Made by a program: the position numbers and the translations under genes. From Desulfocapsa sp. (GTDB taxonomy: Bacteria; Desulfobacterota; Desulfobulbia; Desulfobulbales; Desulfocapsaceae), in contig JANTGG010000014.1 of NCBI GenBank assembly GCA_024763035.1, positions 1-37,965 on the forward strand: a stretch of 37,965 bases of DNA. The letters run 5' to 3'. Below are positions 1 through 37,965 of this stretch, piece by piece (position 1 is the first letter of the stretch; every line of letters begins with the position of its first letter). The notes under the pieces were generated by a model that did not search any database, was not told where the DNA came from, and saw nothing but the letters and a program-made list of their open reading frames with translations.

Positions 1-4
1 GCCT

Positions 5-1144
5 CTATCGGCCAGCGCATTCCAGAACAGCAGCTATCCTGGCACTGGCAAAACCGTCCCCGTAAGGATTCCGGGTTGTGCTCATCTTCCGGTAATACCC
101 GGCATCACTTAATAATCTTTCAGCCGCTGCTGTAATTTTGCCATAATCTGTTCCCACCAGCTTAACCGTTCCCGCCTCCACCGCCTCCGGTCGTTCCGTT
201 GTCTCCCGCATCACCAGAACGGGCTTTCCAAGTGAAGGTGCCTCTTCCTGCACGCCTCCGGAATCGGTAATGATACAATACGATCTGTCCAGAAGATACA
301 CAAAGGGTAGGTATTCGAGGGGGTCTATCAGGTGGATGGAAGAAATATCCCCAAGAATCCGCTGTACCGGTTCCCGGACATTGGGATTGGGATGAACCGG
401 GTAGATGATTTCCACATCCCGGTGACTTTCTGCGATATGTTTTAATGCCCGGCAAATGGACTCAAAGCCTTCACCAAAATTTTCCCGACGATGCCCGGTA
501 ACAAGAATCATCCGTTTACTGCCGAATATCCCGGGATATTGCCTCAGGAGATTTTTTTCGATTTCCTGACGAACCCCTGACTCCTTCGTTTTAGCTGCGG
601 CATACAGCAAGGCGTCAATAACCGTATTTCCAGTTACATGAATTGCCCGGGCAGGCACTGCCTCCAGGAGAAGGTTTTGCTCAGCGGTGCTGGTGGGAGC
701 GAAGTGAAAATCAGCCAGACGGCCGGTGAGCTGCCGGTTGATCTCTTCCGGAAAAGGAGCGGATTTATTGTAAGTACGAAGCCCTGCTTCCACATGACCA
801 ATGGGAATCCCACTGTAAAAAGCGGCAAGGGATGCCGCCATGGAGGTACTGGTGTCTCCGTGGACAAGCACCACATCCGGCTGCTCCAAAGCAAAAACAT
901 CCCTCAACCCCAGGATAACATTACTGGTAATATCAAAAAGATCCTGACCGGGCTTCATGATATTCAAATCATGATCAGCTTCAATCTCAAAGAGCTGCAG
1001 AACCTGATCGAGTATTTCACGATGCTGAGCTGTCACGCAGAGAACACTGGAAAAAGTGTCAGGGAATTTTTCCAGTTCTTTCAGTACCGGTGCCATTTTA
1101 ATGGCTTCCGGACGGGTCCCGAAAACGGAGAGAATTTTTTTCAT
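5..1144 (-). CDS. wecB: UDP-N-acetylglucosamine 2-epimerase (non-hydrolysing)
   Basis: Interconverts UDP-GlcNAc and UDP-ManNAc in the cytoplasm, feeding surface polysaccharide synthesis. The protein of about 379 residues is full length for the WecB/MnaA family. It opens MKKILSVFGTRPEAIKMAP, the family's N-terminal signature, and carries FPEEINRQLTG, the GHRRENFG loop, and the C-terminal DSGGVQEEAPSLGKPVLVMR segment that binds UDP. A longer reading frame runs 19 codons further upstream to 1201, but it adds a Gly/Pro-rich stretch foreign to the family and overlaps the next gene; the ATG at 1144 with GGTGG upstream is preferred. The stop codon is at positions 5-7, so the gene is complete. No other polysaccharide gene is visible in the window. 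Confidence 0.95.
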   Translation of the reverse strand: MKKILSVFGTRPEAIKMAPVLKELEKFPDTFSSVLCVTAQHREILDQVLQLFEIEADHDLNIMKPGQDLFDITSNVILGLRDVFALEQPDVVLVHGDTSTSMAASLAAFYSGIPIGHVEAGLRTYNKSAPFPEEINRQLTGRLADFHFAPTSTAEQNLLLEAVPARAIHVTGNTVIDALLYAAAKTKESGVRQEIEKNLLRQYPGIFGSKRMILVTGHRRENFGEGFESICRALKHIAESHRDVEIIYPVHPNPNVREPVQRILGDISSIHLIDPLEYLPFVYLLDRSYCIITDSGGVQEEAPSLGKPVLVMRETTERPEAVEAGTVKLVGTDYGKITAAAERLLSDAGYYRKMSTTRNPYGDGFASARIAAVLECAGR

Positions 1145-1197
1145 TTCTTCACCACCGCCGCCGCAAATCCCGGCAACAGGCGGGGAGGAAGAAAATG

Positions 1198-1602
1198 TCA
1201 ATCATGCTCAACAGGAGCATCTTCAGGAGCTGTGGCCTCATGGATTTTTTCCCTGCCCTTTTCCCACATTTCACGACTTTTGTTCTTTGTGGCATCCCAC
1301 GCTCCAGCAGACTCTTCTCTGGTAGCATCCCAGGCCTTTGCTGATCCCTCTTTGGTGGCATCCCACACCTCGGCAGATTCTTCCTTTGTCGCATGCCAGG
1401 CTTCAGATGATTTTTCCTTAGTTGCCTTCCAGGCTGTTTTAGAAGAATCAACGGTGGCATCACCGACAGCGTGAGCTGCTTCTTTAATCTCGACACCGGC
1501 TTTTTCCCACTTCCCCGGCTCATGAACAGTGTTTTCCTCCGCCTGGGAAACAGCCGCGCAGACGAGCAAAAGAGAAAGAATACAAATCATTTTTTTCTTC
1601 AT
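1198..1602 (-). CDS. Small exported protein with 11-residue Trp repeats (LEA/apolipoprotein-like)
   Basis: Function unknown. The 134-residue product starts with a clear signal peptide (MKKK, then a hydrophobic core, likely cleavage after VSQA at residue 21), so it is exported to the periplasm or beyond. The mature part is nearly all amphipathic helix. Trp occurs at residues 58, 69, 80, 91, 102 and 113, exactly 11 apart, in units of the form A-W-x-A-T-K-E-x-S-A-x. Eleven-residue periodicity is typical of group 3 LEA proteins and apolipoprotein-type helices, which bind membranes or protect proteins during water stress; that role is only inferred here. The tail is acidic and His-containing (APEDAPVEHD). 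It lies 53 bp upstream of wecB on the same strand and may share its transcript. Confidence 0.75.
   Translation of the reverse strand: MKKKMICILSLLLVCAAVSQAEENTVHEPGKWEKAGVEIKEAAHAVGDATVDSSKTAWKATKEKSSEAWHATKEESAEVWDATKEGSAKAWDATREESAGAWDATKNKSREMWEKGREKIHEATAPEDAPVEHD
1237..1434 (-). repeat. 33-bp tandem repeat coding the 11-residue Trp units
   Basis: Six degenerate 33-bp units within the exported protein gene, covering residues 57-122. The Trp codon and the ATKE/S core are kept in most units while third positions vary, so the array is old or under protein-level selection rather than freshly expanded. The last unit (MWEKGREKIHE) is the most diverged. Confidence 0.75.
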
Positions 1603-1614
1603 AAGAGGTCTCCT

Positions 1615-2310
1615 TTATGTGTCAAAGAAAAGGCTATCAAGTACTTGATGCATCACCTTGTTATTTTTTTGGAAAATCGTGCTGTCCTGCAGGATTTCCC
1701 CCTCTGTCTGGATCCAGGGGGCAGATACCAATTCATTCCGACAGTTTTCCACCAGAGCAGCAGCGCTGTTTCTGGTCGTTTCCAGATGAAACTGCAATCC
1801 CATCACATGACTTTTATAGAGGAACGCCTGATTTTCGCACGCTGTGCTGGAATAAAGAGAAACGGCATGCGGGGGTAGGGAGAAGGTATCCCCATGCCAG
1901 TGAAAAACCAGGCACTCTTCCGGCAGAACAGTTTGCAAAGAAGCAGGAACATCATTCGTGCGCCTGACAGGAAACCAGCCGATCTCTTTTTCCGGATTCG
2001 CAGTAACCTCTGCTCCAAGAACATCGGCAAGCAACTGAGCCCCGAGACAAATACCCAGCACCGGAATCTTCTTTTCAACCACCTGCAGCAGAAAACTTTT
2101 TTCATCCTTCAGCCATGGATATTCATCGTAATCATAAATCCCCATGGGACCGCCCATCACGATCAGCGCAGAAAAGGCATCGGCAGGAGGCAGCACATCT
2201 CCTGCCCACAGGCAGGTACAACGAAGTTTATGCCCCTGCTCTGCAAGGTATTCTTCCATAGATCCAAGACCTTCAAAAGGGACATGCTGTAACCAGTGTA
2301 TAATAGCCAT
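1615..2310 (-). CDS. Class I glutamine amidotransferase (GMP synthase-like)
   Basis: A stand-alone GATase1 domain of 231 residues. The nucleophile elbow GICLGAQ places Cys88, and GLQFHLE supplies His175 and Glu177, so the Cys-His-Glu triad that releases ammonia from glutamine is intact. IVMGGPMGIYD is the oxyanion region. Proteins of this type are often annotated as GMP synthase-like amidotransferases, but no synthetase partner is encoded beside it, so the acceptor is unknown; gamma-glutamyl hydrolysis or transfer is also possible. It is separated from the upstream aap operon by a structured repeat (2329-2435) and ends 12 bp before the exported repeat protein. The start ATG has only a weak ribosome site. 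Confidence 0.85.
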   Translation of the reverse strand: MAIIHWLQHVPFEGLGSMEEYLAEQGHKLRCTCLWAGDVLPPADAFSALIVMGGPMGIYDYDEYPWLKDEKSFLLQVVEKKIPVLGICLGAQLLADVLGAEVTANPEKEIGWFPVRRTNDVPASLQTVLPEECLVFHWHGDTFSLPPHAVSLYSSTACENQAFLYKSHVMGLQFHLETTRNSAAALVENCRNELVSAPWIQTEGEILQDSTIFQKNNKVMHQVLDSLFFDT

Positions 2311-2328
2311 GGCAACTCGCTGTATGTT

Positions 2329-2435
2329 CTAACACCGGTGATGAACGGTAAGCCGGCATAAGTACCTTATTAGAAATTTTCTTGCGAAAAAAAACAGGTA
2401 AGCGAAGACTCCGAGAAAATTATCTGTAAGGTACT
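2329..2435 (-). repeat. Two-hairpin intergenic repeat, copy 1
   Basis: Read on the minus strand. The long hairpin pairs 2414-2435 with 2361-2382 (17 of 22 positions complementary; both ends read AGTACCTTA). It is followed by a short hairpin pairing GCCGG (2353-2357) with CCGGT (2334-2338) across a 14-nt loop. The outer arm begins inside the aapP stop codon. A run of eight T lies in the long hairpin's loop. Related copies are at 21918-22003 and 35989-36092, sharing the segment AAGGTRCTTAT and the GTTYATCACC loop. It may also end aap transcription. Confidence 0.7.
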
Positions 2436-3198
2436 AAAGAATCTGACTCAAAAAGAGTTTGGTACGATCGGACTGGGGGTTATCAAAGAACTCGTCAGGA
2501 TCGTTTTCTTCTATGATTTCACCAGCATCCATAAAAAGAACACGATTTGCCACAGTCTTCGCAAATCCCATCTCATGGGTGACACAGAGCATGGTCATAC
2601 CCTCATGGGCGAGATCAACCATAACGTCGAGCACCTCTTTAATCATCTCAGGATCGAGGGCGGAAGTCGGTTCATCAAAGAGCATGATGGAGGGGTTCAT
2701 ACAGAGGCTTCTGGCGATCGCCACCCGCTGCTGCTGGCCTCCGGAAAGCTGCCCGGGGAACTTATCGGCCTGATCGGCAATCTGCACCCGATTCAAGAAT
2801 TTCAATGCCGTTGCCTCAGCCTCTTTACGGGGCTTTTTCTGCACCCAGACGGGAGCCAGACAACAATTCTCCATCACAGTGAGATGGGGAAACAGGTTGA
2901 ACTGCTGAAAAACCATACCGATATCACGCCGTACCTTGTCGATGTGTTTCAGATCATCGTCAAGGGTGATCCCGGAGACAACAATATCACCCTCCTGGTG
3001 TTCTTCGAGACGGTTCATACAGCGAATAAGTGTTGACTTACCGCATCCGGAAGGACCGCAGATAATAATCCGCTCCCCCTTATACACCTTGAGGTTAATA
3101 TTCTTTAATACGTGAAAATCACCGTACCATTTATTGACTCCGCGAAGTTCAACCATCACTTCATCAGAAACCTGCTGCCCTGCCTGCACTGTTGTCAT
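2434..3198 (-). CDS. aapP: General L-amino acid ABC transporter, ATPase subunit
   Basis: The ATPase of a polar amino-acid importer (GlnQ/AapP family), acting on the inner membrane face with AapQ and AapM. All motifs are present: Walker [11 protein letters not shown]-loop [12 protein letters not shown], signature [15 protein letters not shown], Walker [12 protein letters not shown], and switch His in CVTHEMGFA. The length of about 254 residues is usual. Two ATG codons lie six bases apart; the inner one at 3198 is better spaced from GGA. It is the last gene of aapJQMP, separated from aapM by 112 bp containing a short tandem repeat, which is wide compared with the 4-bp spacing between aapQ and aapM. 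Confidence 0.95.
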
Positions 3199-3270
3199 AA
3201 GCATTCCATATTAAGACATATAGTAAAAAAATCAACCCAGCCAATCATCACCCCAAACCCCAAAGCGCAT

Positions 3271-3294
3271 ACCTCACACCTCACACCTCACACC
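3271..3294. repeat. ACCTCAC tandem repeat in aapM-aapP spacer
   Basis: Three perfect copies of the heptamer ACCTCAC plus a partial fourth, flanked on both sides by GCATAC. On the transcribed minus strand this reads as repeated GGTGTGA, which contains GAGG-type ribosome-site-like cores, but no gene starts here. Most likely simple slippage in the non-coding spacer. Confidence 0.6.
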
Positions 3295-3310
3295 GCATAC
3301 CGCTTCCCCC

Positions 3311-4414
3311 CTACCTTGCATGCCCAGTATGCAGCTTCTTCTCCAGATGCTGTGAATATCTGGACATGGAGAAACAGGATACCCAGTAGACACTTGCCAC
3401 AAACACGTAGCCTTCCACGGAAAAACCAAGCCACTTGGGATCAGCAAAGGCCGCCTGCACCACAGCAAGCAGATCAAAGAGACCGATAATCAGCACAAGG
3501 GTTGTATCCTTAAAGAGGGCAATAAAAGTATTTACAATTCCCGGGATAACAAGCTTCAGCGCCTGGGGAAGGATAACAAAGACCATGGATTTCCAGTAGG
3601 AAAGTCCCAGAGCTTCCGCCGCCTCATACTGTCCCTTGGGAATCGCCTGCAGTCCGCCTCGCACCACCTCTGCCATATAGGCGGACTGAAAAAAGATAAT
3701 ACCGATCAGCGCCCGCAGCAATTTATCTATCTGCAGGTCTTCGGGCATGAAGATCGGCAGCATAACCGAGGACATGAAGAGCACGGTAATAAGCGGTACA
3801 CCGCGCCAGAACTCTATAAATATAACAGAAAATGACTTGGCAATGGGCATGGATGAACGTCTGCCAAGTGCCAGGACAATGCCTATGGGCAAAGCACAGA
3901 ACATACCGATTGTGGCAAGAATCAGAGTGAGCATCAGTCCGCCCCACTTGTACGTCTCCACCACCGGCAGTCCGAAAGCACCGCCGTAAAAAAGGAAATA
4001 GGCAATAATCGGATAACAGAATATCGTAAAGGCCGCCACAATTCCCTTTTTCGGCGTTGATTCAATAAGCAGCCAGGCGACAAGAACGCCCACCAGACTG
4101 AATGAGGTAACCACCCGCCAGTATTCGGAAGACGGGTAAAAGCCGAACAGAAACTGCTTGATGCGGACACCGACAAACACCCAGCAGGCACCGTCACTGG
4201 TACACGCCTCTTTGCTCGTCCCCACCCAGTCTGCCTGGAACAGTGCCCAGTTGAGGGCAGGTGGTACGATCCGATAGACAATGTAGAGACCGACACATGT
4301 CAAGATTGAATTGAGCAGGGAAGAAAACAGATTTTTTCTCAGCCAGCCGACGATCCCCACAGAATTTGAGGGAGGCGGTAAGGACGGGGAAGGAGTTGTT
4401 AGCAGAACTGTCAT
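3311..4414 (-). CDS. aapM: General L-amino acid ABC transporter, permease AapM
   Basis: An inner-membrane permease of 367 residues, one half of the AapQM channel for polar amino acids. It has the long N-terminal extension with separate membrane segments typical of AapM, then the His/Glu/Gln-type permease domain. The EAA loop that contacts the ATPase is visible as EAAEALGLSYWKSMVFVILPQA, preceded by MAEVVRGGLQAIPKGQY. The start ATG has GGAGAGG upstream and lies 4 bp after the aapQ stop, so the two are translationally coupled. Substrate range cannot be read from sequence; the family in Rhizobium takes many L-amino acids. Confidence 0.93.
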   Translation of the reverse strand: MTVLLTTPSPSLPPPSNSVGIVGWLRKNLFSSLLNSILTCVGLYIVYRIVPPALNWALFQADWVGTSKEACTSDGACWVFVGVRIKQFLFGFYPSSEYWRVVTSFSLVGVLVAWLLIESTPKKGIVAAFTIFCYPIIAYFLFYGGAFGLPVVETYKWGGLMLTLILATIGMFCALPIGIVLALGRRSSMPIAKSFSVIFIEFWRGVPLITVLFMSSVMLPIFMPEDLQIDKLLRALIGIIFFQSAYMAEVVRGGLQAIPKGQYEAAEALGLSYWKSMVFVILPQALKLVIPGIVNTFIALFKDTTLVLIIGLFDLLAVVQAAFADPKWLGFSVEGYVFVASVYWVSCFSMSRYSQHLEKKLHTGHAR

Positions 4415-4418
4415 TGCA

Positions 4419-5591
4419 TCACCTCTCCACCATCATCATTTTTTTATTATACCAGTTCATAAATCCTGAAATCGTCAAACTGATAAAGAGATACACACCC
4501 ATGGTCATGGCGATGATTTCAATGGCCTGCCCTGTCTGATTCAGTGTTGTTCCTGCAAAGACAGCAACCAGATCCGGATAGCCGATGGCTGTGGCAAGGG
4601 ATGAGTTTTTCACCAGGTTCAGGTATTGACTGGTCAGCTGTGGAATAATGACCCGCAACGCCTGGGGAATCACTACAAGTTTCAGTACTTTGCTCCTGTG
4701 CAGCCCAAGGGCGGAAGCCGCCTCTGTCTGTCCGGGATTAACAGCCAGAATTCCCGAACGAACGGCTTCTGCTATAAATGTCCCGGTATAGATGGAGATT
4801 GCCGTGAGCAGTGCAGTCAGTTCCGGGATGATGGTCATACCGCCGCGAAAGTTGAATCCCTTCAGTGCCGGAATATCCCAGGTAAGGGGTGAGCCCAGAA
4901 GAAAAAAAACCAGCAGGGGCAGCCCCACCAGCAAACCGGATGCCACTGGCAGCAATGTAAACTGCTGTCCTGTTTGATCCTGCCGCCTTTTCGCCCACCG
5001 GCGCAGAAGTTCCGTTAATAAAACACCTGCAAGAAAAGCGATAACGACCATCAGAAAACCGTCACCAAATATCGGTCGTGGCAGGTAGAGCCCTCTGATA
5101 TTCAGAAAAGCAACATCACCTGCCGACCAGCTCTGCCTGGGCCCCGGTAGAGCCCGCAGCACTGCAAAGTACCAGAAGAACATCTGGAGCAGCAGGGGAA
5201 TATTACGAAAGGTTTCAATGTAAACGGCAGCGAGTCTGGAGACCAGCCAGTTACTGGAGAGGCGGGCAACCCCCATGGTGAATCCGATTATCGTGGCAAA
5301 GAAAATACCAAGCACGGAAATAAGCAGGGTGTTTAACAGACCGACCACAAAGGTTCGACCAAAGGTTGAAGATTCCGAATAGGGAATCAGGGACTGAAGA
5401 ATTCCAAAACCGGACTTCATCGACAAAAAGCCAAACCCGGTGGAGATCCCTCGTTTTTCAAGGTTTGCCATGGTGTTACTGCCGATAAACCAGAAGAATC
5501 CGACAACCAGACCGACCAGGATAAGCTGAAAGAACAGAGACCGGTGCTGGGCGTTATTCCACCAGTGCTGTTTTTTGGAGACGTTGGACAT
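4419..5591 (-). CDS. aapQ: General L-amino acid ABC transporter, permease AapQ
   Basis: The second inner-membrane permease (390 residues), pairing with AapM. It shows an N-terminal membrane anchor (FFQLILVGLVVGFFWFIGS), a large periplasmic insert with the YLPRPIFGDG element seen in AapQ/BztB proteins, and a C-terminal permease domain with the EAA loop (TEAASALGLHRSKVLKLVVIPQALR) after FIAEAVRSGILAVNPGQ. It follows aapJ after an 82-bp gap containing a strong hairpin, which should make permease expression lower than that of the binding protein. Confidence 0.93.
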   Translation of the reverse strand: MSNVSKKQHWWNNAQHRSLFFQLILVGLVVGFFWFIGSNTMANLEKRGISTGFGFLSMKSGFGILQSLIPYSESSTFGRTFVVGLLNTLLISVLGIFFATIIGFTMGVARLSSNWLVSRLAAVYIETFRNIPLLLQMFFWYFAVLRALPGPRQSWSAGDVAFLNIRGLYLPRPIFGDGFLMVVIAFLAGVLLTELLRRWAKRRQDQTGQQFTLLPVASGLLVGLPLLVFFLLGSPLTWDIPALKGFNFRGGMTIIPELTALLTAISIYTGTFIAEAVRSGILAVNPGQTEAASALGLHRSKVLKLVVIPQALRVIIPQLTSQYLNLVKNSSLATAIGYPDLVAVFAGTTLNQTGQAIEIIAMTMGVYLFISLTISGFMNWYNKKMMMVER

Positions 5592-5619
5592 GGGATTCGA
5601 AAAAAGAAGAGGGAAACAA

Positions 5620-5659
5620 AAAAAAGGGATGCTCTCCCTTAAGAAAACATCCCTTTTTT
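5620..5659 (-). terminator. Hairpin between aapJ and aapQ (partial terminator)
   Basis: Perfect 12-bp inverted repeat AAAAAAGGGATG (5620-5631) and CATCCCTTTTTT (5648-5659) with a 16-nt loop. On the minus strand it ends in six T. It lies inside the operon, 14 bp after the aapJ stop. Such intra-operon hairpins commonly protect the binding-protein mRNA and let only part of the transcripts through to the permeases. Confidence 0.8.
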
Positions 5660-5673
5660 ATCGTATTGCAGTT

Positions 5674-6696
5674 CTATCGCAGGGGAGGTGTATACATGAT
5701 CCCACCCTTGTTCCAGAGCGCGTTCAGTCCGCGTTCTATCTTCAGGGGAGAACCGGTGCCCACATTACGTTCGAAAACTTCACCGTAGTTCCCGACCTGT
5801 TTGATAATCTGGTAGGCCCAGTCATCATTCAAGCCAAGTCCCTTTCCGGCAATACCTTCAAGACCAAGCAGTCTTCGAACGGCGGGACTTTTTGAACTTG
5901 CCTTCATCTCATCCACATTTGCCTGGGTAATTCCAAGCTCCTCCGCCTGGATCATGGCATTTAAAGACCATTTCACGATATTAAACCAGGCGTCATCACC
6001 CTGACGCACAACAGGTCCCAGGGGCTCTTTGGAAATAACTTCCGGCAGAACAACAGCGTCTTCAGGCTTGGAAAGATGGGTTCGCAGACCGTAAAGCTGA
6101 GACTGATCAGAAGTCAAAACATCACAGCGACCATTATCAAAGGCCTTGGCTGTTGCATCATGGGTATCAAAGACAACGGCTTTATAGCTCATATTGTTCT
6201 CTTTGAAGTAATCGGCAAGGTTCAACTCGGTGGTTGTTCCGGACTGAATACACACAGCAGCTCCATCAAGCTCAAGGGCTGATTTCACGCCAAGTTTTTT
6301 GGAAACCAGGAACCCCTGACCATCATAGTAGTTGACACCAGTAAAGTTCAGACCGAGGGAGGTGTCTCGGGTAAGAGTCCAGGTAGTGCCTCGAACAAGT
6401 GCATCAATCTCGCCGGACTGAAGCGCAGTGAAACGCTCCTTGGCATTTAAGGGGATATATTTGATTTTAGAGGCATCACCGAGAGTTGCAGCAGCAATGG
6501 CCTTGCAGACGTCAACATCGATACCTGCCCAAACCCCCTTTTCATCGGCGATGGAGAACCCCGGCAGCCCGGTGGACACACCGCAGTTGAAGACACCACG
6601 CTTCGTCACTTCTTCCTTTGTTGATGCCTGGGTAAAAGCAGCGGCAAAAACGAGGGCAGCAGCTGTTGCCACGATTGGCAGGGTAAGCTTTTTCAT
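5674..6696 (-). CDS. aapJ: General L-amino acid ABC transporter, periplasmic binding protein
   Basis: The solute-binding subunit (340 residues). A signal peptide (MKKLTLPIVATAAALVFAAAFTQA) is followed by a periplasmic amino-acid binding fold: GVFNCGVSTGLPGFSIADEKG, the ligand-contact region GIDVDVCKAIAAA, and ALVRGTTWTLTRD, all typical of AapJ/BztA. There is no lipobox Cys, so it should be soluble in the periplasm. The ATG has GGAG upstream. It is the first gene of the aap operon, with its promoter in the 301-bp gap shared with the divergent histidine kinase gene. Confidence 0.94.
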   Translation of the reverse strand: MKKLTLPIVATAAALVFAAAFTQASTKEEVTKRGVFNCGVSTGLPGFSIADEKGVWAGIDVDVCKAIAAATLGDASKIKYIPLNAKERFTALQSGEIDALVRGTTWTLTRDTSLGLNFTGVNYYDGQGFLVSKKLGVKSALELDGAAVCIQSGTTTELNLADYFKENNMSYKAVVFDTHDATAKAFDNGRCDVLTSDQSQLYGLRTHLSKPEDAVVLPEVISKEPLGPVVRQGDDAWFNIVKWSLNAMIQAEELGITQANVDEMKASSKSPAVRRLLGLEGIAGKGLGLNDDWAYQIIKQVGNYGEVFERNVGTGSPLKIERGLNALWNKGGIMYTPPLR

Positions 6697-6997
6697 TTGT
6701 TACTCTCCTGTTAAATTTACAATATCTACAAGTTAGGTTAACAACCAATCTCTGTTTATCGAGTATGAACGCTGCAAGTCTACCAACCCTAAACAAGAAT
6801 GTCTATCACAAAGATATGGCACAATACGGGCGAAGAAGGCAGTGTCCAATAGATAGAGACTTTCAGACAGTCTAAGCAATTTATTTTAATTTGAAAATTA
6901 CCGCCAGAGCGCTTTTCTGACACCAGAGAAACATCCATTTCTTTTTTTAACCCTTCTTTTTGAGGGATTTTTCAGTGTTATATGATAGTAAGTATAT
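6697..6997. other. Divergent intergenic region, aapJ / histidine kinase
   Basis: 301 bp without a gene. It must hold the aapJ promoter (minus) and the kinase promoter (plus). I could not pick out a convincing -35/-10 pair for either. An AT-rich stretch with TATATGATAG lies just before the kinase start, and a small CCCT...AGGG hairpin followed by ATTTTT sits at 6951-6973. No small ORF with a ribosome site was found. Confidence 0.4.
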
Positions 6998-8935
6998 ATG
7001 CAGAACACTTTTTCCCACACCATACTCGTGGTCGACGACAACGCCCTCAATCTGCATCTGCTCACCACCATCCTGACAGGTGCAGAATACACTGTGCTGA
7101 CCTGCGGAAACGCAGAAGAAGCCCAGGAAATCACGGACAAGAGTTCTCCTGACATTATCCTCCTGGATGTCATGATGCCCGGCATGGACGGGTTCTCACT
7201 GTGCCGTGAACTCAAACAGAACAAACGATTCTCCGATATCCCGGTTATCTTCCTCACCTCCCTCTCTCAGCAGGAAGACATCGTCGAGGGGTTTAACGCC
7301 GGCGGCAGCGACTATATCGTAAAACCCTTCAACCGCCAGGAACTCCTCGCCCGTGTCCGTAACCATATCCGGCTCCACGACATGCTGATGGAAAACAAAC
7401 GGCTGACCAGACTCTCGGAAGATGCCAGCCGCTCCAAGACCGAATTTCTCGCCTCCATGAGCCATGAGATCCGTACCCCGCTCAACTCCATTATCGGCAT
7501 GGCTGAAGTACTCTCCGAGACACCACTTTCCCGTGAACAACAGCAGTTTGTCTCCATCTTCCGCTCAGCGGGCGAGAGTCTGCTTGAGATTATCAACGAT
7601 ATCCTGGATCTGTCAAAGATAGAGGCCGGACAGACGGAACTTGAAGCCATCGACTTTCATCTCTCCTCCCTGCTCGATTCCGTGGTCTCCATCCTCTCTG
7701 TGCGGGCAGCTGAACAGAATACCCGTATCAGCACTTACCTCGCCCCCACTGTGCCCGATGCCATCAGTGGTGACCCCACCCGTTTACGGCAGATACTCAT
7801 CAATCTCCTGGGCAACTCTCTTAAATTTACGGAGAACGGCTCTGTTGATATCTCCGTGCAGACGGACTCCACAGACACCCTCCTCTTTTCGGTGGAAGAC
7901 GACGGCATAGGGATCCCCCCGGACAAGCAGAAGCTTATCTTCGAAAGCTTTACCCAGGCGGATTCTCTCACCACCAGAAAATACGGGGGCACGGGGCTTG
8001 GGCTCACCATCTGCCAGAAACTGGTGACAATGATGGGCGGAAAGATATGGCTGGAAAGTACTGCCGATCTCGGTTCCACCTTCTTCTTCACCTATCCCTT
8101 TCAAAAAGCTGTCAATTCGCCACTGCCTGCCGCCGAGAAGCACAACCCGCCCATCAGCTGCGAGCTGCTCCCCACTGCCCGGATTCTCCTGGTAGACGAC
8201 AACGAGGACAACCGGAATCTGCTTTGCCTGTATCTGCGCAATACACCTTTTCTCATTGACACGGCCCAAAATGGTCTGGAGGCCGTGGAGGCGTTTTGCC
8301 GGAACTCCTATGACCTTGTCTTTATGGATATCGAAATGCCGACGATGGACGGCTATGAAGCAACCCGGAAGATACGCCGGTGGGAGAACAGTGAGCAGCA
8401 GTCTGCAACGCCCATTATCGCCCTCACTGCCCACGCCTTTGTCCGCTTTCGCAATAAATGTCTGGAGGTCGGGTGCTCAGATTACCTGACAAAACCTGTG
8501 CGGAAAAATACACTCCTGCAAACCATCCACACCCATCTGAATATTCAACCGAATGCACAAACGGCAGAAAAGGAGCAGGAAGCCCCTCCCATGAAACCGG
8601 ACACACAGGATCTCCCTCACGTCATTCTCGATGCAAAAATCAGAAAACTGATTCCACGGTTTCTGGAAAACAAAAAAGCCGATATTGTCCGCATGCAGGA
8701 GACACTGGAATCGGACAAATACGAAGAACTGAAAAAGCAGGCCCATACTGTCAAGGGAACATCGTGGATGTACGGATTTAAATCTCTTGGAGACAACTGT
8801 CTCAAGCTTGAAAAAGCGGCAGCAGCCGGCGACAGAAAACTGGCGGAACACCTTCTCACTGAAGTTGCCGTGTATCTTGACACCGTTATCATCGGCTACA
8901 GATCACCGGACTCGAAAAACGATTCAGGAGAGTAG
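6998..8935 (+). CDS. Hybrid histidine kinase: REC-HisKA-HATPase-REC-HPt
   Basis: A 645-residue soluble phosphorelay protein with no membrane segment. In order: receiver domain (about 7-125; D57 phosphate acceptor in LLDVMMPGMDG, K109), dimerisation/phosphoacceptor domain with H156 in ASMSHEIRTPLN, catalytic ATPase (N-box LLGNSLKFTENG, G-boxes DDGIGIPPD and GGTGLGLTI), second receiver (about 393-517; D444 in FMDIEMPTMDG, K499), and a C-terminal HPt domain with H583 in AHTVKGTS. Every phosphotransfer residue is present, so a full His-Asp-His relay can run within one chain. There is no sensor domain; input probably arrives at the first receiver. The single receiver gene 80 bp downstream is a natural final acceptor, but no DNA-binding output is encoded nearby. 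Confidence 0.93.
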   Translation: MQNTFSHTILVVDDNALNLHLLTTILTGAEYTVLTCGNAEEAQEITDKSSPDIILLDVMMPGMDGFSLCRELKQNKRFSDIPVIFLTSLSQQEDIVEGFNAGGSDYIVKPFNRQELLARVRNHIRLHDMLMENKRLTRLSEDASRSKTEFLASMSHEIRTPLNSIIGMAEVLSETPLSREQQQFVSIFRSAGESLLEIINDILDLSKIEAGQTELEAIDFHLSSLLDSVVSILSVRAAEQNTRISTYLAPTVPDAISGDPTRLRQILINLLGNSLKFTENGSVDISVQTDSTDTLLFSVEDDGIGIPPDKQKLIFESFTQADSLTTRKYGGTGLGLTICQKLVTMMGGKIWLESTADLGSTFFFTYPFQKAVNSPLPAAEKHNPPISCELLPTARILLVDDNEDNRNLLCLYLRNTPFLIDTAQNGLEAVEAFCRNSYDLVFMDIEMPTMDGYEATRKIRRWENSEQQSATPIIALTAHAFVRFRNKCLEVGCSDYLTKPVRKNTLLQTIHTHLNIQPNAQTAEKEQEAPPMKPDTQDLPHVILDAKIRKLIPRFLENKKADIVRMQETLESDKYEELKKQAHTVKGTSWMYGFKSLGDNCLKLEKAAAAGDRKLAEHLLTEVAVYLDTVIIGYRSPDSKNDSGE

Positions 8936-9015
8936 TTTTCTTTTTCAATTTACACAGCTTACTGCTAGAATAGGGTAATTTCAACGTCAGCCACCGTGCT
9001 TACAGAGGAGAAACT

Positions 9016-9396
9016 ATGGGTTCACAAACCACCATTGTACTTATTGACGACGATCAGGATGCCTGTGAACTGCTGAAAATGCAGCTTGAGGGAACCGGAA
9101 GGATGGAAGTCACCTACACCACAAACAGCGACGATGCCCTTGTTATTATTGAGGATAAACGACCTGATATTGCGATCCTCGACATCAACATGCCTGGAAC
9201 CCATGGCGTTAAAATTGCCGAATCTCTGGCTGCAAATCCTGTAACGGCCGATATTCCGGTGCTTTATCTTTCCGGTATGGTCACCCCGGGTGAGGTCCAC
9301 GACCTGGCAAAAGGTGACGGACAACCACCCCTCATCTCCAAAGGATCGCCCGAAGAAGAACTGATTGGTGCCATCGACAAGCTCACCAGTGCCTGA
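9016..9396 (+). CDS. Single-domain response regulator
   Basis: A stand-alone receiver domain of 126 residues. The acidic pocket is IDDDQD (residues 10-15), the phosphorylated Asp is D56 in ILDINMPGTHG, and K109 in LISKGSPEEE is the conserved Lys. There is no output domain, so it should act through protein contact or pass phosphate on, like CheY or Spo0F. GAGGAG precedes the ATG. It follows the hybrid kinase by 80 bp, in which TTTCAA and TAGAAT spaced by 17 bp could be a separate weak promoter, and precedes rsmB by 14 bp. Partnership with the kinase is inferred from position. Confidence 0.88.
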   Translation: MGSQTTIVLIDDDQDACELLKMQLEGTGRMEVTYTTNSDDALVIIEDKRPDIAILDINMPGTHGVKIAESLAANPVTADIPVLYLSGMVTPGEVHDLAKGDGQPPLISKGSPEEELIGAIDKLTSA

Positions 9397-9410
9397 CTCC
9401 TGCTTTTCCC

Positions 9411-10766
9411 TTGTCTGTCCCGCCCGTCAAATCCGCACGCTTCCTCGCCATTGAAACCCTGTGCCGTCTGCACAAAACGCGGTTGCCCGTAACACCCCTG
9501 TTCGAAACCCTTGTCTCCGAGCTCCGTATTCAGAGTAACGACCGGCAGCTGGCAAAAAACATTCTCTATGGCACACTTCGTAAACGACAATCCATCGACC
9601 GCATCCTGAAAGAACTCTGCAGACAGCCGCTCGGAAAAATCAAACCCTTCGTCTACCAGGCGTTAAGCGTGGGCATTTATCAGTTGTTATACCTGGATCG
9701 TATTCCCGAATCTGCCGCCGTCAATGAATCTGTCAAGGCATTGCAGGCGGCAAAACTGCCGAAAAAACTGCAGGGTTTCGTGAACGGTGTACTACGAAAT
9801 GTAATTCGTCAGAAAACTACCCTCCTGCCCCTTCTCAACACCCCGGAACCCCCCATCCTCAACCATCCCCGATGGCTGACAGATCGCTGGCAGCAACAGT
9901 TCGGAAAAGCAGCAATGGAACGAATCTGCAACCATAACAACAGACCTGCACACCTCGCCCTGCAGGTGAACAGCAGTAAAACGGACGCCGACACAGTTCT
10001 TGCCATGTTCCGGGATCACACTATCACTGTCCGAAAAGGGCTCTATTGCGACACCAGCCTGATCCTGGAAGGGTATCACGGAGCAATCACCGGACTGCCC
10101 GGATTCAACGAAGGTTTTTTTCAGGTGCAGGATCAGGGGGCACAGCTGCTGACAGAACTCATACAGCCTGTCGTCACCGGGGGGGAGTACCTCGATGCCT
10201 GTGCCGGAGTGGGTGGAAAGACAAGCAGTCTTATTCAGCTCTGTCTTCCGCTTTCTGCACAAGTGACCGCAGTTGAACCCGACGGCGAACGCCGGAAGAA
10301 ATTCAGGGAAAACCTCACACGACTGCATCCGCAGCTCTCCACTCCTGTGTTTTCAGAAAGCCTGCAGGATTTTGCCAGAAACTGCACGATGCGTTTTCAC
10401 GGCATCCTCCTCGACGCTCCCTGCTCCGGAACGGGGGTCACCGGCAGGCATCCGGATATCCGCTGGAACAGACGCGCTGATGATCTTTTAAAATACCAGA
10501 AAACACAGCTGGAACTCCTGCACACTGCTGCAAAACTCCTCCATCCCGAAGGAATACTGCTATACGCCACCTGTTCCCTGGAAAAAGAGGAAAACACAGA
10601 CGTTGTGAAACAGTTTCTGGCAACACAGGAAACCTTCACCCTCGAGACCTGTGCCCCCCATGTCGGAAAAAACTGTGCTCCGCTCCTGCGGGACGGAAAC
10701 TTCCATCCCCTGCCGGACGAAGAAACCGATGGCTTCTTTGCTGTCCGGCTGCGCCGCAAAACATGA
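9411..10766 (+). CDS. rsmB: 16S rRNA (cytosine(967)-C5)-methyltransferase
   Basis: Methylates C967 of 16S rRNA using S-adenosylmethionine. The N-terminal 130 or so residues form the NusB-like RNA-binding domain (RQLAKNILYGTLRKRQSIDRIL); the rest is the RsmB/NOP2 methyltransferase. LDACAGVGGKTSSL binds AdoMet, LLDAPCSGTGVTGRHPDIRW carries one conserved Cys, and YATCSLEKEEN carries the catalytic Cys. The length of 451 residues is normal. The start is taken as TTG at 9411; it has no obvious ribosome site and lies 14 bp after the response regulator, so coupled translation is likely. The NusB-like domain begins within the first 15 residues, leaving little room for another start. Confidence 0.93.
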   Translation: MSVPPVKSARFLAIETLCRLHKTRLPVTPLFETLVSELRIQSNDRQLAKNILYGTLRKRQSIDRILKELCRQPLGKIKPFVYQALSVGIYQLLYLDRIPESAAVNESVKALQAAKLPKKLQGFVNGVLRNVIRQKTTLLPLLNTPEPPILNHPRWLTDRWQQQFGKAAMERICNHNNRPAHLALQVNSSKTDADTVLAMFRDHTITVRKGLYCDTSLILEGYHGAITGLPGFNEGFFQVQDQGAQLLTELIQPVVTGGEYLDACAGVGGKTSSLIQLCLPLSAQVTAVEPDGERRKKFRENLTRLHPQLSTPVFSESLQDFARNCTMRFHGILLDAPCSGTGVTGRHPDIRWNRRADDLLKYQKTQLELLHTAAKLLHPEGILLYATCSLEKEENTDVVKQFLATQETFTLETCAPHVGKNCAPLLRDGNFHPLPDEETDGFFAVRLRRKT

Positions 10767-10864
10767 GTTTTGCAGGGAAACTTGATTTGCACGGCAGATA
10801 TGATTATTCTGCTTAATGTTCAAACAGACTGAGACCACCAACCTCTAAAAAAAAGACAAAGAAT

Positions 10865-11452
10865 ATGGCTGAGATACGTAGTACCCTGGACATGGTAATG
10901 GAACGTGCGGCACGAATGGCAGAACGGGCTCCGGACGAGCCTGCCGGACAACGTGAAGAACGAAGAGGCATGCGTCTTGTGATGGATTTCCTTTCCGGGA
11001 AGAATCCATCTCTTTTTGAAACCCTTGCCGCAGAAGCACCTGCAGAACAGATGGCAGTCCGCCATGGCATGGCGAAAGCACTGCTGCGAAACATTGTCCT
11101 GCCCAGAGAGGAACATCTGATGGAGAGCAGCGGCAGGGCCATCACGGGGCTGGTTGAACTCTCCGGTCAGGATGGTGAAGTGGAGTCAGTATGTGCAGAA
11201 TTACAACAGATCCTCGGTCAATACGATGAACACAAAAAACAGATCCGTCAGCAGCTTGAGGATGGCATGCGTGCCCAGCTCGCGCAACAGATGCAGCAGC
11301 AGGGCATTGACGCAGAGCAGCTCGGTTCCATTGACCCCACCCTGCACCCGGAGTTCCAGAAGCAGTGGAGCAGTGCCCAGGCAGACCTGAATGACCAGTA
11401 CACTCAGGCACTTGATCAGCGAAAAGAGATCCTGATACAGCGGTTTATCTGA
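10865..11452 (+). CDS. Conserved hypothetical helical protein
   Basis: I do not recognise this family. The 195-residue product is soluble, has no signal peptide or membrane segment, and is predicted to be almost wholly helical. The N-terminus is charged (MERAARMAERAPDEP), the centre contains LRNIVLPREEHLMESS, and the second half is Gln/Glu-rich (LAQQMQQQGIDAEQLGSIDP). No Cys or metal motif is present. Its last base is shared with the ATG of the M24 peptidase gene (TGATG), so the two are translationally coupled, which suggests a related role or at least matched expression. The ribosome site is weak. Confidence 0.65.
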   Translation: MAEIRSTLDMVMERAARMAERAPDEPAGQREERRGMRLVMDFLSGKNPSLFETLAAEAPAEQMAVRHGMAKALLRNIVLPREEHLMESSGRAITGLVELSGQDGEVESVCAELQQILGQYDEHKKQIRQQLEDGMRAQLAQQMQQQGIDAEQLGSIDPTLHPEFQKQWSSAQADLNDQYTQALDQRKEILIQRFI

Positions 11453-12552
11453 TGATTTACATGAAGCGAATCCTGAAAATCCAATCCTTGCTGCGAAGGA
11501 GAAAGCTCGGTGCCCTCCTTATCAGCCAGCCCCACAACCGGCGCTATATCAGCGGCTACACGGCAGCCGACCATGACATCGGTGAAAGCTCCGGTGTACT
11601 GCTGATCCCTGCTGACGGCTATCCACTGCTGCTCACCGATTCCCGTTTTACAATACAGGCGGAAAAAGAGGCGGAAAATTTCAAGGTTCTCCTCTACCGC
11701 AAAGGTCTCCCTGCCCTTTTGAAAGAACTGCTGCCCGACCTCGGCATCACCTCCCTTGCCTTTGAAAGCCACTATATGCTCCACTCCATGGCAGAAAAAC
11801 TCAAAACCATGTTGGGTGTCATAGACGTGACCCTGTATCCTGTCGTGGATATCGTGGAGAAAATGCGCCTGATCAAGAATGAAGAGGAGATCAAAGCCCT
11901 TAAGCGATCAGTTCTTCTCAATGAGAAGGTCTTTTTGGAGTGTTACAAAAACCTCTCCGGCAGCGAAACTGAAATCGACATCGCCCTTGCCATCGAAGCT
12001 GCCATGCGGCGTTATGGAGCAGAATCACCCAGTTTTGAAACCATTGTCGCCACCGGCGAACGCAGCGCCCTGCCCCACGCAGTCCCGGGGAATGTGGTCA
12101 TTCAAAAGAATGCTTCCCTGATGATCGATATGGGCTTGATCCTCGACGGCTACTGTTCTGATATGACCCGCACGTTTGTGCCGGGCAAGGCAGATAAAAA
12201 GTTCATCACAATTCATCGGCTTGTGCGAAAAGCCCAGCTGGCAGGCATTGCCGCCGTACGGGCTGGAGTCAGTGCGGCATCCGTCGACAAAGCTGCCCGC
12301 ACTGTCATTGCAGACGGTGGTTACAAAGATCACTTCGGCCATGCACTGGGTCACGGTGTCGGTCTTGCGGTACATGAAGCTCCAGGTCTTTCCTCACGTA
12401 ACCGGAAACATCTGAAAAGCGGGATGATCATCACCGTCGAACCCGGAATCTATCTCCCCGGATGGGGTGGGGTTCGTCTGGAAAACATGGTCGTTGTCCG
12501 TGAAGACGGCTGTGAAGTACTCAATGAAGACACAACCTGGCTTGACATATAG
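11452..12552 (+). CDS. M24 family metallopeptidase (Xaa-Pro aminopeptidase/dipeptidase type)
   Basis: A cytoplasmic peptidase that cleaves peptides with proline at the second position. The N-terminal creatinase-like domain contains LLISQPHNRRYISGYTA; the C-terminal pita-bread domain holds the five metal ligands: D226 and D237 (LMIDMGLILDGYCSDMTRTF), H301 (GHALGHGVGL), E330 (TVEPGIYLPG) and E344 (RLENMVVV). At 366 residues it matches the short PepQ/YpdF-like members. ATG codons occur at 11452 and 11461; the first overlaps the upstream stop as TGATG. Whether it acts as an aminopeptidase or a prolidase cannot be decided from sequence. Confidence 0.9.
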   Translation: MIYMKRILKIQSLLRRRKLGALLISQPHNRRYISGYTAADHDIGESSGVLLIPADGYPLLLTDSRFTIQAEKEAENFKVLLYRKGLPALLKELLPDLGITSLAFESHYMLHSMAEKLKTMLGVIDVTLYPVVDIVEKMRLIKNEEEIKALKRSVLLNEKVFLECYKNLSGSETEIDIALAIEAAMRRYGAESPSFETIVATGERSALPHAVPGNVVIQKNASLMIDMGLILDGYCSDMTRTFVPGKADKKFITIHRLVRKAQLAGIAAVRAGVSAASVDKAARTVIADGGYKDHFGHALGHGVGLAVHEAPGLSSRNRKHLKSGMIITVEPGIYLPGWGGVRLENMVVVREDGCEVLNEDTTWLDI

Positions 12553-12606
12553 ACGTAAGTAGAATGCAGGCTGACCTGTAACTACCCATTTCCCCCGGAA
12601 TCTTCT

Positions 12607-13923
12607 ATGGATAACAAAAAATATTTCGTCCTTGACACCAATGTTCTGCTCCACAATTCAGACTCCCTCAACTCATTTGCCGACAACTTTGTCATCCTTC
12701 CCATGACTGTTATTGAGGAGCTGGACAAATTCAAGCGGCATAATGACGAACTCGGTCGCAACGCCCGGCACGTCATCCGGCAACTGGACAAACTGCGTGA
12801 CTCCGGGACGCTGAAGGACGGGGTCACCATGGAAAACGGCGGCATCCTGAAGATTACCGTGGAAAAACGAAACATGCCCGGATCTCTTCTGGATATGGGC
12901 GTGCCGGACAACCGGATTCTTGCCGTAGCAAACAGCCTGCTCGAAGAGGGGAAAAAAGTCATCTTTGTCTCCAAAGATATTAATGCCCGCCTCAAGGCAG
13001 ATGCCCTGGGAATTGAGGTGATGGATTTTGAGAAGCAGAAGTGCAACTTTGAAGAACTCTACACCGGCTGGCGACAGATTGAAGTCCCCCCGGAGGTGAT
13101 CGACAAGTTCTATGAGGAGGAGACTCTGCAGGCTGAAGGATTTGATTTCTACAAAAATGAATTTATCCTGCTCCAGGACGAAACCAATCCCAAGCATTCC
13201 GGTATAGGAAGGGCAACGGACACGAATGCCCTCACCCATCTGAACGCCAAATACGAACAGGCATGGAATGTTCGCTCCCGCTCAAAAGAGCAGCGGATGG
13301 CCCTGGAACTTCTGCTGAACCCCGATATCAATCTGGTCACCCTTATCGGTCAGGCAGGTACCGGCAAGACTCTGCTTGCCCTTGCCGCCGGTCTGGAGTC
13401 CGTTCTCCATAAAGAGGGCTACGAGCGGCTCCTTGTCTCCCGTCCTGTTATTCCCATGGGAAAAGATATCGGCTACCTGCCGGGCACAAAAGACGAAAAG
13501 CTCAATCTCTGGATGCAGCCGATATTTGACAACCTTACCTATCTCATGCGCAGTGAAAAACAGATAGAAGACGAAGACAGTGTGCAGCAGAAGGTACACA
13601 AACTGATTAAAGATCACCTGGTCGAACTTGAAGCCCTCACCTATATCCGTGGACGCTCTATCCCGCGGCAGTTCGTGATTGTGGACGAGGCGCAGAATCT
13701 CACCCCCCATGAAGTAAAGACCATTATTTCCCGTGCCGGAGAAGATACCAAGATGGTATTCACCGGAGATCCGCAGCAGATCGACAACCCTTATCTGGAC
13801 TCTTCTTCCAACGGACTCTCCTATGCAGTTGAAAGATTGAAGGGACATGGTATATATGGGCACATTACCCTGAACAAGAGTGAGCGAAGTCCGTTGTCGG
13901 CAATCGCAGCCGATTTTTTATAA
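12607..13923 (+). CDS. PIN domain-PhoH ATPase fusion protein
   Basis: An RNA-acting protein of the PhoH2/YlaK type, 438 residues. The N-terminal PIN nuclease-like domain (about 1-130) starts FVLDTNVLLHNSDS with D10, followed by VIEELDKF and a VPDNRILAVAN acidic site. The C-terminal PhoH ATPase has LIGQAGTGKTLLALAAG (Walker A), LVSRPVIPMGKDIGYLPG, and FVIVDEAQNLTPHE (Walker B), then MVFTGDPQQIDNPYLD. Family members unwind and cut RNA in mycobacteria. No antitoxin-like gene precedes it, so a housekeeping RNA role is more likely than a toxin role. It is followed after 26 bp by a small unknown gene. Confidence 0.92.
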   Translation: MDNKKYFVLDTNVLLHNSDSLNSFADNFVILPMTVIEELDKFKRHNDELGRNARHVIRQLDKLRDSGTLKDGVTMENGGILKITVEKRNMPGSLLDMGVPDNRILAVANSLLEEGKKVIFVSKDINARLKADALGIEVMDFEKQKCNFEELYTGWRQIEVPPEVIDKFYEEETLQAEGFDFYKNEFILLQDETNPKHSGIGRATDTNALTHLNAKYEQAWNVRSRSKEQRMALELLLNPDINLVTLIGQAGTGKTLLALAAGLESVLHKEGYERLLVSRPVIPMGKDIGYLPGTKDEKLNLWMQPIFDNLTYLMRSEKQIEDEDSVQQKVHKLIKDHLVELEALTYIRGRSIPRQFVIVDEAQNLTPHEVKTIISRAGEDTKMVFTGDPQQIDNPYLDSSSNGLSYAVERLKGHGIYGHITLNKSERSPLSAIAADFL

Positions 13924-13949
13924 ATCTGCTGCAGGTTCCCGCCGCTGCG

Positions 13950-14336
13950 GTGACAAAAAAACAGGGCGTCACGCTGACCGCCTGCTACCTGACAAATAAG
14001 ACCATGCGCCAATACGTTATAGATGACCTGTCCCCCATGGAACGGGACAATATCGACTCCTACCTGAAACGAAACCTGAAAGCCGGTCCCATGATCGGGC
14101 TGTACTGGATTGTTCTGCCCGAAGAGCTGCTGACAGATACACAGAAAGAGCACACCGACTGTGCCCCCTTTTATTTTGGAGTGGAAGTGGAAAGAGAAGC
14201 CGTTCGCTTTGAGTTTCTGGTACGCAGCAATGCCCACCTGCACTGCGACTGCATCGCCCACGCCACGCCGGAACAACGCCAGCACGTACTAGAGTTCCTG
14301 GATACCATGCTTGACGAAGAGTGCATCCGCTCCTGA
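13950..14336 (+). CDS. Hypothetical protein downstream of the PhoH gene
   Basis: Not recognised. The 128-residue product is soluble with mixed strand and helix character. Notable features are LKAGPMIGLYWIVLPEELL in the middle, a strand-rich FYFGVEVEREAVRFEFLVRS, and an HLHCDCIAHA segment whose His and Cys residues could bind metal, though no known site pattern is evident. The start is GTG at 13950 with no good ribosome site; ATG at 14004 is an alternative that would remove 18 residues. It lies 26 bp after the PIN-PhoH gene and 70 bp before aconitase. Confidence 0.6.
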   Translation: MTKKQGVTLTACYLTNKTMRQYVIDDLSPMERDNIDSYLKRNLKAGPMIGLYWIVLPEELLTDTQKEHTDCAPFYFGVEVEREAVRFEFLVRSNAHLHCDCIAHATPEQRQHVLEFLDTMLDEECIRS

Positions 14337-14406
14337 CCGCTTCCGACATAAAAACCCTTTTCTGCAGAAGCACTGCTTCTCATCATTGTTTTCCGGAGAT
14401 ATTTAC

Positions 14407-16680
14407 ATGAACACCTCAGTTGATTCCACCCCTGCCTTTATCGAGAACGTCTATAAAAAAATGGAGACGAACATTGCTGTAATCAAAAAACGGCTCGGAC
14501 GTTCCCTGACCTATGGCGAGAAAATTCTCTACGGTCATCTCGATAATGCTGCCGAAGCCCAGCTGGAGCCCGGGGTCTCTTATATAAAAACCCGCCCCGA
14601 CCGCATTGCCCTCCAGGATGCAACTGCCCAGATGGCTGTCCTGCAGTTTATGCTCGCCGGCAAGGATGAGGCAGCTGTTCCGGTAAGCGTTCACTGCGAT
14701 CATCTCATCCGTGCCCAAAGGGGAGCAGAAGACGATCTGCGAACCGCACGCACGGAAAACAGGGAAGTCTATGACTTCCTCGCATCCGCTTCCCAACGAT
14801 ATGGGTTCGGCTGCTGGATGCCCGGTGCAGGAATCATCCATCAGGTGGTCATTGAGCAGTATGGATTCCCGGGACTGATGATGCTTGGAACCGACTCTCA
14901 CACCCCAAATGCCGGAGGACTTGGAGCCTTTGCCTCCGGAGTGGGTGGCGCTGACGCCGTTGATGTTATGGTTGGACTCCCATGGGAAGTACTGCTGCCA
15001 AAATTTGTGGGTGTCCATCTCACAGGCGAATTGCAGGGCTGGACAGCCCCCAAGGATGTTATCCTGAAAATCCTTGGAATGCTGACATGCTCCGGCGGCA
15101 CAAACCGGGTCTTTGAATATTTCGGCTCCGGGGCGGACACCATCTCCTGCACCGGCAAGGCGACTATCTGCAACATGGGAGCAGAACTTGGTGCCACCAC
15201 CTCCACGTTCCCCTATGATTCTCACATGGCAGCATTCTTAAAGGCCTGTAACCGTGCCGACGCCGCAGAAGTTGCCGACCGCTACTCCCATCTTCTCCGG
15301 GCTGATGATGATGTCCTGGCAAATCCCGCGAACTACTACGACCAGGTCATCGAAATCGACCTTTCCACGCTCGAACCCCACCTGGTAGGTCCCCATTCCC
15401 CCGATCGTGCTTCCACCGTTGCTGATATGGCAAATTATGTAAAAGAGGGCGATCATCCGGACAATGTCACCTATGCTCTTATCGGTTCCTGTACCAACTC
15501 CTCCTATGAAGATATGGGAAGGGTTGCTGCCATGGCGGAACAGATTCAGAGCAAAGGGATGAAACTGAAGATTCCGCTTCTGGTTACTCCCGGTTCGGAG
15601 CAGGTACGGGCAACCATCGAACGGGACGGGCAGCTTGCAAAGCTTGAAGCCATCGGTGCCACAGTCCTTGCCAATGCCTGCGGTCCCTGCATCGGACAGT
15701 GGAACAGAGCAGGCATTGAAGAAGGTTTCCGCAACTCCATCGTGACCTCCTACAACCGGAACTTTCCCAAACGAAACGACGGCAACTCCGGGACCAGCGG
15801 CTTTATCGCCAGCCCCGAGACCTGCCTTGCCTACGCCATGACCGGGACCTTTACCCTCAATCCTTTCACAACGGAATACAAAGCAGAAGACGGCTCTTCC
15901 TTTACCCTTACAGCTCCGGGAAAGGTGGATGAAGTACCGCCCGGAAATCTGGTACTGGACAGTGACGGTTTTCTCGCACCCATTACCGATAACACCAGCA
16001 TCAGTGTCAAGATATCCCCCGAATCTGAACGGCTCTCTTTTCTCACTCCCTTTCCCGCCTGGGATGGAGAAGACTTCAAAGGACTGCGTCTGCTGTTGAA
16101 AGCAAAAGGGAAGTGTACCACAGACCATATCTCCCCTGCCGGTCCCTGGCTGCGTTACCGGGGCCATTTGAACAATATCTCCGATAATATGTTCAGCGGT
16201 GCAATCAATGCCTTTACAGACGAACCCGGCACCACAAAGAACCAGCTTACCGGCGAGACTGACGCCTACAACGAGGTCGCCCGTGCCTACACGGCAGCAG
16301 GTGAAAACTGGGTGGCAGTGGGTGACGCCAATTACGGGGAAGGATCGTCTAGGGAGCATGCCGCCATGAGCCCGAGACATATGGGCGGCAAGGCGGTAAT
16401 CACCCGCTCTTTTGCCAGAATCCATGAAACAAACCTGAAAAAACAGGGCATCCTGCCCCTCACCTTCGCCGACCCGGGTGATTACGACAAAGTCCAAGAA
16501 GGCGACACCATTGACCTTATCGGAATAAAAGAGATCGCACCCGGATCAACCATCACCGGACGTTTCAATCATAATGACGGTACGGTATCAGAAGTAAAGC
16601 TGGAGCACTCCCTGAATGAGGAGCAGATCAACTGGTTTAAAGCAGGTTCTGCTTTAAATTTTATGCGGGAGAAACACTGA
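14407..16680 (+). CDS. Aconitate hydratase, mitochondrial-type
   Basis: Interconverts citrate and isocitrate using a [4Fe-4S] cluster, in a complete or branched TCA cycle. The 757-residue product resembles mitochondrial aconitase rather than bacterial AcnA or AcnB: LGTDSHTPNAGGLGAFASGVGGADAVDV, LTGELQGWTAPKDVILKILG and NEVARAYTAAG are in the expected order. The cluster Cys are in ALIGSCTNSS and ANACGPCIGQW. The C-terminal swivel domain contains GDANYGEGSSREHAAM and the active-site Arg in ITRSFARIHETNLKKQG. The frame is open upstream to 14311 and would overlap the previous gene; ATG at 14407 with GGAG upstream and matching length is chosen. Transcription ends at a strong hairpin 30 bp later. 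Confidence 0.94.
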   Translation: MNTSVDSTPAFIENVYKKMETNIAVIKKRLGRSLTYGEKILYGHLDNAAEAQLEPGVSYIKTRPDRIALQDATAQMAVLQFMLAGKDEAAVPVSVHCDHLIRAQRGAEDDLRTARTENREVYDFLASASQRYGFGCWMPGAGIIHQVVIEQYGFPGLMMLGTDSHTPNAGGLGAFASGVGGADAVDVMVGLPWEVLLPKFVGVHLTGELQGWTAPKDVILKILGMLTCSGGTNRVFEYFGSGADTISCTGKATICNMGAELGATTSTFPYDSHMAAFLKACNRADAAEVADRYSHLLRADDDVLANPANYYDQVIEIDLSTLEPHLVGPHSPDRASTVADMANYVKEGDHPDNVTYALIGSCTNSSYEDMGRVAAMAEQIQSKGMKLKIPLLVTPGSEQVRATIERDGQLAKLEAIGATVLANACGPCIGQWNRAGIEEGFRNSIVTSYNRNFPKRNDGNSGTSGFIASPETCLAYAMTGTFTLNPFTTEYKAEDGSSFTLTAPGKVDEVPPGNLVLDSDGFLAPITDNTSISVKISPESERLSFLTPFPAWDGEDFKGLRLLLKAKGKCTTDHISPAGPWLRYRGHLNNISDNMFSGAINAFTDEPGTTKNQLTGETDAYNEVARAYTAAGENWVAVGDANYGEGSSREHAAMSPRHMGGKAVITRSFARIHETNLKKQGILPLTFADPGDYDKVQEGDTIDLIGIKEIAPGSTITGRFNHNDGTVSEVKLEHSLNEEQINWFKAGSALNFMREKH

Positions 16681-16710
16681 ACAAATCGAAAGCAAATTGC
16701 CGTTTGACAC

Positions 16711-16752
16711 AAAAAAAAAGGTCTTCAGCACCAGGCTGAAAACCTTTTTTTT
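16711..16752. terminator. Bidirectional terminator, aconitase / desulforedoxin-like gene
   Basis: The stem AAGGTCTTCAGC pairs with GCTGAAAACCTT (one mismatch) across ACCAG. A run of A on the left and eight T on the right flank it, so it can end both the plus-strand aconitase transcript and the minus-strand oxygen-defence transcript. Confidence 0.9.
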
Positions 16753-16789
16753 ATACAATGCTATAAAGCGTCTCCAAAAACTGACTCTA

Positions 16790-17113
16790 TCAGTCAGCAA
16801 CTTCCATGGGACGTCCGCAGCATACAGGTACAGCATCGCCGCCATGCAGCTGCATGTACTTGTTACAGGTCGTACAGATCACAGTACACTCCTCCACCGC
16901 CTTATCTTCCGTGTAGGTGGTGGTTGCAGGTAATCCTTCGATGACAAAACGGGCAAGATTCTGTTTTGACGGAATATACTCACCGATGGCGACCATACGT
17001 TTGTTGTCTGCGGCACAATCTACAACAACCCGCCACAGGGTCTCCAGAGAGGCGGTCTCCTGCTCGTTTTCGGGGAGGAATTCAACCACATTTTTATCGA
17101 CTTGAATTTTCAT
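16790..17113 (-). CDS. Small protein with C-terminal desulforedoxin-like iron site
   Basis: A 107-residue protein of unknown role. The C-terminus reads C80-x2-C83, then 14 residues, then C98-C99-GRPM. This is the same pattern as the N-terminal Fe(Cys)4 site of the desulfoferrodoxin in this window (C10-x2-C13, C29-C30-GQPM), so a rubredoxin-like mononuclear iron centre is likely. The N-terminal 70 residues (MKIQVDKNVVEFLPENEQE) show no family I know. It lies 13 bp after the flavodiiron gene with AAGGAT before its ATG, and is the last gene of that operon. Inference: an electron carrier or regulator serving the flavodiiron protein. Confidence 0.75.
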   Translation of the reverse strand: MKIQVDKNVVEFLPENEQETASLETLWRVVVDCAADNKRMVAIGEYIPSKQNLARFVIEGLPATTTYTEDKAVEECTVICTTCNKYMQLHGGDAVPVCCGRPMEVAD

Positions 17114-17126
17114 TTCAGTATCCTTT

Positions 17127-18326
17127 CTAAGCAGATTCTTTTTCTTTTATTGCCCGACCAACAGTACGACCGAGTTCTATGCACTGTTCCAGATCAGGTT
17201 CTTCCGGAACATATTTTACCTTTAAGCCATCATCCACGATATCAAACTTCATATCTTCCATCGCCTGATTAAGCAGTTTTACAGACTCACCGGACCAGCC
17301 AAATGAACCAAATGCCGCACCAATCTTATTCTGCGGCCGGAGTCCCCGCATATACATGAGGAACCCTGCCATTCTCGGCAACAGTCCGTTGTTCAGAGTA
17401 GGGCATCCAAGCACAATGGCACTGGCATCAAGCACCTCACGCATAACATCACTGCGATGGTTGTAGCGAAGATTCAACAGTTCATAGGAAATACCTTCGT
17501 CCTGCAATCCGGCACCGACTTCCTTTGCCATCTCTTCTGTAGAATGCCACATGGTGTCGTAAATAACAAGTGCCTTACCGTTCCCTTCTCCCTTACTCCA
17601 CTTATCATACGCTTCAATGGCCATTCCGGGGTTGGTCCGCCAGATAACACCATGATCGGGAGCAATCATCTTTATCTCCAGTCCCATTTCAACGACCTTG
17701 GCAATCAGTTTTTTCACCAATGGCGAATAAAGAGTAAGGATATTGGCATAGTATTTTGTCAGCTCTTCCATAAGAATCGCCTGATCCACTTCATCGTCAA
17801 AGCGCTCACTGGTTCCGAGGTGCTCGCCAAAAGCATCCGAGGAGAAGAGGATCTGATCTTCCACAAGATAGGTAAACATGGAATCCGGCCAGTGCAGCAT
17901 ACGAGTTTCCAGAAAAGAGAGGGTCTTGGCACCAAGGCTCACATCTTCACCGGGCTTTGCGATCTGATAAGGCCAGTCTTCTTGATGGAAATGTTGCAAC
18001 AGAGCTTTTTCACCCATCTTGGAACAGATAAGCTTCTCGGGATTAATCAGTTTCACCATATCCGGTAGACTTCCTGAGTGATCCATTTCCACATGGTTGA
18101 CAACGATGTAGTCAATTTTAGCCGGATCCACAATCTCACGGATCCTGGCGAGCATATCATTTTTCTTTGATTTTTTTACCGTGTCAATCAGGGTGATTTT
18201 CTCATCCATAATCAGAAAAGCATTATAGGTGGTTCCCCGATTGGTGGAGTACCCGTGAAAATCACGAACATCCCAGTCGACCGCTCCAACCCAATACACA
18301 TTTTCCGTAAGTTTCACTGGATTCAT
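17127..18326 (-). CDS. Flavodiiron protein (rubredoxin:oxygen oxidoreductase type)
   Basis: Reduces oxygen (or nitric oxide) to harmless products with electrons from rubredoxin, in the cytoplasm. The N-terminal metallo-beta-lactamase-like domain has every diiron ligand: H78-x-E80-x-D82-H83 (NHVEMDHSG), H145, D164 and H225. The C-terminal flavodoxin domain (about 250-399) starts GKALVIYDTMWHSTEEMA and binds FMN. There is no fused rubredoxin, so it should use the separate rubredoxin gene 0.5 kb upstream in the direction of transcription. AGGAGG precedes the ATG. It sits 19 bp after the DsrE-like gene and 13 bp before the desulforedoxin-like gene, forming a three-gene unit. Confidence 0.95.
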   Translation of the reverse strand: MNPVKLTENVYWVGAVDWDVRDFHGYSTNRGTTYNAFLIMDEKITLIDTVKKSKKNDMLARIREIVDPAKIDYIVVNHVEMDHSGSLPDMVKLINPEKLICSKMGEKALLQHFHQEDWPYQIAKPGEDVSLGAKTLSFLETRMLHWPDSMFTYLVEDQILFSSDAFGEHLGTSERFDDEVDQAILMEELTKYYANILTLYSPLVKKLIAKVVEMGLEIKMIAPDHGVIWRTNPGMAIEAYDKWSKGEGNGKALVIYDTMWHSTEEMAKEVGAGLQDEGISYELLNLRYNHRSDVMREVLDASAIVLGCPTLNNGLLPRMAGFLMYMRGLRPQNKIGAAFGSFGWSGESVKLLNQAMEDMKFDIVDDGLKVKYVPEEPDLEQCIELGRTVGRAIKEKESA

Positions 18327-18345
18327 CTGTTTTCCTCCTGCTGAG

Positions 18346-18693
18346 TTAAAAATTTAATATTTCAAAACCGTTTTCAATATATTTCGTCATCCCCGGATGG
18401 CCTGACATATCATCAAGCAGGGGAAGACCCATTTTTTCTATTTTTTTAAGTGCCTGCATCTTCATTGAACAGGCCCGGCAGACACCTTCAAGCAGACCGG
18501 CATCGACCACCTGCACAAAGAGAGCGTGGAGGAAATGTTTTTCTTCCTGTATTTCAGGCAACAGGGCAGTAGCTTCCCCTTCGACTATAACCTTACACTC
18601 ATGCCCGGCGGCGTTCATTGCCAGTCCATTAAGGAGGACATGGATAAAGCACATGGGCTGTCCCTGGAATGCAACCAGTACTATTTTTTTCAT
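18346..18693 (-). CDS. DsrE-like small cytoplasmic protein
   Basis: 115 residues with a compact alpha/beta fold opening MKKIVLVAFQGQPMCFIHVLL and an AGHECKVIVEGEA strand, in the manner of DsrE/DsrF-like sulfur-relay proteins. It carries a C72-x2-C75 motif (VCRACSMKM) that could be redox active or hold a persulfide. Assignment to the DsrE fold is moderate; catalytic function is unknown. It leads the three-gene unit with the flavodiiron protein, which suggests a part in oxygen or sulfide stress. The ribosome site is weak. Confidence 0.65.
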   Translation of the reverse strand: MKKIVLVAFQGQPMCFIHVLLNGLAMNAAGHECKVIVEGEATALLPEIQEEKHFLHALFVQVVDAGLLEGVCRACSMKMQALKKIEKMGLPLLDDMSGHPGMTKYIENGFEILNF

Positions 18694-18762
18694 CTATATA
18701 CTCATTTTTAAAAGAAAATTCAAGAAGACGACAGATACAATTCTTTACTGTTAATACACAGG

Positions 18763-18793
18763 AACCGGGGAAAAGGTGAAATTCTCCCCGGTT
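18763..18793. terminator. GC-rich hairpin after the double rubredoxin gene
   Basis: AACCGGGGA (18763-18771) pairs with TCTCCCCGGTT (18783-18793), one bulge. The T run on the plus strand is short (TTTTCG) and absent on the minus strand, so it is a weak terminator or an mRNA 3' end stabiliser for the rubredoxin message. Confidence 0.5.
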
Positions 18794-18812
18794 TTCGTTC
18801 ATTCTGCGAAAT

Positions 18813-19226
18813 CTACATTTCGGAAAATTCGTCTTTCCCAGCCCCACAAACGGGGCATTCAAAGTCATCTGGCAGATCCTCAAAAGCTGTTCCGGGAGCA
18901 ACACCCTCCGCATCATCTCCCGCATCCGGATCATAGACATATCCGCAAATATCACACCTGTACTTCTTCATACCACTCTCCGTTTTTTTGGTTTCTGTTT
19001 GTTCCGGTGCTGTAGCCGACGTATTTTCGGCATGTACTGACCCCGGTCCCGCCAATGGTCTGAATGCCTTTACAGAGGCACCGCAAACCGGACACTTCCA
19101 TCCTTCCGGAAGATCCTTAAACTGTGTTCCTTTCTTGACCTTTCCCTTGCGATCCCCCTTGTCGGGGTCATAAATATAGCCACAGTTCAACGACTGGCAC
19201 TGGTACATTTCCTCTGGCGACGACAT
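18813..19226 (-). CDS. Two-domain rubredoxin (CX4C + CX2C)
   Basis: An electron carrier of 137 residues with two rubredoxin domains joined by a Thr/Glu-rich linker (about 62-85). Domain 1 binds iron through C10, C15, C45 and C48; the C10-x4-C15 spacing is the unusual one described for Desulfovibrio type II rubredoxin. Domain 2 has the standard C91-x2-C94 with C124 and C127. Both contain YxYDPxxGD and DLPxxxxCPVCGA. AAGGAG precedes the ATG. It likely feeds the flavodiiron protein and perhaps rubrerythrin and desulfoferrodoxin encoded on either side. Two domains of different spacing suggest two reduction potentials or partners. Confidence 0.92.
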
Positions 19227-19323
19227 GCTTGCACTCCTTCTTTGTTCATACTTTTTTTTACTATTTCAGACACAACACTGCATTACGCGATTAGCAGCAA
19301 AGCACAGTTGAACGCTCTTTGAT

Positions 19324-19366
19324 GGAGAAAGTCGCCCCTGCCATATCGCTCGCAGGGGCAAGCTCC
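19324..19366. repeat. REP-like palindrome, copy 1
   Basis: GCCCCTGC (19334-19341) and GCAGGGGC (19352-19359) form a perfect 8-bp stem, enclosed by outer GGAG and CTCC. The right side read in reverse is GGAGCTTGCCCC, shared with the element at 25068-25105 (GGAGCTTGTCC). It lies in the 228-bp gap between desulfoferrodoxin and rubredoxin genes, where no other feature was seen. Confidence 0.5.
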
Positions 19367-19454
19367 TACAATTTCAGTCCATAGTTACCTGAGCTTCAGT
19401 GCTACACAAAATAGAATACTTTCCGATCAATCTCTTTAAAATCTACAGTAGAGA

Positions 19455-19829
19455 TCAAGCCTTCCAGACACCGTGCAGATTACAGTGGGCACGGGCTGTA
19501 GGTGCATCGGCAGATGTCAGGAAAACTGCTTCCGGGGCATCACCGGGACTCAGGAACTGTCTGTAGCAGGTGTCGCCGGCAATAAGCTCAATCCACTCAA
19601 TAAAATGATCGTCAGCCATTGGATGGGCAACACTTCCCACGCTCACCTTGTAACCACCGTCAATTTTTTCAATCACCGGGACATGTTTCTCCTGTGCAGC
19701 ATCAACGGTGTTTTCTTTCAGATAATTCATGGGCTGCCCGCAGCAGCTCATGGAACCGGCGCCGGCATGCACAACCTCTGCAACATTTCCGCAGACACCA
19801 CATTGATAAATTCCCAATTTTTCAGCCAT
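19455..19829 (-). CDS. dfx: Desulfoferrodoxin (2Fe superoxide reductase)
   Basis: Reduces superoxide to hydrogen peroxide without forming oxygen. The N-terminal desulforedoxin domain binds Fe(Cys)4 through C10, C13, C29 and C30; the catalytic domain has the E47-K48-H49 active-site motif, H69, H75, C116 and H119 for the Fe(His)4Cys centre. The length of 124 residues is typical of class I enzymes. AGGAGG precedes the ATG. It lies 39 bp after the peroxiredoxin gene, which can remove the peroxide it makes; electrons would come from rubredoxin. Confidence 0.97.
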
Positions 19830-19868
19830 AATACACCTCCTGTTAAAAACACGTTAAAAAGAATCTGT

Positions 19869-20465
19869 TTAATCGTCCTTGTGGTCAGCGAGATATTTTG
19901 CAACACCCTCGGCCGTGGGGGTCATTGCCTCATCACCCTTGTTCCAGTTTGCAGGACACACATCACCAAATTCTTCAGTAAACTGCAGGGCATCAAGCAT
20001 ACGCAGAGCCTCGGCAACACTGCGACCCAGGGGAAGATCGTTCACCACCTGGTGACGAACGATGCCATCTTTGTCGATGAGATAGAGACCACGCAGAGCA
20101 ATTCCTGCATCAAGCAATACACCGTAATTACTAGAAATGGATTTGTCCAGATCGGCAACCAGAGGAAATTGCACATTCCCGATTCCGCCATCATTTACTG
20201 CCGTATTCTTCCACGCCAGGTGGGAAAAGTGGGAGTCCACCGAAACACCTACCACTTCACAGTTTTTTTCCTTAAATTGATCTACGGCCTTATGAAAGGC
20301 AATGATCTCCGAGGGGCAGACAAATGTAAAATCCAAGGGATAAAAGAAAAGAAGGACGTAGCTGCCGCGCATCCCGGAAAGTGTAAACTCCTCATTGAAC
20401 GTATTGTCCGGCATAACAGCCGTCGCGGTGAAATCAGGTGCTTCATTGGTTACTAAAGGTTTCAT
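19869..20465 (-). CDS. Typical 2-Cys peroxiredoxin (AhpC/Prx1 type)
   Basis: Reduces hydrogen peroxide and organic peroxides. Peroxidatic C50 is in FYPLDFTFVCPSE and resolving C170 in FGDVCPANW, with the usual C-terminal helix after it. A GGIG segment at 93-96 matches the loop linked to sensitivity to over-oxidation in Prx1-type enzymes. The length of 198 residues is normal and GGAGAT precedes the ATG. It lies 39 bp upstream of desulfoferrodoxin, probably in one transcript. The reductase is not encoded beside it; rubredoxin- or thioredoxin-linked reduction is possible. Confidence 0.94.
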   Translation of the reverse strand: MKPLVTNEAPDFTATAVMPDNTFNEEFTLSGMRGSYVLLFFYPLDFTFVCPSEIIAFHKAVDQFKEKNCEVVGVSVDSHFSHLAWKNTAVNDGGIGNVQFPLVADLDKSISSNYGVLLDAGIALRGLYLIDKDGIVRHQVVNDLPLGRSVAEALRMLDALQFTEEFGDVCPANWNKGDEAMTPTAEGVAKYLADHKDD

Positions 20466-20577
20466 TCATATCTCCATATTTGATAGTTTTACAGTACGTG
20501 CTGAGCTGCCGGATCCGTTTGCAACGTCATCAGCAGGATCAGAGGCTTACAGTGGGGGGGGTATAGCAAGACAACAT

Positions 20578-21153
20578 TTACCAGTTCTCCGCCAACAGCT
20601 CAAAATATGCCCGGGGATGACTGCATGCAGGGCATTTTTTCGGAGCCTCGCTGCCTGTATGTGTAAACCCGCATTTGGCACAGTACCAGGTCTGTTCTTC
20701 ATCTTTTGTAAACACCTTATCCGCCTCTATATTGGCAATAAGGGCACGGTACATCTTCGCATGCTGTTTTTCGGCAACAGCGATGGACCGCATGGCTGCC
20801 GCTATCACGGGGAAACCTTCCTCATCTGCAATATCAGCAAATTCCGGATACATGGTCTCAAACTCATGTTCTTCACCCATAGCAGCATTTTTGAGATTCT
20901 CAACAGTATCTGCAGGTGCCGCAGCAGGAAAAGATGCCGAGATTGCCACATCTCCTCCCTCCAAAAATTTCAGCAGCGTCTTCGCATGTGCCCGCTCCTG
21001 CTCTGCGGTACGTTCAAAAAGAGCTGCGACCTGCACATACCCTTCCTTCTTGGCAACTTTTGCATAATAGGAATAACGGTTCCTTGCCTGCGACTCACCC
21101 GCAAAAGCGGTCATGATATTTATCTCTGTTCTCGTTCCCTTTACATTCGCCAT
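20578..21153 (-). CDS. rbr: Rubrerythrin
   Basis: A peroxide reductase of anaerobes, 191 residues. The N-terminal ferritin-like four-helix domain holds the diiron ligands (AFAGESQARNRY, AEQERAHAK, EHEFETMYP, AVAEKQHAKMY). The C-terminal rubredoxin domain is WYCAKCGFTHTG with CPACSHPRAYFELL. The frame extends two codons upstream to a TTG, but the ATG at 21153 is correctly placed behind GAGAGGG. It follows the Fur/PerR-type repressor gene by 19 bp, so the two are probably one operon under that repressor's control. A 112-bp gap containing a run of eight G separates it from the peroxiredoxin gene. Confidence 0.96.
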   Translation of the reverse strand: MANVKGTRTEINIMTAFAGESQARNRYSYYAKVAKKEGYVQVAALFERTAEQERAHAKTLLKFLEGGDVAISASFPAAAPADTVENLKNAAMGEEHEFETMYPEFADIADEEGFPVIAAAMRSIAVAEKQHAKMYRALIANIEADKVFTKDEEQTWYCAKCGFTHTGSEAPKKCPACSHPRAYFELLAENW

Positions 21154-21172
21154 AACCAAACCCTCTCCATCC

Positions 21173-21841
21173 TTATGCTTTTAACGCAGTTTTACCTTCA
21201 TCAGTGATTTCATACTTACAGCGGACAGGACTTTCCACAAGACCCTTCTTCTTCAGAGCTGTAATCCGGCAGCTGACTTGTTTGGTTTCAAGTCCCGTTG
21301 CCGCTGCGATATCTTTGGACGCACACGGCCCGTCACACTTGCCCATCGCTTCAAGTACCTGTTTCTGCTCATCTGTTAATCCACCTTTTTTACATCCACA
21401 ACCCATATCACCAACTCCTTTGTTTTCTTTCCTGTCTGTTTTTGATTTTGTTTTTATCAGCTTTTTCTGACATTTAGGACAAAGACCACTGACCTCAAGA
21501 CGAAATCCTGTGATCTCATACCCCTTCATCGTATCATACTTTGGGACATCCATTCCACTCTTGTCCAGATCCAGATTCTCAACCTGCTGACACTGAACAC
21601 AATAAATATGATCATGATCTTCAACTATCGCATCAAACCGCTTCTGACGACCACTGATCTCAAGCTTGCGGATAACACCAACATCTGACAGAATCTCAAG
21701 ATTCCGATAAACGGTAGCAAGACTTATCCTGGGCATGGTCTTTCTCACCCGCTCATACAGCTCGTCTGCGGTTAAATGCCCTTTACTCTTTTTTAATTCA
21801 CGCAGGATCATTTCCCGCTGATTTGTCATTCGTAATTGCAT
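21173..21841 (-). CDS. Fur/PerR-type repressor fused to a Cys-rich winged-helix domain
   Basis: A 222-residue metal-dependent repressor, far longer than the usual 140-150. The N-terminal part is a complete Fur-family protein: winged helix with ISLATVYRNLEILSDVGVI, metal-site EDHDHIYC, and two structural zinc pairs CVQC and CPKC. After a Lys-rich linker comes a 77-residue extension starting MGCGCKKGGLTDEQ, with a second winged helix (DIAAATGLETKQVSCRITALKK) and further Cys. The start is ATG at 21841 behind AAGGAGGG; an upstream extension to 21922 is unlikely. PerR rather than Fur function is inferred from the rubrerythrin gene 19 bp downstream. At the position of B. subtilis PerR Asp104 my alignment gives Asn, so peroxide sensing is not certain. 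Confidence 0.85.
   Translation of the reverse strand: MQLRMTNQREMILRELKKSKGHLTADELYERVRKTMPRISLATVYRNLEILSDVGVIRKLEISGRQKRFDAIVEDHDHIYCVQCQQVENLDLDKSGMDVPKYDTMKGYEITGFRLEVSGLCPKCQKKLIKTKSKTDRKENKGVGDMGCGCKKGGLTDEQKQVLEAMGKCDGPCASKDIAAATGLETKQVSCRITALKKKGLVESPVRCKYEITDEGKTALKA
21415..21421 (-). promoter_or_regulatory. Internal ribosome site before the fused winged-helix domain
   Basis: Within the repressor gene, AAAGGAG lies 8 nt before the ATG at 21406, which begins the segment MGCGCKKGG. Sequence and spacing are ideal, so the C-terminal domain could be made separately (78 codons including the stop) as well as in the fusion. It may be a relic of two once-separate genes. Confidence 0.6.
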
Positions 21842-21850
21842 ATACCCTCC

Positions 21851-21867
21851 TTGATAATTATTTTCAA
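21851..21867. promoter_or_regulatory. Fur/PerR-type operator before the repressor gene
   Basis: TTGATAATTATTTTCAA is a near-perfect inverted repeat. Its central 15 bp match the 7-1-7 Fur consensus TGATAATNATTATCA at 13 of 14 informative positions. It ends about 10 bp upstream of the repressor ATG, abutting the ribosome site, and points to autoregulation of the repressor-rubrerythrin operon. Confidence 0.7.
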
Positions 21868-21917
21868 ATGTAAGTGATAACTTTTTGCAAGTCAAGTGTT
21901 TTTCACACATATATTTC

Positions 21918-22003
21918 AGCACCGCACAAATTCTTTCGTGTTTTTCTGAAAAGAATCTGTGAAGGTGCTTATCCCGGCGTACCGTTCATCACCGGTGCTG
22001 GGA
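21918..22003 (+). repeat. Two-hairpin intergenic repeat, copy 2
   Basis: The long hairpin pairs 21918-21937 (starts AGCACC) with 21948-21969 (ends GGTGCT), followed by a short hairpin pairing CCGG (21974-21977) with CCGG (21992-21995) across a 14-nt loop ending GTTCATCA. It lies upstream of the repressor gene, so it may overlap that gene's promoter region. Same family as 2329-2435 and 35989-36092. Confidence 0.7.
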
Positions 22004-22023
22004 AATATCAGAAGGCATAAAAA

Positions 22024-22052
22024 AACCAGCCACGAACCTGTCGTGGCTGGTT
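22024..22052 (-). terminator. Rho-independent terminator of the DUF1566-type gene
   Basis: A perfect 12-bp stem AACCAGCCACGA / TCGTGGCTGGTT with a 5-nt loop. On the minus strand it is followed by a run of seven T, so it ends the transcript coming from 22091-22573 and probably the whole selenoprotein operon. Confidence 0.9.
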
Positions 22053-22090
22053 AAAGGGGAATTGCTGATCCCCATGTGTCGGTGGAGGGA

Positions 22091-22573
22091 TCAGGGGAGA
22101 GTGCGGACGGGGAGTGCACGGCGTCCTCCGCCGCTTCCGCGATGCAACCTCCGACTCACCCCATAATTAAATCCGTAGGCTAGACCTTTGTTGTTTGCCG
22201 TCCTTCGTGCCGTCCACACCCATGGGCCGGTAACCTTAATCTTGTCTGTGATCAGATCAACGGATTGTGAGTAGTCCTGTCCCTTGATCTTTTTTTTATT
22301 ACCATATAGTGAGGCAAGCTCTGAGGCCACCGGCATCCGCCAGTCATTATAACCGCCCGCTGAATAGTTTTTGCAGTACGCAACGGCAGCAGACCAGTTG
22401 ATATTCGAACCATTGTCCTGAGCCGCCCACATAAGCCCTTTCTGATGATCTTTCACCATACCGTTGGGCAGCACCTCAAAACGCCCTTCTGCATAGCTCC
22501 CTCCAGCTGCCAGCAGACACAGGACGCAGCAGAAAAGCATGGCCGAGATGCCTTTCATCAGGTGTCTCTTCAT
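22091..22573 (-). CDS. Secreted DUF1566-type (Lcl C-terminal domain-like) protein
   Basis: 160 residues, with a signal peptide (ISAMLFCCVLCLLAAGGSYA) and then a single DUF1566-like domain: FEVLPNGMVKDHQKGLMWAAQ, NWSAAVAYCKNY, GYNDWRMPVASELASLY and a C-terminal WVWTARRTANNKG. This fold resembles C-type lectin/FGE-type modules and is abundant in Desulfobacterota exported proteins; its ligand is unknown. The extreme C-terminus is Arg/Gly-rich (RRLHRGSGGGRRALPVRTLP). It lies 57 bp after the rhodanese-ferritin gene and before a strong terminator, so it may be co-transcribed, but its function need not be linked. Confidence 0.8.
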   Translation of the reverse strand: MKRHLMKGISAMLFCCVLCLLAAGGSYAEGRFEVLPNGMVKDHQKGLMWAAQDNGSNINWSAAVAYCKNYSAGGYNDWRMPVASELASLYGNKKKIKGQDYSQSVDLITDKIKVTGPWVWTARRTANNKGLAYGFNYGVSRRLHRGSGGGRRALPVRTLP

Positions 22574-22630
22574 TGTATTCTCCTTGTGTTGGTGTTCTTC
22601 TCGTTTATACGAGTCGCCATTCTCATCAAA

Positions 22631-23443
22631 CTACCGAGCCTCAAGAACAGCATCAAACTCTTTACTGATAAACTTCAGATGTTGAGTTTCCTCTTTCGCC
22701 AGATACTCAAAAAGCTGCCGACTTTCATCACTCCCGGCTTTTCGGCTGAGACGTGTGTACAGATCAAGTGCCTGGGTCTCAAGCATCATTCCCAGTTGCA
22801 GAATATCTGACAGTGTCCCGGTCTGCGATTGAAAATAGCTGAGAACCTGACTGCGGTCAAATCCGCCCTCAAGGGTTTCCACCACAGTATCAGTTGCAGT
22901 ACCTGTGGGAAACATCGCTTTCAGCTTCTCCTTGTGACCCTCTTCAAATACAGCCAGGCGACCGAGGAGTGCTTTTGCCTCAGTATCATCCACCTGCGCT
23001 TCCATTGCCAGATACAGTTGCCGCAGCCCTTCTTCCATGGCATAGCTCATCTGGAAGGCATCATCAAAATCACCGCTAACAAAATCTCCCATACCAAAAT
23101 CCTCACTGCCAACCGCCTTACCGCCATTAAAAGCGATAATACCGCCACTCATATTCTGGATATTCTCATACCCGGCAGCCAACAGTAACTGCGCAGCAGC
23201 CTTGCTGCGTACTCCGGAATGTCAGTAAACAAAGGTCGGTTTTGCAGGATCAAGTTCGGTGATTCGTTCATTGATCTCTTTTAAGGGAAGCAGCAGGGCA
23301 CCGGGCAGATGCTCCTTTTCATATTCCTTCGGCTGCCGCACATCAAGAAGCTGATAGTCGCCAGGCTGATGTTCTGCCATGAACCTGCTCACTTCAGCCG
23401 GGCTGATGTTGGCACCTGGTGTAAAAAGTGTCTTCCAATTCAT
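22631..23443 (-). CDS. Rhodanese-ferritin-like fusion selenoprotein (UGA = Sec74)
   Basis: A single frame of 270 residues interrupted by one TGA at 23222-23224. Reading through gives FVY-U-HSGVRSKAAAQ, so the TGA falls exactly on the catalytic Cys of the rhodanese loop CxxGxR; U74 is therefore very likely selenocysteine. Domains: rhodanese (about 1-105; LLDVRQPKEYEKEHLPGA upstream, GYENIQNMSGGIIAF downstream), then a ferritin-like four-helix diiron domain (about 120-270) with EEGL, EEGHKE, LETQALDLY and EETQHLK. A 7-bp hairpin starts 12 nt after the TGA (23192-23209). The start ATG overlaps the stop of the previous gene as ATGA. A conventional caller would give a 73-residue rhodanese stub and a headless ferritin. 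Likely role: sulfur/selenium transfer coupled to peroxide or oxygen chemistry (inference). Confidence 0.88.
23192..23209 (-). promoter_or_regulatory. Putative bacterial SECIS hairpin, rhodanese-ferritin gene
   Basis: On the minus strand CGCAGCA-AGGC-TGCTGCG, a perfect 7-bp stem with a tetraloop containing GG. The stem starts 12 nt and the loop about 19-22 nt after the UGA, within the distance used by SelB-dependent bacterial SECIS elements. Confidence 0.65.
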
Positions 23444-23778
23444 CCTGCAAGCTCCCTGTACATTGTTTCGTTATAGCCCACGTACACAGTCTTTCCTTTG
23501 CGAACAGTCGGTGCCCGCAGGTTACCGGTACGCCCGAGACTCACCTTCAATAATGCTTCCTGCGAAGCACTTTCAGGACTGAATTCCACGGTCTTTTTCC
23601 CCCTTCCCACATACACCTTTTCCGCCTTTTCAAAAATCTGCCAGGCATCATCCGCCTTCAGCACATTCTTTCGTGCATCAACAATTTCTGTGACACTCAC
23701 CCCTGCCTGCTCAAGAGCCTCCTGAGCCTTTGTGCAGGATTTTCAGCCCTTGCGAAAGTACATCCAGTCGATGGTCAT
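23440..23778 (-). CDS. ArsC/Spx-like thioredoxin-fold selenoprotein (UGA = Sec12)
   Basis: A 112-residue protein if the TGA at 23743-23745 is read as Sec. The N-terminus is then RKGUKSCTKAQEAL, so U12-x2-C15 replaces the CxxC of an ArsC/glutaredoxin-like fold; the C-terminal half keeps LGRTGNLRAPTVRKGKTVYVGYNE, the cis-Pro region of the ArsC family. AAAGGAG precedes the ATG at 23778, which lies 23 bp after the FAD oxidoreductase gene. Without recoding, the only open frame starts at an internal GTG (23700) and lacks the active site. A SECIS-like hairpin lies at 23701-23739. The true stop is a second TGA overlapping the next ATG (ATGA). Likely a selenol-dependent reductase; arsenate is only one of several possible substrates. 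Confidence 0.87.
23701..23739 (-). promoter_or_regulatory. Putative bacterial SECIS hairpin, ArsC-like gene
   Basis: On the minus strand the outer stem CCTGC/GCAGG encloses an inner stem GCTCA/TGAGC with loop GGAGGCTCT. The apical loop lies about 21-29 nt after the UGA, in the expected SECIS window. Confidence 0.55.
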
Positions 23779-23801
23779 ATTCTCTCCTTTCTCTCAACAT
23801 T

Positions 23802-24902
23802 TTATTGAAACGTTTTCATAAATTTTCTGTCTATCCAGTCCTTAATCTTATACGCCAGGACACCGGACATCTGAAACCATTTTTTTCGAAAAACGCCCAG
23901 AAAATTCCCCAGGTTAAAGATCAGCAGGTAGTCTCCGCCGGGATCAAAAGGCTGCAGATCCTCTCCCTGCAGGTATGCCTTCAGATTATGGAACAATACG
24001 GGATTTTCCCGAACGGCGTACACACCCACCTTGTCAAGGGGCTGCTCCAGATAATTGATACAGTCTCCCCCGCCGAAGATCTCCGGATAATCGGGGCACT
24101 GCAGATACCGATTTACGGACAGCCCCCCGTCTTCCCCGGTCTGCAACCCGGCTTCCTTAAAAAAAGATGACGGATGTACACCGGTTGCAAGAATAACAAA
24201 ATCGGCAGAAAGTTCCGCCCCAGAGGTAAAAGTCAGGTGGTTATCCGTTATGGATACAAGGTGTCCCTCTTCACGGATAGAAACCCCGTTCAGCTCAAGT
24301 ATGCGCCGACTCCTCTCTTGTATTCCCCTGGGGAACCTGCTTAAGAGGGCATTGCCGGCAAACAGAACAACATCTGCGGAATAGGGAACATCAACCAGCA
24401 GCTGCCCGAGATTCCCTGCCGTCTCCGCACCTGCAGGACCGCCACCGACCACAGCAACGGTCACCGATTGCTGCTGCGCGAGTGCGGATATTTCAGTCCG
24501 TGCCTGATACAGTCTCTCTATGGGCTTGACCGTGTATATCCTCTCCCGGCTGCCGCTGATTTCCGGAATATCAACATGACTGCCGGTGTTGAAAGAGACC
24601 ACATCATAGAACATCTTCTCACCGGACTTCAGGAACAGCTCGCGCCTGTCCGGGTCAACACCAACGACACTATCCTGAACAAACACAGCGCCCTGCGCCT
24701 CAACTTTTTGTTTCACGGCAAAACGAATATCTTCCGGCTCATAGCCACCGCCGAGCATTCCAGGTCCCATACCAGAATAATAATGGTAATCCGACGGACC
24801 GATCACTGTGACCTTATGACCAAGCTCTTTTACAACATGGATATTTGCCATACTCACCATGTGTGCGTGACCGGCTCCTGCCAGAACGAGATGTTTACCC
24901 AT
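23802..24902 (-). CDS. FAD-dependent NAD(P)H oxidoreductase, SelD N-terminal-domain-like
   Basis: 366 residues of a two-dinucleotide-fold flavoprotein related to type II NADH dehydrogenases. The FAD site is HLVLAGAGHAHM near the N-terminus, NAD(P)H binding is VAVVGGGPAGAETAGNL, and the second FAD contact is EIFGGGDCINY. The GxGHAH element and short length are those of the family found fused to the N-terminus of selenophosphate synthetase SelD or alone beside selenium genes (from memory of that family). The C-terminal WFQMSGVLAYKIKDWIDRKFM is an amphipathic tail that may touch the membrane. ATG at 24902 is chosen; an upstream TTG at 24956 would add 18 residues foreign to the fold. It leads the operon with the two selenoproteins and is a candidate electron donor for them. 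Confidence 0.82.
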   Translation of the reverse strand: MGKHLVLAGAGHAHMVSMANIHVVKELGHKVTVIGPSDYHYYSGMGPGMLGGGYEPEDIRFAVKQKVEAQGAVFVQDSVVGVDPDRRELFLKSGEKMFYDVVSFNTGSHVDIPEISGSRERIYTVKPIERLYQARTEISALAQQQSVTVAVVGGGPAGAETAGNLGQLLVDVPYSADVVLFAGNALLSRFPRGIQERSRRILELNGVSIREEGHLVSITDNHLTFTSGAELSADFVILATGVHPSSFFKEAGLQTGEDGGLSVNRYLQCPDYPEIFGGGDCINYLEQPLDKVGVYAVRENPVLFHNLKAYLQGEDLQPFDPGGDYLLIFNLGNFLGVFRKKWFQMSGVLAYKIKDWIDRKFMKTFQ

Positions 24903-25067
24903 AATTTCAAACAACAAAGAGTTAATAAATCTGACTGCCCCTCTAACCGGCTGCAACCCGCTGAAACAACCAAAGAAAGCATACCATATACTGCAGTACC
25001 CCAGAAGTAGTATACGTGCTTAAAATAAAAAAATAAATACTTATTACATCCCGGGTCCTGTTCCCCG

Positions 25068-25105
25068 GGAGCTTGTCCGAGAATAGGCGTTCTTGGACAG
25101 CCTCC
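25068..25105. repeat. REP-like palindrome, copy 2
   Basis: GGAGCTTGTCCGAGAA (25068-25083) pairs with TTCTTGGACAGCCTCC (25090-25105), a 16-bp stem with few mismatches and a short loop. It overlaps the first base of the EamA stop codon. GGAGCTTGTCC matches GGAGCTTGCCC of the palindrome at 19324-19366. No T run follows, so it is not a standard terminator. Confidence 0.55.
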
Positions 25106-26091
25106 TATTCATCCGCCGCAGACGGCACCCCCTGAACCCGCTGTACAACAAGCATTGCCAGCAACACAATACAGATGCCGGGAAGTATCTTCGCACCCGG
25201 CCAGGAGGCCCCGGACAGCAGGTCAATCAAAAGAACAAGTGCCGGATAGAGATAGGAATACGCCATCACCCGGGTAGGGCCGAGAAATAAAATTGCATAC
25301 TGGGTGATAAAAAAGGAGATGATAGTCGAGAATACGGCAAGATACCCTATCCCGAGCCACACCGTCACCGGAATCTCAGACCAGACCAGAGAAAACAGAT
25401 CCGCACCTGCAATGGGCAGCAGCCAGCATGTCCCGGTGACCATCACCCAGAACGCCATCACTGCCATCGGCTCTCCCCGATGCAGCAGGCGAATTAATGG
25501 AGTATAGAGCCCCATGCACAGACAGCCTGCAAAAAAAATAACATCGCCGTAGTTCCAGTCAAGACTTGTAAAGAGCTGCCAGTCCCCCTTAAAAACAATC
25601 CATGCTGCTCCCGGCACTCCCAGAAAAAGAGCTGTCAACCTCCCCTTTCCCAGACGTTCTTTGTTCAACACTATTGCATACAGGGCTGAAAACCCTGGAA
25701 CAAGAGTAAAGATGGCACTGGTACTCAACGCCGTTGTATAACGAAGGGAGAGAAACATACACCAGAAAAAGACCACTAAAACAACAGAAATCAGTGAATA
25801 GCGAAGGAGTGCCTTACCGGAAACAGCCAGCGTATACCTGTACCAGACAAAGGGAAGAAAAATAAGGGATGCACAAAAAAAACGGATAAGGGTGAGCGGA
25901 GCAGGAGCAAGATCGGGAGTGATGGCTGCCCCCACCGGAAAGGAACCGGAAACAAGAACAGCACACAAAAACATTAGCAGATGAACGCGCATGGGGAGGC
26001 GGGAAAACACCCGTAAAAACTTTCGGGTGTGGGCTGGGAACAAACCGTAAAAACAGAACAGGGAATCCTGAAGTGCTGCAGATGATTTCAC
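25105..26091 (-). CDS. EamA/DMT family transporter
   Basis: An inner-membrane metabolite transporter of the drug/metabolite superfamily with about ten helices in two EamA repeats. Repeat 1 contains TLIRFFCASLIFLP and ALSTSAIFTLVPGFSALYAIVLNKERLGKGR; repeat 2 contains NYGDVIFFAGCLCMGLYTPLIRL and FITQYAILFLGPTRVMAYSYLYPALVLLIDLL. Substrate cannot be told from sequence. The start is uncertain: GTG at 26091 gives 328 residues with a cytosolic extension, while ATG at 25992 would begin just before the first membrane helix; neither has a strong ribosome site. It lies 45 bp after the zinc-ribbon membrane protein gene. Confidence 0.85.
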   Translation of the reverse strand: MKSSAALQDSLFCFYGLFPAHTRKFLRVFSRLPMRVHLLMFLCAVLVSGSFPVGAAITPDLAPAPLTLIRFFCASLIFLPFVWYRYTLAVSGKALLRYSLISVVLVVFFWCMFLSLRYTTALSTSAIFTLVPGFSALYAIVLNKERLGKGRLTALFLGVPGAAWIVFKGDWQLFTSLDWNYGDVIFFAGCLCMGLYTPLIRLLHRGEPMAVMAFWVMVTGTCWLLPIAGADLFSLVWSEIPVTVWLGIGYLAVFSTIISFFITQYAILFLGPTRVMAYSYLYPALVLLIDLLSGASWPGAKILPGICIVLLAMLVVQRVQGVPSAADE

Positions 26092-26136
26092 AGCTTCAAA
26101 ATTCCCCGTTAAGCGTTCAGGCGTTATCCTGCAGTT

Positions 26137-27888
26137 TTATTCTTCCCTCTCCTCCATCTCATCGCCGGCAGCATCCTCTTCCTCATCAGAAGAAACAAAC
26201 AGATACCGGTACAAAACACCCAGAGCGACAAAGAACATTGGAATAGTCCAGATCAGACCAATTCCTGCAGGGATCATGGAAACAGCATAAATAAGCATCA
26301 TCAGCAGATAGACGCCAAACACTGTCCACCACTTTTTATGAATGGCTTTGCGGGACGCTTCAAGCGCCTGCCACGGCCCGTAGCCCTTTTCAAGGATAAG
26401 GGGAAGGGTAAGGGCGTACCCGACTGTCAGATAAATTCCCGGCAGCACAAGGAGCACGAAACCGATACCAACAAGAATAAACTGCAGAATCATGGCAATG
26501 GCAATGCTGAATACCTTAGGCAATCCTGCAAAAACCATCTTCCAGCTCACCCGTTGATTCTGGGCTCTGCGTACGCCGATAAGCATAATACCGGCAGTAA
26601 ATACCATGGACAGCAGACTACTGACAACCTGTACCCCTACATTCAGCCCAACCGCCGATCCGGCGCCAAACATTGCTGCAGGATCAGTACTGATAGTTCC
26701 TCCACTTAATGCCATCACGGCACCAAATGTCAGGCCAAACAGGAGGAGATACATCACGATCATACCACCCCATACAGCCCCTTTAGCTCCTTTGGTCTTC
26801 TGCCACGCCTCTTTCAGTACATCGCCAACGCTGAAGTCAGCTCCCGGCAAAATCTCATCAGTTTCCCTTTCAACAGACTCACCATCGTCGCCATCAACAA
26901 CTTCCACAGCTTCAGGCTGGCAGACGCCGCAAAACAGCTTACCTCCGATATTCTGCAGAAAATCCGGATGAAACTTTTCACCGCATTCAGAACACGGCTT
27001 TACGGGCTGACCATTTTCGTCAAATTCCGTCTCTTCGGTATCAGCCTCTTCCTCATCCTTCCCACTCATGACAGCGGTGGCTGCAACGGCGGTGGCTGCG
27101 GCTTCTGCAAGACCGGCATCACTGTCATTGATGTCTGAAAGACCAGAAACACCATCATCTGCCTCTTCATCGTCTTCAGATATACAAAGGGCACAAAAAC
27201 GTTTCGAGCCAACCTCTTCGAGGAGGTCGGGATTCAATGATTCACCACATTTATCACAGGCCACAAGCTCCACCTGCTCATCGGAATCATCAGTATCTGC
27301 CGGAATCTCATCAATTTCAGGAGTATCGTCTTCTAAGTCTTCAAGCTCGGCAGACGGCATCTCCGCAGCATCTTCCTCCGCCGTTTCCAGCGACTCCTCT
27401 TCGGACTCGGGCTCACAGAGACTGCAGTACAGTTTGGAATCAATCTCCACCAAAAAGCTTTCAGCAAAAGCAAGACCGCAAACCGAGCAATTTTTCAGCT
27501 CACCCTCGTCGGCACTTTCGTCTTCAATTTCCCGGTCATCGTCATCCGCAGAAGCTTCGGACTCGTCAATGGAAGACTCCTCGTCTTCGCTGACAGCGAC
27601 GTCTTCAGTTTCCTCTCCCACCTCAGCATCATCAGCAGAGACCTCATCAACAGCTGCCCTCTCCTCAGCTTCCCGCCGAGCCTCTTCCACCAATGTGTCA
27701 GCGGCAGGGGTCTCGGGTTCTTCAACAGGTGCAACCTCCCGGCTCACTGCTGCTGCAAGTGCTGCTTCAGGCAGCAGTTCCTCGGGAACCAGAAAAACCC
27801 TGGTGCATTTCGGACATTTCAGTTTCTTGCCGGCGAGTTCGTCATCCACCGAGCCGTGCACCCCGCAATGGGGACAATCAATCTTCAT
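26137..27888 (-). CDS. Multi-zinc-ribbon, acidic, multi-helix membrane protein
   Basis: A modular 583-residue protein of unknown function. It starts with an MJ0042-type zinc finger (C5-x2-C8, C25-x2-C28). Three more zinc modules follow near residues 134-158, 211-235 and 299-323, each of the form CxxC, 17-18 residues, CxxC, with a shared KLYC/KRFC/KLFC core. They are separated by very acidic spacers rich in Asp and Glu (about 80-130, 160-205, 236-290). The C-terminal 220 residues hold about six membrane helices resembling DUF975-like domains. The ATG at 27888 follows TGGAGG with 6-nt spacing; a TTG two codons earlier is not the start. Only the final finger-plus-membrane layout is familiar; the triplicated modules look like internal duplication. 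Confidence 0.75.
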   Translation of the reverse strand: MKIDCPHCGVHGSVDDELAGKKLKCPKCTRVFLVPEELLPEAALAAAVSREVAPVEEPETPAADTLVEEARREAEERAAVDEVSADDAEVGEETEDVAVSEDEESSIDESEASADDDDREIEDESADEGELKNCSVCGLAFAESFLVEIDSKLYCSLCEPESEEESLETAEEDAAEMPSAELEDLEDDTPEIDEIPADTDDSDEQVELVACDKCGESLNPDLLEEVGSKRFCALCISEDDEEADDGVSGLSDINDSDAGLAEAAATAVAATAVMSGKDEEEADTEETEFDENGQPVKPCSECGEKFHPDFLQNIGGKLFCGVCQPEAVEVVDGDDGESVERETDEILPGADFSVGDVLKEAWQKTKGAKGAVWGGMIVMYLLLFGLTFGAVMALSGGTISTDPAAMFGAGSAVGLNVGVQVVSSLLSMVFTAGIMLIGVRRAQNQRVSWKMVFAGLPKVFSIAIAMILQFILVGIGFVLLVLPGIYLTVGYALTLPLILEKGYGPWQALEASRKAIHKKWWTVFGVYLLMMLIYAVSMIPAGIGLIWTIPMFFVALGVLYRYLFVSSDEEEDAAGDEMEEREE

Positions 27889-28064
27889 GTACAACCTCCA
27901 ATCGTCTTATATCTTTCACGTCTCCCATGTCTATTCTAGGAAACAAAATCCAAAACAGGTATGATGGTAAAGTGTAGTACAAAACCGTATCGAAAATACA
28001 GGAAAAACACTATCTCACGTATTTTTTTATCTTTTTGGGGGAAATCATCGTAAAAGGTACAGCA

Positions 28065-28547
28065 ATGAAAACCATTCTGATCGCAGCCATGGCAGGCAAC
28101 AGAGTTATAGGCAGAGACAACTGTATCCCCTGGCATATCCCGGAAGAGATCCACCATTTCAAAGCAACAACCATCGGGCATGCTGTTGTCATGGGTAGAA
28201 AAACATTTGAATCCATTGGCAGACCGCTCCCCAGACGTTTCAATGTGGTGCTCAGCAGACAGAGCAACGCCCGCTTCCCGGGATGCACCGCAGCAGACAG
28301 CCTGGAAAGGGCAATAAACCTGTGCCGCACACAGAAGAAAGTTTTTATCATCGGGGGGGAATCACTCTACCGGGAAGCCATGCTGACAGCAGATACCATA
28401 CTGCTCTCTGTGCTGGATCGAAACTATGAAGGAGACATCTTCTTTCCGGAAATCCCTAAAACCCTCTTTGAGCTGACAGCAAAAAAACAGGTACACGGCA
28501 AACAGACCTTTTCCATCCACCGTTATCAGCGCAGGAAAAACGTATGA
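28065..28547 (+). CDS. folA: Dihydrofolate reductase
   Basis: Reduces dihydrofolate to tetrahydrofolate with NADPH. The 160-residue protein has the whole fold in order: MKTILIAAMAGNRVIGRDNCIPWHIPEE (substrate loop; acidic catalytic residue in the helix after WHIPEE), VVMGRKTFESIGRPLPRR (NADPH binding), and FIIGGESLYREAM. The frame is open upstream to a TTG at 28035, but ATG at 28065 behind AAAGG gives the standard N-terminus. The last 4 bp overlap the start of hrpB (ATGA), so the two are translationally coupled. Confidence 0.96.
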   Translation: MKTILIAAMAGNRVIGRDNCIPWHIPEEIHHFKATTIGHAVVMGRKTFESIGRPLPRRFNVVLSRQSNARFPGCTAADSLERAINLCRTQKKVFIIGGESLYREAMLTADTILLSVLDRNYEGDIFFPEIPKTLFELTAKKQVHGKQTFSIHRYQRRKNV

Positions 28548-31021
28548 AAGCCGGCAGCCTCCCGGTTCTGACAATCCTTCCGCAACTGCGGGCAAGTCTC
28601 GCCACAGCTCATGTTATCCTTGCTGCCCCGCCCGGATCCGGGAAAACAACGGCGGTTCCTCCGGCACTGCTTGCCGAGGAGTGGCTCAAGAAAAAGAAGA
28701 TTCTTCTTCTCGAACCCAGACGTCTGGCAGCCCGTACCGCCGCAAGACGAATGAGTTTTCTGTGTAGTGAAGCTGTGGGAGAAACCATCGGCTATCGTAC
28801 CCGCATGGACAGCAGAGTGTCCTCCCTGACCAGGATAGAGGTGATCACCGAAGGGGTCCTTATCCGTAAACTGCAAAGTGATCCCGAACTGCAGGAAGTC
28901 GGGCTGGTTATTTTTGATGAGTTCCACGAACGAACACTTTCTGCAGACCTTGGTCTTGCCCTTTGCCTCGATCTCTGTCAGCTGCGTCCCGACCTGCGAC
29001 TGCTCGTCATGTCTGCCACCCTCGACAGCCGGGACCTCAGCACCGTCATGAACGACGCCGCCGTTATCCATGCCTCGGGAACACAGTATCCGGTGCAGGT
29101 GCACCACAGCCATCCGATCACCGATCCATTTTCCATCGCCCGTATTACCGCAAATGCTGTTCTCCATATCATAGAAGAAGAAGGGGGTGATCTCCTGGTT
29201 TTTCTCCCCGGTGTCGGTGAAATCAAAGCCTGTCAAAGAATCCTGACGCAACACAACTGCCCCTGCTCCGTACTGCCGCTGTATGGAAATCTAAGTGTTC
29301 GCGACCAGGATCATGCCATCACCCCTGTGAAAGGCGGCAAACGGCGCATTATTCTCTCCACTCCCATTGCCGAAACCTCCCTTACCATAGAAGGAATTGC
29401 TATTGTTGTGGACAGCGGTTTTGCCAGACGTCCTCGATTTAATCCGGCAACCGGTCTGAACCGGTTACAGACGGTCAGGATCTCCAAAGCATCTGCAAAA
29501 CAACGGACGGGACGGGCAGGCAGGCTTGCTCCCGGCATCTGTTACCGGCTGTGGGACAAGCACACGGAACATTCACAGCTGGATTTCACTCCACCTGAGA
29601 TCACCCTTTCCGACCTTTCTTCACTTGTCCTTGAACTTGCTCTCTGGGGAGTAACCGATGCAAAACAGATGCAATGGCTGACCTCTCCACCGCCTGGAAA
29701 CTGGAAACGGGCACAAAATCTCCTGAAAAGTCTTTCAGCCATTGACGTGAAAGGAAAAATCACCAACACCGGGCGCAGGCTGGCAGAACTCCCCATGCAT
29801 CCCCGCCTTGCCTCCATGCTGCTGCTGGCCAAAAAACAAAATCTACTCGCCACCGCCTGTATTCTTGCGGCAATCTTATCAGAACGTGACCTCTTTGCAA
29901 ATCGACGGGACTGTACAGATATTGGCGAGCGGCTAAAACTGTTCACCACAAAGAACCGCAGCAGACAAATAGATCATGGTCTCCACAAACGCATTGGAGA
30001 GCAGGCACGGTTATGGCAGAAAAAGCTTGGCTGTCCTCCCGGAGAACCTGTTGTCCCGGAAGAGTGTGGGCAGCTGCTGATCGCAGCCTTTCCTGAACGC
30101 ATCGGTGTTTTACGGAATGGCAGCAGAGACCGCTATCTCATGGCGAACGGACGGGCAGCCCTGCTGCCGCCGGGCGACCTCCTCGGCGGCACAGCTCTGC
30201 TGATTTTCCCCAAACTTGATGCAGGAAAAAAAGAGAGTAGAGTCTACCTGGCAGCAGACATTACACTTGGCGATTTGCGGAACAACTATCCGCATCTCCT
30301 CAAATACAGAGAAGATTTGTGCTGGAACGACTCCGGCTCTCATATCAGCATGCGGCACAACTGCTACCTTGGTAAGGCAGTTGTGAAAAGCAGCCCCTTA
30401 CAGAACGTTAACGAAGATGCTCTGCTCGATATGTTCCTGACAGGAATACAAAAAAAAGGACCGGGATGTCTGCCATGGAGCAGGGATGCGGAAACGTATA
30501 GAAAACGCGTGGAATCATTGAACCGCTGGGGAATTGTCAATCTCCCGGACCTCAGTATGAATGCCCTGTTCAGCGATCTGCAATGGCTTGCCCCCTACTG
30601 CACAAAGATGAGTCGGCTCTCCCAGCTGAACCAGCTCAATATTCACTCCATCCTCCTCTCCCTGCTCAGCTGGCAACAGCAGCAGCAAGTGGAACGAATG
30701 GCACCGGAACGATTACAGGTAGCATCCGGTTCCCGTATCCGACTGGACTACAGACCCGGTCAGCCACCGGTGCTGGCAGTACGCCTGCAGGAGCTCTTCG
30801 GTCACACTGAAACGCCGACGGTCTGTGATGGACGCATTCCGGTACTCCTCCACCTTCTGTCTCCTGCCGGGCGCCCCATGCAGGTCACCGACGACCTGCA
30901 CTCTTTTTGGAAAACCACCTACAGCGAAATAAAAAAAGAACTGAAAGGACGTTACCCCAAACATCACTGGCCGGACGATCCACTGCTTGCCCGAGCAACA
31001 TCACGGTGTAAACCACGATAA
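28544..31021 (+). CDS. hrpB: ATP-dependent helicase HrpB
   Basis: A DEAH-type RNA helicase of 825 residues, the normal HrpB length. Motif I APPGSGKTT (29-37), motif II DEFH (125-128), motif III SAT (157-159), then the second RecA domain with ILSTPIAETSLTIEGI and QRTGRAGRLAPG. The winged-helix/ratchet region (ALWGVTDAKQMQWLTSPP) and the long C-terminal HrpB-specific domain are present to the final residues. Cellular role is poorly defined in most bacteria. It starts inside folA's stop codon and ends 8 bp from the convergent ABC-F gene, so transcripts from the two strands must overlap or stop within coding DNA. Confidence 0.95.
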   Translation: MKAGSLPVLTILPQLRASLATAHVILAAPPGSGKTTAVPPALLAEEWLKKKKILLLEPRRLAARTAARRMSFLCSEAVGETIGYRTRMDSRVSSLTRIEVITEGVLIRKLQSDPELQEVGLVIFDEFHERTLSADLGLALCLDLCQLRPDLRLLVMSATLDSRDLSTVMNDAAVIHASGTQYPVQVHHSHPITDPFSIARITANAVLHIIEEEGGDLLVFLPGVGEIKACQRILTQHNCPCSVLPLYGNLSVRDQDHAITPVKGGKRRIILSTPIAETSLTIEGIAIVVDSGFARRPRFNPATGLNRLQTVRISKASAKQRTGRAGRLAPGICYRLWDKHTEHSQLDFTPPEITLSDLSSLVLELALWGVTDAKQMQWLTSPPPGNWKRAQNLLKSLSAIDVKGKITNTGRRLAELPMHPRLASMLLLAKKQNLLATACILAAILSERDLFANRRDCTDIGERLKLFTTKNRSRQIDHGLHKRIGEQARLWQKKLGCPPGEPVVPEECGQLLIAAFPERIGVLRNGSRDRYLMANGRAALLPPGDLLGGTALLIFPKLDAGKKESRVYLAADITLGDLRNNYPHLLKYREDLCWNDSGSHISMRHNCYLGKAVVKSSPLQNVNEDALLDMFLTGIQKKGPGCLPWSRDAETYRKRVESLNRWGIVNLPDLSMNALFSDLQWLAPYCTKMSRLSQLNQLNIHSILLSLLSWQQQQQVERMAPERLQVASGSRIRLDYRPGQPPVLAVRLQELFGHTETPTVCDGRIPVLLHLLSPAGRPMQVTDDLHSFWKTTYSEIKKELKGRYPKHHWPDDPLLARATSRCKPR

Positions 31022-31029
31022 AATCTGTT

Positions 31030-32643
31030 TCAGGAAAACTGTTCCCGCATCCCGATAACGGTTTTGTCTTCCAGAAACTCGTCATAGGGCAGCATGCTGT
31101 CGATGGTGCCGCCCGGAAGGAGTTCAACGAGTCTGTTGGCAATGGTAGAGACGAACTGATGATCGTGGGAAGAAAAGAGAATCACTTCCGGAAAGGCGAT
31201 CAGACCATTGTTTAGAGCCGTGATAGATTCAAGATCCAAATGATTGGTGGGATCATCAAGGATAAGAGCATTTGCATCAGACAGCATCATCCGGGCAAGG
31301 AGGCAACGTACCTTTTCTCCTCCCGACAAAACGCTGGTCTTTTTCAGCGCCTCTTCCCCCGAGAAAAGCATCTTACCGAGAAATCCGCGGGCATAGGTCT
31401 CCCCTTCCGTTACCGGCGTGTACTGTCCCAGCCAATCCACCAGGGTTTTATCTTCTGCAAAAAATGCACTGTTTTCCTTTGCAAAATAGGAATGAGACAT
31501 GGTCACGCCCCAGCGGAAACTTCCGCTGTCAGCTTCCAGATGACCGCTGAGAATCTGAAAAAGTGTCGTTTTTGCCAGACTATTGCTGCCGACAAAAGCA
31601 ATTTTATCTCCCTTATTAACAACCAGGTTCAGGTCGCGAAAAAGAACAGTGCCGTCCAGCTCCTTACTTAATCCTTTGATCTCCAGAATCACGTCGCCAC
31701 AGGGACGCTCCGGTTTAAAGGAAATAAAGGGATACTTGCGTGAGGACACCGGCATCTCCTCCAGGCTAAGCTTATCCAGCAGTTTCTTTCGTGATGTCGC
31801 CTGCTTTGCCTTGGAGGCGTTGGAGGAAAACCGGCGGATAAAATCTTTCAGCTCTTTCGCCTTTACCGCTGCCTTTTTGCTCTCATTCTGCTTCTGCTGC
31901 AGCATCAGCTGGCTTGCCTGATACCAGAAGTCATAGTTCCCTGCATAAATAGTGATTTTGCCAAAATCAATATCTGCCACGTGGGTACACACCTGATTTA
32001 AAAAATGACGATCATGGGAAACGATAATCACCGTATTCTGGAATCTGTCCAGAAAATTCTCCAGCCAGACAATAGAGGCAATATCCAGATTATTTGTCGG
32101 CTCATCGAGCAGCAGAACATCCGGGTTGCCGAAAAGTGCCTGGGCGAGAAGCACCCTCACCTTCTCACCACCTTCCAGCTCCTTCATTTTTTTATGGAGA
32201 AGCTCTTCTGAAATCCCAAGACCGCTCAGTAAGACAGCTGCTTCAGACTCCGCTTCATATCCGTTCAGCTCTTCAAACTCCGCCTCAAGCTCTCCGCTGC
32301 GCAGACCGTCTTCTTCGGTAAAATCAGCCTTCGCGTAGAGTGCCTCACGTTCCGCCAGGAGCTCATACACTCGCATATGTCCCATGATAACAACGTCAAG
32401 AACCTTCACCTCATCATAGGCAAAATGATCCTGTTTTAAAACGGCAATGCGCTCCCGACTGCCCACCGTGATGTTTCCCTTATCCGGCTCGAAATCACCG
32501 GCAAGGATCTTCAGAAAGGTTGTTTTTCCCGCACCATTTGCACCGATCAACCCATAACAGTTGCCGGGGAGGAATTTTATATTAACATCTTGAAAGATAA
32601 CCCTTTTCCCGTAAGAAAGGGCAACATCATTTGCAGTAATCAT
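31030..32643 (-). CDS. ABC-F family ATPase (YbiT-like)
   Basis: A soluble duplicated ABC ATPase of 537 residues that acts on ribosomes. Domain 1 is canonical in Walker A (GANGAGKTT, 34-42) and Walker B (LLLDEPTNNLD) but its signature is LEGGEK. Domain 2 has a changed Walker A (GSNSLAKTT, Ala in place of the Gly before Lys), signature LSGGEK, and LDDPTNHLD with Asp in place of the catalytic Glu. The linker between domains (about 245-305) is the charged P-site tRNA-interaction region. Changes of this kind are, as far as I recall, common in YbiT-like relatives outside enterobacteria. AAGGA precedes the ATG, directly after a hairpin at 32654-32678. Confidence 0.9.
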   Translation of the reverse strand: MITANDVALSYGKRVIFQDVNIKFLPGNCYGLIGANGAGKTTFLKILAGDFEPDKGNITVGSRERIAVLKQDHFAYDEVKVLDVVIMGHMRVYELLAEREALYAKADFTEEDGLRSGELEAEFEELNGYEAESEAAVLLSGLGISEELLHKKMKELEGGEKVRVLLAQALFGNPDVLLLDEPTNNLDIASIVWLENFLDRFQNTVIIVSHDRHFLNQVCTHVADIDFGKITIYAGNYDFWYQASQLMLQQKQNESKKAAVKAKELKDFIRRFSSNASKAKQATSRKKLLDKLSLEEMPVSSRKYPFISFKPERPCGDVILEIKGLSKELDGTVLFRDLNLVVNKGDKIAFVGSNSLAKTTLFQILSGHLEADSGSFRWGVTMSHSYFAKENSAFFAEDKTLVDWLGQYTPVTEGETYARGFLGKMLFSGEEALKKTSVLSGGEKVRCLLARMMLSDANALILDDPTNHLDLESITALNNGLIAFPEVILFSSHDHQFVSTIANRLVELLPGGTIDSMLPYDEFLEDKTVIGMREQFS

Positions 32644-33012
32644 ACATTTCCTTGCTCTCTTCGTTGAAAAAAGAGAGCTCTTATTTCAGGGAAAAATAGA
32701 CAAAGTTCAATTTGCCCTTATAATACGTCCAGACCCGGTGAAGATCTTACACAGCTGAACCCTACCGGAAAAACGAACGCATTTACTATGAACCAAAAAA
32801 ACAGAGCAGGAACTGAACATATTTATCGAAGAATAGAAAGGGGCACAGAACAAAAATAAATATTTTTTCCATGTCCATAAATCTCTCAACGGGAAAGAAG
32901 CCACCCGGAGGGAATTCCGGATAAGACGTCTCTTTGTTTTAACCTGAAAAAACTAGACGAGGTACATCAAAATGCGGCAACGCAGTGCCCTCTTTTCACC
33001 CCACATTCTGTT
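32644..33012. other. 369-bp divergent intergenic region, ABC-F / queC
   Basis: No convincing gene. Besides the ABC-F leader hairpin it contains CCGGA/TCCGG (32905-32909 with 32916-32920) flanked by AAAGA and TCTTT that can pair, about 100 bp before queC. I compared this by eye with preQ1 and c-di-GMP aptamers and saw no match. A 65-codon minus-strand frame at 32707-32904 lacks a ribosome site and looks random. Confidence 0.4.
32654..32678 (-). promoter_or_regulatory. Leader hairpin before the ABC-F gene
   Basis: GCTCTCTT (32654-32661) and AAGAGAGC (32671-32678) form a perfect 8-bp stem with a 9-nt loop. It ends a few bases before the AAGGA ribosome site of the ABC-F gene on the minus strand, so it could affect translation. 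No leader peptide was found. Confidence 0.4.
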
Positions 33013-33723
33013 ATGATGGCAGCTGAACAAACTATCCCAAAAGCAGTGATTCTTTTCAGCGGTGGTCTGGATTCGACCACCGTCCTTGCCATTGCCCAAG
33101 AGCAGGGCTATTCCTGTCACTGTCTCAGTTTTCGGTACGGTCAAAAGCAGACGGTGGAGTTGGAAAAAGCCTCACGGATGGCAGAGAAAGCCGGAGTCAC
33201 CAGGCACCTTATTCTCAATCTGGATCTGGATAGGATAGGAGGATCAGCTCTCACCGACTCCATTGAAGTTCCTAAGGACCAGCTGCAGGACAATCCGGAC
33301 GCCGACATTCCTGTGACCTACGTTCCTGCAAGAAATACCATCTTTCTTTCCCATGCTGTTGCCTGGGCAGAAGTGTTGGGTGCATCCGACATTTTTATCG
33401 GTGTAAACGCTGTGGATTACTCCGGGTATCCGGATTGCCGCCCGGAATTCTTAGAGGCATTCTCAACCATGGCAAATATTGGAACACGGGCGGGAGTGGA
33501 AGGAAAAGCACCATTCACCATCCATGCTCCGCTTCTTTCCATGAGTAAATCGGAGATTATCAGCAAAGGACTGTCTCTGGGAGTGGATTACGCCGGAACA
33601 CACAGCTGCTATGATCCGGTGGAAGGAAAAGCATGCGGCAGATGCGATGCCTGTCTGCTGCGCCTGAAAGGATTTGCCGAAGCCGGACTGACAGATCCGG
33701 CACCCTATATAACAAAGGCATGA
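33013..33723 (+). CDS. queC: 7-cyano-7-deazaguanine synthase
   Basis: Converts carboxy-deazaguanine to preQ0 with ATP and ammonia, in queuosine synthesis. The 236-residue protein has the PP-loop FSGGLDSTT (residues 15-23), the LSFRYGQKQ and [10 protein letters not shown] segments, [17 protein letters not shown], and a C-terminal zinc site of four Cys ([17 protein letters not shown]). Two ATG codons stand in tandem at the start; neither has a good ribosome site. No queD, queE or queF lies beside it. It ends 8 bp from the convergent pyrC. Confidence 0.96.
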
Positions 33724-33730
33724 AGTTGAT

Positions 33731-35035
33731 TTAATGCCGGTCTTCCCTGCCGTTTTCAGATGTTAACTCATCGTGGGTTACTCGACCGCCCATAATTGTC
33801 AAGACTGCTTTGCCCTGCAGCTTCCAGTCAATAAAGGGGGAATTCTTCCCCTTAGAGACAATGGAATTCCCGGTGAAGACATATTCCCTCTCGGGATCGA
33901 TCACAGTAACATCTGCCGCTTCACCCTCGGCAAGGGATCCACCTGGAATCTGTAAAATACGGGCAGGCGCCGTGGACATCACCTCAATCAAGCGAAGGGG
34001 ATCAAGCACTCCATCACGAACAAGCTGAAGAGAAAGGGAAAGAGACGTCTCGAGACCGGTAATGCCATTAGCTGCCCTGTCAAACTCCACCTCTTTTTCC
34101 AGTACGGAATGGGGAGCGTGATCTGTGGTTATGGCATCAAATGTTCCATCCCGCAATCCCTCACGCATGGCATGACGATCCGTCTCAGTACGCAGCGGCG
34201 GATTCATTTTGGCATGTGTGTCATATTCGGCAACCGCTTCTTCTGTCAGGGTAAAGTAATGGGGCGTTGTCTCTGCACTCACCCTGACTCCCCTTGCCTT
34301 GGCCTGGCGAATAAGATCTGCTGCCGCCGCAGTACTCACATGGGCAATATGGGTTCGCTGACCGGTAAGTTCTGCCAGAGCAATTTCCCGATAGACCATT
34401 ATCGCTTCGGCGGCTGCCGGAATACCGCGCAACCCGAGGCGGGTGGAGACGATCCCTTCATTCATGCTGCCATTTCTGCTAAGAGACATTTCCTCGGAAT
34501 GAGAAATAACGAGAAGCCCGTGACTGCCCGCATATTCCATTGCCCGTCGCATCAACTGACTGTCAAAAACCGGAAGCCCGTCGTCGGTGACGGCAACGGC
34601 TCCCGCTTCTTTTAGTTCGCCATACTCAGCAAGTCTCTCACCGTCACTGCCCTTGCTGATTGCCCCGGCAGGATAGACCCTTGCTGAAGCGTTTCGTGCC
34701 TGCTCAAGGATAAAGCGGGTAACAGATGCGTTGTCATTTACCGGTGTTGTGTTCGGCATACAGACCACAGCCGTAAAGCCGCCGGCAGCAGCCGCTTTTG
34801 TTCCGGTTGCGATAGTCTCTTTGTACTCCTCGCCCGGTTCACGCAGGTGCACATGCATGTCAATAAGACCGGGAACAATCCATTTACCCTGCAGATCAAG
34901 CACCCGGCTGTTTTCCGGAACGCTGTTCCCGACCGGAACAATAACACCACCCTTCAGCCAGAGATCAGCAGAGGAATCACGCCCTGTGGACGGATCAAGA
35001 AGCCTTCCATTTTGAAGAATAATAAGAGATTCCAT
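33731..35035 (-). CDS. pyrC: Dihydroorotase
   Basis: Cyclises N-carbamoyl-aspartate to dihydroorotate in pyrimidine synthesis. The 434-residue amidohydrolase has the metal-binding DMHVHLREPG near the N-terminus, later metal His in VISHSEE and HIAHVSTAAA, and catalytic Asp in AITTDHAPHS, so it is a catalytically competent type I enzyme. Its ATG shares one base with the pyrB stop (TGATG), coupling the two. In some bacteria type I dihydroorotase and PyrB form a complex, which the tight pairing would fit. Confidence 0.96.
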   Translation of the reverse strand: MESLIILQNGRLLDPSTGRDSSADLWLKGGVIVPVGNSVPENSRVLDLQGKWIVPGLIDMHVHLREPGEEYKETIATGTKAAAAGGFTAVVCMPNTTPVNDNASVTRFILEQARNASARVYPAGAISKGSDGERLAEYGELKEAGAVAVTDDGLPVFDSQLMRRAMEYAGSHGLLVISHSEEMSLSRNGSMNEGIVSTRLGLRGIPAAAEAIMVYREIALAELTGQRTHIAHVSTAAAADLIRQAKARGVRVSAETTPHYFTLTEEAVAEYDTHAKMNPPLRTETDRHAMREGLRDGTFDAITTDHAPHSVLEKEVEFDRAANGITGLETSLSLSLQLVRDGVLDPLRLIEVMSTAPARILQIPGGSLAEGEAADVTVIDPEREYVFTGNSIVSKGKNSPFIDWKLQGKAVLTIMGGRVTHDELTSENGREDRH

Positions 35036-35976
35036 CAGCTGTTTCCCTCACCTCCCATAACCAGATACAACAGTGCCATACGCACAGCAACACCATTTGT
35101 CACCTGCTCAAGAATCACTGAACGCTCACCGTCGGCAACATCCGGATTCATTTCAACACCCCGATTAACAGGCCCGGGGTGCATAATCAGGGCGTCTGGA
35201 CGTGCATATTGCAAAAGTTCCGAATTGATCCCATAAAACCGGGAATACTCCCGAAGAGTGGGAATCAGCGGATCATCCTGCCTTTCCTGCTGAATCCGCA
35301 GTGCCATCACAACATCAGCGTCTGTTACAGCATCGCGTACGGAATCACACACTTTCGCCCCGAGCATCTCGAGGTGAGGCGGCATAAAGGTCGCTGGTCC
35401 GGCGACCCGGACTTCAGCGCCGAGTTTAGAAAAAGCAAGAATGTCAGAATGGGCAACCCTTGAATGGGCAATGTCACCGACAATGGCAATCTTTAATCCA
35501 TCTATTTCCCCTTTACGTTCACGCACAGTCATCAGATCGAGCAGTGCCTGACTGGGATGTTCATGGGTCCCGTCTCCTGCATTGATGATTGCCGATTGGA
35601 TATGACGGGTCAAAAGAGCCGGAGCTCCTGAACTGGAATGCCGAATGATGATAATATCAGGATTCATCGCCTGCAGATTTCTGGCAGTATCTATCAGCGT
35701 CTCACCCTTTTGGGCAGAACTTGTGGAGGCGGAAATATTAAATGTGTCTGCACTCATGCGTTTGGCAGCGATTTCAAAAGAAAGACGGGTGCGGGTGGAG
35801 GGTTCAAAGAAAAAATTAACGATGGTTTTTCCTCTGAGGGTGGGAACTTTTTTAATGGAACGACTGGATATCTCTTTAAAAGAATTCGCAGTATCAAGGA
35901 TATAAAATATGTCAGCAGGAGAGAACTGTTCCATGCCGAGTATGTGCCTGTGCTGAAATCGATATGATTCTTTCAC
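35035..35976 (-). CDS. pyrB: Aspartate carbamoyltransferase, catalytic subunit
   Basis: Joins carbamoyl phosphate and aspartate, the committed step of pyrimidine synthesis. The 313-residue chain has [13 protein letters not shown] (carbamoyl-phosphate loop), the S/K loop [22 protein letters not shown], and [12 protein letters not shown]. The start is GTG at 35976 with AAGGA just upstream. No regulatory pyrI follows, so control by nucleotides may differ from enteric ATCase. A two-hairpin repeat (35989-36092) fills the upstream gap and lies only 12 bp from the start codon, so it may fall in the pyrB leader. Confidence 0.96.
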
Positions 35977-35988
35977 GTCGTCCTTGTC

Positions 35989-36092
35989 AGTGCCTTACTG
36001 ATAACTTCCCCGGAATCTTTACTCATCCGACTTTTTTTCAGGAACATTATCCGTAAGGTGCTTATACCAGCTTTCAGTTTATCACCTGGATT
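35989..36092 (+). repeat. Two-hairpin intergenic repeat, copy 3
   Basis: The long hairpin pairs 35989-36009 (AGTGCCTTACTGATAAC...) with 36041-36062 (ends GTAAGGTGCT), then a short hairpin pairs CCAG (36067-36070) with CTGG (36086-36089). Where copies 1 and 2 have CCGG/CCGG this copy has CCAG/CTGG, a paired change that preserves the stem. It lies between lepB and pyrB. Confidence 0.7.
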
Positions 36093-36097
36093 ACCTG

Positions 36098-36742
36098 TCA
36101 GTGTACAATATTACCTATACGGCTCCAGCGGATGGAGGTAAAACGCTCAACGGACATGAGCGGAGCATCAAGATCCCAGGACCAATACAGGATAAATGCC
36201 TTGCCAAGGACATCATGCAAATCGACAAATCCCCAGAATCTACTGTCATAGCTGTTGTCCCGGTTATCTCCCATCACAAAAATATGACCTTCCGGTACTC
36301 GCACCGGCCCCATATTGTCACGGGGTCCGGATCCCGCTTTCATGATGGCACTATCAGTGTAATGAGCAAACGGATTGTGATTTTCCACATCATTGACATA
36401 GAGCTGCTTATTTCGTATTTCCACGGTATCCCCCGCAACCGCAACAACACGTTTAATATAGTCGATGGAACGATCCTTAGGAAATTTGAAAACAACGATA
36501 TCATCCCGGGCGGGATTTTTCCATGGAATAACCACTGTTCCGGTCACAGGGATCTTCACACCGTAAATAAATTTATTAACAAGCAGATGATCACCAATCT
36601 GCAGAGTAGGAAGCATGGAACCCGAGGGAATTTTGAAGGCCTGAACAACAAACGATCTGATGAATATGGCGAGAATAACGGCAATGACAATTGCCTCAAC
36701 GTATTCACGTACAACCGACTTTTCACTTTCTCTGCTATTCAC
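36098..36742 (-). CDS. lepB: Signal peptidase I
   Basis: Removes signal peptides from exported proteins at the outer face of the inner membrane. The 214-residue protein has one N-terminal membrane anchor (YVEAIVIAVILAIFIRSFVV), the catalytic Ser in KIPSGSMLPTL, the general-base Lys in DYIKRVVAVAGD, and VMGDNRDNSYDSRFWGFV near the end. The frame runs further up to a TTG (36775), but a GTG at 36742 has GGAG at 8-nt spacing and begins just before the charged segment NSRESEKS, so it is preferred. The compact form resembles Gram-positive SipS more than the larger E. coli enzyme. Confidence 0.93.
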   Translation of the reverse strand: MNSRESEKSVVREYVEAIVIAVILAIFIRSFVVQAFKIPSGSMLPTLQIGDHLLVNKFIYGVKIPVTGTVVIPWKNPARDDIVVFKFPKDRSIDYIKRVVAVAGDTVEIRNKQLYVNDVENHNPFAHYTDSAIMKAGSGPRDNMGPVRVPEGHIFVMGDNRDNSYDSRFWGFVDLHDVLGKAFILYWSWDLDAPLMSVERFTSIRWSRIGNIVH

Positions 36743-37019
36743 AACCGCCACTCCAGTAAAGAATTCTTTTTCCAACGATTTTGGAAATCTTTAGGAAAGG
36801 TACTCCATTGTTCTTTCAATTTCAAGATCGTTCCCTCAAATCCAAAACAAATTCATCAAGTTCCAACTATATACTCCCCCAGGAAACAACACACCATATA
36901 GTGAGCCATGATTCAGAAAAATACCCACATATTGTGCCATGCACTTAAAACGCAAATCATTCCTAACTTAAGCACTTGTTTTAGCAGGAAGAATAATTTG
37001 TTTTTTTCAAGCCTCTTCC

Positions 37020-37053
37020 TTGACAAACACTTTTTTTTGTGTCCTTAATAAGT
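37020..37053 (+). promoter_or_regulatory. Candidate sigma70 promoter for pilM
   Basis: A perfect -35 box TTGACA at 37020-37025 followed after 18-19 bp by CTTAAT/TTAATA as a weak -10. The spacer contains a run of eight T. It would give a leader of roughly 85-90 nt before pilM. Confidence 0.4.
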
Positions 37054-37070
37054 TCTAGCGTTAAAGGATT

Positions 37071-37108
37071 GTTGTCTGGACGCATCTCTTTTCTTTCCAG
37101 ACGGCAAC
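37071..37108 (+). promoter_or_regulatory. Leader hairpin before pilM
   Basis: GTTG-TCTGGA (37071-37080) pairs with TCCAGA-CG-GCAAC (37096-37108), with a small bulge and a pyrimidine-rich loop. It lies in the likely 5' leader of pilM, 38 bp before the ATG. Function unknown; no T run, so not a simple terminator. Confidence 0.4.
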
Positions 37109-37145
37109 TCATTCACTTAATTTTTGAATACTACTAACAGACAAT

Positions 37146-37965
37146 ATGAACTTGCCTTTCCTATCCAATGAAGACTTGGTCGTCGGTGTAGACATCGGAT
37201 CACACGCAGTCAAGGTCTGTCAGCTCAAGCGAACTGACAAGGCGTATGCCGTCCTCAATCTGGGAAGTGCAACTCTTCCGGAAGATGCTGTTGACGATGG
37301 TACTCTTAATGAGCCGGAAGTTGTTGGTAAAATAATAGGTGAACTGTTCAAGAGTCTTAAGATCAAGAAAAAGAAGATCGGTTTTTCCATTTCCGGTTAT
37401 TCGGTAATTGTCAAAAAAGTCAACCTGGCAGTTATGTCAGACGTAGAACTGGAAGAACATATTCAGTCTGAAGCAGAACAGTATATACCTTTCGATATTG
37501 ACGACGTGTATATCGACTTTCAGGATCTCAAGACGAACTCTGCAAACAATGACCGCACTGATGTTATGCTGGTTGCTGCCAAAAAAGAGGTTGTTGATGA
37601 GTACCTTGAGATGCTTGAAGGGTTAAACCTGCAGCCGGTCATCGTTGATGTTGACGGTTTTGCCCTGGAAAATACCTACGAGTACAACTTTCCTAAGGAA
37701 GGGAATGTTGCCCTTGTTGATATTGGTGCATCTAAAATGAATATCAACATTATCTCAAAAGGTATTTCAGTTGTAGCACGGGATATCGTGGTTGGCAGCC
37801 GCCAGTTAACGGAACAGATTCAGTCAGCTTTCGACATTGAGTTTGAAGAAGCTGAGGCTTTAAAACTTGGGCATATACCGGCGGAAGAAAAACAGGAACA
37901 GATTGAGGAAATTTTTTCAAGTACCTGTACACAGTGGGTGCTGGAGATAAAAAAGGCCATCGATC
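37146..37965 (+). CDS. pilM: Type IV pilus assembly protein PilM (5' part)
   Basis: The cytoplasmic actin-like ATPase of the type IV pilus alignment complex, which binds the N-terminus of PilN. The window ends inside the gene; 273 codons are visible. The actin-type phosphate-1 loop VVGVDIGSHAVKVCQLKR is near the N-terminus, EAEQYIPFDIDDVYIDFQ is the PilM signature region, and VALVDIGASKMNINII is phosphate-2. pilN, pilO, pilP and pilQ would be expected beyond the right edge. The start ATG at 37146 (MNLPFLSNEDL) has no strong ribosome site but the homology begins within ten residues. Confidence 0.95.
   Translation, partial: MNLPFLSNEDLVVGVDIGSHAVKVCQLKRTDKAYAVLNLGSATLPEDAVDDGTLNEPEVVGKIIGELFKSLKIKKKKIGFSISGYSVIVKKVNLAVMSDVELEEHIQSEAEQYIPFDIDDVYIDFQDLKTNSANNDRTDVMLVAAKKEVVDEYLEMLEGLNLQPVIVDVDGFALENTYEYNFPKEGNVALVDIGASKMNINIISKGISVVARDIVVGSRQLTEQIQSAFDIEFEEAEALKLGHIPAEEKQEQIEEIFSSTCTQWVLEIKKAID

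Follow-up and report, generated by a model that had tools for sequence, protein, structure and literature searches.

A predicted selenocysteine-containing rhodanese fused to a rubrerythrin-type diiron domain and encoded directly behind a second selenoprotein gene in Desulfocapsa sp.

The accessible part of PMC13188914 tabulates UxxG selenoproteins of the rhodanese-like kind as forms 2 and 4, with MBM9537886.1 and MCY3690685.1 as examples. Rhodanese-like and ArsC-like UxxC selenoproteins also appear in the available portions of PMC9312934, as do ArsC-type UxxC selenoproteins in those of PMC2398784. In the UxxG forms of PMC13188914, selenocysteine (Sec) occupies the catalytic residue of a PF00581 domain within a UxxG motif, as predicted for the gene described here. 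They differ in that their entries, as far as the source was accessible, are named by the rhodanese domain only; the main text as available yielded no word starting with ferritin or rubrerythrin. MBM9537886.1 or MCY3690685.1 may possibly be the same fusion, i.e., an earlier listing under a plain rhodanese name. No such fusion is named in the accessible parts of PMC1088965, PMC8318568, PMC2702500, PMC5109826 and PMC7376266. A literature search covering passages of partly accessible sources retrieved no description of a diiron domain joined to a rhodanese selenoprotein, and none of a coupled pair of an ArsC-like selenoprotein and this fusion. The first-pass annotation of this DNA had called rhodanese selenoproteins known and the fusion little described, naming none of the published UxxG forms; the latter statement agrees with the search, qualified by the possible earlier listing. 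What appears new, none having been found described in these sources as available, is the diiron fusion of the Sec-rhodanese together with the coupled selenoprotein pair, the rhodanese-like UxxG and ArsC-like UxxC forms being already tabulated.

Several further systems resemble parts of the locus. TsoB (NF045694, rhodanese/DsbD fusion-like) is, according to the accessible record, likewise a rhodanese selenoprotein fused to a redox domain and encoded in a selenoprotein operon; the present fusion scores 15.8 bits against the TsoB cut-off of 805 and does not belong to that family. NADH-dependent persulfide reductases and CoADR-RHD proteins (3nta, 3icr, 8a56, 6pfz) share the combination of flavoprotein and rhodanese, and their rhodanese halves are related to that of the fusion. 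Here, however, the two occur as separate chains, a diiron domain is added and Sec takes the place of Cys, and the flavoprotein is nearer to FSP1, NADH dehydrogenase-like proteins and sulfide-quinone reductase (SQR). Rubrerythrin shares the PF02915 domain with its six expected ligands, whereas the fusion is devoid of the rubredoxin domain. The gene upstream is by score a member of the ArsC family (seleno)proteins (NF041106), differing in that it overlaps a second selenoprotein gene.

The fusion gene and its predicted product

The window is the whole analysed stretch of 37,965 nucleotides (contig JANTGG010000014.1) from a Desulfocapsa sp. assembly of 3.3 Mb in 209 contigs that is 92% complete. 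Its relevant features, all on the minus strand, are the following (evidence in brackets):

22631..23443, rhodanese / rubrerythrin-type diiron fusion gene, predicted Sec at residue 74 (frame, Pfam domains, alignment)
23222..23224, in-frame TGA, predicted to be read as selenocysteine (U74), active-site loop U-H-S-G-V-R (translation, homologue comparison)
23129..23374, rhodanese domain, residues 24-105 (Pfam, model confidence)
22661..23053, rubrerythrin-type ferritin-like domain, residues 131-261, without rubredoxin part (Pfam, alignment, model)
23192..23209, SECIS-like hairpin, 7 bp, loop AGGC, 12-nt spacer after the UGA (folding, comparison of UGA and Cys forms)
23440..23778, predicted second selenoprotein gene, ArsC family UxxC, NF041106 (NCBIfam score, in-frame TGA)
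23743..23745, in-frame TGA of the ArsC-like gene, predicted U12 of GUKSC (translation)
23709..23727, hairpin past the ArsC-like UGA, 8 bp counting one G-U pair (folding, comparison of copies)
23802..24956, stand-alone flavoprotein, NDH-2 / SQR / FSP1-like, likely start 24902 (NCBIfam, structure-chain profile matches)
17127..21922, oxidative-stress genes: Fur-family regulator, rubrerythrin, peroxiredoxin, desulfoferrodoxin, two-domain rubredoxin, ORF 18346-18693, flavodiiron-type protein (Pfam, relatives)

The fusion gene runs from an ATG at 23443 to a TAG stop at 22631 and comprises 270 codons, among which a single in-frame TGA is found in the translation of the window (codon 74, 23224-23222). 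The first-pass annotation had described this frame split by one TGA with correct coordinates and no strand; the latter is minus. A plus-strand frame over 22631-23443 was rejected, its translation not being that of a gene.

Two domains were assigned by Pfam: Rhodanese (PF00581, 73.4 bits versus a cut-off of 22.2) and Rubrerythrin (PF02915, 44.0 bits versus 22.8), the former being matched at E 0.001 in 50 out of 50 fusion members. The six-residue rhodanese loop of the window starts with the predicted Sec and ends in Arg, and its positions 74, 77 and 79 are invariant in the 50 aligned members (Sec written as Cys). Equally invariant in all 50 are the expected diiron ligands E137, E167, H170, E222, E252 and H255, from which a diiron site is predicted; the earlier assignment of the C-terminal half to a ferritin-like diiron domain agrees with both the Pfam score and these ligands. 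No rubredoxin-type FeS4 domain was matched by Pfam in the fusion at E 0.001. The window's chain contains no cysteine residue at all, U74 being its sole such redox residue. For the whole fusion, 21 NCBIfam families were listed at E 0.01, none of them above its own curated cut-off.

The predicted structure of the fusion has a mean pLDDT of 88.2 and a pTM of 0.81. In a fold search, the rhodanese half of the model matched rhodaneses including the domains of NADH-dependent persulfide reductase and CoADR-RHD; the diiron half found no fold match among the 50 matches listed, and is tied to the ferritin-like chains 2fzf and 1vjx by profile search.

Evidence for reading codon 74 as selenocysteine

A scan of genome contigs yielded 17 relatives, named ones including Desulfocapsa and Desulfobulbaceae MAGs and the nearest being a Desulfocapsa MAG (71% protein identity); residue 74 corresponds to TGA in eight of them and to Cys in nine. 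With an 18-row profile of the fusion (E 1e-40), matches were obtained in 176 out of 257 genomes of the class and in 93 out of 395 genomes of a phylum sample, at least four of the latter matches being partial. One TGA, counted at any position, occurs in 32 of the 97 listed phylum match rows. This wide spread through class and phylum is absent from the first-pass annotation.

Eighty additional stretches were fetched, the TGA-bearing ones being picked deliberately along with a spread of Cys ones. This gave 128 sequences, one per source: the window itself and 127 loci, several of which duplicate one gene, L060 being the window's gene again. At codon 74 they have Cys (75) or TGA (53). Among 112 distinct sequences, window included, 66 carry Cys, 46 carry UGA and none any other residue, a ratio which reflects the deliberate choice of TGA matches and not population frequency. 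The Cys of homologues thus falls exactly at residue 74, an outcome in favour of the earlier placement of the TGA at the catalytic Cys of the rhodanese loop. On a quick tree with the residue masked, the Sec/Cys label changes 11 times, ten of which are forced by starred branches; Sec and Cys have therefore been exchanged repeatedly. Both forms, one copy each, reside in five genomes (G125, G139, G159, G230 and G233).

Comparison of the window with five UGA relatives gave pN 0.10-0.28 and pS 0.50-0.92 before and after the TGA, with pS near saturation, and four further sequence pairs gave dN/dS 0.00-0.30. As judged from these codon comparisons, purifying selection acts on both sides of the TGA.

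The hairpin noted in the first-pass annotation, with 7 bp and a GG-containing loop 12 nt past the TGA, is present at 23209-23192 (CGCAGCA-AGGC-TGCTGCG). Considering two main registers chosen after sequence inspection, one common to 39 UGA forms and the second better for seven, a hairpin of at least 6 bp was found in 42 of the 46 UGA forms and 3 of the 66 Cys forms, where synonymous-codon shuffling expects 3.4 and 2.0, respectively. For any register with a G in the loop, the counts are 43/46 UGA and 5/66 Cys forms at 6 bp or more (expected, 8.7 and 6.7), and 45/46 and 22/66 at 5 bp or more (expected, 18.9 and 18.5). The UGA forms falling below 6 bp in the main registers are L043 and L086 (5 bp), L084 (4 bp) and L076 (2 bp), the last two being those without hairpin at the 5-bp mark. 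When ten independent pairs of a Sec and a Cys form were compared, a main-register hairpin with 5 bp or more went with Sec in 5.7, against it in 0 and showed no difference in 4.3 (averages; median p 0.03, range 0.03-0.13). Five Cys forms carry the hairpin at 5 bp in the main registers (L040, L055, L125, L148 and L151); three of these (L055, L148 and L151) lie inside mostly-Sec groups, as expected for a recent Sec-to-Cys change. The SECIS-like hairpin is accordingly kept in UGA forms and largely missing from Cys forms. Whole-region folding energy separated the groups weakly (MFE z, Sec -0.49, Cys -0.16; p 0.08) and was dropped as a test in favour of the located hairpin; in an Rfam scan of the window no family reached threshold.

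Genes for the complete Sec machinery, a check proposed in the first-pass annotation, were all identified in the genome above curated cut-offs: selB (370.4 bits), selA (596.9), selD (377.4) and tRNA-Sec (selC; 74.8), selD being located on a different contig from the fusion in this fragmented assembly. The genome's SelD (L018, G000 contig 25) has an in-frame UGA of its own near the N-terminus (AAGUAAKLGPGDL). SelB was matched at 1e-60 in 38 of 44 Sec-form genomes and also in 52 of 58 genomes whose fetched fusion copy is Cys, where some of the 58 hold a second copy of unread form and several of the 44 also hold a Cys copy; machinery loss therefore does not explain most Cys forms, and SelB presence is of no use as a discriminator, both groups being mostly SelB-positive. 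The six Sec-form genomes without SelB match at 1e-60 have selA (6/6) and mostly tRNA-Sec (5/6). Three genomes of genus g12 (G154, G156 and G158) combine a UGA fusion with no SelB match at 1e-60, selA in 3/3 and tRNA-Sec in 2/3; the missing match is perhaps due to incomplete assemblies.

Two other readings of codon 74 were weighed, both of them very improbable. Decoding of UGA as another amino acid, by near-cognate read-through or with UGA = Trp, is favoured by nothing beyond the frame being open under such a code. In the matched frames, TGA is confined to the catalytic codon save for one more close to the C-terminus of each of L084 and L120, probably the stop there; the window's ArsC-like gene terminates with TGA, and the genome has a complete Sec system. 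Trp in place of the catalytic residue would be expected to destroy a rhodanese active site. Under the second reading the TGA would truly terminate translation or result from faulty assembly, leaving a broken rhodanese gene and a separate ferritin-like protein from an internal TTG at 23182. This agrees with the 183-aa ORF given by mechanical ORF listing, but is opposed by recurrence of the TGA in 46 distinct sequences, single-contig assemblies (G056, G078 and G126) included, by Cys at its position in the other 66, by selection continuing past it and by the accompanying hairpin. The recurrence of the TGA makes error or pseudogene very unlikely.

The UGA of codon 74 is thus predicted to be read as selenocysteine, aided by the downstream hairpin and with a full-length Sec-rhodanese/diiron product, at a probability of about 0.9. 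This reading is based on the coding frame, the Sec/Cys exchange, the Sec-linked hairpin, the complete Sec machinery and the overlapping second UGA gene upstream. Mechanical gene calling ends the frame at the UGA or begins a new one after it, and such genes are therefore easily missed.

The upstream ArsC-like gene, the flavoprotein and the neighbourhood

The gene upstream of the fusion scores 134.5 bits with NF041106, "ArsC family (seleno)protein" (curated cut-off 85), and 21.5 bits with Pfam ArsC PF03960, below the gathering cut-off of 24. By its family score and in-frame TGA it is a second predicted selenoprotein gene, absent from the first-pass annotation. Its stop TGA overlaps the ATG of the fusion (ATGA), an arrangement found at the fusion start in 21 of the 22 loci, out of 112 distinct ones, in which an ArsC-like gene adjoins the fusion. 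All 22 copies carry U, and 13 of them stand beside a Cys fusion. Past the UGA, 19 of the 22 distinct copies can form 5 bp or more in the same hairpin register, versus 13.5 expected from synonymous shuffling, which is weak on its own because the codon pool is drawn from the same close relatives. At 90 of the 112 loci, including a few whose flanks are short, no ArsC-like gene was found next to the fusion, among them the window's nearest relative L029 and all 61 loci of the other of two branches described below; the ArsC-like protein can therefore not be the sole reductant.

The flavoprotein reached 269.6 bits with TIGR03169 ("Nterm_to_SelD"), below the cut-off of 310, and is by score not a member. 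Among solved structures it resembles AIFM2/FSP1, NADH dehydrogenase-like proteins and sulfide-quinone reductase. The 112 loci were split by active-site motif into two branches, 51 of the window's branch and 61 of the other. The flavoprotein lies upstream of the fusion in 15/51 loci of the former (9/12 Sec, 6/39 Cys) and directly downstream in 40/61 of the latter (28/34 Sec, 12/27 Cys). Overall, it adjoins 37 of 44 Sec forms versus 18 of 57 Cys forms at loci with enough flank (11 of the 112 left out). Dependence of this link on Sec was rejected: it follows lineage, independent pairs going the same way in 0.0, the opposite way in 0.6 and showing no difference in 9.4.

Downstream of the fusion follows an Lcl_C-domain gene, and then the run of oxidative-stress genes from the Fur-family regulator to the flavodiiron-type protein. 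Gene order from the Fur-family regulator onward is kept in L031, L032, L034 and L036, the desulfoferrodoxin match of L034 being weak. Within this island, 18346-18693 (minus strand) encodes a conserved 115-aa protein that has no Pfam match and is 73-77% identical in four relatives. The Fur-family regulator (21173-21922, minus strand) has an extra C-terminal winged-helix-like part; its counterpart in L031 matches as two overlapping pieces, as after a frameshift. Elsewhere, near position 6235 of L137 (reversed stretch), a candidate rhodanese-like selenoprotein has an in-frame TGA in YCGGYTUGMSP and is a separate weak fusion-profile match (35.2 bits).

Possible function of the Sec-rhodanese/diiron fusion

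We infer that the fusion handles persulfide and peroxide, with selenium, persulfide and diiron chemistry acting together in one chain. Sulfane sulfur (polysulfide, thiosulfate or persulfide) would be accepted on Sec as a Se-S adduct. The window's chain is free of cysteine, and its selenium centre is therefore probably resolved in trans. The most plausible partner for releasing the adduct would be the ArsC-like UxxC selenoprotein of the overlapping gene, where present, with electrons passing from NAD(P)H via the neighbouring NDH-2-like flavoprotein to the ArsC-like selenoprotein; loci without an ArsC-like gene would need another reductant. The diiron domain would reduce (or sense) H2O2 or O2. 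A persulfide relay via the Sec-rhodanese with a reductant in trans is a proposal of less than even odds. A more specific version, put forward only tentatively, is a translationally coupled relay of two selenoproteins, from flavoprotein via Sec-ArsC to Sec-rhodanese, in which the sulfur (or selenium) adduct would be coupled to a diiron peroxidase in one chain, and sulfane sulfur and peroxide would be removed together.

Two other functions of the selenoprotein were considered. The rhodanese domain might act in transport or regulation, as a carrier or regulator, with only a structural part left to the diiron domain, which is a doubtful reading. Single-domain rhodaneses are often carriers, and the fusion offers no rubredoxin domain to feed electrons to the diiron site; a purely structural role is at odds with the invariance of all six expected diiron ligands in 50 of 50 members. 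It is distinctly less probable that the protein handles selenium rather than sulfur, with the Sec-rhodanese delivering Se to SelD. Such a role agrees with the TIGR03169-like flavoprotein, which adjoins the fusion in both branches and resembles the domain fused to SelD, Ndh-SelD fusions being published (PMC2398784, as far as accessible). On the other hand, the flavoprotein adjoins Cys forms as well (18/57), selD is on a separate contig of a fragmented assembly and oxidative-stress genes surround the operon.

The predicted protein would combine, within a single chain, an active site with selenium, a fold for sulfur transfer and a diiron site, with no other thiol in the window's version. The repeated exchange of Sec and Cys, which the hairpin largely follows, represents a natural experiment on the use of selenium by a sulfurtransferase. 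The position of the Sec-fusion directly behind a second predicted selenoprotein suggests a little-described selenium-based stress pathway, and the coupled relay, if true, would provide Desulfocapsa-like sulfur-cycling bacteria with a persulfide peroxidase based on selenium.
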